This document shows, in pieces, positions 1 through 33,829 of a stretch of DNA of 33,829 bases (positions are counted from its first letter, which is position 1; every line of letters begins with the position of its first letter). The notes beneath the pieces are model-generated. The model was not told the origin of the DNA. It made no database searches and saw only the letters and a program-made list of their open reading frames with translations. This stretch comes from a virus, in the IMG/VR virus record IMGVR_UViG_3300027746_000058, positions 1 through 33,829 of that record; one strand, 5' to 3'. The position numbers and the translations under genes are program-made.

Positions 1-977
1 ATGCCACGGCCCCTGGAACCACGCTGAGCTCCAACCGCACCGGCGGCAGCTGTGACATCGCCGGGGCGTCCACCAGCACCACCGTGCCAACCAAGAGCAC
101 CAGCGGAACACCGATCAGCGGCCAGGCAACCGGCGGCGGAGCTTCGAGCACCTATTGGGCGGCGACTGGGCAATTCATTGATCTGTTCGGCGGTGGCACC
201 TTTGGCGGTGCGGCGCCCACCGATTCACCAGCAGGGCCAGCCGAAGGTGGCGCCAGGCAGTTCGCCAACAGCGGCGGACCCATCGGGCCGAGCACTGGCA
301 CCAATGCGCTGGGTGGAGATGACAGGTGCCCCTATGGCTATGCGCCATTTGTGCCGGAAGCCTTTGTTTATTTCAGGGCTGTGCCAAATGTTATCAGCAA
401 TAGTCCGCCAAACTATGGGTGGTATTCTACTGCTACATACCACTTTGTTTCGTTGGCAGTTTCCTATCTATCTCCTCGCCCTGTTGTGTGGCCAGGTAGC
501 AAGGTGCAGTATGGAGTAGCAAATGCCGGGGGTGATCTTGTCAAGTATGGCATTGCGCCTAAGTCTGTTCCGCTCAATCAACTCACGGTACTAGATATTT
601 TAGGTAACTACGATAGTGGAGCAACTAATGCCGCAGGCTACTTTACAGGCCGGGATATTTATTACGAGTTTTCTAACAGCAACACAACCAATACCGCTGC
701 AGTCCAATGGTCCGGCAATTATGGCGTAGACAATTTGTTCATTCTCGGTTACGTTTGCAGCTCTCAGGACGGCACCCCTGGCACGCCGGTGCTTGCAAAG
801 CTCTACAAGGTCGTCGAGGGCGACACCATGGCCAGCATCTCTCAGAAGGCCTACGGCACAACTTCCAGGGCGAATGACATCTTGGCCGCTAACCCAGTCT
901 TCGGGTTTAACAACACTTCTGAAGTGCAGGACTACTGGCTGATGGTTCCAGGCCGAATTCTTACAATCCCCAACTGA
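1..977 (+). CDS. Tail-associated protein with C-terminal LysM domain (5' partial)
   Basis: The frame is open from the window edge (first whole codon at base 3), so the gene is cut at its 5' end and the internal ATG at 84 need not be its start. The N-terminal visible part is rich in Gly, Thr and Ser. The last ~60 residues form a LysM-like module (YKVVEGDTMASISQKAYG, then ILAANP and MVPGRILTIPN). LysM binds peptidoglycan or related glycans, and in phage tails it is found in tip or hub proteins that contact the cell wall. Its stop overlaps the next ATG (TGATG), placing it in one operon with the gpM-like gene. The stretch at about 350-760 is visibly more AT-rich than the flanks, which suggests an exchanged domain. 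LysM is fairly sure; the exact tail role is inferred from neighbours. Confidence 0.7.
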   Translation, partial: ATAPGTTLSSNRTGGSCDIAGASTSTTVPTKSTSGTPISGQATGGGASSTYWAATGQFIDLFGGGTFGGAAPTDSPAGPAEGGARQFANSGGPIGPSTGTNALGGDDRCPYGYAPFVPEAFVYFRAVPNVISNSPPNYGWYSTATYHFVSLAVSYLSPRPVVWPGSKVQYGVANAGGDLVKYGIAPKSVPLNQLTVLDILGNYDSGATNAAGYFTGRDIYYEFSNSNTTNTAAVQWSGNYGVDNLFILGYVCSSQDGTPGTPVLAKLYKVVEGDTMASISQKAYGTTSRANDILAANPVFGFNNTSEVQDYWLMVPGRILTIPN

Positions 978-2137
978 TGACCACCTTCCCTTCCCTGGCA
1001 CCATCAGCCGCGCCGATCACCCCTGGCGCCTGGCCCGTCTCGGCAATCACCAGCCTCAATGGCGCCGAATCGCGCATCAGGCAGGGATCAGCGCAGATCG
1101 GCAGGCGGCTGCAACTCACGTTCACCAATATCACCGAGGCCAACTTCCTAGCGATCCTGGCTCATTACCAAGACCAGCGCTCTGGATTCGATCCGTTCGG
1201 ATTCGACACCGCCACCCTGGCTGCTGATCTCACCACAGCCGGCCATGCCTGGTTGTACGCCAGCCGCCCCCAGGTGGTCGATGAACACCTTGATGTGTTC
1301 ACGGTGGTCTGCGAGTTTAAAAGCGAGCCACGGGGGCTGGTGGCGGCAGCTGGCGATCGTTGGCGGACTGGGTCTACAACACTAGCGGCAGGCGCTGGGG
1401 CTGATGGCATCCGCGTGGCCGCAGGCAAGCAGCTGGCGACCACATTCACGACGCTGGCGGTGGGGGCAAGGTCTAGCGGAATTGGGTCATTCGGCGTGCT
1501 GTGGGCGACCAGCTCCACCACGCTCAGGCCGCAGACTCGCGCGACCCCTGGCGTGCAGGCCCCGCTTCTGGGCTCGGCGCCGGCAGCAAGCTCCACGGGA
1601 TGGACCTTGCTTGTTAATGCAAACGCAGATCAAGGAAACGCACTTTTCGGGAGCTGGCCGTTTACGTTCAATCTTGCGGGCACAGGGTATACAGCTTGTT
1701 ACGCGGGGTCTAACGGCTACGCAACTTTTGGGGCAGGTTCGCTTGCATACCAAAGCCTTAGCGCAAGCAATCCGGCCCTGCCAAAAGTCCTCTTTGGCTC
1801 GGCTGACCTTTCCTGGCAGCGCGTCTACACGCAAACCGGCAGCAACTACGCCAGATTCAGATGGGAGGGTCACTTTGCGACTACCGGCGCCACGCCAGGA
1901 GCATCAACCCGGATTGTTGAAGTCACCTTCTGGGGGTCAAACGGCGTTTCCCAGGCCATCGAAATTAGGACGGGAAATTTTGCAAGTCCCAGCGCCACCC
2001 AACCATTCATGCTTGCATCCGCAAGCGCGGACTACGCATCGGCGACCACGCTCGGAGCAAATCAAAGCTGGGTTTTCGAGGGGAACTTGACCGGAACAAG
2101 CTGGACGCTGATCGCCGACAGCTATGTGGCCGGCTAG
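977..2137 (+). CDS. gpM-like minor tail protein with C-terminal adhesin-like extension
   Basis: The first ~120 residues (FPSLAPSAAPITPGAWPVS, SRIRQGSAQIGRRLQLTFTN, HYQDQRSGFDPFGF) resemble phage minor tail proteins of the lambda gpM type and match in layout the short protein encoded at 2609-2977. After residue ~125 comes a Gly/Ala/Thr-rich linker, then a ~200-residue beta-rich region with many Trp, Tyr and Asn residues that looks like a secreted lectin or adhesin fold. The coding DNA of that region (about 1600-2100) is less GC-rich than the N-terminus. A tail-tip protein carrying a receptor- or glycan-binding extension is the likely reading. The family call rests on pattern resemblance, and the extension's ligand is unknown. 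Confidence 0.6.
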   Translation: MTTFPSLAPSAAPITPGAWPVSAITSLNGAESRIRQGSAQIGRRLQLTFTNITEANFLAILAHYQDQRSGFDPFGFDTATLAADLTTAGHAWLYASRPQVVDEHLDVFTVVCEFKSEPRGLVAAAGDRWRTGSTTLAAGAGADGIRVAAGKQLATTFTTLAVGARSSGIGSFGVLWATSSTTLRPQTRATPGVQAPLLGSAPAASSTGWTLLVNANADQGNALFGSWPFTFNLAGTGYTACYAGSNGYATFGAGSLAYQSLSASNPALPKVLFGSADLSWQRVYTQTGSNYARFRWEGHFATTGATPGASTRIVEVTFWGSNGVSQAIEIRTGNFASPSATQPFMLASASADYASATTLGANQSWVFEGNLTGTSWTLIADSYVAG

Positions 2138-2186
2138 CCACAGGCGCCGGCGCAATTCCTAGCCTGTATGCAGGACTGAGACCCCC

Positions 2187-2609
2187 ATGGCATCGGTTAT
2201 CTACGACAGCTTCCTGAGCGATGTTTTTGCCGGAAACTGCACCACAGCCAGCACCTATAAAGCAATGCTGGTCACATCGGCCTACGCCGAAGACCGTGGC
2301 GCCCATAGCAAGCGCAGCAGCGTCACAAACGAAGTCACCGGCACCGGCTACACCGCAGGCGGCGTGACGCTCACCCTATCGGCCAGCCTGAACACCACCA
2401 CGCACGTCCTGACGCTGACAATCCCCACGGCAACCTGGGCCAGCAGCACCATCACGGCGCGCAAGCTGATCGTGTATCGCTCCACTGGCACGGCGGCCAA
2501 CGACAACCTGGTGGCCTGCCTCGACAACATCACCGACCTCGTGAGCTCCGCAACCACCATGACCTGGCAAGCGTCCACCTGGACCATCCCGCTCCCCGCG
2601 CCGGTCTGA
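2187..2609 (+). CDS. Phage tail structural protein of unknown role
   Basis: This 140-residue protein begins MASVIYDSFLSDVFAGNC and has a beta-rich composition with many Thr, Ser and Ala residues and no transmembrane segment or catalytic motif. It sits between two gpM-like tail genes, and its TGA overlaps the ATG of the next gene, so it is almost certainly a virion or tail-assembly component. About 20 bases before the start there is a half-copy (TCCTAGCCTG) of the dispersed palindrome described in the findings. I do not recognise a named family. Confidence 0.6.
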   Translation: MASVIYDSFLSDVFAGNCTTASTYKAMLVTSAYAEDRGAHSKRSSVTNEVTGTGYTAGGVTLTLSASLNTTTHVLTLTIPTATWASSTITARKLIVYRSTGTAANDNLVACLDNITDLVSSATTMTWQASTWTIPLPAPV

Positions 2610-2977
2610 TGGCTGCTTTTCCCTCCATCGAACCGCTGGAGCGGAGTTATGACCTGGGGTCGCATCCCATCTCGGCGTCCGCATTCAGCAACGGAGACGA
2701 GACGCGCTTCCTGCATTCTTTTGTCTCCTCAGGCGTGCCGCTAGCGCTGGTGTTCCGCAAGCTCAGCCTCACCCAGGCCCGGCAGATCAGCGCGCACTGG
2801 GACGGCCAGGGCACCGCTCGGCCGTTCACCATCCCGGCGCACCTCTGGCGCACGCACAGCTCCACCACTGACGTGGTGCCCGCCACATTTGTCTGGCGTT
2901 ATGCGAGCGCGCCAGAGGAGACCCCGGCCAGCGGTGGCCTGTTCGATGTGTCTGTTGAGCTGCTCGCCGTTGCCTAG
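2609..2977 (+). CDS. gpM-like minor tail protein
   Basis: The 122-residue protein has the size and layout of lambda gpM-class tail-tip proteins: an FPSIEPL start, a central DETRFLHSFVSSGVPLALVF strand pair, a helix with QARQISAHWDG, and F-x-I-P-x-H-x-W before a beta-rich end. The 977-2137 protein carries the same layout as its N-terminal domain, so the two are probably paralogues arising from duplication, this one without the extension. The start overlaps the previous stop (TGATG). The family assignment is from resemblance by eye. Confidence 0.55.
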   Translation: MAAFPSIEPLERSYDLGSHPISASAFSNGDETRFLHSFVSSGVPLALVFRKLSLTQARQISAHWDGQGTARPFTIPAHLWRTHSSTTDVVPATFVWRYASAPEETPASGGLFDVSVELLAVA

Positions 2978-2979
2978 CC

Positions 2980-4107
2980 ATGACCTTCCCCACCCGCGTC
3001 AATCTGGCTGACACCTTCCGGCTGCACAGCAACCCAACGGCCACCAAAACGATCTACCTGGACTTCGACGGGCACATCACCACTGACCGCGCCTGGACCA
3101 ATCCGACCAACCCCACACTCACCACCGCGGCCTTCAGCACGGACGCCAACACGGCAGCGTTCAGCGATGCCGAGCTGGAGCGCATTCAGTTCATCTGGCA
3201 ACGGGTCGCCGAAGATTTCCTTCCCTTCGGGGTCAACGTCACCACCGAAGACCCTGGCGAAGCCGCCCTAGTCAACGCTGGCGGCAAAGATGATCGGTGG
3301 GGAGTCAGGGTTGCGATTGGGGGAAGCTCCAGTGACTGGTACGGCAGCTCAGCCGGTGGCGTGGCGGTTCAGAACAGTTTCGGTGACAATCGAGGTCCCG
3401 CTTTTGTCTTCTCAAAGAGTCTCGGCAGCGGCAATGAGAAATACACCGCAGAAGCGATCAGCCATGAGGTCGGCCACACCCTCGGCCTTATCCACGACGG
3501 CGCCGCCTCCTCCTCCGGCTCCTACTTCCAGGGCCAGGGCAAGGGCCTTACCGGCTGGGCTCCGATCATGGGCGTTGCCTATGGCAAGCCGGTGAGCCAG
3601 TGGAGCCAGGGGGAGTTCAACAAGGCCAACAACGTTCAGGATGACTTGGCGACGATCGCATCCCGCGTTGGATTCCGAGCTGACGACTTCGGCGACACCA
3701 TCGCCCACGCCAAGCCGCTCAGCGGTCCCAGCCTGAATCAGTTTGGGCTTATCGCAACCCGCAAAGACTCCGACTGGTTCAGCTTCTCCACCGGCGCAGG
3801 CAACGTCAGCCTCTTGATCAACAATGCCACTCAGGCCTGGGTCAGCAGCGGCGGGGGATTTACCAGCTACATCCTTGCCGGGCGCAGTCCCAACCTGGAC
3901 ATCGCCGCCAGCCTGTTTGCCGCCGATGGCACCTTGATCGCCACCAGCAACCCGTTCAACAAGCTGAGCGCCAGCTTCAATCTCAGCCTGGCAGCGGGCG
4001 CCTATTACCTGATGGTTGATGGTGTCGGCTTTGGTGATCCGGCCACCAACGGCTACAGCGACTACGGCAGTCTCGGGGGATACCTGGTTACAGGGACTCT
4101 GATCTGA
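2980..4107 (+). CDS. Metzincin zinc metalloprotease with C-terminal PPC domain
   Basis: Residues 162-173 read HEVGHTLGLIHD, the metzincin zinc site HExxHxxGxxHD with Glu163 as general base. About 24 residues later PIMG supplies the Met-turn (Met197). The N-terminal part (IYLDFDGH, FSDAELERIQFIWQRVAEDF) is typical of secreted bacterial metalloproteases, as found in cyanobacteria. Residues ~230-375 form a bacterial pre-peptidase C-terminal (PPC)-like beta domain (DDFGDTIAHAKPL, DSDWFSF, AAGAYYLMVDG). No signal peptide is visible, which would fit delivery on the virion or release at lysis rather than Sec export. It lies two bases after the gpM-like gene in the tail operon. Catalysis is well supported by motifs; target and localisation are unknown. 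Confidence 0.88.
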   Translation: MTFPTRVNLADTFRLHSNPTATKTIYLDFDGHITTDRAWTNPTNPTLTTAAFSTDANTAAFSDAELERIQFIWQRVAEDFLPFGVNVTTEDPGEAALVNAGGKDDRWGVRVAIGGSSSDWYGSSAGGVAVQNSFGDNRGPAFVFSKSLGSGNEKYTAEAISHEVGHTLGLIHDGAASSSGSYFQGQGKGLTGWAPIMGVAYGKPVSQWSQGEFNKANNVQDDLATIASRVGFRADDFGDTIAHAKPLSGPSLNQFGLIATRKDSDWFSFSTGAGNVSLLINNATQAWVSSGGGFTSYILAGRSPNLDIAASLFAADGTLIATSNPFNKLSASFNLSLAAGAYYLMVDGVGFGDPATNGYSDYGSLGGYLVTGTLI

Positions 4108-4124
4108 ATCAGCAGACTGGGGCC

Positions 4125-4832
4125 ATGACTCCCACCACCGCCTCAGTCCGCGACGCTGCTCAGGAGATCGCCAAGCGTGGCGGGATCCTGCCCCACCAGC
4201 TGGCGGCTTTCTCCGCTCTGGATCAGGCTCTCACTCCTGAGCAGCGCCAAGCATTCACGGCGGACTGGAGAGCCGCTGGGAGCCCGGCGGCGCCCGCCGC
4301 TCAGCCGCAGCGCGCTGGATTGGTTGGCCCCAAGCGGAGCCCAGACCTGAAAGCTGGCGATCACCATCTGGTGGTGGACGATCGGGCCGAGACGGTCACC
4401 GCCTTCAACCACAAAGGTGAGCGGCTGTGGACCGTAGCGGCCCTGGCCAGGGGCCAATCATCCGAAACCGATTGGCGCTCCCGCGCCAGCGATACCCCGC
4501 CGGGCCTGTACAAGGTCGGCACGATCTACCGCGACTTTGAATCCGACCCCTCGGCAACCTTCACCGCTGAGCGCCGCGCTTACGGGTGGTACAGCTTTGA
4601 CCTGATCGGCCTTGAGGGGCAGGAGGGGCCCGGCAGCCGGGACGGTCGCGACGGAATCATGCTCCACGGCGGTGGCTCGGCCTGCGGCTGGCCTGGTGCC
4701 TGGCTGCCGCTCCAGCCGCTCTATCCAACGCTCGGGTGCATCCGAATGCACAACCGCGACCTCAGGGATCTGCTGCTCCCCCTGGCCGGGATGGGGACGA
4801 TCTACGTCTCGGTCTGGCAAGAGAGCAGATGA
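4125..4832 (+). CDS. L,D-transpeptidase (YkuD) family protein
   Basis: The 235-residue protein has an N-terminal helical, Ala/Pro-rich region (1-65) and a YkuD catalytic domain. The visible signature is GIMLHGG followed by TLGCIRMHNRDL, giving the His and the Ser/Thr-x-Gly-Cys-x-Arg nucleophile motif. YkuD enzymes make or break L,D cross-links in peptidoglycan, or act as L,D-carboxypeptidases. No signal peptide or membrane segment is visible, so it would have to reach the wall on the virion or after holin action. It may therefore act in entry or lysis. The stop overlaps the phosphoesterase start (ATGA). The domain is certain; the biological role is inferred. Confidence 0.85.
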   Translation: MTPTTASVRDAAQEIAKRGGILPHQLAAFSALDQALTPEQRQAFTADWRAAGSPAAPAAQPQRAGLVGPKRSPDLKAGDHHLVVDDRAETVTAFNHKGERLWTVAALARGQSSETDWRSRASDTPPGLYKVGTIYRDFESDPSATFTAERRAYGWYSFDLIGLEGQEGPGSRDGRDGIMLHGGGSACGWPGAWLPLQPLYPTLGCIRMHNRDLRDLLLPLAGMGTIYVSVWQESR

Positions 4833-5980
4833 GCGAGCGCACTTTCCAATGCCGCCGCAACAAGGCCTGCCGGGCCTGGCTGCCGGAGAGTGCGATTGAT
4901 TGGCAGATTGAATCAGGCATCCGCCGGCCGTTCTGCCAGCCGGGGATGTGCCCCAACAACAAGCGATCGGACACGTCTGACGAGTTGTTGGCGTTGCAGC
5001 TGGAGCTCCGCCGAATGAAGGAGACCGCTCGGACTGCCGAGCGCGATCGGGACCGTGCCCTGGCGGAGCTGGCCAACACTCTGGATTCGCTGAGCACAGC
5101 CTTGGACATTCGGGAGATTGAGCAGCCAGAGCCGCTGAGCGATCACCACCACGGCGCCCGATCCGAATCGGTCCCGATCCTGCTCTGTTCGGACTGGCAC
5201 TGCGGCGCCGTGGTGCGCGCGGAATCGGTGAACAACCTCAACAGCTACGACGTGGACGAGTTCCACCGACGGGCCGGAGCCCTGTTCGTCAATGCCCTGA
5301 AGGTGATCCGCATGGTGCGGAGCAGCTGCGATGTTCAGCAGATGGTGCTCTGGCTCGGCGGCGACCTAATTGACAACTGGCTGCACCCTGAGCAGGCCCA
5401 GACCCAGGAGCTATCGCCAACCCAGCAGATCATCGAATGCGAGCGCGCCATCGTGGCTGGCATCGATCACCTGCTGGAGCACGGCGCATTCGATCGCATC
5501 GTGATCCCCTGCAGCTACGGCAACCACGGGCGTACCACCCCCAAGATGCAGGCCGACAACGCGCACGCCACCAGCTACGAATGGCTGATGTACCAAAGCC
5601 TGCGCCGGCACTATCGGCATGAGCCGCGCATTGAATGGCATATCAGCGACGGCAACATTCTCTATGTGGAGGTGCTCGGCCGGCTGCTCCGCTTTCATCA
5701 CGGTGATGCCATCCGCTACCAGGGCGGCATTGGTGGCCTGACTGTGCCGCTCACCAAGTGGCAACTCAGGCAGGATCAGGGCATTGCCGCTGACCACAGC
5801 TTCTTTGGCCACTTTCACCAGCTGACCATGGGCACCGGCTGGTCGGTGAATGGCTCGCTCATCGGGCCAACCGCCTATGGGCTCAAGCTCGGATTTGCGC
5901 CAGAGCGCCCACAGCAGCTACTGCGCTTCCTCGACAGCGAGCGCGGCTGGACTGGGGCCTTCCCCGTCTTGACGGACTGA
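4829..5980 (+). CDS. Calcineurin-like metallophosphoesterase
   Basis: The ATG at 4829 overlaps the preceding stop (ATGA) and is preferred to the in-frame ATG at 4736, which lies inside the upstream gene. The protein has a Cys-containing N-terminus (CRRNKACRAW, CQPGMC), a coiled coil at about 50-90, and then all blocks of a two-metal phosphoesterase: SDWHCG, GGDLIDN, YGNHGR, HHGD and GHFH. Such proteins hydrolyse phosphodiesters in nucleotides, RNA or DNA. The N-terminal cysteines (C-x4-C ... C-x4-C) could form a small zinc-binding module. It is the last rightward gene of the tail-linked cargo trio. The substrate cannot be read from sequence. Confidence 0.85.
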   Translation: MSERTFQCRRNKACRAWLPESAIDWQIESGIRRPFCQPGMCPNNKRSDTSDELLALQLELRRMKETARTAERDRDRALAELANTLDSLSTALDIREIEQPEPLSDHHHGARSESVPILLCSDWHCGAVVRAESVNNLNSYDVDEFHRRAGALFVNALKVIRMVRSSCDVQQMVLWLGGDLIDNWLHPEQAQTQELSPTQQIIECERAIVAGIDHLLEHGAFDRIVIPCSYGNHGRTTPKMQADNAHATSYEWLMYQSLRRHYRHEPRIEWHISDGNILYVEVLGRLLRFHHGDAIRYQGGIGGLTVPLTKWQLRQDQGIAADHSFFGHFHQLTMGTGWSVNGSLIGPTAYGLKLGFAPERPQQLLRFLDSERGWTGAFPVLTD

Positions 5981-6092
5981 CCACCGCCGCATCAGCTCCA
6001 GCCTGCTCCGGTCCCGCAGGCATTCCCCACCGGCGCAGATCTCCCAGCAGCAACCGCCATCAGCATCCACGGCGGCACGCAGGGTGGCGTCA

Positions 6093-6110
6093 TCAGACTG
6101 GGGAACCTGA
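6093..6110. repeat. Dispersed palindrome, 12/14 match
   Basis: TCAGACT-GGGG-AACCTGA matches the family consensus TCAGGCT-N4-AGCCTGA at 12 of 14 arm positions. It ends 9 bases before the ATG of the NblA-like gene, inside the 139-base gap after the phosphoesterase gene. A regulatory site is inferred from the recurrence of the motif. Confidence 0.6.
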
Positions 6111-6119
6111 TCTGCGGTC

Positions 6120-6398
6120 ATGGACGGCTGGTGGCTGAAGCCTGAACTCAGTCTGTCCAGGGAGCTGGAGCTGGAGACGGCTCGCCGGGAGATTCCCCGG
6201 CTCCACCGGCACGACCTAGAAGCCCGGCTTGATTCGGCGCTGGTTCACTGCGTGACCTTTGACCACCTGCTTCGGCAGGCCCTTGCGCGGGTGCAGGAGC
6301 TGGAGATCAAAGAAGCGTTAGCTGCTCCCCCAGCTCCGCGCCATCTGGCATGGGCCCGGGATTTGATGGCGGAGCTGGGAGTGAAGCCGAAGGACTGA
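6120..6398 (+). CDS. Small helical protein, candidate divergent NblA-like phycobilisome degradation factor
   Basis: The 92-residue protein has the core ELSLSRELELETARREI-x-LxxxDLEARLDSAL-x6-DHLLRQAL, which resembles the two-helix NblA core (LSLEQ-F-LR-F-x-V, then LSRE-L-LL-AL-Q-x-RHLL). NblA adapters bind phycobilisomes and hand them to Clp proteases; freshwater cyanophages such as Ma-LMM01 carry nblA. The protein is longer than typical NblA (~60 residues) because of a C-terminal RVQELEIKEAL helix and tail. The last 92 bases overlap convergently with the 3' end of the sigma gene. The gene is plausible on its helical periodicity; the NblA call is tentative and could be chance similarity between amphipathic helices. 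Confidence 0.45.
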   Translation: MDGWWLKPELSLSRELELETARREIPRLHRHDLEARLDSALVHCVTFDHLLRQALARVQELEIKEALAAPPAPRHLAWARDLMAELGVKPKD

Positions 6399-7254
6399 GC
6401 CGGCGCAGGGTGTTCTCCGCCAAGCGGATCAGACCCCGGGCGCGATGGACCGACATTCGTTCCCGCTGCGCCAGCTCGGCAACACCGACCACCGGCTCAC
6501 CCAGGCCGTAACGCCCCCGAATCAACCGCTGGGCCCGCTCATCAAGCCGCGCCACCAGCGCCAGCAGCTCATCCCGGCGTGGGCTGGGGGACTCATCTTC
6601 GTCAGCGCTGAGCATGTCGATCAGCGCGGACGGGTCGCCGGATGTGGAGCCCGGCAGCGGAGCATCGAGCGAATGGCAGCCAGCACCGATCAGCAGCAGA
6701 TGCTCCAGCTCGGCCTGGGCGATGCCCAGCTCTTGGGCCAGCTCGGCGCGGCTGGGGGTGCGGCCAAGGTGAGCAGCCAGAGCTGCCGCCACCTTCCCAG
6801 CCCTGGCGATGGTGCCGGTGTGGGTGGTGGGTATTCGGATCGTGCGGCCGTGGCTATCGATGTGCCTGCTGATCCCCTGGCGGATCCACCAATAGGCATA
6901 GGTGCTGAGCTTGTACCCACGGGTCGGGTCAAACTTCTCAACCCCACGCTGCAGGCCGATCGCACCAGCCTGGAGCAGGTCGGGCAGATCAGCTTCGGCC
7001 ACCGCCACCCCCAGACCATGCCGGGCCCGCCTGGCAACGTGAGCCACCAGGCGCAGGTTGGCCGACACCATGCGGTCCCGGGCCCGCAGGCCCCGCCGGC
7101 GGACTGACGGAGGGGCTTGATCTGCCGATGGCTCCCAGTCCTGCCACCGCCGCACCAAGGCCCCCAGGTGAAGGGCCTCGGATTCAGTGAGCAACGGATG
7201 GCGGCCGGCCTGCTCCAGCCAATGCGTGGTCATGTCGCTGCTGGTTGGCCGCAT
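6307..7254 (-). CDS. Sigma-70 family RNA polymerase sigma factor (cyanobacterial group 2-like)
   Basis: The 315-residue protein carries region 1.2 (HWLEQAGRHPLLTESEALHL), region 2 (SANLRLVAHVARR, DLLQAGAIGLQRGVEKFDPT, GYKLSTYAYWWIRQGISR), region 3 (AAALAAHLGRTPSRAELAQEL) and a region 4 near 245-290 (LIRGRYGLGE, HRARGLIRLAENTLRRL). It should direct host RNA polymerase to phage promoters. The full-length 1.2-to-4 layout and the region 2 wording resemble cyanobacterial primary/group 2 sigmas rather than T4 gp55. Met8 (MTTHWLEQ) is an alternative start. It is the distal gene of the leftward operon from SSB, starting just after the small membrane protein's stop. Confidence 0.9.
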   Translation of the reverse strand: MRPTSSDMTTHWLEQAGRHPLLTESEALHLGALVRRWQDWEPSADQAPPSVRRRGLRARDRMVSANLRLVAHVARRARHGLGVAVAEADLPDLLQAGAIGLQRGVEKFDPTRGYKLSTYAYWWIRQGISRHIDSHGRTIRIPTTHTGTIARAGKVAAALAAHLGRTPSRAELAQELGIAQAELEHLLLIGAGCHSLDAPLPGSTSGDPSALIDMLSADEDESPSPRRDELLALVARLDERAQRLIRGRYGLGEPVVGVAELAQRERMSVHRARGLIRLAENTLRRLSPSASLPAPPSNPGPMPDGAELGEQLTLL

Positions 7255-7257
7255 GGG

Positions 7258-7413
7258 TCAGGGCGGCGATGGAAACGTGATCAACGACGCCAGGGCCAGC
7301 AGCGCGGCAAAGCTGAGCGCTGCCGGACTGCTCCACCACAGCAGCGCCACCACCCAGGAAGCCACCAGCATCAGGACCGACAACGCGACCCGATTGGCAA
7401 ATGGGTCACCCAT
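7258..7413 (-). CDS. 51-residue two-helix membrane protein
   Basis: The reading frame starts at an ATG overlapping the upstream stop by 8 bases and ends 4 bases before the sigma gene start. The product has a short polar N-terminus, then VALSVLMLVASWVVALLWW, a SSP turn, and AALSFAALLALASLITF, which forms a membrane hairpin. Size and topology fit a class II-like holin or a small membrane regulator, but the location in an early-looking operon between SSB and sigma does not favour lysis. No family is recognised. Confidence 0.6.
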   Translation of the reverse strand: MGDPFANRVALSVLMLVASWVVALLWWSSPAALSFAALLALASLITFPSPP

Positions 7414-7663
7414 GGCGCCCCCGGTTCAGCAGGTGCCGGGCCCAGGCCACGTGGGTCGTGACGGCGTGGAACGACGGGGGCGTGAGTGGATGGATCCCGT
7501 GTTTCCACCAGGCCCGAAGATCAGCCTCAAGAGCCTGATCAGTGATGGCCGCATCAGCGGCCCTGGCGGCTTTGATGGCTTCGGTGGCAATGAACCAGCC
7601 CTGCTCTTCTGGCTCCAGCGCCCTGGATGCTTCGATGATCCGCGAAATGGTGGGGCCGTCCAT
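7406..7663 (-). CDS. Hypothetical 85-residue phage protein
   Basis: The product begins MDGPTISRIIEASRALEPEE and is helical with acidic N-terminal and basic C-terminal halves (HVAWARHLLNRGRHG). No membrane segment, Cys pair or known motif is visible. It starts at the last base of the SSB stop and is followed with overlap by the membrane protein, so it belongs to the SSB-sigma operon. A 13/14 copy of the dispersed palindrome lies within it at 7521-7538. Confidence 0.6.
   Translation of the reverse strand: MDGPTISRIIEASRALEPEEQGWFIATEAIKAARAADAAITDQALEADLRAWWKHGIHPLTPPSFHAVTTHVAWARHLLNRGRHG
7521..7538. repeat. Dispersed palindrome, 13/14 match
   Basis: TCAGCCT-CAAG-AGCCTGA has one mismatch to TCAGGCT-N4-AGCCTGA. 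It lies inside the coding region of the 85-residue protein. Confidence 0.6.
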
Positions 7664-8235
7664 CAGAAGGGCGCCTCCTCTTCAGCGAACTCGTCCACGT
7701 AGCCGGACGGGGCGACGGCGTAGCCGCCTTCCTGCTCCTCGAAGCCGTCGGCGACTGCTTCGCCAGCGTCTTCGCGGGGAACGTAGCCGACCACTTGGGC
7801 GGCCTTGGGCAGCAGGGTGATGCCGCAACCTTCCTCGCCATCCCAGCCCCGGATAGAGAAACCGATGATCATTTCGGATCCGCTGCCAATATCGGCACCG
7901 TTCCAAGGCTGCTTCTTGGCGTCAACCAGCTTCGGACCCTTAGTAAAGGTGCCGTCGTCGTTCTGGAATCTGTTCGTCTTGAACCTGACTCGGATCTTGC
8001 CGGGCTGTCCATCGATTGGGGCCCAGGGCGCGCCGTGGGGCGCCCGTTTTTTCTTGGCGCCGTGCTCGGCCGAGAACTCGGTTTCAAGCCTGACCAGGAA
8101 GCCTTTATGGGCCGGGTTTGAATCGTCGAGAATCATCTCGACCGAGTAAAACCATTTGCCTTTGTACTCATCGGCGTGGATGAGATGGACGTAGCGCACA
8201 GGCGCCTTGGGGCTGTAGAAGGTTTCGGATGCCAT
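7663..8235 (-). CDS. Single-stranded DNA-binding protein, T7 gp2.5-like
   Basis: The ATG at 8235 is preferred over the upstream in-frame extension because MASETFYSPKAPVRYVHLIH is the usual start of the family. The core KWFYSVEMILDDSN, RVRFKTNRFQNDDGTF, VDAKKQPWNG and the acidic tail ending VDEFAEEEAPF are typical of gp2.5-class OB-fold proteins, in which the acidic, Phe-terminated tail contacts replication partners. It coats ssDNA during phage replication and recombination. It starts 7 bases after the RHH-like gene's stop and overlaps the next start by one base. Paired function with the prim-pol/helicase and the PD-(D/E)XK nuclease is likely. Confidence 0.88.
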   Translation of the reverse strand: MASETFYSPKAPVRYVHLIHADEYKGKWFYSVEMILDDSNPAHKGFLVRLETEFSAEHGAKKKRAPHGAPWAPIDGQPGKIRVRFKTNRFQNDDGTFTKGPKLVDAKKQPWNGADIGSGSEMIIGFSIRGWDGEEGCGITLLPKAAQVVGYVPREDAGEAVADGFEEQEGGYAVAPSGYVDEFAEEEAPF

Positions 8236-8242
8236 GGGTGTT

Positions 8243-8458
8243 TCAGGGAAGGAGTGGTGGAAGGCCCGCACCGAGGCGCACAAGGTGGTGAACAGCGCCG
8301 CTGGCTGACAGGTTGTGCTGCTTCATCACGGCACGGACTGCCTCATCGGCATCCATGCGCAAGACGGTCATCACATACCGGCCGGCCTGGCGGCGGCGTG
8401 GCGCCCTGCCGTAGGGCTTGGGGCGATCAGGCTTGGGACTCTGAGGCTGTTGCGTCAT
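8243..8458 (-). CDS. Small ribbon-helix-helix-like protein
   Basis: The 71-residue protein has a basic, Pro-rich N-terminus followed by YVMTVLRMDADEAVRAVMK and NLSASGAVHHLVRLGAGLP, which has the beta-helix-helix pattern of RHH DNA-binding proteins. Its ATG overlaps the upstream stop (ATGA), and SSB follows. It may regulate this operon. The RHH reading is by pattern only. Confidence 0.55.
   Translation of the reverse strand: MTQQPQSPKPDRPKPYGRAPRRRQAGRYVMTVLRMDADEAVRAVMKQHNLSASGAVHHLVRLGAGLPPLLP
8427..8444. repeat. Dispersed palindrome, 12/14 match
   Basis: TCAGGCT-TGGG-ACTCTGA lies about 14 bases inside the 5' end of the RHH-like gene. It is identical to the site at 17379 except for one spacer base. 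Confidence 0.6.
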
Positions 8459-8727
8459 GCCGCTTCGATGCTGGAAGCCAACGCCAGCGGCGCCACAGCG
8501 GGCGATGGCGGGCGGTGATCCAGCAGCTCCATGATCTCCCGGCCGATCCGCTCAAGGGCATCGGTGCGGCGACTGATGGACAGCATCCGACCGATCCCGA
8601 TGGGGCCGGGATTCTGATTCAGGGTCGCCGCGGCCCGATCGTTCAGGGCGGCCTGGTGCTCGGCTGACACCTGATCAATCAAATCCAAGGCGCGGCGGAG
8701 CCGTTCGCGGTTGCGAAGGTCATTCAT
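8455..8727 (-). CDS. Hypothetical 90-residue protein
   Basis: The product (MNDLRNRERLRRALDLIDQV...) is helical and charged, with a central ISRRTDALERIGREIMELLD helix. The start ATG sits inside the previous gene's stop (ATGA) with GGAGGTG embedded in the last codons of that gene, giving translational coupling. No family recognised. Confidence 0.6.
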   Translation of the reverse strand: MNDLRNRERLRRALDLIDQVSAEHQAALNDRAAATLNQNPGPIGIGRMLSISRRTDALERIGREIMELLDHRPPSPAVAPLALASSIEAA

Positions 8728-9398
8728 GACGCCACACCTCCGGCGTTCTCAATCGACCAGCGATCGCAGAAGTGCAGATGGCGCAGTTCGGTGATCACCG
8801 GGGCGATGGCCTTGACGGACCGCTCGACGCGAAAGGCATCGCGGAACGAGATCGTGAAGCTCTGCCGCTGGTCAGCGGTCAGGCTCTTGATCATCCCGAT
8901 CGCCACCGCTTTCTGCTCAGCGGTGAGCGGCGTGGATGGGTCGGGCTCAGGATCAGCCACCGGCTCAGCGACGACCGTGCCAGAAGTGGCGGCGGCCAGG
9001 GACTCGGCAGCGACCTGGACCAGCTCCGGGGTGACGGTGACCGAAACCGGCTCCGAATGTTCGCTAGGGCACTTTATGCGCAAATCGCATATTCCGTCAG
9101 GCTCGGCAGCCTGAGCGACCTGGGGCCAAACGATGCCAAGCAGACCGGCCAAGAGTTCAGTTACCGAGGATCCCTCAGCAACTGAATCAGCGCCGCCGCT
9201 GTGGCGCAGGCGGACTTCGACAAAGCCGGTGTCGATCGGGCGACTGAACCAGCAGAAGCCCAGGGCCGCGGCTTGGCGGGCGGCTTGGATTGGATGAATG
9301 TTGTCGGGGACTGTGGCCTGAAACTCGGCTAGCGCTGCGCTATAGGAGGCGTCGGCCTCGAACGCGCGCAATGCCAGCTCGGTGGACATTTGGTGCAT
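8724..9398 (-). CDS. Hypothetical phage protein, ~225 residues
   Basis: The frame is open to a GTG at 9419, and ATGs at 9398 and 9389 are also possible; 9398 is used here without a convincing ribosome-binding site to decide. The N-terminal half has AAALGFCWFSRPIDTGFVEVRL and the C-terminal half is helical with an acidic Pro-rich linker (VAEPVADPEPDPSTPLTAEQ). No catalytic motif is recognised. It heads the leftward operon downstream of the XRE gene, and a CCTTAGC-type palindrome lies just upstream at 9428-9446. Confidence 0.6.
   Translation of the reverse strand: MHQMSTELALRAFEADASYSAALAEFQATVPDNIHPIQAARQAAALGFCWFSRPIDTGFVEVRLRHSGGADSVAEGSSVTELLAGLLGIVWPQVAQAAEPDGICDLRIKCPSEHSEPVSVTVTPELVQVAAESLAAATSGTVVAEPVADPEPDPSTPLTAEQKAVAIGMIKSLTADQRQSFTISFRDAFRVERSVKAIAPVITELRHLHFCDRWSIENAGGVAS
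9097..9114. repeat. Dispersed palindrome, perfect copy
   Basis: TCAGGCT-CGGC-AGCCTGA is a perfect 7-base-arm palindrome inside the coding region of the 8724-9398 gene. Confidence 0.7.
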
Positions 9399-9427
9399 GG
9401 GTGAGGTGAAGTGCTGCACGCCACGAA

Positions 9428-9446
9428 CCTTAGCCGCTCGCTAAGG
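9428..9446. promoter_or_regulatory. CCTTAGC-N5-GCTAAGG palindrome (candidate operator)
   Basis: A perfect inverted repeat with 7-base arms and a 5-base spacer (CGCTC) lies between the XRE gene and the start of the 8724-9398 gene. Two related sites occur at 10209-10227 and 20659-20677. The XRE protein encoded next door is the obvious candidate binder, but this is inferred. Confidence 0.6.
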
Positions 9447-9482
9447 GGATCCGCAACCCTCAAAAAACGAAAGACTCAGAAC

Positions 9483-10193
9483 TCACCCCCCCCCCCCCCG
9501 AGCGGCCGGGATCAGGGACTCTTTCCAGGCCGCCAGCCACTGGGCCGGGCGCCACTCCGACGCCTCGGGATCCCACTGCTCGGCCAGTTCGTCAGCGGTG
9601 AAGCTGTCGAGGCCCATCACCGCCCCGGCCCACCGCTGGCGCATCCGGGCCGGTGCGAAACCGCCGGCCGCCATCAGCTGTGCAGGGCCAGCACCGGCAG
9701 CGCGGGCGGCTTCCCGGGCCTGATCGGCCCAGCTGGCGCAGAGCTCGGCAGCCTGGTCATCGGTGAGCGCTGGGGTTGGGGTGGCGGGCGCAGCGCGCAA
9801 GGCCTCCGGTGGCAGCAGGATGCCCGCATGGCAGGCCCAGAAGGCCTCAGGGCCCCAAGGCTTGCCGGACTCATCACAGATGGCCTGGCTGCCCTTGAGC
9901 TGGTCGAGCAGGTCGCGGCTGCGCACGCCTTTGTACTCGCCCTGGTGGATCAAGGCGTTCAGGTTGGCCAGGCTGAGAAAGACCACGTTGCGGGGGCTCT
10001 TGGTGATCCCGCGTTCCAGTTCGCTCAGGCCCGAATGCCTGACCACTTCGCCCAGGCCGGCCTCGCTGGCCCAGCGCCTGGCGGTGTACTGGGTCCAGCC
10101 GTTTTGGCGGCGCCAGCGGCGAAGCATTCGGCCGAATTCGGTGGCGGCCTGGTCCTGGGCTTCCTTGATCAGGCTGTAAGTGGTGTTGCTCAT
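9483..10193 (-). CDS. XRE-family helix-turn-helix transcriptional regulator
   Basis: The 236-residue protein has an N-terminal XRE-type domain at about 18-80: FGRMLRRWRRQNGWTQYTARRWASEAGL, then SGLSELERGITKSP, matching the pattern of Cro/CI-like domains. The C-terminal part is helical with no recognisable peptidase (no LexA-type Ser-Lys pair noticed), so a classic self-cleaving repressor is not supported. It lies downstream of the recombinase and above the early leftward operon, flanked by CCTTAGC-type palindromes, so a lysogeny or early-gene regulator is likely. The last five codons read through a run of 14 G residues before the stop, making the C-terminus sensitive to slippage or sequencing error. 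Confidence 0.78.
   Translation of the reverse strand: MSNTTYSLIKEAQDQAATEFGRMLRRWRRQNGWTQYTARRWASEAGLGEVVRHSGLSELERGITKSPRNVVFLSLANLNALIHQGEYKGVRSRDLLDQLKGSQAICDESGKPWGPEAFWACHAGILLPPEALRAAPATPTPALTDDQAAELCASWADQAREAARAAGAGPAQLMAAGGFAPARMRQRWAGAVMGLDSFTADELAEQWDPEASEWRPAQWLAAWKESLIPAARGGGG
9959..9976. repeat. Dispersed palindrome, 12/14 match
   Basis: TCAGGTT-GGCC-AGGCTGA lies within the XRE gene. Leu/Ala-rich coding could produce it by chance, so it is weaker than the intergenic copies. Confidence 0.4.
10025..10042. repeat. Dispersed palindrome, 12/14 match
   Basis: TCAGGCC-CGAA-TGCCTGA lies within the XRE gene, in the part encoding the end of the HTH domain. Confidence 0.45.
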
Positions 10194-10208
10194 GGGTAGC
10201 AGTGATGT

Positions 10209-10227
10209 CCTTAGCCAGAGCCTAAGA
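10209..10227. promoter_or_regulatory. CCTTAGC-type palindrome upstream of the XRE gene
   Basis: CCTTAGC-CAGAG-CCTAAGA has 12 of 14 arm positions of the 9428-9446 site with the same 5-base spacer. It lies 16 bases upstream of the XRE start, where binding would block transcription or translation initiation, consistent with autoregulation. Confidence 0.55.
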
Positions 10228-10240
10228 CCCTCAGGCCCCC

Positions 10241-10256
10241 GATCACAACTGTGATC
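10241..10256. promoter_or_regulatory. GATCACA-N2-TGTGATC palindrome upstream of the XRE gene
   Basis: Perfect 7-base arms separated by AC lie 48 bases upstream of the XRE start, in the 185-base gap before the recombinase gene's 3' end. It resembles a phage repressor operator. No second exact copy was noticed. The rest of this gap holds no gene I can support. Confidence 0.45.
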
Positions 10257-10378
10257 TGCGTATGTGCTGCAGACCGTGCTTGGAGTGCTGATCTTGACGC
10301 GGTGGTGGGGTGGGGATCAGAATGTTGAGCATGAGCACCGATCAGCCGTGACCCTCCGCGAAGCCCTGGCCAGCAGGC

Positions 10379-11683
10379 TCACCAGCTACGCGGCTGAGCG
10401 TGGACTTCCCCAGATCGACCTACCTGCAGCGAATCCAGCACCGCGCCAAACAGCGCCCGCTGCTCAGGTGCAGACGCGCCGGTGAAGAAGGCGGGGTCGC
10501 CGATGCGTTCGGCAACTGCCAGTAAGTCCGGCGACACCCTGGGCCGGTGGCTCAGGCTTTCGATCTCCGTCCGCAAGGCAGCACATGCTGACGCCAGCGC
10601 CGGATTGCGGCGCGCCAGCCCCTCAAGCTGTTCCAGGTCGCGTCGCTTGGCGGCAACCGCCGGATCTTCGTCGGTCGGTGCTGCTGCCACCGCTGCCAGC
10701 CGATCGGCGGCGGCGATGCAGGCGGCCACCACCTGAGCCAGTGCCGTCTCCTCCCGGATCCCGGCCTTCTCTTCACACAGCCGATGGCGGCAGCGCCACC
10801 AGGCCGTTCCGCCTGAGTTGTTCCGGCGAAGGGTGTGGCCGCAGGATGCGCAGCGCAGCAGGCCGGCGAGGCCATGGCGAACTTCGTTTGCGTGGCCCTG
10901 AAACCGATTCGCCGGCCGCCGCAGAAATTGGGCCAGATCTTGCCAGTCGGCCTCACCAATCAGCGCCGGGTGCTGGTCATATCTGATCTCTCCCCACCGC
11001 TGGCCCCAACCCTTGCCGCTGCCCTTCTCAAGCATGTGGCCGATGTGGCCGCGAATCACCGGATTCACGAACCAGGCTTGCAGGCTGCTCGGCGCTGGGG
11101 TCCAGGCGCACCAGCCCGGCAGATCGTTCGCAGTGCCGGTGAAGCTGCCAATCTCCCGCAGCCTGCGCAACACCTTCAACGCCTGGGGCCAATGCTCCGA
11201 GTGTGGCTCCAGCTTGTGATCGGCGCCGCCCTGGTAGCCGAAGGGTTTGCGCCGGCGCAGGTGGCGGCCCTGGGAGCGGTACTGCTCGAACTGGCGCCGC
11301 AGCCGCAGGCTCAGCATCCGCGACTCCACCTCGGCCATGGTGGTGAGCAGCCTGGCTTGCAGGAATCCCTGAGGCGTGGCCGATTCAATGGTGCCACCGT
11401 CCAGCGCGGTGACGGTCACCCCCCGCAGCGCACACAGGGCCAGCAGCTCATCGGCAAAGGCAGCATTACGACCCAGCCGGTCGGCCCTGGTGATCACCAG
11501 CTCGCTCACCCGGCCGGCGCGCACCTCGGCCACCACCTCGGCCAGGCCGGGTCGGTCGTCGTTGCGGCCTGATTCGAGCTCCTCCACCACCGCATCGCAG
11601 CCGGCGCCCCGGAGGCGGCCCACCTGGGCCGGCAAAGAATCGGCCTGCTCCTCCTTGGACACACGGGCGTATCCCAGCTTCAT
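10379..11683 (-). CDS. Large serine recombinase (XisF-like phage integrase)
   Basis: The 434-residue protein has a resolvase catalytic domain starting GYARVSKEEQADSLPAQ with Ser9 as nucleophile, followed by ITRADRLGRN and LTTMAEVESRMLSLRLRRQ. A recombinase domain follows (FGYQGG, WFVNPVIRGHIGHM), then a zinc ribbon (LLRCASCGHTL ... WRCRHRLC) and a coiled-coil-like helical C-terminus. This is the layout of large serine integrases and the cyanobacterial fdxN-element recombinase XisF. It should integrate the phage at a short attB, so the phage is temperate. The upstream 11684-11834 region is a candidate attP. The next gene downstream on the same strand is the XRE regulator. Confidence 0.92.
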   Translation of the reverse strand: MKLGYARVSKEEQADSLPAQVGRLRGAGCDAVVEELESGRNDDRPGLAEVVAEVRAGRVSELVITRADRLGRNAAFADELLALCALRGVTVTALDGGTIESATPQGFLQARLLTTMAEVESRMLSLRLRRQFEQYRSQGRHLRRRKPFGYQGGADHKLEPHSEHWPQALKVLRRLREIGSFTGTANDLPGWCAWTPAPSSLQAWFVNPVIRGHIGHMLEKGSGKGWGQRWGEIRYDQHPALIGEADWQDLAQFLRRPANRFQGHANEVRHGLAGLLRCASCGHTLRRNNSGGTAWWRCRHRLCEEKAGIREETALAQVVAACIAAADRLAAVAAAPTDEDPAVAAKRRDLEQLEGLARRNPALASACAALRTEIESLSHRPRVSPDLLAVAERIGDPAFFTGASAPEQRALFGAVLDSLQVGRSGEVHAQPRSW

Positions 11684-11700
11684 AGATAGGCTGCGCTGCA

Positions 11701-11780
11701 GTGATCTGGACCCTAGCGCTTTGGCGACGTTTTCCTTAGATACCGACGCATAAGCGCTTCGGCGATGTAGGGTGATCCCA
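11701..11780. other. Candidate attP / control region upstream of the serine recombinase
   Basis: Two 16-base direct repeats, AGCGCTT[T/C]GGCGA[C/T]GT, lie at 11716-11731 and 11754-11769. They are bracketed by CCCTA (11712-11716) and TAGGG (11769-11773) in inverted orientation, with GTGATC on both outer sides. Repeated arms close to the recombinase gene suit an attachment site or a promoter-operator. No core dinucleotide can be assigned. Confidence 0.4.
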
Positions 11781-11834
11781 TCAACCAGGCGCGGTCGCTG
11801 ACCCCTGGCTGATCACCCCACAGCATTCACCACC

Positions 11835-12011
11835 ATGACCACCATCGCCTGGGCCCTGGCCCTGCTGCTCCTGCCTGTCCTGCTGCTGACCTGGATCCTC
11901 GAAACCGATCGCGACCGCTGCCGCCGGTTGCGCCGCGCTGGGCTCTCCCAGCAACGCATCGCCAAGCGGTTGGGGTGCTCCCGCTGGAGGGTGCGGCAGA
12001 TGCTGGCATAA
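11835..12011 (+). CDS. Membrane-anchored helix-turn-helix protein, 58 residues
   Basis: This short frame encodes a hydrophobic N-terminal segment (residues 4-22, IAWALALLLLPVLLLTWIL), a charged hinge (ETDRDRCRRLRR), and a C-terminal HTH (AGLSQQRIAKRLGCSRWRVRQML). The positively charged side after the helix puts the HTH in the cytoplasm. It is the only rightward gene between the recombinase and the ParB-like operon, and its stop overlaps the A-run of the terminator for the opposing gene. A membrane-tethered DNA-binding protein could link phage DNA to the membrane or sense lysis/lysogeny cues. Function is unknown. Confidence 0.65.
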   Translation: MTTIAWALALLLLPVLLLTWILETDRDRCRRLRRAGLSQQRIAKRLGCSRWRVRQMLA

Positions 12012-12038
12012 AAAACCCCAACCCATCACGGGTCGGGG
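12010..12038 (-). terminator. Rho-independent terminator of the leftward accessory operon
   Basis: On the minus strand, a stem of CCCCGACCC with GGGTTGGGG (one mismatch, 5-base loop) is followed by six T residues. It begins 26 bases after the stop of the HTH-C4 gene at 12065. Confidence 0.8.
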
Positions 12039-12064
12039 CAGAAACACCATGCACCAGGGCCAGG

Positions 12065-12553
12065 CTAGGGGCGGCGACTGAAGGCCCCGCAGCCACGCGC
12101 GGCCAGCTGCCCTTCCAGCGCCGCCTCGGGGATGCCCAAGGTGCAGGAGCCATCACCCTTCTCGCTCCAGTGGCAGCAGCGGTAGCAGTACGCTCCGCTG
12201 TGGCGCTCCTCCAGCCGCTCCAGCTCCGGCAACACGTCGGGCCATTGCAGGCCGAACCGGATCTTGCGCACGGTGTGGCGGCTCAGGCCCAGGGCCGCGG
12301 CGGCGGCCTGGTGGGATTCGGTAGGTGCACGCTCCAGCACGGCGCGCACCACCTCCACTTGCTGGGCGGTGACCAGCCGGCCTTCGGTTTTGTCGTGGAC
12401 CTTGCGATCTTCGCGGGGCGGCTTGGGGCAATGGGTGTAACCCAGGCGGATGCTTGAGATGGTCTGCTTGGCCACGCCAAACCGGCGGGCCAAGGCGCCG
12501 CCGGATTCGGTGCTGGCGCGGATGATGGCCACATCCTCTGGGGTGAGCTTCAC
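12065..12553 (-). CDS. HTH protein with C-terminal four-cysteine GIPEA/RGCGAF domain
   Basis: The GTG start overlaps the previous stop (GTGA). The N-terminus has two HTH-like units: LTPEDVAIIRAST, with ALARRFGVAKQTISSIRLG, and a second at about 62-100 with SHQAAAAALGLSRHTVRKIRFG. The C-terminal ~45 residues read C-x2-C-C then SCTLGIPEAALEGQLAARGCGAF, a pattern of four or five cysteines that could hold zinc or an Fe-S cluster. The 21385-21729 protein has the same HTH plus C4 design (identical GIPEA and ARGCGAF blocks), so they form a paralogous family within this phage. It ends the accessory operon just before a strong terminator. A redox- or metal-sensing regulator is inferred, not shown. Confidence 0.7.
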   Translation of the reverse strand: MKLTPEDVAIIRASTESGGALARRFGVAKQTISSIRLGYTHCPKPPREDRKVHDKTEGRLVTAQQVEVVRAVLERAPTESHQAAAAALGLSRHTVRKIRFGLQWPDVLPELERLEERHSGAYCYRCCHWSEKGDGSCTLGIPEAALEGQLAARGCGAFSRRP

Positions 12554-12999
12554 GATGCCATCACGTCCAAGGGGTAGAGCTCCTCGATCTCTGCCATTGA
12601 TGGCGGCTTTGGCTCCGGCAGCGGGTCAGGCTCCGGCCAGCAGCCGCAGTTCAGCAGGCGCTGTTGCAGCCGCGCGCGCTGTTCATCGGTAAGCAAGTGG
12701 CGCAGCGGCTCAAGCACCACCGCCTCGGGGCCTGCGTTCCAGTCCGGCCAGCGGTCGCAGCCAAGGGTCCAGATCCCGCCATCCGGTGCCGTGGCGGCCC
12801 AGAGGCGGGCAAGCTCCGGCCCTGGGTGCCACCACAGGCTCAGCCGCCAGCCGTTGGCCAAATCAATCCGCTGAGCACCGCCGGCATCGCTGACCGGCCG
12901 ATCAGCCAGCAGCGGACAATCAGGCTCGCCAGCCTGAGCCAGCACGGCCGCCAGGGCGGCGCGGCTGGGCGGGGCTGGGGGTTCGATGGGGTCAGGCAC
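12550..12999 (-). CDS. Hypothetical 149-residue protein
   Basis: The GTG start overlaps the DUF3310 gene's stop by 8 bases. The central part (IDLANGWRLSLWWHPGPELARLWAATAPDGG, then VLEPLRHLLTDEQRARLQQRL) looks like a compact alpha/beta domain followed by a helix; the ends are Pro-rich. No family is recognised. A perfect copy of the dispersed palindrome lies near its 5' end at 12920-12937. Confidence 0.65.
   Translation of the reverse strand: MPDPIEPPAPPSRAALAAVLAQAGEPDCPLLADRPVSDAGGAQRIDLANGWRLSLWWHPGPELARLWAATAPDGGIWTLGCDRWPDWNAGPEAVVLEPLRHLLTDEQRARLQQRLLNCGCWPEPDPLPEPKPPSMAEIEELYPLDVMAS
12920..12937. repeat. Dispersed palindrome, perfect copy
   Basis: TCAGGCT-CGCC-AGCCTGA lies about 60 bases inside the 5' end of the 12550-12999 gene. 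Confidence 0.7.
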
Positions 13000-13228
13000 T
13001 GCGCTCCAGGTGCGAGATCAGGCGATTGAGATACCAGCGGGCCTTCATGGCGTCCTGCAATGCGTTCCCCTTCAACCACATCCTGAGCAGGTATTTCAAG
13101 GTTTGCCACTGCAGCCCAGCCAGCACGGGATCCGGGGAATGACTGGCAGCCTGCTCAAGGATGTCAATCACCTCGACGGAGCCGGATGTGTAATGAGATG
13201 GCTGGTTTACCAGGTCGGTCACGATCAC
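12992..13228 (-). CDS. DUF3310 family phage protein
   Basis: The 78-residue protein has the DUF3310 pattern: NQPSHYTSGSVEVIDILEQ, AGLQWQTLKYLLRMWLKGN, ALQDAMKARWYLNRLI. This family is common in phages near nucleotide-metabolism and replication genes and is sometimes labelled a nucleotide kinase-like protein without proof. The start is GTG, overlapping the upstream stop (GTGA), within the leftward accessory operon. Confidence 0.85.
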   Translation of the reverse strand: MIVTDLVNQPSHYTSGSVEVIDILEQAASHSPDPVLAGLQWQTLKYLLRMWLKGNALQDAMKARWYLNRLISHLERSA

Positions 13229-13350
13229 ACAAAGGGGAATTGCTTAGTGTAGACCAGCCACACCAGCACCAGGAAAGCGATTGCCAGCAGGATCAGGTAG
13301 GCAAGGACTGGAACCGCAATCGCCAGCCAGAGAAGGTCGGCGGGGCTCAT
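13225..13350 (-). CDS. 41-residue single-span membrane peptide
   Basis: The ATG at 13350 overlaps the preceding stop (ATGA) and directly follows GGAGG encoded in that gene's last codons, so it is preferred to the longer upstream frame. The product MSPADLLWLAIAVPVLAYLI continues with LLAIAFLVLVWLV and ends YTKQFPFV; one long or two short membrane helices. Role unknown. Confidence 0.6.
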   Translation of the reverse strand: MSPADLLWLAIAVPVLAYLILLAIAFLVLVWLVYTKQFPFV

Positions 13351-13595
13351 GGCTGGACCTCCAGTTCGTCGGCGATGGCGAGGAGTTCGCGGCGTGTATG
13401 AGTGCGTTGAGACCACTGCAACCACTCCGCTTTGTCGTCGTGGTTATCGCCGTCAAAATCTTCATTTTCAGGCTCCTCCGGCACCACCTGATCAGCAGCG
13501 GCGCGAATGGCGGCGGCAAGTCCTGGCGATACCCCCAAAGTAGTTTCGTAGGCATCCAGCACCGCCTGCGCGGCGTGGCTCAGGGGGGTGTTCAT
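13347..13595 (-). CDS. Hypothetical acidic 82-residue protein
   Basis: The protein has an N-terminal helix (HAAQAVLDAYETTLG), an acidic centre (EEPENEDFDGDNHDDK) and a C-terminal helix ending ELEVQP. The last codons supply the Shine-Dalgarno for the next gene. It starts inside the stop of a 13-codon mini-ORF. No family recognised. Confidence 0.6.
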   Translation of the reverse strand: MNTPLSHAAQAVLDAYETTLGVSPGLAAAIRAAADQVVPEEPENEDFDGDNHDDKAEWLQWSQRTHTRRELLAIADELEVQP

Positions 13596-13633
13596 CGGTC
13601 AGCCTCCTGCTGGTTGCGAATGTCGTTGCTCAT
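13592..13633 (-). CDS. 13-codon mini-ORF bridging two genes
   Basis: The frame encodes MSNDIRNQQEADR. Its ATG overlaps the GNAT gene's stop (ATGA) and follows AAAGGAGGTG by 6 bases, a near-ideal Shine-Dalgarno. Its own stop overlaps the next gene's ATG (ATGA). It probably passes ribosomes along the operon (a coupling peptide) or is the remnant of a lost gene: its last 17 bases equal the end of the 14486-14845 gene. Confidence 0.45.
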   Translation of the reverse strand: MSNDIRNQQEADR

Positions 13634-14142
13634 GGTTGCACCTCCTTTGATAGATCTAGCTCTAAATAGATGCGCTCTGACTCCTTTCCTGTGATCTTAA
13701 ATAATTTCTTGTACAGGGCATGAGCGTTTGCTTCGGATGGATGCGTAGAAGTGTAAAGGCGAAGATATTTTTTCCCGGCCTGACGGGCTAGTTGAATTGC
13801 AAACTGAAGCAGTTTTTTCCCAATGCCATTCCCACGAAAGCCTGAATCGACGCAGAACCAGGAAAGCCAGCAGGCTTCGTTGTCATCTTTGCGGTATGTA
13901 TAAACTCCCACAGTACCGATAACCCGATTACCAGCATCCAATGCTACCCAGTCACTCAAAGAAGTGATTTGCCAACCGACTGAGAGTGCCCAGCGATAAA
14001 GAAATTGTGGATCAGAAACAGAGAAGAAAAGCCTTCGATGCAGCCATGGATAATGGCCAAAATTTTCATCGACTAGCCTCTGCGCTGCGCAGAGGTTTTC
14101 CTGATTTAGGGGTCGAATCACGATGTCCAGGGGAACGCTCAT
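13630..14142 (-). CDS. GNAT-family N-acetyltransferase
   Basis: The start at 14142 overlaps the previous stop (ATGA); the upstream in-frame extension only shadows that gene. The 170-residue protein has the GNAT fold elements: VIGTVGVYTYRKDD, WLSWFCVDSGFRGNGIGKKL with the acetyl-CoA pyrophosphate loop R-G-N-G-I-G, and NAHALYKKLFKITGKESERI. It transfers an acetyl group to an unknown amine. The coding DNA is clearly more AT-rich and codon-diverse than its neighbours, indicating recent acquisition as a moron gene. A role in protecting the lysogen or modifying a host or phage protein is possible. Confidence 0.88.
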   Translation of the reverse strand: MSVPLDIVIRPLNQENLCAAQRLVDENFGHYPWLHRRLFFSVSDPQFLYRWALSVGWQITSLSDWVALDAGNRVIGTVGVYTYRKDDNEACWLSWFCVDSGFRGNGIGKKLLQFAIQLARQAGKKYLRLYTSTHPSEANAHALYKKLFKITGKESERIYLELDLSKEVQP

Positions 14143-14489
14143 GGCTGCACCTCCCCGGCCTGGGGCAGCGGGATGGCGTGGGCGGGGAGCCAGTGGGTGT
14201 AGAAAGTGTGCTTTCCGTCTTGGCCCAACGGTGGCTCCAAGGTCCAGGTGGCAAAGTTTCGGTAGAGCACCCAGCACCATCCTTGTGCCGTGCATTCCTC
14301 CGGCTCCGGCAGCCGCTCACTCACTGGCACCGGCACCACCACTGGGGCGGGCGCGGAGAGTTCCTGGAGCAGGGCGGCGCGGGCGCGGGTGATCAGAGCG
14401 CGGTGCTCGTGATACGGATTTGCGCCGTCGTATTCAGCCAGCGGCTGCAACAGCTCAGCGCACAGGGTGCGGAAGTCGGGGGTGGTCAT
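14139..14489 (-). CDS. DUF551-like phage protein
   Basis: The C-terminal half, SERLPEPEECTAQGWCWVLY, then WTLEPPLG and YTHWLPAHAIPLPQ, matches the DUF551 pattern of a Trp-rich small beta domain ending THWLPL-P. The N-terminal half is helical with a short Pro-rich linker. DUF551 proteins are common in phages and have no established function. The start overlaps the previous stop (ATGA), and the gene's end carries GGAGGTG for the GNAT start. Confidence 0.7.
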   Translation of the reverse strand: MTTPDFRTLCAELLQPLAEYDGANPYHEHRALITRARAALLQELSAPAPVVVPVPVSERLPEPEECTAQGWCWVLYRNFATWTLEPPLGQDGKHTFYTHWLPAHAIPLPQAGEVQP

Positions 14490-14845
14490 CGGTCAGCCTC
14501 CTGATTCAGGATCTGCGCCGCCATTTCCCAGCCATCGGCGTTGCGTGACGTTGCCAAGTCGGGAAGACCCTCGTTGCTGTCTAACCACGCCGCCACCTCA
14601 CGGATCGCGGCGCGGGCTTCGTGTCGATACAGGTTCGGGTCGGCGCAAATGCTTGGGTGAATAGCAGTTGCCACCCTCTCCACCAACCCCCCGGCAGGCG
14701 CGGGCGGCGGGGCGGGCTGGGCGGGCTGGGCAGCCTCCAGCGCCTCCACCCGCTCCAGCAGGTTCAGCAAAGTTTGGGAAACAACAGCACCATCAAGGGC
14801 GGCGGACTGGCGCAGCCAGTTTCTGGTTTGTGGAGTGATGCTCAC
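14486..14845 (-). CDS. Hypothetical 119-residue protein
   Basis: The GTG start overlaps the upstream stop (GTGA). The N-terminal part includes a coiled-coil-like helix (LLNLLERVEALEAAQ), followed by a Pro/Ala linker and a helical domain with ATAIHPSICADPNLYRHEARAAI. It ends NQEADR with the same DNA junction as the 13-codon mini-ORF. No family recognised. Confidence 0.6.
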   Translation of the reverse strand: MSITPQTRNWLRQSAALDGAVVSQTLLNLLERVEALEAAQPAQPAPPPAPAGGLVERVATAIHPSICADPNLYRHEARAAIREVAAWLDSNEGLPDLATSRNADGWEMAAQILNQEADR

Positions 14846-15111
14846 GACGCCACCTCCACGGGAACCGTGCGCTCAGTCAGCCAGTCTTCAACAACCGCCA
14901 GCGCCGCCGGCGGCACCAGGCGCGCACCGACGGGGTGCCAGCGGGTGTCATCCCACCGGCCAGCCGGGAGCCAGGCGGCGCATTGGTCGAGCTGCTTGGT
15001 CATGCGCTTGCGGCGCACGAAGTTCACGACCCAATAGCCGGGGCCCGGGTGGGCGGTGACGGTCAGGCCGATCGTGGGATCGGTGTAGAAGGTGTGGGGG
15101 TGGTTAGGCAT
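14842..15111 (-). CDS. Hypothetical 89-residue protein
   Basis: The ATG at 15111 (MPNHPHTFYTDPTIGLTV) is chosen because upstream in-frame starts are TTG only and overlap the previous gene. The product has a beta-strand-rich first half (GPGYWVVNFV) and a helical end (ALAVVEDWLTERTVPVEVAS). It overlaps the upstream gene's end by 8 bases and the next start by GTGA. No family recognised. Confidence 0.55.
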   Translation of the reverse strand: MPNHPHTFYTDPTIGLTVTAHPGPGYWVVNFVRRKRMTKQLDQCAAWLPAGRWDDTRWHPVGARLVPPAALAVVEDWLTERTVPVEVAS

Positions 15112-16009
15112 GGGGGGTTGTGGGGGTGGGGGTGGTGTGTTGGTAGCGAGTTGGATCAGGCCTGCACCCGGTCCAAATTTCAATGGAGCCGATCAACTGG
15201 CTAGAAACTCGGGACGATCTTTCAAGCTCAGAGAAAAGACCGGCAAGCGTCACGGCTTCGGGGTTGCCAGTGGCAGCCGTGAAGTCTTGAAGCTCTCCAG
15301 ACTCTGCCCATAGCTTGGCGAGGGCTTCCCATCGATTAGTCATCATCAAGCTGCCTTGAGGCCCAGCAAATTCAGACTGCAGTCGGTGGTGCTCCAGTCG
15401 GATCAGCTGTTCCGCCTTGGCAAGATGATCGGCAATCTGAATCCAACGCTCCCGCAGCCATCTGCGCTCTCTTTGATTCACTTGTTTCAAGTTGTCCGGC
15501 ACCTGGGGCCGCTTTGGCTTGGGGGCGGAAACCGGAGACTCCAGAATGAGCGGCGGCGGATCGGCGGGCGCGGTCGGCTCGGGCCTGGGCTTTTTGAGCC
15601 AGCGGCTAACTGTCATGTATGGCGCTTCAACTTCGCGCGCAATTGCGGAAATTGTTTTGCCTTTGCTTTGCAACTCAATAGCCTTGGCAATAGTTTCAGG
15701 TAAATAAGAATTACGGTAAGCCCTGCCATCTTTGCCTTTCACCACTGGCACACCTGAGCCAGTGGTGATTTTCGCGTCCACTGGCGCATGATTGCTTTGC
15801 GCTTCCACCACTGGCACACCTGAGCCAGTGGTGATTTTCGCGTCCACTGGCAACTGATTGCTTTTTTTAGCTTTTCGTTGAAGCGTCACTCTATTTACTC
15901 CAAACTTGTCTGCGGCGGCGTTGATGCTCATGCCGTTTTTATGGGCCAAAAGCGCCATTTCAAAACGATGATCGGCCCCGCACTTTGTAGCGCAATGATC
16001 AGCGGTCAT
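15104..16009 (-). CDS. DNA-binding protein with two HTH domains and a duplicated linker
   Basis: The ATG at 16009 gives a ~301-residue protein. HTH 1 (FEMALLAHKNGMSINAAADK, then FGVNRVTLQRKAKK) is of the Psq/transposase-like type; HTH 2 (AIELQSKGKTISAIAREVEA with MTVSRWLKK) follows at about 115-145. Between them PVDAKITTGSGVPVV occurs twice, encoded by a 66-bp tandem repeat holding two perfect 10-bp-arm hairpins. The C-terminus is basic then helical. It could be a regulator or a terminase-small-like protein; a dedicated terminase small subunit exists at 23037. The start lies only 6 bases after a terminator's T-run and has no Shine-Dalgarno. Confidence 0.65.
   Translation of the reverse strand: MTADHCATKCGADHRFEMALLAHKNGMSINAAADKFGVNRVTLQRKAKKSNQLPVDAKITTGSGVPVVEAQSNHAPVDAKITTGSGVPVVKGKDGRAYRNSYLPETIAKAIELQSKGKTISAIAREVEAPYMTVSRWLKKPRPEPTAPADPPPLILESPVSAPKPKRPQVPDNLKQVNQRERRWLRERWIQIADHLAKAEQLIRLEHHRLQSEFAGPQGSLMMTNRWEALAKLWAESGELQDFTAATGNPEAVTLAGLFSELERSSRVSSQLIGSIEIWTGCRPDPTRYQHTTPTPTTPHA
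15740..15865. repeat. 66-bp tandem repeat with perfect hairpins
   Basis: Two copies (46 identical bases at 15740-15785 and 15806-15851, with further similarity after each) contain CACCACTGGC, an 8-base loop and GCCAGTGGTG. The period is 66 bases, or 22 codons, so the reading frame is kept. The palindromes look like an inserted interspersed repeat or binding sites. Confidence 0.85.
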
Positions 16010-16015
16010 GGCAAG

Positions 16016-16043
16016 AAAAACCCCACCCCTTTGCAAGGTGGGG
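16016..16043 (-). terminator. Rho-independent terminator after the ParB-like gene
   Basis: On the minus strand, CCCCACC and GGTGGGG arms close a 9-base loop and are followed by five T residues. It lies 23 bases after the ParB-like stop and only 6 bases before the ATG of the next leftward gene, so it may act as an attenuator for the operon beyond. Confidence 0.75.
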
Positions 16044-16066
16044 CCGCGAAACGTTTATGGCATGGA

Positions 16067-17035
16067 TCAGGCCTGAATCAGAAGCTGATGGCGCCGCGCG
16101 ATCTCGGCAGCCAGCAGCCGAGCCAGCTTGCTGTTCTTTGGTCCGCGCGACTTGTCGGCCATCGCCTGCTCCACCAGGGCGGGCAGAGCGGCGCAAGCCG
16201 AGTCGGCCATCTTGACCAGCACAGCGGTGTCATCGCTGATGCGCTTGTTGAGGCCTTTGTTGGCCTTGCGCAGGTGGCCATAGGCGGTCACCCCGGCTGC
16301 TGAATACTGATCGAGCGTGAGGCCATTCAGGCTTTGCTCGATGGCACACAGCTTGATAAAGCCGCCGAAGGCAGTCGCCAGGTCGTCAATCTTGGTGATG
16401 TTCGGCAATGAGTCGACCAGCCCGGCGCGACTCGCAGTGTTTAGGCCTTTGGCACCGGCGCGGCGTTCGCGGGTTTCGGCGCGGTTCATGTTCCGCGACT
16501 CGGTATTGGCCTGCACAATGCGGCGGGCCAGCTCGTCGCGAGACTTGAAGTTTCGGGTGCTGCAGCGAATCTTGATGCTGTCGTACCGAGCGCCAGGGGC
16601 GGCGGCTTGAATGAAGATCTGCAGGGCCAGGAGGCGGTTTCGCCCACTGGTGATCACGGGTCCGATCTTCGGGTTGAACCGATCATCGATGTACCCAACT
16701 TCGATGTCTTCGGTCAGCAAGGCAGGCGATCCGCCACCACGGCGGCGAATCATGCCGTTTGGCCCGAACAGAATGGAATCAGAAGACTTAGGGTCGATTC
16801 GCTGCAGGTCGGTTTCGTTTTCGTAGCTGTTGATCAGCTGCTGCAGCGTGTATGAGCGTTGCTCGTCCGCGCTGTCGATCTGGAACTCGTTGCTGAACTG
16901 GTGATCGCCACCCTGGATGGCCTTGATCACAGCGCGCTTTAGCTTTTCGGGCATAAGCTCGGCGGCCTTGGCCTGGACCGGCTCCAGGTCGACGAAGTTT
17001 TCGGGGCGGTAGGGAACGTTGGCAGCGTTAGCCAT
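16067..17035 (-). CDS. ParB/sulfiredoxin-like domain protein
   Basis: The 322-residue protein has a ParB-like core: VITSGRNRLLALQIF (the G-x-N/H-R-L-x-A motif), then ARRIVQANTESRNMNRAE (the E/N-x-R segment of ParB boxes). The N-terminal ~110 residues and the helical C-terminus (SAACAALPALVEQAMADKS-like) do not recall a classical ParB C-terminal dimer domain, and no ParA gene is in the window. ParB-like proteins act in DNA partition, transcription silencing or as nucleases. It is the first gene of the leftward unit, diverging from the replication operon. A link to the dispersed palindromes is possible but unproven. Confidence 0.65.
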   Translation of the reverse strand: MANAANVPYRPENFVDLEPVQAKAAELMPEKLKRAVIKAIQGGDHQFSNEFQIDSADEQRSYTLQQLINSYENETDLQRIDPKSSDSILFGPNGMIRRRGGGSPALLTEDIEVGYIDDRFNPKIGPVITSGRNRLLALQIFIQAAAPGARYDSIKIRCSTRNFKSRDELARRIVQANTESRNMNRAETRERRAGAKGLNTASRAGLVDSLPNITKIDDLATAFGGFIKLCAIEQSLNGLTLDQYSAAGVTAYGHLRKANKGLNKRISDDTAVLVKMADSACAALPALVEQAMADKSRGPKNSKLARLLAAEIARRHQLLIQA

Positions 17036-17079
17036 GGCGTTGTCAGGTGGAAGGACAAGGCGCCAAGCGGTAGGATCGA

Positions 17080-17093
17080 TCTGTCAGGACAGA
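17080..17093. promoter_or_regulatory. TCTGTC-AG-GACAGA palindrome
   Basis: Perfect 6-base arms lie 45 bases upstream of the ParB-like start, in the divergent intergenic region 17036-17328. It is a candidate operator for the leftward promoter. No gene is supported in this region; a basic frame from 17198 is not convincing. Confidence 0.45.
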
Positions 17094-17115
17094 CCCGGCC
17101 GATTGGCTGGCATTG

Positions 17116-17142
17116 GCCCCCGGTTGGCGCCGGGGGCTTTTT
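17116..17142 (+). terminator. Strong rightward terminator without an upstream gene
   Basis: GCCCCCGG, a 6-base loop and CCGGGGGC are followed by TTTTT on the plus strand. No rightward coding gene precedes it closely, so it may end a small RNA initiated within about 17036-17115 or stop antisense transcription from the leftward unit. Confidence 0.8.
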
Positions 17143-17157
17143 GCGTTGACCAAAAGT

Positions 17158-17175
17158 TAGGGCTCAGGAGTCCGA
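17158..17175. repeat. Weak copy of the dispersed palindrome (10/14)
   Basis: TAGGGCT-CAGG-AGTCCGA lies in the divergent region upstream of the replication operon. It is listed because of its intergenic position. Confidence 0.3.
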
Positions 17176-17328
17176 GTTGTCAACACCCAAAGCCAAAATG
17201 GCCGGAACTACCCGTAAACGGCCGCCTCAGGGCGTCAGACACCATAAACTCAGCTTTCGTGGTCCATCCCCTCAGCCTTGCCATCCCGTATCCGGCGCGG
17301 ATACGCTGTCTTGGCTTGACCCGCACCC

Positions 17329-17490
17329 ATGCACCCCATCCCAGTCCGGCTGCCGCCTGACCTGATCCACTGGCTTGATCAGGCTCGGGACTCTGAGCCG
17401 CGCTCCACCGTGATCCGCCAGATCCTGCGCGATGAAAAGCGCCGGCAGGAACGCGCCCAGGCCCGCAACGATCGCCAGGCCCGCCTGTGA
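17329..17490 (+). CDS. Ribbon-helix-helix DNA-binding protein, 53 residues
   Basis: The product IPVRLPPDLIHWLDQARDSE, then STVIRQILRDEKRRQERA, has the classic RHH pattern: a short basic strand, helix 1, a turn with Ser-Thr, and helix 2. Its TGA overlaps the primase ATG (TGATG), so it is co-translated with the replication protein and probably autoregulates the operon. A 12/14 dispersed palindrome lies inside its coding sequence at 17379-17396. Confidence 0.75.
   Translation: MHPIPVRLPPDLIHWLDQARDSEPRSTVIRQILRDEKRRQERAQARNDRQARL
17379..17396. repeat. Dispersed palindrome, 12/14 match
   Basis: TCAGGCT-CGGG-ACTCTGA lies inside the RHH gene, about 95 bases before the primase start. Confidence 0.6.
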
Positions 17491-19706
17491 TGACCCTCAC
17501 CCCTGAGCTCCTGGCGGAGCTCCAGCAGGTGGACAGCGACTGGCGCCTGATCCCCTGCGATGGACTCAAGCGGCCCGTGGACCCGGCAACCGGGGACATG
17601 AAGATGGACTGGAGCCACCACACCTACGACGCCGACGGCATCGCCGAGCTGGCCGATTCCAGCTTCGTGAAGGCCGTGGGCCTGGTGCTTGGTGAGGCGT
17701 CCGGCGTGATCGCCGTGGACTTTGACGGCACCGGTGCGGTCGCCATGTTCAAGGCGGTCTACGGCCGGATCTGGTCAGACCTGCCGCCGACCGTGGCCTG
17801 GAGCAGCGGCGTGATCAACCGCCGCCAGATGGCCTTCAGAGTGCCGGCTGAGCTGTGGCCCCATCTGCGCGGCCGGCGGGTCTGGCACAACGATGCCGGC
17901 CGGATCGTGCTGGAGCTGCGCGGCACCGGGCACCAGTCCGTGATCGCTGGGGCGCATCCTGACACCGAGGGTTACCGCTGGATTGATGGCCGCTCCCCTG
18001 CCGATCTGCAGGTGGCCGATGCGCCGGACTGGCTGCTGTGGCCCATGCTCAAGGCCGCGACGGAACCGGCAGCGGCTGAACACCAGCCAGCTTCTGATGC
18101 CGACGTGCCCAGGGCCCAGGAGCTGCTGAAACACATTCCGCCCTGTGAGGACTACGACCGCTGGTTGCGGGTCGGCATGGCGTTGCACAGCGTCTCGGCG
18201 GGCCTGCTGAGCGACTGGGTGGACTGGTCCAAGGGATGCAGCAACTTCGACGAGGAGGAATGCATAGCGAAGTGGCAGAGCTTCAAGAGCAGCGGCACCA
18301 CCATCGGCACCCTGCACTATTTGGCTGACACGCTCGGCGGGTTCCGCTACCGCCGCCCCCAGGGGGAGCAGCAGCCGGGAAAGGCCCCAGGCGCAGCCGC
18401 TGACGCCGGGGCGGCTGACGTTGATCAGCAGCCACCGGCCACCTACCGCGAGCTACTGACGGTCACGCTGACGGCCATCCGCGGCCAGGACGACGACACC
18501 GAGATGGAAGCCAGGGCCGAGATCATGGCGCGGTTCCGGCGCACCGATGGCCAGATCAATGCAGCGCTGTTCCGATTGCTCACCGAGCAGGAGCAGCGCA
18601 GCGCCGGCACCGCGCCAAAGGAGCGGCCCACCTACCGATCGATCGACTTGTCCAAGGTGATCAGCCTGGATTGGCTGCTCGAGGGCTTTCTGCCAGCCAA
18701 CGATCAGGCGCTGCTCTATGCGCCGGCCGGTGCTGGCAAGACCACCGCAGCGCTGGCGATGGCGTTTGCCGTCATCGATGGCACCGGCTTCCTGGACCGG
18801 GAAGCGCGGCCGCAGGCCGGCAGCGTCCTGATGATCGCCACCGACTCGGGCCCGGCGCCATTGATCCGCACCCTGCAGGATCTGGGCAAGGCCGAGCATC
18901 CGGCGATCAGCCCAACGCACGAAGGGCTCCGGCTCCATGTGTGGGCCCACGACACCGATCAGGCTGCGATGGGCTGGGAGGCGTCGCTGCGCGGCTGCCT
19001 GGGCCTGCTCGACTTCGTGCGCAGCGAGAAGATCGCCTTGGTGATCATCGACAGCTGCAAGGCCGCCACATCCAGGGCTGATCTCAATTACTGCGACAAC
19101 GGCCAGGTCACGGCGCTGCTCACCTTCGTCAAGGAGGTGATCTGCCAGCACTGCAGCGTCCTATGGCTGAACCACGACGGCACCGCCGGCGGCGAGGCGG
19201 CCGGCGCCAAGGCATGGAAGGAAGTGCCGTCCATCGTCCACAGCATTCAGCCGGTCATGGAGGGCGGCGACGATGACGGCTTTGAGGGACCGCCGGACAA
19301 GTCGGCAGGGAAGAAGCGCATCAGCACCTGGCGCCGCACCTGGGCCGTGCGCAAGTGCCGGCAGGGCACAGCCCGGGAGTTCAACTACCAGATCGATGAG
19401 GACACCGGCCGGCTCGCCGTCACCGCCATGACGGAAGTGATCCGCGATGTGCGGCACGGCGTCGGCAAGCTGCTCTGGGAGGCGTTGCAGGGCGGGAAGC
19501 CATCACTGCACCGGCGCGAGATCATCGCTCAGCTGGGCAAGGCCAAGGGCTACAGCAGCGGCAGCGTCGCCAACAGCCTCACGCGGGCCAGCGGCGGCAG
19601 GCGGCCCATGGTGACCAGGGTTGGTCCGATGCCTGGCCATTGGAAGCTGACGCCGTTGGCCAGGGAATGGTTCGAGCGGAACGGCGACAAGCCGATGCCG
19701 CCGTGA
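17490..19706 (+). CDS. Bifunctional prim-pol / AAA helicase replication protein
   Basis: The ATG at 17490 overlaps the RHH stop; a GTG one codon earlier is also in frame. The N-terminal ~200 residues look like a prim-pol domain (WRLIPCDGLKRPVDP, VIAVDFDGTG, LELRGTGHQSVIAG). A PriCT-2-like segment follows at about 205-285 (IPPCEDYDRWLRVGMALHSV, WDWSKGCSNFDEEE-like). A RepA/DnaB-type ATPase core has Walker A APAGAGKTT near residue 413 and Walker B LVIIDSC near 517. The last ~90 residues form a probable winged helix. It should prime and unwind phage DNA. The adjacent non-coding 19707-19908 is a candidate origin. Confidence 0.88.
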   Translation: MTLTPELLAELQQVDSDWRLIPCDGLKRPVDPATGDMKMDWSHHTYDADGIAELADSSFVKAVGLVLGEASGVIAVDFDGTGAVAMFKAVYGRIWSDLPPTVAWSSGVINRRQMAFRVPAELWPHLRGRRVWHNDAGRIVLELRGTGHQSVIAGAHPDTEGYRWIDGRSPADLQVADAPDWLLWPMLKAATEPAAAEHQPASDADVPRAQELLKHIPPCEDYDRWLRVGMALHSVSAGLLSDWVDWSKGCSNFDEEECIAKWQSFKSSGTTIGTLHYLADTLGGFRYRRPQGEQQPGKAPGAAADAGAADVDQQPPATYRELLTVTLTAIRGQDDDTEMEARAEIMARFRRTDGQINAALFRLLTEQEQRSAGTAPKERPTYRSIDLSKVISLDWLLEGFLPANDQALLYAPAGAGKTTAALAMAFAVIDGTGFLDREARPQAGSVLMIATDSGPAPLIRTLQDLGKAEHPAISPTHEGLRLHVWAHDTDQAAMGWEASLRGCLGLLDFVRSEKIALVIIDSCKAATSRADLNYCDNGQVTALLTFVKEVICQHCSVLWLNHDGTAGGEAAGAKAWKEVPSIVHSIQPVMEGGDDDGFEGPPDKSAGKKRISTWRRTWAVRKCRQGTAREFNYQIDEDTGRLAVTAMTEVIRDVRHGVGKLLWEALQGGKPSLHRREIIAQLGKAKGYSSGSVANSLTRASGGRRPMVTRVGPMPGHWKLTPLAREWFERNGDKPMPP

Positions 19707-19908
19707 TCTCCCTTAATAGCGTCCATCCCCAAGTGACTCTATGTACTTAAAACCCTGTCATAGAGAGAGTTTTAAGGAGATCACCAGGCAGTCATCATGT
19801 GACTCCGCTAGTCCGATTTCAGAATTGTCACAGCGTGATCACCATGTGATCCCCATGTGACAAGGCCAAACAGCAGTCAGGCTCTGGAGTCTGAGCCAAT
19901 GGAGTCAC
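19707..19908. other. Candidate replication origin / regulatory region
   Basis: This non-coding stretch is notably AT-rich for the window. It contains an 8-bp perfect inverted repeat CTTAAAAC (19746-19753) / GTTTTAAG (19769-19776), direct CATGTGA copies at 19796-19802, 19843-19849 and 19854-19860, and an inverted copy at 19905-19911. A TCAC-AGC-GTGA dyad lies at 19828-19838. Repeats beside the replication protein suggest iterons, although no replication assay or skew is available. Confidence 0.5.
19877..19894. repeat. Dispersed palindrome, 13/14 match
   Basis: TCAGGCT-CTGG-AGTCTGA lies in non-coding DNA 14 bases upstream of the first possible ATG of the nuclease gene. Confidence 0.7.
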
Positions 19909-19959
19909 ATGGAGCCATTCACCACGCGCGCGCGACCCCCATCACCACCCCCACCACCC

Positions 19960-20640
19960 ATGCCTACCCCGCACGCCTGGCTCCAACCCATCCCCGGCCT
20001 TCACCGGCGCGACCCTGAGCACCGCTATTGGCTTGGCGAGGTGGAGTTCCCGATCTCGGTCACCGGCGTGCTCGGCTGCCTGAAGTCCGACTTCGCCATG
20101 AGCAGGATCGAGGCGACGCGGGAGGTGTGGGCCCCTAGAGGAAATAGCTGCCACAGGGCACTGGAGCTGGCGCTAAATGCCAGCGGCTACCAACGCGGCA
20201 AGGAGCTGCACGACCGATTGCAGGAGCTCCAGAGCTTGGTCGATGGCCCCTATGCCGACTGGGTTCAACCGTTGATGACCCACGACCGCTGGCACGATCT
20301 GAAGGTGATCGCCAGCGAGCGCCCCACCTGCTGCCTGCGCCGCAAGGTGGCCGGCACCTTTGACGTGGCCTACATCGACGAAGACGGCCGGCGCATCCTG
20401 GCCGACCTGAAGAGCCTGGGAGAGAACGGCAGCACCTACAGCACCGCCGCGCAGCTCGGGGGCTACATGGCCTTGGAAGCCACCTGGGGGAACCTGTACG
20501 ACGCGGGACAGACCATCTGGTGCCGTCCTGGCTCTACGACCTTCTCGCCGCTCTACAGCCTGCAGGAGTGCCGAATGGCGTGGGCTGGTGCCTGGGCGAC
20601 CTTCAAGGCTCGGGCTTGTGAGCCTGGTTTCATTTCGTGA
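19960..20640 (+). CDS. PD-(D/E)XK (RecB/Cas4-like) exonuclease
   Basis: The start at 19960 (MPTPHAWLQPIPGLHRRDPE) is preferred to the ATG at 19909, whose extra residues are a low-complexity Arg/Pro stretch. Motifs are VAGTFDVAYIDEDG followed by ILADLKS (the D...D-x-K catalytic core) and AAQLGGYM (the Q-x3-Y motif), as in RecB-type and phage recombination exonucleases. It probably processes DNA ends for recombination together with the gp2.5-like SSB. An upstream His (CHRALELAL) matches the usual motif I helix. Confidence 0.82.
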   Translation: MPTPHAWLQPIPGLHRRDPEHRYWLGEVEFPISVTGVLGCLKSDFAMSRIEATREVWAPRGNSCHRALELALNASGYQRGKELHDRLQELQSLVDGPYADWVQPLMTHDRWHDLKVIASERPTCCLRRKVAGTFDVAYIDEDGRRILADLKSLGENGSTYSTAAQLGGYMALEATWGNLYDAGQTIWCRPGSTTFSPLYSLQECRMAWAGAWATFKARACEPGFIS

Positions 20641-20658
20641 CGCCCAGCACCGCCATGG

Positions 20659-20677
20659 CCATAGCCAGCCGCTAAGG
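20659..20677. promoter_or_regulatory. CCTTAGC-type palindrome, 13/14
   Basis: CCATAGC-CAGCC-GCTAAGG shares 13 of 14 arm positions and the 5-base spacer with the 9428-9446 site. It lies between the nuclease gene and the small genes that follow, about 50 bases before the ATG at 20726. Confidence 0.55.
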
Positions 20678-20725
20678 TCCCGGCAGGTTCAGAGTTCTGA
20701 GCCCCACCACACCACCCACACCCCC

Positions 20726-20824
20726 ATGCAAACCCCACGCCTCAACACCGGCCAGCGCATCGGCGACATGGCGCTCTGGCTTGCCTTCACTGCCTTCTTT
20801 GCCGTGGTGATCTCCCATGGTTGA
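20726..20824 (+). CDS. 32-residue single-span membrane peptide
   Basis: The product MQTPRLNTGQRIGDMALWLA ends FTAFFAVVISHG, with a hydrophobic C-terminal half of ~17 residues. Its stop overlaps the next gene's start by 8 bases, which suggests coupling. A degraded dispersed palindrome (20683-20700) lies upstream. Function unknown; could be a leader for the next gene. Confidence 0.45.
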   Translation: MQTPRLNTGQRIGDMALWLAFTAFFAVVISHG

Positions 20825-21170
20825 TCTTGTTCAGACTGTCAAGGTTGATCTCGGTTCCATGGACGCCGATCAGCTTCTCGACTGCCTCATTGAAGTCCGC
20901 ACCGCCATGGCTCGCCTGAAGGAGGCTGACGAAATCCTGCTTGATCGGCTCAGCGTGTTGGCCGAAGCCGGCGAAGTGGATCAGGGCGGTTTCAGCCACC
21001 GGGACTACGCCTTCACCTGGTCAGCCGGCCGCAAGTCCTGGACCTACCCCGCTGGCGTCATGAGCCTGGATGCTCAGGCCAAGGCAGCCAAGAAGGCCAG
21101 TGAGGCCGATGGCAGCGCCACCTCAAAGGTCGGCGAACCCTTCTGGACCATTCGCGCTCCGAAGCCATGA
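20817..21170 (+). CDS. Hypothetical phage protein, 117 residues
   Basis: A helical, coiled-coil-like N-terminus (DADQLLDCLIEVRTAMARLK with EADEILLDRLSVLAEAG) is followed by HRDYAFTWSAGRKSWTYPAG and AQAKAAKKASEADGSAT, ending PFWTIRAPKP. The Trp/Tyr-rich middle is reminiscent of small phage recombination accessory proteins, but no family is assigned. It lies between the nuclease and HTH-C4 genes in the replication operon. Confidence 0.65.
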   Translation: MVDLVQTVKVDLGSMDADQLLDCLIEVRTAMARLKEADEILLDRLSVLAEAGEVDQGGFSHRDYAFTWSAGRKSWTYPAGVMSLDAQAKAAKKASEADGSATSKVGEPFWTIRAPKP

Positions 21171-21388
21171 GCGACACCACCACGCAAGACACGCTGATCG
21201 ATCGCACCGTGTCTGCCATGACCGAAGCGATCATGGAAGCGGATAGCTCGGCCACCTGGATGAGCCACACGGCCAAGGCGATCGTGATCCACCTGGCCGC
21301 TGAGCTGGTGGTGATCGAAGAACTGGCGGAACGACCCCTGACGCTTCAAGACGCGCTGGAGTTCCTTTGCGCGGGGGTGGAGCTGTGA
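21167..21388 (+). CDS. Hypothetical 73-residue protein
   Basis: The ATG overlaps the previous stop (ATGA). The product is acidic and helical (DTLIDRTVSAMTEAIMEADS, then LAAELVVIEELAERPLTLQD). No motif recognised. It ends in GTGA coupling to the HTH-C4 gene. Confidence 0.6.
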   Translation: MSDTTTQDTLIDRTVSAMTEAIMEADSSATWMSHTAKAIVIHLAAELVVIEELAERPLTLQDALEFLCAGVEL

Positions 21389-21729
21389 AGACCCGCGAAG
21401 AACGAGAAGCCATCGCCTTGGCGGTGCTCACAGCACCTGTTGAGATCACCAGCGCAACCCTGGCTAAGCAGGTGGGCCTGACCCGTGAGATGACGCGCCA
21501 GATCCGCCTGGGTCTGCGCTACGCCAACGTCTTGCCGCACCTGCCACGCCTGGAGCCAGATGCCATGGTGCGGACCTGCCAGGACTGCTCCCTGTTCCAC
21601 CACCAGCCAGGGCGGGAGCAGAGCGATAACGGGTCCGGCAGCCGCACTTATGGCCGCTGCTCCATCGGCATCCCTGAGGCTGCCGAGAGCCTGCACTACG
21701 CGCGCGGGTGTGGGGCGTTTCAGCGTTGA
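21385..21729 (+). CDS. HTH protein with C-terminal four-cysteine GIPEA/RGCGAF domain (second copy)
   Basis: The GTG at 21385 overlaps the previous stop (GTGA). The 114-residue product has one HTH (TSATLAKQVGLTREMTRQIR, LGLRYANVLPHL) and a C4 domain: C-x2-C-SLFHH, then GRCSIGIPEAAESLHYARGC with GAF. Compared with the 12065-12553 protein, one HTH unit is absent but the LG-L-x-V-LP-L segment and the C4 block are conserved. One copy lies in the leftward accessory operon and one in the rightward replication operon, so they may cross-regulate the two arms. Metal or cluster binding is inferred from cysteine spacing. Confidence 0.7.
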   Translation: MKTREEREAIALAVLTAPVEITSATLAKQVGLTREMTRQIRLGLRYANVLPHLPRLEPDAMVRTCQDCSLFHHQPGREQSDNGSGSRTYGRCSIGIPEAAESLHYARGCGAFQR

Positions 21730-22052
21730 CCAACCCCCAGAAGCAGAAAGGCGACCGCGCCGAACTCGAGGCGGCTGCGCTGCTCACCGACCTGCTGGGG
21801 GTGCCAGTGCGGCGCAAGCTGGGCGCTGGCAGGGCCGACGACACCGGCGACCTAGACGGGGTGCCGGGCCATGTGGTGCAGGTGGCCAGCTGGGCCGATA
21901 CAGCCGCAGCGGCCAGGGTGAAGCCGAAGGAAGCCGAGCATCAGCGCATCAATGCCCAGGCCGATCACGCCGCCACGCTGGTGCGCTTCCGGGGCGGCAC
22001 CTGGCGGGTCGTGCTGACCCTGGAGCAGTGGGCCAGGTACATCAAGCCATGA
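21726..22052 (+). CDS. Holliday-junction-resolvase-like / PD-(D/E)XK-fold protein
   Basis: A TTG at 21726 overlapping the upstream stop (TTGA) fits the coupling pattern here; a GTG at 21708 is the alternative. The protein reads NPQKQKGDRAELEAAALL, VRRKLGAGRADDTGDLDGV, then HVVQVASWAD. This is the layout of phage resolvase-like nucleases (E in helix 1, G-D-x-D, then hydrophobic-Q/E-x-K). The expected catalytic Lys after VQV is Ala here, so activity may be lost or the residue has moved. Likely role in recombination or packaging-junction processing. Confidence 0.6.
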   Translation: MTNPQKQKGDRAELEAAALLTDLLGVPVRRKLGAGRADDTGDLDGVPGHVVQVASWADTAAAARVKPKEAEHQRINAQADHAATLVRFRGGTWRVVLTLEQWARYIKP

Positions 22053-22267
22053 CCGCCCCCATCGTTCACCGCTATTTGGTCACCGTGCGCCTTGACGCCT
22101 GCCGCACCCGTGACCACTTGGTGAGCGCGCCAACCCAGTGGTCAGCTGGGTGGCTGTGGCGGCAGCTACATCCTTACGCTGATGTCATTGCGGTTCGGAA
22201 GGCTAAGGGGTATGGCGGGGATCACACTCCAGCTGGAAGGGCTCAGCCAGCTGCAGAAGCTGATTGA
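22049..22267 (+). CDS. Hypothetical 72-residue protein
   Basis: The ATG overlaps the previous stop (ATGA). The product MTAPIVHRYLVTVRLDACRT is strand-rich at the start, then HPYADVIAVRKAKGYGG. Its 3' end overlaps the minor tail Z gene by 56 bases. No family recognised. Confidence 0.5.
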   Translation: MTAPIVHRYLVTVRLDACRTRDHLVSAPTQWSAGWLWRQLHPYADVIAVRKAKGYGGDHTPAGRAQPAAEAD

Positions 22268-22841
22268 GTTCACTGACCCCAAGACGTTCGCCAAGGCGCA
22301 ACGGGCGGGCCTGACCAAAGCATCAGGCGCAATCAAGACCCAGGTAGCCAAGGGCATCGGTGAGCGCTACAACCTCAAGGCCTCAAGGATCAAGCAGGAC
22401 ATCAGCAGGGCATCGATCGCGCCTGATGGAACTTCAGCAACGATCCGATTCGGGCGCACATCGCCAACCCTGACTCAGTTCGGCATGAAGCCAGGCAGTA
22501 GGGGAGGCAAGCAGCCTGGCCTTGGCCGCGGCCTGGGCTGGGGCAAGCCGGTCAAGCCTGGCCGGCCGCTCACCGCCGTGGTGCTCAGGGCCGATGGACG
22601 CAAGCCCTACACCGGCGCCTTCGTCTACATCGGCAAGGGTGGCAACCAGCTAGTCGGGCGCAAGGACAGCCAGGGCCGCATCCGCACGGTCTACGGTCCA
22701 TCGGTCGGTTCGATCTTCCTTGGCAAAGGCCGCTATGCCCTTGAGCTGCAGGCCACAGCAGCGCGGCTGATCAATGACGAGTTCATCAAAGGCTTTGAGA
22801 AGAAGCTGAATGACATCGCCAGAGGGTATGGCGGGCGGTGA
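22212..22841 (+). CDS. Prophage minor tail protein Z (GPZ) family
   Basis: The ATG at 22212 is preceded by AAGGGG at suitable spacing and removes an odd basic extension. The 209-residue protein has the GPZ layout: LEGLSQLQKLIEFTDPKTFA, LTKASGAIKTQVAKGIGERY, KASRIKQDI, a Gly-rich middle, AFVYIGKGG, and LELQATAARLINDEFIKGFE. GPZ proteins sit at the head-tail interface. In lambda-type order this gene follows the head-joining genes; here it lies before the terminase, separated from them by ~7 kb. Confidence 0.75.
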   Translation: MAGITLQLEGLSQLQKLIEFTDPKTFAKAQRAGLTKASGAIKTQVAKGIGERYNLKASRIKQDISRASIAPDGTSATIRFGRTSPTLTQFGMKPGSRGGKQPGLGRGLGWGKPVKPGRPLTAVVLRADGRKPYTGAFVYIGKGGNQLVGRKDSQGRIRTVYGPSVGSIFLGKGRYALELQATAARLINDEFIKGFEKKLNDIARGYGGR

Positions 22842-23036
22842 TCGGGGCACCCCCCGGTCTCAGGGTCCTTCGCCCCTGGGGAAAAGTGCCGGTGCCAAGC
22901 AGCCCAGATTTTCTGTTGAGAACTGCTCGCAACAAGGCGACCCCATGGATTAGGAGCGCACACGATTCCCAGGACCTGTCACAGCACCTTGTCACACCTT
23001 CCCTAGCTTGTGACAAGGTGCGACAAGCCGGGCTAA
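22842..23036. other. Non-coding region before terminase with a strong inverted repeat
   Basis: No gene is supported here. CACCTTGTCAC (22985-22995) and GTGACAAGGTG (23010-23020) form a perfect 11-bp inverted repeat with a 14-base loop, 17 bases before the terminase small subunit start. No T-run follows, so a terminator is less likely than an operator or a cos/pac site bound by the small terminase. Confidence 0.6.
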
Positions 23037-23579
23037 GTGCTGATCAGCGTGGGGGAAGCGGCCAAGGTGCTCGGCCTCAAGAGTCGGGGCAGCATCTACC
23101 GCAAGATCCAGCGCAACGAGCTGGAGACGGTGCCGGGCCCTGACGGCAACCCGCTGATTGAGCGCGACAACCTGGAGCAGCGCTGGGCGGCGATCACCCG
23201 CACCCGCACCGATTCACCCAACCCGCTGCGGCCAGCGGCCGAGCGCGCCAAGCCACAGCCGAAGCCGCCGCCGCCACCGCCCAGGGCGCCAGAACCTGAG
23301 GAGCTGCCGGCCTACAACGACAGCCGCGCCCGCAGCGAATACGAAAAGGCCAACCTGCTGGAGCTGCAACGCAAGACGCAGGAGGGCCTGCTGCTCCGCC
23401 GCGAGGATGTGGAACTCGCCTGGGGCGGTGCGGTCAACATCACCCGCACCCGCCTGCTCGGCGTGCCCAGCACCGCCAAGCAGCGCATCCCACACCTGGA
23501 GATCGAGGAGGTGGAGCTACTGACCACGCTGATCCGCGAGGCCCTCGATGAGCTGGCGGCCGGGGAGGTGAAGGGATGA
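23037..23579 (+). CDS. Terminase small subunit (Nu1-like)
   Basis: The GTG at 23037 is used; another GTG at 23049 is possible. The N-terminus is a MerR/excisionase-like winged HTH (SVGEAAKVLGLKSRGSIYRK). A Pro-rich linker follows, then ARSEYEKANLLELQRKTQEG with LLLRREDVELAWGG and TKQRIPHLEIEEVELLT-like text typical of lambda Nu1 homologues. It recognises the packaging site and recruits the large subunit. Its stop overlaps the next start (ATGA). Confidence 0.88.
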   Translation: MLISVGEAAKVLGLKSRGSIYRKIQRNELETVPGPDGNPLIERDNLEQRWAAITRTRTDSPNPLRPAAERAKPQPKPPPPPPRAPEPEELPAYNDSRARSEYEKANLLELQRKTQEGLLLRREDVELAWGGAVNITRTRLLGVPSTAKQRIPHLEIEEVELLTTLIREALDELAAGEVKG

Positions 23580-25474
23580 TCGGCGCCGACCCTGCGGAGC
23601 TCACCCGGCAGATCCTGGCGGGCTTCAAGCCACCGCCGCGGCTGCGGCTGAGCGAGTACGCCGATGAGTTCGCGGTGATGACCGGCAACGCGGCCGAGAA
23701 AGGCAAGTGGAACACCCTGCCGTACCAGCGCGAGATCCTCGACGCCTTCACCGATCCGGCCGTGGAGACGGTGGCGATCATGAAGAGCGCCCGGGTGGGC
23801 TGGACAAAGATGCTCGGCGTGGTGGTGCAGTTCTTCAGCCACCAGGATCCCTGCCCGGTGATGATCGTGCAGCCGGTCAAGGAGGACGCGGAAGGCTACT
23901 CGAAGGAGGAGATCAAGCCGCTGTTTGAGGACACGCCGGTGCTGCGCGGCCTGATCTCAGAGAGCAAGTCCCGCGGCACCGCCAGCAACACGATCCTTCT
24001 GAAGCAGCTGGCCAACGGCGGCCTGATCGACATCGTGAACGCAGCCAGCGGCCGGAGCTTTCGGCGCAAGAGCCGGAAGGTGGTGCTGTTCGATGAGGTT
24101 GACGCCTACCCCAAGCTCGACGAGGGCGACCCGATCAAGCTGGGCCGCAACCGGGCGGACTACTACTGGGACCGCAAGATTGGCCAGGGCGGCACTCCGA
24201 TCTTCGCCGGTGGCAAGACGGAAGAAGCCTTCCTGCGTGGCGATCAGCGGCGGTTCTATGTGCCGTGCCCGTTCTGCCAGGCCATGCAGGTGCTCAGGTG
24301 GGAGCAGATGATTCGCGAGGGTGAGCACGCCGGTCACTACGCCTGCGAGAACTGCGCCGAGCCGATCCCCCACAGCAAGAAGCGCTGGATGGTGGAGCGC
24401 GGCGAGTGGCGCCCCACGGCGGTGAGCCAGCAGCCGGGCCTGGTGAGCTTTCACATCTGGGCGGCCTACAGCTACAGCCCGGCAGCGGACTGGTCCGTAC
24501 TGGTGCGTGAGCACGCCGAAGCCCTGGATGCCATGCGCAAGGGCGACCCCGACGCGATGCAGACGTTTCACAACACGGTCCTAGGCGAGCCGTGGGAAGA
24601 CTCAATATCAGGCAAGCTCACCGGCGACGGCCTGGCCCAGCGGCGCAAGAACGAAGCAGCCGGCAACGGCTACCCCGAGGGCACGGTGCCTGATGGCGTA
24701 CTGCTGCTGACCGCTGGCGTGGATGTCCAGGGCGGCGGCGGCACCACCGGCGAGCGGCTGGTGTTGACGGTCTGGGGCTGGGGCCGTGGTGAGGAAGGCT
24801 GGCACCTGGGCCACTGGGAGATCGATGGCGACCCGCAGCAGCCGGAGACGCTGGCCCAGCTGGATCAGATCACCAAGACCAAATGGCGCAAGGCCGATGG
24901 CACCGAACTTAGGCTCACCATGGGCGGCATCGACGACGGCGGCTATGCCACCCATGAGGTGCGCGACTGGTGCCGCAGCCGTACATCGAGCTGGGTGCCG
25001 ATGAAGGGCGCACACCAAAAAGGCAAACCGCTGATCGGCCGGGGCGTGCCGGTGGATGTAAACAGGAAAAACCAGGGCATCACCAAGCGCGGCGTGCTGC
25101 TGTTCAACGTCGGCTACGACGCCAGCGTGAACCACCTCCAGGGCCGCCTGCGCAATGAGCAACCTGGCCCCGGTTACCTGCACTTCGGCCAAGGCTCAAC
25201 CGATCAATTCCTGGCTGAGCTGTTCCCCTGGAAGCGAATGCCAAAGCGCGACAAAGGCCAAACCACCTACAGCTGGGTGCTACCTGCTGGCTCCCGCGAC
25301 GAAGCCGGCGACTGCACCCGGATGGCCTATGCCGCCCTGCAGCTGGTGGCCCGCCGCTACAACCGGGCCACGATGTGGGATCAGCTGGAGGCGCAGCTCG
25401 CCAAGCCAGCCGCGACCCCCCAACGCCAGGCCAGGGCCACACCGGCGCAGCCATCATTTCTAACGAACTGGTGA
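23576..25474 (+). CDS. Terminase large subunit (lambda gpA family)
   Basis: The 632-residue protein has gpA hallmarks: the deviant Walker A MKSARVGWTKM near residue 70, Walker B VVLFDEVDAYP near 168, zinc-like cysteines (CPFCQAM, CENCAEP), and a nuclease domain with TAGVDVQGGG and later GDCTRMAYAALQ. It powers DNA translocation and cuts concatemers; gpA homologues usually cut at cos sites. The order small subunit, large subunit, gpW-like, portal follows lambda. Confidence 0.95.
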   Translation: MIGADPAELTRQILAGFKPPPRLRLSEYADEFAVMTGNAAEKGKWNTLPYQREILDAFTDPAVETVAIMKSARVGWTKMLGVVVQFFSHQDPCPVMIVQPVKEDAEGYSKEEIKPLFEDTPVLRGLISESKSRGTASNTILLKQLANGGLIDIVNAASGRSFRRKSRKVVLFDEVDAYPKLDEGDPIKLGRNRADYYWDRKIGQGGTPIFAGGKTEEAFLRGDQRRFYVPCPFCQAMQVLRWEQMIREGEHAGHYACENCAEPIPHSKKRWMVERGEWRPTAVSQQPGLVSFHIWAAYSYSPAADWSVLVREHAEALDAMRKGDPDAMQTFHNTVLGEPWEDSISGKLTGDGLAQRRKNEAAGNGYPEGTVPDGVLLLTAGVDVQGGGGTTGERLVLTVWGWGRGEEGWHLGHWEIDGDPQQPETLAQLDQITKTKWRKADGTELRLTMGGIDDGGYATHEVRDWCRSRTSSWVPMKGAHQKGKPLIGRGVPVDVNRKNQGITKRGVLLFNVGYDASVNHLQGRLRNEQPGPGYLHFGQGSTDQFLAELFPWKRMPKRDKGQTTYSWVLPAGSRDEAGDCTRMAYAALQLVARRYNRATMWDQLEAQLAKPAATPQRQARATPAQPSFLTNW

Positions 25475-25476
25475 GA

Positions 25477-25494
25477 TCAGGCTTCCTAGCCTGA
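25477..25494. repeat. Dispersed palindrome, perfect copy
   Basis: TCAGGCT-TCCT-AGCCTGA fills most of the 24-base gap between the terminase stop and the gpW-like gene and ends 4 bases before the ATG. It is the clearest intergenic copy. Confidence 0.75.
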
Positions 25495-25498
25495 TGCC

Positions 25499-26077
25499 AT
25501 GACGATCCCTGCGACGATTCGCGCCGGTGACACGGTGGCCTGGCGCGACGACGCCACCACCGACAGCCTGGACAATGCCGTCACCAGCGCGGCCTGGTCG
25601 CTGTCGTACTTCCTGCGTTCGGCTACTGCTGGTGCCACTGGCGGCCTGACCGTAGCCAGCACCAGCTATGGCAGCGGCTGGGAGACGACGATCAGCGCCA
25701 CCAGCTCCGCCACCCTGGCGGCCGGCGCCTGGTACTGGCAGGCCCGGGCCACCAACGGCGCCAACGCGATCACCACCGGCACCGGATCGCTCACGATCCT
25801 GGCGGCCCTGAACTACACCGGCACCCCTGCCGCCTTTGATGGCCGCAGCCAAGCGCGGCAAGACCTCGACGCGGTGCAGGCCGCCATCCGCAGCCTGATC
25901 AGCGGTGGCGCGGTGAAGCGCTACACGATTGGCAGTCGCCAGCTGGAGCGGTTCAGCCTGGCCGAGCTGATCGAGCTTGAGAACCGCCTCAAGGCCGACG
26001 TGGCCAAGGAAGAAGCGGCGGAGCGGATGGCCAATGGCCTGGGCGATCCGCGCAATCTGTTCGTGAGGTTTGGCTGA
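25499..26077 (+). CDS. gpW-like head-tail connector with N-terminal beta domain
   Basis: The C-terminal ~75 residues (RQDLDAVQAAIRSLISGGAV, then RYTIGSRQLERFSLAELIEL) match the short gpW-type connector fold: helix, beta hairpin, helix. The first ~110 residues form a Thr/Ser/Ala-rich Ig-like beta domain (VAWRDDATTDSLDNAVTSAA, WYWQARATNGA) not present in lambda gpW. It sits between terminase and portal exactly where lambda W lies and overlaps the portal start by one base. Confidence 0.8.
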   Translation: MTIPATIRAGDTVAWRDDATTDSLDNAVTSAAWSLSYFLRSATAGATGGLTVASTSYGSGWETTISATSSATLAAGAWYWQARATNGANAITTGTGSLTILAALNYTGTPAAFDGRSQARQDLDAVQAAIRSLISGGAVKRYTIGSRQLERFSLAELIELENRLKADVAKEEAAERMANGLGDPRNLFVRFG

Positions 26078-27654
26078 TGGCATTCGGTCTTGGCTTCTCA
26101 ATCCGTGAACGGCTGGGCCTGCGCAAGCCCGCAGCAGTCAAACCTCCCAAACGCCGCGCCTATGCCGGTGCCACGGTGTCGCGCCTCACGGCTGACTGGG
26201 TGAGCGGCGGCAGCAGCGCCGACAGCGAGATCAAGGGCAGCATCAGCAGGTTGCGCAACCGGGCCCGCCAGCTGGTGCGGGACAACGACTACGCCAAGCG
26301 GGCGAAGTCGCTGGTCACCAACAACGTGGTCGGCACCGGCATCCGGCTGCAGATGCAGGTGCGAATGCAGCGCGGCGGCGGCCGGCTGGATCAGATGGTG
26401 AACGATCAGATCGAAGCGGCCTGGGAGAAGTGGACCCGCAAGGCCACCTGTGACGTTGCCGGCCGCCTGAACCTGCACCAAATCGAGCGCATGGCGATGG
26501 GCGCCATGGTCGAAAGCGGCGAGATCTTGATCCGCCTGGTGCCTCAGGCCTTTGGCGGCGGCCGGATACCGCTGGCGCTGCAGGTGTTTGAGAGCGACCA
26601 GCTGGACGAGAACTACACCGGCGGCAGCACGGTGCCGGGCAACGAGTGGCGCATGGGCGTGGAGGTGGACCAGTGGGGGCGGCCTGTTCGGTATGCCTTC
26701 CTGGCCAAGCATCCCGGCGACACAGCCCTGGGCGGCCACAACCCAAGCGCGCGCCATCTGCTGGTGCCAGCTGCCGAAGTGCTGCATCTGTTCGTGCCGG
26801 AGCGCCCGCAGCAGACCCGGGGCGTGTCGTGGTTTGCCGCTGGCATTCAACGGCTTCACCACCTGGCGGGCTATGAGCAAGCGGCTCTGGTGCGGGCCCG
26901 GGCAGCGTCGGCGTTGATGGGATTCATCACCAGCCCAGAAGGCGCTGGCGACACCTACGGAGAAGAGGTGATCGACGGCGAGCACGTCACCACCTTTGAG
27001 CCGGGCATGTTCAAGACGCTGTTCCCCGGCCAGTCCGTGGAGGTGCCGCAGATCAACGCGCCGGATGGCCAGCTGGAGCCGTTCGTGCGCGGGATGCTGC
27101 GAGCGTTTGCCTCGGGCATTGGCGTGAACTATGCCGCGCTGTCCGGCGATTACTCGATGTCTAACTATTCAAGCTCCCGCCTGGCGCAGATCGAAGACCG
27201 CGACTGTTGGAAGGTGCTGCAGCAGTACCTGATCGACGAGCTGCTGACCCCGGTGTTCGAGCGCTGGATCGAGGCCGCCGTGCTCAGCGGTGCGCTCAGC
27301 CTGCCGAGCTACGACCTGGCGCCCGATCGCTTCTGTGCCTGCCGGTGGATGGCCCGCGGCTGGAGCTACATCGACCCGCTCAAAGATGCCCAAGCCGACA
27401 ATCTGGCCATCCGCTCGGGCACCAAGACCCAGGCCCAGGTGGTGGCCGAGCAGGGCGGCGACCTTGAGGAGCTGCTGATTGCACGCAAGGCCGAGGTGGA
27501 CCGGGCTGAAGAGCTTGATCTGCATTTTGACTCCAACCCCGCCGACGACATGCAGGGTGGCTCTGCCGACCCAACCGGCTCGGCTACTACGAGCGACCCA
27601 ACCGGAGTTCCTAGCCTGAACCAAGACGGGGAGAGTAATGGATCTGATGCGTGA
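26077..27654 (+). CDS. Portal protein (lambda gpB family)
   Basis: The 525-residue protein has typical lambda-portal blocks: RARQLVRDNDYAKRAKSLVT with NNVVGTGI, FESDQLDENY, VLHLFVPERPQQTRGVSWF, ALMGFITSPEG, YSMSNYSSSRLAQIEDRDCW and FERWIEAAVLSG. It forms the dodecameric DNA gate at the capsid vertex. The N-terminus is basic. Its end overlaps the capsid fusion gene by 17 bases. Confidence 0.95.
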   Translation: MAFGLGFSIRERLGLRKPAAVKPPKRRAYAGATVSRLTADWVSGGSSADSEIKGSISRLRNRARQLVRDNDYAKRAKSLVTNNVVGTGIRLQMQVRMQRGGGRLDQMVNDQIEAAWEKWTRKATCDVAGRLNLHQIERMAMGAMVESGEILIRLVPQAFGGGRIPLALQVFESDQLDENYTGGSTVPGNEWRMGVEVDQWGRPVRYAFLAKHPGDTALGGHNPSARHLLVPAAEVLHLFVPERPQQTRGVSWFAAGIQRLHHLAGYEQAALVRARAASALMGFITSPEGAGDTYGEEVIDGEHVTTFEPGMFKTLFPGQSVEVPQINAPDGQLEPFVRGMLRAFASGIGVNYAALSGDYSMSNYSSSRLAQIEDRDCWKVLQQYLIDELLTPVFERWIEAAVLSGALSLPSYDLAPDRFCACRWMARGWSYIDPLKDAQADNLAIRSGTKTQAQVVAEQGGDLEELLIARKAEVDRAEELDLHFDSNPADDMQGGSADPTGSATTSDPTGVPSLNQDGESNGSDA

Positions 27655-29530
27655 TCTGGAGGGCCAGACCCATCGCCGCGCGGCGTCGCTGGATGGTGCG
27701 GCCATCAGCAGCGAAGACCGAACGATGGAGTTCAGCTTCTCCAGCGAATACCCGGTGCAGCGCTACTTCGGCAACGAAGTGCTGAGCCATGAGCGCGGCT
27801 CCGTTGATCTGGGCCGCCTTCAGGATGGCGCTCCGGTCCTGTTCAACCATGACCCATCGCGCGTGATCGGCGTCGTTCAGCGTGCCTGGATCGACAACGA
27901 GAAGATGCGCGGCATGGTGTCGGTCAAGTTCAGCCGCAATGCGTTTGCGCAGGAGGTGATGACCGACGTGGCCGATGGCGTTCTACGGAATGTCTCGGTC
28001 GGCTATTTCATCAACCAGATGGAAGAGCGCGGCGACAACTTCGTCGCCACTTCGTGGCAACCCTACGAAGTGTCCGTGGTCGGCATCCCTGCCGATCCAA
28101 CCATTGGCATCGGGCGAAAGCTCGACACCGATGGAGCGGCCCCAGCCGCAACCCCGACCCCTACTCCTTCCCCAACCCCAATGGAAGACACCAACCTCAA
28201 CCTCGAGGCGGTGCGGGCGGAAGCGGCTGCACAAGCCGCCAACGCCGAGCGCACCCGCATTGCCAGCATCAACGCCCTGACCGCGCGCCACGGCCTTAAG
28301 GATCTGGGCGCCACCCTGATCGAAAACGGCCGCAGCATTGACGAAGCCCGCGCCGCGGTGCTTGAGAAGATCAGCGCCAAGCCTGTCGAAACCGTCAAGC
28401 CGGTTGAGATGGACCAGCGCGACGCCACCCGCTTCAATATCACCGCCGGCATCCGTGCCGCTCTGTCTGGTGATTGGAGCTCCTACGAAGCCGGCCTGGT
28501 GCGCGAAATGAGCGCCGAGGTGCAGAAGTCGATGGGCCGCGCACCTTCGGCCGAGCGGGCTTTCTTCATTCCCTTCTCTGCTCTCACCCGGGCCACCTAC
28601 GTCACCAGCGGCGCCACCACCGGCGGCAACCTGGTGCAAACCGATCTGCTGGATCAGGACTTCATTGAGTTCCTGCGCAACCGCAGTGTGATGCTCGCCG
28701 CTGGTGTTCGCACCATGCCCGGCCTGCAGGGCAACGTGGCAATTCCCCGCCGCTCTGGTGTGGCATCCACCTACTACCTGAGCAGCCAGACCACCGCCAT
28801 CACCCAGTCGGAGTCCACCTTCGACCAGGTGACGCTCTCGCCGAAGAACCTGGCCGCGCTGTCCAAGTACAGCCGCCAAACCCTGCTGCAGGCCACCCCT
28901 GGCATCGAGCAGCTGGTGCGCACCGACCTGATCGACGGCATCAACGTCGCCATGGATCTGGGCATCCTCAACGGCTCCGGCGCATCCGGCCAGCCTCTGG
29001 GGATCATGGGCACCAGCGGCATCGGTTCGGTGGCGATCGGCACCAACGGCGGCGCGATCACCATGGAAACCCTGGTGAACCTTGAAACCGAGCTCACGAT
29101 TGATAACGTCCCCGTTGATCGCAACTCGGTCAACTACATCACCAACGCCAAGGTGATGGGCAACCTGAAGAAGCTCCGCGCTGGTGGCTCCACCACCACG
29201 GACGGTCCCTTCCTGGTGAATGACAACCTGCTGGCCATCGGCCGCGGCGCCACCCCTTCGGTGGTGAACGGCTACGGCATCTACGTCACCAACCAGGTGC
29301 CTTCCACCCTGACCAAAGGCACCAGCTCCGGTGTTTGCTCGGCGGTGGTGATCGGTGATTACAGCCAGGCCATGGTCGGCCTCTGGGGCAACGGCCTCGA
29401 GATCACCGTGGGCGAGGACTCCGATGACTTCTCCAAGGCGCTTACCAGCGTCCGGGGCATCGTGACCTACGACGTGGCGGTGCGCGATCCCAAGTGCTTC
29501 GCAGCCTGCCTCGACGTGACGACCAGCTGA
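27638..29530 (+). CDS. Prohead protease fused to HK97-type major capsid protein
   Basis: Residues ~1-165 are an S78-like prohead protease with LFNHDPS (His71) and RNVSVGYF (Ser120). A Pro/Thr linker (~165-185) leads to a helical delta-domain-like segment (NLEAVRAEAAAQAANAERTR). The rest (~280-630) is an HK97-fold capsid protein: TTGGNLVQTDLLDQDFIEFL, SESTFDQVTLSPKNLAALSK and GQPLGIMGTSGIGS. The single polypeptide is expected to assemble then cut itself to release mature capsid subunits. Half of a dispersed palindrome (AGCCTGA) lies 18 bases upstream. A hairpin follows the gene. Confidence 0.93.
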   Translation: MDLMRDLEGQTHRRAASLDGAAISSEDRTMEFSFSSEYPVQRYFGNEVLSHERGSVDLGRLQDGAPVLFNHDPSRVIGVVQRAWIDNEKMRGMVSVKFSRNAFAQEVMTDVADGVLRNVSVGYFINQMEERGDNFVATSWQPYEVSVVGIPADPTIGIGRKLDTDGAAPAATPTPTPSPTPMEDTNLNLEAVRAEAAAQAANAERTRIASINALTARHGLKDLGATLIENGRSIDEARAAVLEKISAKPVETVKPVEMDQRDATRFNITAGIRAALSGDWSSYEAGLVREMSAEVQKSMGRAPSAERAFFIPFSALTRATYVTSGATTGGNLVQTDLLDQDFIEFLRNRSVMLAAGVRTMPGLQGNVAIPRRSGVASTYYLSSQTTAITQSESTFDQVTLSPKNLAALSKYSRQTLLQATPGIEQLVRTDLIDGINVAMDLGILNGSGASGQPLGIMGTSGIGSVAIGTNGGAITMETLVNLETELTIDNVPVDRNSVNYITNAKVMGNLKKLRAGGSTTTDGPFLVNDNLLAIGRGATPSVVNGYGIYVTNQVPSTLTKGTSSGVCSAVVIGDYSQAMVGLWGNGLEITVGEDSDDFSKALTSVRGIVTYDVAVRDPKCFAACLDVTTS

Positions 29531-29537
29531 TAGGGGC

Positions 29538-29555
29538 TCAGGCTCCCAACCCTGA
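29538..29555. repeat. Dispersed palindrome, 13/14 match
   Basis: TCAGGCT-CCCA-ACCCTGA lies just after the capsid stop, before the hairpin and 30 bases before the next ATG. Confidence 0.65.
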
Positions 29556-29557
29556 CC

Positions 29558-29580
29558 GGGGCGGCATCTGCCGCCCCTTT
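29558..29580 (+). terminator. GC-rich hairpin after the capsid gene
   Basis: GGGGCGGC and GCCGCCCC arms with a 4-base loop (ATCT) are followed by only three T residues. It likely attenuates read-through so that capsid protein is made in excess over downstream genes. Confidence 0.6.
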
Positions 29581-29585
29581 CCCAC

Positions 29586-29753
29586 ATGAAGATCTTCCTT
29601 CTGCGCAACACCATCGCCAGCGGCCAGGCCCTGGAGGCCGGCACCGTTCAGGACGTGTCCGACGACGACGCGGCGATCCTGGTGCGCCTGGGCCGCGCCA
29701 CCACCGAGCTGCCTGAAGCCAAGCCGACGCGCAAGGCAAAGGAGCCCACCTGA
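29586..29753 (+). CDS. Small head-tail module protein, 55 residues
   Basis: The product MKIFLLRNTIASGQALEAGT continues VQDVSDDDAAILVRLGRATT and ends with a basic tail. It follows the pattern of small phage proteins encoded after the capsid gene (strand, A/E-G-x-V-x-x-V-S/P-D-x2-A-x2-L-x3-G-x-A). Its TGA overlaps the next ATG. Structural role inferred from position. Confidence 0.65.
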   Translation: MKIFLLRNTIASGQALEAGTVQDVSDDDAAILVRLGRATTELPEAKPTRKAKEPT

Positions 29754-30115
29754 TGGCTTTCACCGAGTCGCTCGATCCGTTCCTCGCCGACTTCGGCGTG
29801 GCGGTGACCGCTGGAGCCGTTTCAGGTGTTGGCGTCCTTGACCAAAACTCCGAGATCATCCTCGGCGGCGAAATCACGATCATTGATTATTTGCTGACCG
29901 TGCCGACAGCCACCTTCGGCAGCCTGAGCTATGGCGACCTGGTGACGGTTGACAGCACCAGCTACAAGGTTGAAACCCAGCCGCAGCGCTTTGACGACGG
30001 CACGTTCTGCCGGGTGCCGCTGGTGAAGATGGATCCAGATCCCGCGATTGATTACATCTTGGACGGTGGCGCCGCGCTTGCCTCCGGCACTCTCTACGAC
30101 GGTGGTGGAGCATGA
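29753..30115 (+). CDS. Head-tail joining protein (lambda FII-like)
   Basis: The 120-residue protein (MAFTESLDPFLADFGVAVTA, LGGEITIIDYLLTVPTATF, YGDLVTVDSTSYKVETQPQR) has the size and beta-sandwich pattern of FII-type attachment proteins that cap the connector and bind the tail. The position after the capsid agrees. It overlaps the fibre gene start by ATGA. Confidence 0.75.
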   Translation: MAFTESLDPFLADFGVAVTAGAVSGVGVLDQNSEIILGGEITIIDYLLTVPTATFGSLSYGDLVTVDSTSYKVETQPQRFDDGTFCRVPLVKMDPDPAIDYILDGGAALASGTLYDGGGA

Positions 30116-32400
30116 GCCAAACGATCCCGGCCCGCATTGTTATCCGCCGCGACACGGCTGCGAACTGGACGACGGTTAATCCCGTCCTGCTCAATGGCGA
30201 ATGGGGGTTTGAGACTGACGCCAGGAAGCTGAAGATCGGCGATGGCGCCACGGCCTGGAGCGCGCTGAGCTACTTCTCCACCGGCAGCGGCGGCGGCGGC
30301 AACACCATCCTGAGCGGCAGCGGCGCCCCTAGCAGCGCCCTGGGCGTCAACGGTGACATCTACCTGGACACGGCAGCCACGCGCCTGTATGGCCCCAAGA
30401 CGGCCGGCGCGTGGGGCTCTGGCGTTTCGTTGATCGGCGCCGCCGGAGCAAACGGGACGAACGGCACGGCAGCCACCGTCAGCGTTGGCACGGTGACCAC
30501 AGGCGCTGCGGGATCGTCAGCAACGGTCACGAACACCGGCACAAGCTCCGCCGCCGTGCTGGCCTTCGCCATCCCCCGCGGTGACGCCGGAACGAACGGC
30601 ACGAACGGCACGGCGGCCACCGTCAGCGTTGGCACGGTGACCACAGGCACCGCCGGATCGTCCGCATCAGTCACGAACAGCGGCACATCCTCGGCGGCCA
30701 CGCTGAACTTCACCATCCCCCGAGGCGACGCAGGGACGAACGGAACCAACGGCACAGCCGCCACGATCTCTGTTGGGACCGTCACCACCGGCGCCGCTGG
30801 CACATCCGCCAGCGTCACGAACGCCGGAACCAGCAGCGCGGCCGTCTTCAACTTCACCATCCCCCGCGGCGATACCGGCGCTGGTGGTGGTGGCAGCGGC
30901 ACGGTCACCAGCGTTGGCCTGAGCCTGCCTGGCCTTTTCTCGGTCACCGGCTCCCCAGTCACCGCCACCGGCACGCTCACCGCCACCTTGGCCACGCAGA
31001 GCGCCAACCTCGTCTGGGCTGGCCCAACCACGGGTGGGGCCGCCGCTCCGACCTTCCGCTCCCTGGTGGCGGCCGACTTGCCTGCTACAGCGGTGAGCGC
31101 CGGCAGCTACACCTATGGCAGCTTCACGGTTGATGCCGCAGGCAGGCTCACAGCGGCCAGCAACGGCACGGTGCCAATCGCATCGGTCCTGACCGGCTTC
31201 ACCAGCGGCGCCGGGACCATCGCCGCAACCGACTCGATCTTGACGGCGATTCAGAAGCTTAACGGCAACGACGCTGCAAAGGCCACCGCTGGCGCCATCA
31301 CCGGCTCGGGCCTGACCATGGCGACGGCCCGCCTGCTGGGTCGAACCACAGCAACTACGGGTGCGGTCGAGGAGATCAGCATCGGCGCCAACCTGACACT
31401 GACTGGTGGCGTACTGGCGGCAACTGGCGGTGGAGGAGGCGGATCTCCAGGCGGCAGCACCACTCAGGTTCAGTACAACGATGCGGGCGCATTCGCGGGC
31501 GCAACCAACGTAAAGATCAATTCCAACAACCTTCAACTAACCACCCCAGTTAGCACACCTGCTGCGGCGGATGCGTCAAGCGTTGTTCCATATCCGGTTG
31601 ATATAGCCAACAGGTTTATGCTGGCCATGCAGGGGCCGACTGGTGCAGCCACGCTGTTGCAGCCCAGCATATTCAGTAATAGCATCATGCTTTTTGCTCC
31701 GGCGAGCACAACAACGGGAACCGGGAGTAGCGCTTTCCAGCCAGCATGGACTTCAAATGGGACAGTTACCCACCCAGCGCCTGCTGCAACGGACGTAGCC
31801 AGCGCTGGCAGGCGCACCGCCTACTCAAATGTAGTTACAACCACGGACCAACAGTTAGGGCCACGATGCAACGCCACCGAGTTAAGGGCTTTCTTTAGAG
31901 GTAACGTTGCCAATACCGGCGGGTTTTTCTACTATTCCCGGTTTCGTATTACTTGTCCCGCTGCGACTGTAAGGCTATTTACGGGGTTGCAAGGGCAGGG
32001 ATTTGCGGCCTCAATTTGCATTTCCGATACCTCGGCCGGTCCATTTTGTGGCCTTTCTCACATCACCACCGACCCGGCGACAGGATCTGGTGCGCTGAGC
32101 TTTGTTACCCACGACGGCACTACTAGGAACGCGCTGCCCATCAACCTCACAGCAAGCTTGGTGACCAACTCACCGCTGCTGGAATTCAGTATGTATTGCG
32201 CCCCAAATGGTGGCACTATTTTCTTTAGGTTGGACGACGTAAGCAACGGAGTTACCTACACAAACTCTACAACGGCCAACATTCCTGGAGCAACCGTAAC
32301 AATGTCTCCGCAGTGTCAAGCAAGCAACGGCACTGCAAACGTAACCGCGAACGCCGTCACCTTGTCCGTGTACAAGATATATGTCGAGAGTGTCTATTGA
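30112..32400 (+). CDS. Fibre protein with tandem 48-residue repeats
   Basis: The N-terminus (ARIVIRRDTAANWTTVNPVL, then GEWGFETDARKLKIGDGATA-W) is the small domain found at the start of many phage fibre and tropism proteins. Three 48-residue repeats follow at about 110-254, each G-T-N-G-T-A-A-T-V-S-V-G-T-V-T-T-G and ending IPRGD. A Gly-rich middle and a beta-rich C-terminus with lower-GC coding DNA (about 31500-32400) form the likely receptor-binding head. It lies between head-joining and tail-terminator genes, so a head fibre or a displaced tail fibre are both possible. Confidence 0.8.
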   Translation: MSQTIPARIVIRRDTAANWTTVNPVLLNGEWGFETDARKLKIGDGATAWSALSYFSTGSGGGGNTILSGSGAPSSALGVNGDIYLDTAATRLYGPKTAGAWGSGVSLIGAAGANGTNGTAATVSVGTVTTGAAGSSATVTNTGTSSAAVLAFAIPRGDAGTNGTNGTAATVSVGTVTTGTAGSSASVTNSGTSSAATLNFTIPRGDAGTNGTNGTAATISVGTVTTGAAGTSASVTNAGTSSAAVFNFTIPRGDTGAGGGGSGTVTSVGLSLPGLFSVTGSPVTATGTLTATLATQSANLVWAGPTTGGAAAPTFRSLVAADLPATAVSAGSYTYGSFTVDAAGRLTAASNGTVPIASVLTGFTSGAGTIAATDSILTAIQKLNGNDAAKATAGAITGSGLTMATARLLGRTTATTGAVEEISIGANLTLTGGVLAATGGGGGGSPGGSTTQVQYNDAGAFAGATNVKINSNNLQLTTPVSTPAAADASSVVPYPVDIANRFMLAMQGPTGAATLLQPSIFSNSIMLFAPASTTTGTGSSAFQPAWTSNGTVTHPAPAATDVASAGRRTAYSNVVTTTDQQLGPRCNATELRAFFRGNVANTGGFFYYSRFRITCPAATVRLFTGLQGQGFAASICISDTSAGPFCGLSHITTDPATGSGALSFVTHDGTTRNALPINLTASLVTNSPLLEFSMYCAPNGGTIFFRLDDVSNGVTYTNSTTANIPGATVTMSPQCQASNGTANVTANAVTLSVYKIYVESVY
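30441..30872 (+). repeat. Three tandem 144-bp coding repeats in the fibre gene
   Basis: Units begin near 30441, 30585 and 30729 with 144-base spacing and share the ACGAACGGCACG core and the IPRGD end. Unequal recombination could change fibre length. Confidence 0.8.
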
Positions 32401-32696
32401 TGGAACCAAATTACGCTGGTTTCTGGGCGGCGTTCAAGGGCACTGCGGCCTGGCAAGGGATGATGTCAATGGCCCGATATTCCGAGGCGATTGAACTGCG
32501 CACCGTGAGGCTGCGCGTTGAGATGCTTGACGCCATCAACGGCAACGCCAACCAGGCCGACATCCAGGAGTCGATCTGGAGGTTGATGGAGCTGGCGGGC
32601 AGTAGCGCACAGGAAACGCAGCTACAGGAGCTGGTGGGTCTTCTCGCCCTGTACAACCTCACCCCCACCTACTCCCTGCAGCCGTCGGCAGAATGA
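32400..32696 (+). CDS. Hypothetical 98-residue protein after the fibre
   Basis: The ATG overlaps the fibre stop (TGATG). The product (MEPNYAGFWAAFKGTAAWQG, LRVEMLDAINGNANQADIQE) is helical with no membrane segment. Position suggests a fibre chaperone or a small virion protein; no family is recognised. Confidence 0.6.
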   Translation: MEPNYAGFWAAFKGTAAWQGMMSMARYSEAIELRTVRLRVEMLDAINGNANQADIQESIWRLMELAGSSAQETQLQELVGLLALYNLTPTYSLQPSAE

Positions 32697-32998
32697 GCAC
32701 AACGCCCGTATCCGCTATGCCACCAGAGGACGTATCGCACCGGGACATCTATGTCCGGCTTGCTGAGCTGGGCGCCAAGATTGACAACATCCTTTCGATC
32801 ATGGCCGAGCGCAAGGAAGACGTAGCCAGGATCACCAAGGATCTTGATGCGCTGTTCAGCCGCCAGCGCGCTCTGGAATCCCGACTCGCCCAGATCGCCG
32901 GCATTGGCCTGGTGCTGGCGGTGGGGATCCCGGCATTGGCGACCATGTTCCAGCTCAGGCTTGCCGTTCCGGTCGAGCATCAGCAGGTGAAGCCATGA
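32693..32998 (+). CDS. Coiled-coil plus membrane protein, XhlA/holin-like
   Basis: The 101-residue product has a coiled coil (YVRLAELGAKIDNILSIMAE, DLDALFSRQRALESRLAQIA) followed by a membrane segment GIGLVLAVGIPALATMF near the C-terminus. This is the layout of XhlA-type holin-associated proteins. A lysis role is inferred. The start overlaps the previous stop (ATGA). Confidence 0.6.
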   Translation: MSTTPVSAMPPEDVSHRDIYVRLAELGAKIDNILSIMAERKEDVARITKDLDALFSRQRALESRLAQIAGIGLVLAVGIPALATMFQLRLAVPVEHQQVKP

Positions 32999-33207
32999 AC
33001 TGGCCCGTCGTGGCGCTGCTGGCCGGGTACATCGGCATCTGCGAATACCGGGCTCCATCGCCGCATCAGGCCTGCGACGCCCGCTGGAACGTCGCTCTAG
33101 GCGTGCTGGTGCCCAGCCCCATCCAGGGCGCCATCCCTGCCGCTGGGCGCCTGCTGGGCCTGGGTCGGCGCCGCCGGCCTGACACCGATGTAGAGCCCAG
33201 GCCATGA
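32995..33207 (+). CDS. Small hydrophobic protein, 70 residues
   Basis: The product MNWPVVALLAGYIGICEYRA begins with a short membrane or signal-like segment, has two cysteines, a second weakly hydrophobic stretch (WNVALGVLVPSPIQGAIPAA) and a basic end. Next to the XhlA-like gene it may assist lysis. Both ends show ATGA overlaps. Confidence 0.5.
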   Translation: MNWPVVALLAGYIGICEYRAPSPHQACDARWNVALGVLVPSPIQGAIPAAGRLLGLGRRRRPDTDVEPRP

Positions 33208-33623
33208 CGCTGAGCAAAGCCGAACGGATCCTGGCGGCGATCGTCACCGCGATCACCCCCACCACCGGCATCAGCTCCCGGGTGTTCCGGGACCGCTGGG
33301 AGGCGGTGGCCAGATCAGAGATGCCTTGCCTGGTGGTGGAGCCGCTGGGGGAAAGCGACGAGGTGCCGACCACCGGACCGATCAACACCGACCTGACGGT
33401 GAGCATTGACATCCTGATCAGCGGTTCGCCGCTGAGCACCCTGGCTGATCCGATCCGGGTGGACATGCACAGCCGCCTGATGGCCGCCACCTTCACCGGA
33501 CTTCAGGTGATCCACTGCTACCCCCAGAGTCGGGAATGGAAGGCCGAGCCGGGAGAGATCGGCATTCTGAGCTCTTCCTATTCTGTGAGGTATCGGACCC
33601 TTCTTTCCGATCTGACGGCATGA
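33204..33623 (+). CDS. Tail terminator (gpU-like)
   Basis: The 139-residue protein (MTLSKAERILAAIVTAITPT, RSEMPCLVVEPLGESDEV, LTVSIDILISGSP, YSVRYRTLLSDL) has the length, N-terminal helix and central beta pattern of gpU-type tail terminators, and it directly precedes the tail-tube region. Assignment is from pattern and order. Confidence 0.65.
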   Translation: MTLSKAERILAAIVTAITPTTGISSRVFRDRWEAVARSEMPCLVVEPLGESDEVPTTGPINTDLTVSIDILISGSPLSTLADPIRVDMHSRLMAATFTGLQVIHCYPQSREWKAEPGEIGILSSSYSVRYRTLLSDLTA

Positions 33624-33790
33624 CCGCTGATCTCCCCCCTTGGCCCACCACCGCTGGCAGCTTCCTGCTGGTTGATGGCGAATGGGTCAACCAACCCCCC
33701 GCTGAATTTCCCGAGGTAACGACCGATGGCATCGAACAAGCGGCAGATCCTGATGGTCAAGACGGAGGCCACCTACGGGGTCAGCCCTAG
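33620..33790 (+). CDS. Hypothetical 56-residue protein
   Basis: The ATG overlaps the gpU-like stop (ATGA). The product MTADLPPWPTTAGSFLLVDG is short and acidic, with a WVNQPP motif as in small phage tail accessory proteins. The last 65 bases overlap the tail-tube frame, which is unusual, so the true end may be earlier only if the sequence has an error. Confidence 0.5.
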   Translation: MTADLPPWPTTAGSFLLVDGEWVNQPPAEFPEVTTDGIEQAADPDGQDGGHLRGQP

Positions 33791-33829
33791 CGCAGCCGGC
33801 ACCGATGCCCTGCTGGTGCTCGATGCCGA
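33726..33829 (+). CDS. Tail tube protein (3' partial)
   Basis: The frame begins MASNKRQILMVKTEATYGVS with GTDALLVLDA before the window edge. The K-x-E-x-T-Y-G-x-x-P/S pattern near the N-terminus is characteristic of phage major tail tube proteins. The gene is cut by the right edge. Confidence 0.6.
   Translation, partial: MASNKRQILMVKTEATYGVSPSAAGTDALLVLDA

Follow-up and report, generated by a model that had tools for sequence, protein, structure and literature searches.

The stretch of DNA analysed here (the window) is a single IMG/VR virus record of 33,829 bases, a linear and incomplete virus contig. The record opens within a tail gene and stops after a tail-terminator gene, and hence lacks part of the tail module. 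The tail genes at its start are followed by three enzyme ORFs encoding a metzincin protease, a YkuD-domain protein and a calcineurin-like phosphoesterase, and a sigma factor gene on the opposite strand bounds the locus (Table 1). The truncated tail protein has a full-length homologue in the related locus L009 (phrog_27845, tail protein). Two bases separate the stop codon of the last minor tail gene (2977) from the metzincin ATG (2980), 17 bases lie between the metzincin and YkuD genes, and the latter overlaps the phosphoesterase gene by 4 bases. An earlier note on this DNA had described three tightly spaced enzyme genes after the tail genes and a protease and transpeptidase without signal peptides, and both descriptions hold; a hydrophobic N-terminal segment is absent from all three proteins. 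Pairwise dN/dS ratios are low (~0.2–0.3 for the metzincin and ~0.1 for both YkuD and the phosphoesterase), indicating that the three ORFs are real genes under purifying selection. A scan for promoters and terminators gave signals no better than chance.

Table 1 Features of the tail-to-sigma-factor region of the window
Feature	Positions	Strand	Basis or remark
Tail protein, 3' part, weak C-terminal LysM match	3..977	+	5' end cut by record end
Minor tail protein	977..2137	+	phrog_15525, 1.4e-25
Conserved tail-cluster gene	2187..2609	+	phrog_644
Minor tail protein immediately 5' of the lysin slot	2609..2977	+	phrog_15525, 8.2e-29
Metzincin protease, 375 aa, with a PPC-like beta domain at the C terminus; accessory gene inserted between minor tail gene and candidate endolysin	2980..4107	+	zinc motif, Met-turn, junction comparison, tree
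Candidate endolysin, 56-residue N-terminal module plus YkuD domain, 235 aa	4125..4832	+	PF03734, fold, fusions
N-terminal module (residues 1-56) of the YkuD protein	4125..4292	+	separate module scan
YkuD active-site region, His181 (4665-4667) to TLGCIRM with Cys205 (4737-4739)	4665..4748	+	
Calcineurin-like phosphoesterase, PHROG_284 exonuclease (SbcD/Mre11-like), 383 aa	4829..5980	+	
RNA polymerase sigma factor bounding the locus	6307..7254	-	phrog_351, 7.6e-48

The YkuD protein and the endolysin slot

YkuD enzymes are known mainly as builders or trimmers of the cell wall. The window protein matches the domain (PF03734) above the Pfam cut-off (35.6 versus 23.4 bits) and contains both His181 and the (S/T)xGC(I/V)R motif, here in the form TLGCIR; H181, G204, C205 and R207 are invariant amongst 20 aligned homologues. 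No PHROG was matched at E-values up to 0.1, and a sequence search against solved structures returned nothing useful for this protein or the phosphoesterase. The structure model (mean pLDDT 68.5) predicts an L,D-transpeptidase fold for the catalytic part, VIA-align giving Z-scores of 12.4 for 5e51_C (rmsd 2.7 over 101 residues) and 12.2 for 1y7m_A (rmsd 2.4 over 109 residues). The Foldseek matches are headed by the LD-carboxypeptidases Bd1075 and Pgp2 and also include DpaA; all three share the fold of the window protein but are cellular proteins. As the VIA-align scores of transpeptidases are nearly equal despite the Foldseek order, the fold does not separate a hydrolase from a transpeptidase. 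Transpeptidase, carboxypeptidase and endopeptidase activities have all been recorded for YkuD enzymes, a range that makes a lytic role chemically plausible (PMC12729407). The hydrolase DpaA lacks the conserved arginine (PMC12729407) whereas the phage protein keeps this residue, typical of true transpeptidases, and may therefore act by transpeptidation.

Residues 1-56 lie outside the YkuD domain, and in other contigs C39, GH24+M15 and M15 proteins encoded at this or a neighbouring position bear the module too. When the viral collection was scanned with this module alone, 61 of the 62 complete non-redundant ORFs bearing it carried a recognised peptidoglycan-hydrolase domain (C39, GH24, M15, YkuD, GH19, glucosaminidase or Phage_lysozyme2), and the sequence of the exception, L328, is lysin-like as well. 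The association of module and lysin is not built into this result because neither YkuD nor the phosphoesterase served as a query. The only Pfam match of the module is a sub-threshold one to DUF6247 (residues 31-51), and we predict that it is a wall-binding or targeting domain.

The slot following the minor tail genes is occupied in relatives by C39, GH24+M15 or YkuD lysins interchangeably. Amongst 25 non-redundant loci with an adjacent phrog_15525 minor tail gene, the next gene is a lysin in 19, these being of several architectures, a metzincin in one and nothing recognised in five. In siphoviruses an exchangeable lysin 3' of the tail genes is nothing unusual. A second lysin-type catalytic domain was not detected amongst the window ORFs scanned; the record being incomplete, another lysin could sit in the missing part. 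No holin was identified in the incomplete record either, the sole candidate being a single-TM coiled-coil ORF (32693-32998) without a family match.

Matches to the YkuD protein in annotated phages are confined to the Synechococcus phages S-CRM01, S-CBS4 and B23, while at least 250 stretches of viral contigs encode a relative. The domain is fused to a glycosidase in 33 of 58 non-redundant phage ORFs, the partners being GH24 (25), Phage_lysozyme2 (6), a glucosaminidase (1, S-CBS4) and GH19 (1, B23). The 25 GH24 fusions include the YkuD ORF of S-CRM01 (g112), which directly follows the lysozyme gene (g113) with a 1-base overlap and whose product still starts like the end of a GH24 domain; the pair therefore looks like a split fusion. 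In S-CBS4 the fusion protein is gp063, annotated as endolysin/lysozyme (endolysin in RefSeq); its YkuD domain is homologous to that of the window (58% identity) but is preceded by the glucosaminidase, whereas in the window protein the 56-residue module precedes it and a glycosidase is absent. Such fusion and adjacency to glycosidases are the usual signs of shared function. In some relatives the fusion partner of YkuD is PF18013; its name, ‘Phage tail lysozyme’, would suit virion lysins too and counts against a plain endolysin reading.

Comparison with relatives shows the YkuD gene in the endolysin slot, encoding a module seen only on lysins together with a predicted L,D-transpeptidase-fold domain, and the most apt reading of the ORF is an endolysin. 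YkuD is already listed amongst endolysin catalytic domains in PhaLP, with 10 entries (PMC8310338), and in surveys of a hot spring (PMC5017753) and of the gut (PMC13284279), in each case by domain annotation. Our literature search found no characterised or biochemically studied phage YkuD endolysin, and the window protein is accordingly a new variant of a listed endolysin domain. What appears new is a YkuD lysin that stands alone, with no glycosidase attached and YkuD as the sole recognised enzyme domain, beside an apparently unnamed N-terminal module of cyanophage lysins.

The phosphoesterase and the metzincin

The phosphoesterase matches PHROG_284 ‘exonuclease’ (2.6e-48) and PHROG_704 ‘DNA repair exonuclease’, and the motifs DWH, GGD, GNH, HHGD and GHFH are readable in its translation. 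The longest frame would start at GTG 4736, a start that we dropped as homologues align from residue 1 with ATG 4829. The protein is 63.5% identical to the homologue of S-CBS1 (gp28, ‘DNA repair exonuclease’, PHROG_284) over 99% of its length and 65.6% identical to that of KBS-S-2A. Both homologues belong to operons with exonuclease VIII shortly 5' of a sigma factor gene, and a few genes away lie RusA in S-CBS1 and SSB in KBS-S-2A. The homologues thus stand in recombination modules, that of S-CBS1 ending the operon, whereas the window copy follows a lysin. In 19 of 49 non-redundant phosphoesterase loci a lysin gene immediately precedes the phosphoesterase, in 21 one lies within 2.5 kb on the downstream side, and the other 9 have none nearby; a sigma factor is encoded within 3 kb 3' in 32. 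Family membership and these counts mark it as a gene for DNA processing whose association with the sigma factor is closer than with any particular lysin. The proposal that it acts on the outer layers is ruled out by its membership of PHROG_284.

The zinc motif of the metzincin, HEVGHTLGLIHD, occupies residues 162-173 (HEVGHTLGLIH fits HExxHxxGxxH) and is followed by an IMG Met-turn (196-198); the key residues of both are invariant in an alignment of six phage homologues. The protein falls narrowly below every Pfam metzincin cut-off, the best match being DUF4953 Met-zincin (23 versus 24.2 bits), while its Cyanobium homologue exceeds those for Reprolysin_5 and Reprolysin_3. The PPC match (PF04151, residues 263-348) is weak and below the cut-off (15.3 versus 25.9 bits). 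The earlier description of a PPC-domain metzincin is borne out in its zinc motif and Met-turn; the PPC part is weak. Searching solved structures by sequence produced weak snake-venom/ADAM-type matches only, and a structure prediction from five sequences (mean pLDDT 39.5) was left unused. The same note had called a PPC-domain metzincin in a tail operon uncommon, and phage metzincins are indeed rare, with eight carriers amongst 2.9 million viral contigs at the sensitivity used. Our literature search found no PPC metzincin in a virion.

Compared with the metzincin-free L006, L007 and L009, the gene is inserted cleanly between the minor-tail stop codon and the conserved YkuD leader AATCAGCAGACTG; in L003 the upstream gene differs, yet the order metzincin-YkuD-phosphoesterase is retained. 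Synonymous divergence is similar for metzincin and YkuD both against L002 (0.74 and 0.80) and against the L003/L011 contig (0.66 and 0.62), which indicates that the two were inherited together in the group formed by these and the window. Most relatives of YkuD and of the phosphoesterase come without a metzincin, and the eight metzincin-bearing viral contigs present unrelated neighbourhoods: the gene lies 3' of tail-fibre-like genes in L005, near talC- and psbA-like genes (as read from translations) in the myovirus-like L246, between gp21 (protease) and gp22 (scaffold) in S-CRM01, and 3' of a portal-like gene in L248, where a signal-like N-terminus is visible. S-CRM01 resembles the window in carrying both YkuD and a metzincin homologue (SCRM01_042), but there ~43 kb separate the two genes, and the metzincin is a longer protein of separate acquisition whose C terminus shows a weak F5/8-type (sugar-binding-like) match.

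Cellular homologues were found at no fewer than 188 loci, with cyanobacteria, planctomycetes and others among the matches listed, and most are longer, with N- and C-terminal extensions absent from the window copy. Several Nostoc homologues likewise begin at the catalytic domain, so that the lack of a signal peptide is no evidence of a virion location. Six phage metzincins, from different phage types, form one clade (100/98) beside the cyanobacterium UBA5018, while that of S-CRM01 stands separately beside Cyanobium and Synechococcus; starred branches in the tree force three label changes. The most likely history of the gene is two or more acquisitions from hosts, followed by transfer between phage types. 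By these comparisons the window metzincin would be a rare passenger derived from cyanobacterial extracellular-type proteases; a metzincin gene common to several cyanophages is a new finding.

Readings of the locus

We consider it likely, with a probability of roughly 0.78, that the locus is a tail-to-lysis junction of a temperate-type cyanosiphovirus at which a YkuD endolysin, a DNA-exonuclease-type phosphoesterase and a host-derived metzincin are encoded. The YkuD protein would be synthesised late in the cytoplasm and freed by a putative holin, and would break the wall at lysis by cutting peptide stems or cross-links next to meso-diaminopimelate, acting as an LD-endopeptidase or LD-carboxypeptidase. 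The phosphoesterase would be a DNA exonuclease-type recombination protein encoded on the shared transcript, presumably co-transcribed late. The metzincin gene, of probable host origin and carried between phages, would be co-expressed late as well; as a tentative best guess, its product may break down host proteins during lysis or afterwards, or act on surface proteins as a virion-borne protease.

The earlier note had offered two roles for the three enzymes as one set, entry or lysis. A virion-borne entry set, in which protease, wall enzyme and phosphodiesterase reside in the particle and open the cell surface layer by layer, would fit the close spacing of the genes 3' of the tail genes, as well as the metzincins near structural genes in S-CRM01 (gp21/gp22) and after tail-fibre-like genes in L005. 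It is at odds with the phosphoesterase being a DNA exonuclease-family gene that lies in the recombination operons of isolated relatives, and with the YkuD genes of S-CRM01 and S-CBS4, which are located beside DNA-metabolism genes and remote from tail genes. The traits of a virion lysin are wanting, as the YkuD protein has no structural domain and its tail linkage is not constant (S-CBS4, S-CRM01); nor is such a domain fused to the other two proteins. The metzincin is missing from most YkuD and phosphoesterase relatives and its surroundings vary elsewhere. The three genes assort independently, and the supposed cassette comprises three genes of different origin. As a joint entry set it is very improbable; the contexts of relatives exclude such a role for the phosphoesterase and make it unlikely for YkuD. 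The notion of a lysis set gains support for YkuD alone, by virtue of the lysin fusions, the lysin-only module and the slot.

The most serious competitor, itself doubtful, retains YkuD as the endolysin and places the metzincin alone in the virion, where it would remove proteins of the surface or extracellular matrix as the phage adsorbs. The position of the S-CRM01 metzincin amongst head genes and its F5/8-type match speak for it, as do the retained zinc site and purifying selection, but the window metzincin is devoid of a binding or tail domain and the L246 copy, near talC and psbA, resembles an auxiliary gene. The chief alternative to a virion protease would be a function at the time of lysis or outside the cell. 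Alternatively, the YkuD protein could be a wall modifier, a transpeptidase serving to strengthen or label the wall, as in superinfection exclusion. The intact transpeptidase-type active site, arginine included, and the L,D-transpeptidases as closest fold would suit this role; we nevertheless regard it as improbable given the repeated fusions to glycosidases, the restriction of the N-terminal module to lysins, the C39 and GH24+M15 lysins that swap in at the same slot and the absence of a signal peptide for continuous export. Similarly speculative is a two-part exit system in which stand-alone YkuD would lyse the host by a transpeptidation or exchange reaction that disables cross-linking, instead of by simple hydrolysis, while the co-expressed metzincin removes protein barriers; such a system would differ from the endolysin sets described so far.

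Should the candidate endolysin indeed lyse cells, it would define an endolysin class and explain the exit of many cyanophages. Its N-terminal module is common to lysins of at least four chemistries and has no Pfam family above the cut-off. The metzincin represents a protease gene of apparent host origin that purifying selection has maintained in cyanophages of both siphovirus and myovirus type.

Lysin variants in relatives

In S-CRM01 (g113-g112; L160:5204-6513) the lysozyme and the YkuD protein are encoded by neighbouring separate genes, and the pair looks as if a once-fused lysin had been split, because the YkuD gene, g112, opens with a stretch resembling the end of a GH24 domain. A lysin-like ORF of another viral sequence (L328:2998-4218) carries the N-terminal module and has no match in the domain set used; the C-terminal part (GIHYDENHGVAPGSAGCVVL) looks similar to a different cysteine L,D-peptidase-like domain.

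Additional genes of the window

Features of the window outside the protease and lysin genes
Feature	Coordinates	Strand	Remarks
ORF, 92 aa	6120-6398	+	between phosphoesterase and sigma factor genes
Large serine recombinase/integrase	10379-11683	-	phrog_95
GNAT acetyltransferase	13630-14295	-	Pfam 4.1e-15; non-structural genome part
Tail-fibre protein, 762 aa	30112-32400	+	Major tropism determinant N-terminal domain (PF18454)
ORF, 101 aa	32693-32998	+	coiled-coil-like stretch, single C-terminal transmembrane segment

The 101-aa product has no family match, and its shape fits a candidate holin or holin helper. General scans of window ORFs showed no reverse transcriptase in those covered. A protein similar to the 92-aa product is encoded in another viral sequence (L079:5512-5907), where it adjoins another YkuD lysin. 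The presence of the integrase gene suggests that the phage is temperate.

Metzincins in other viral contigs

A distant metzincin with 29% identity and a signal-like N-terminus is encoded immediately after a portal-like gene on a 72 kb viral contig (L248:7590-9704). The metzincin of a further contig (L246:7791-9131) possesses an additional N-terminal stretch; psbA-like and transaldolase (talC)-like genes reside on the same contig, and the protease gene appears to be placed like an auxiliary host gene.
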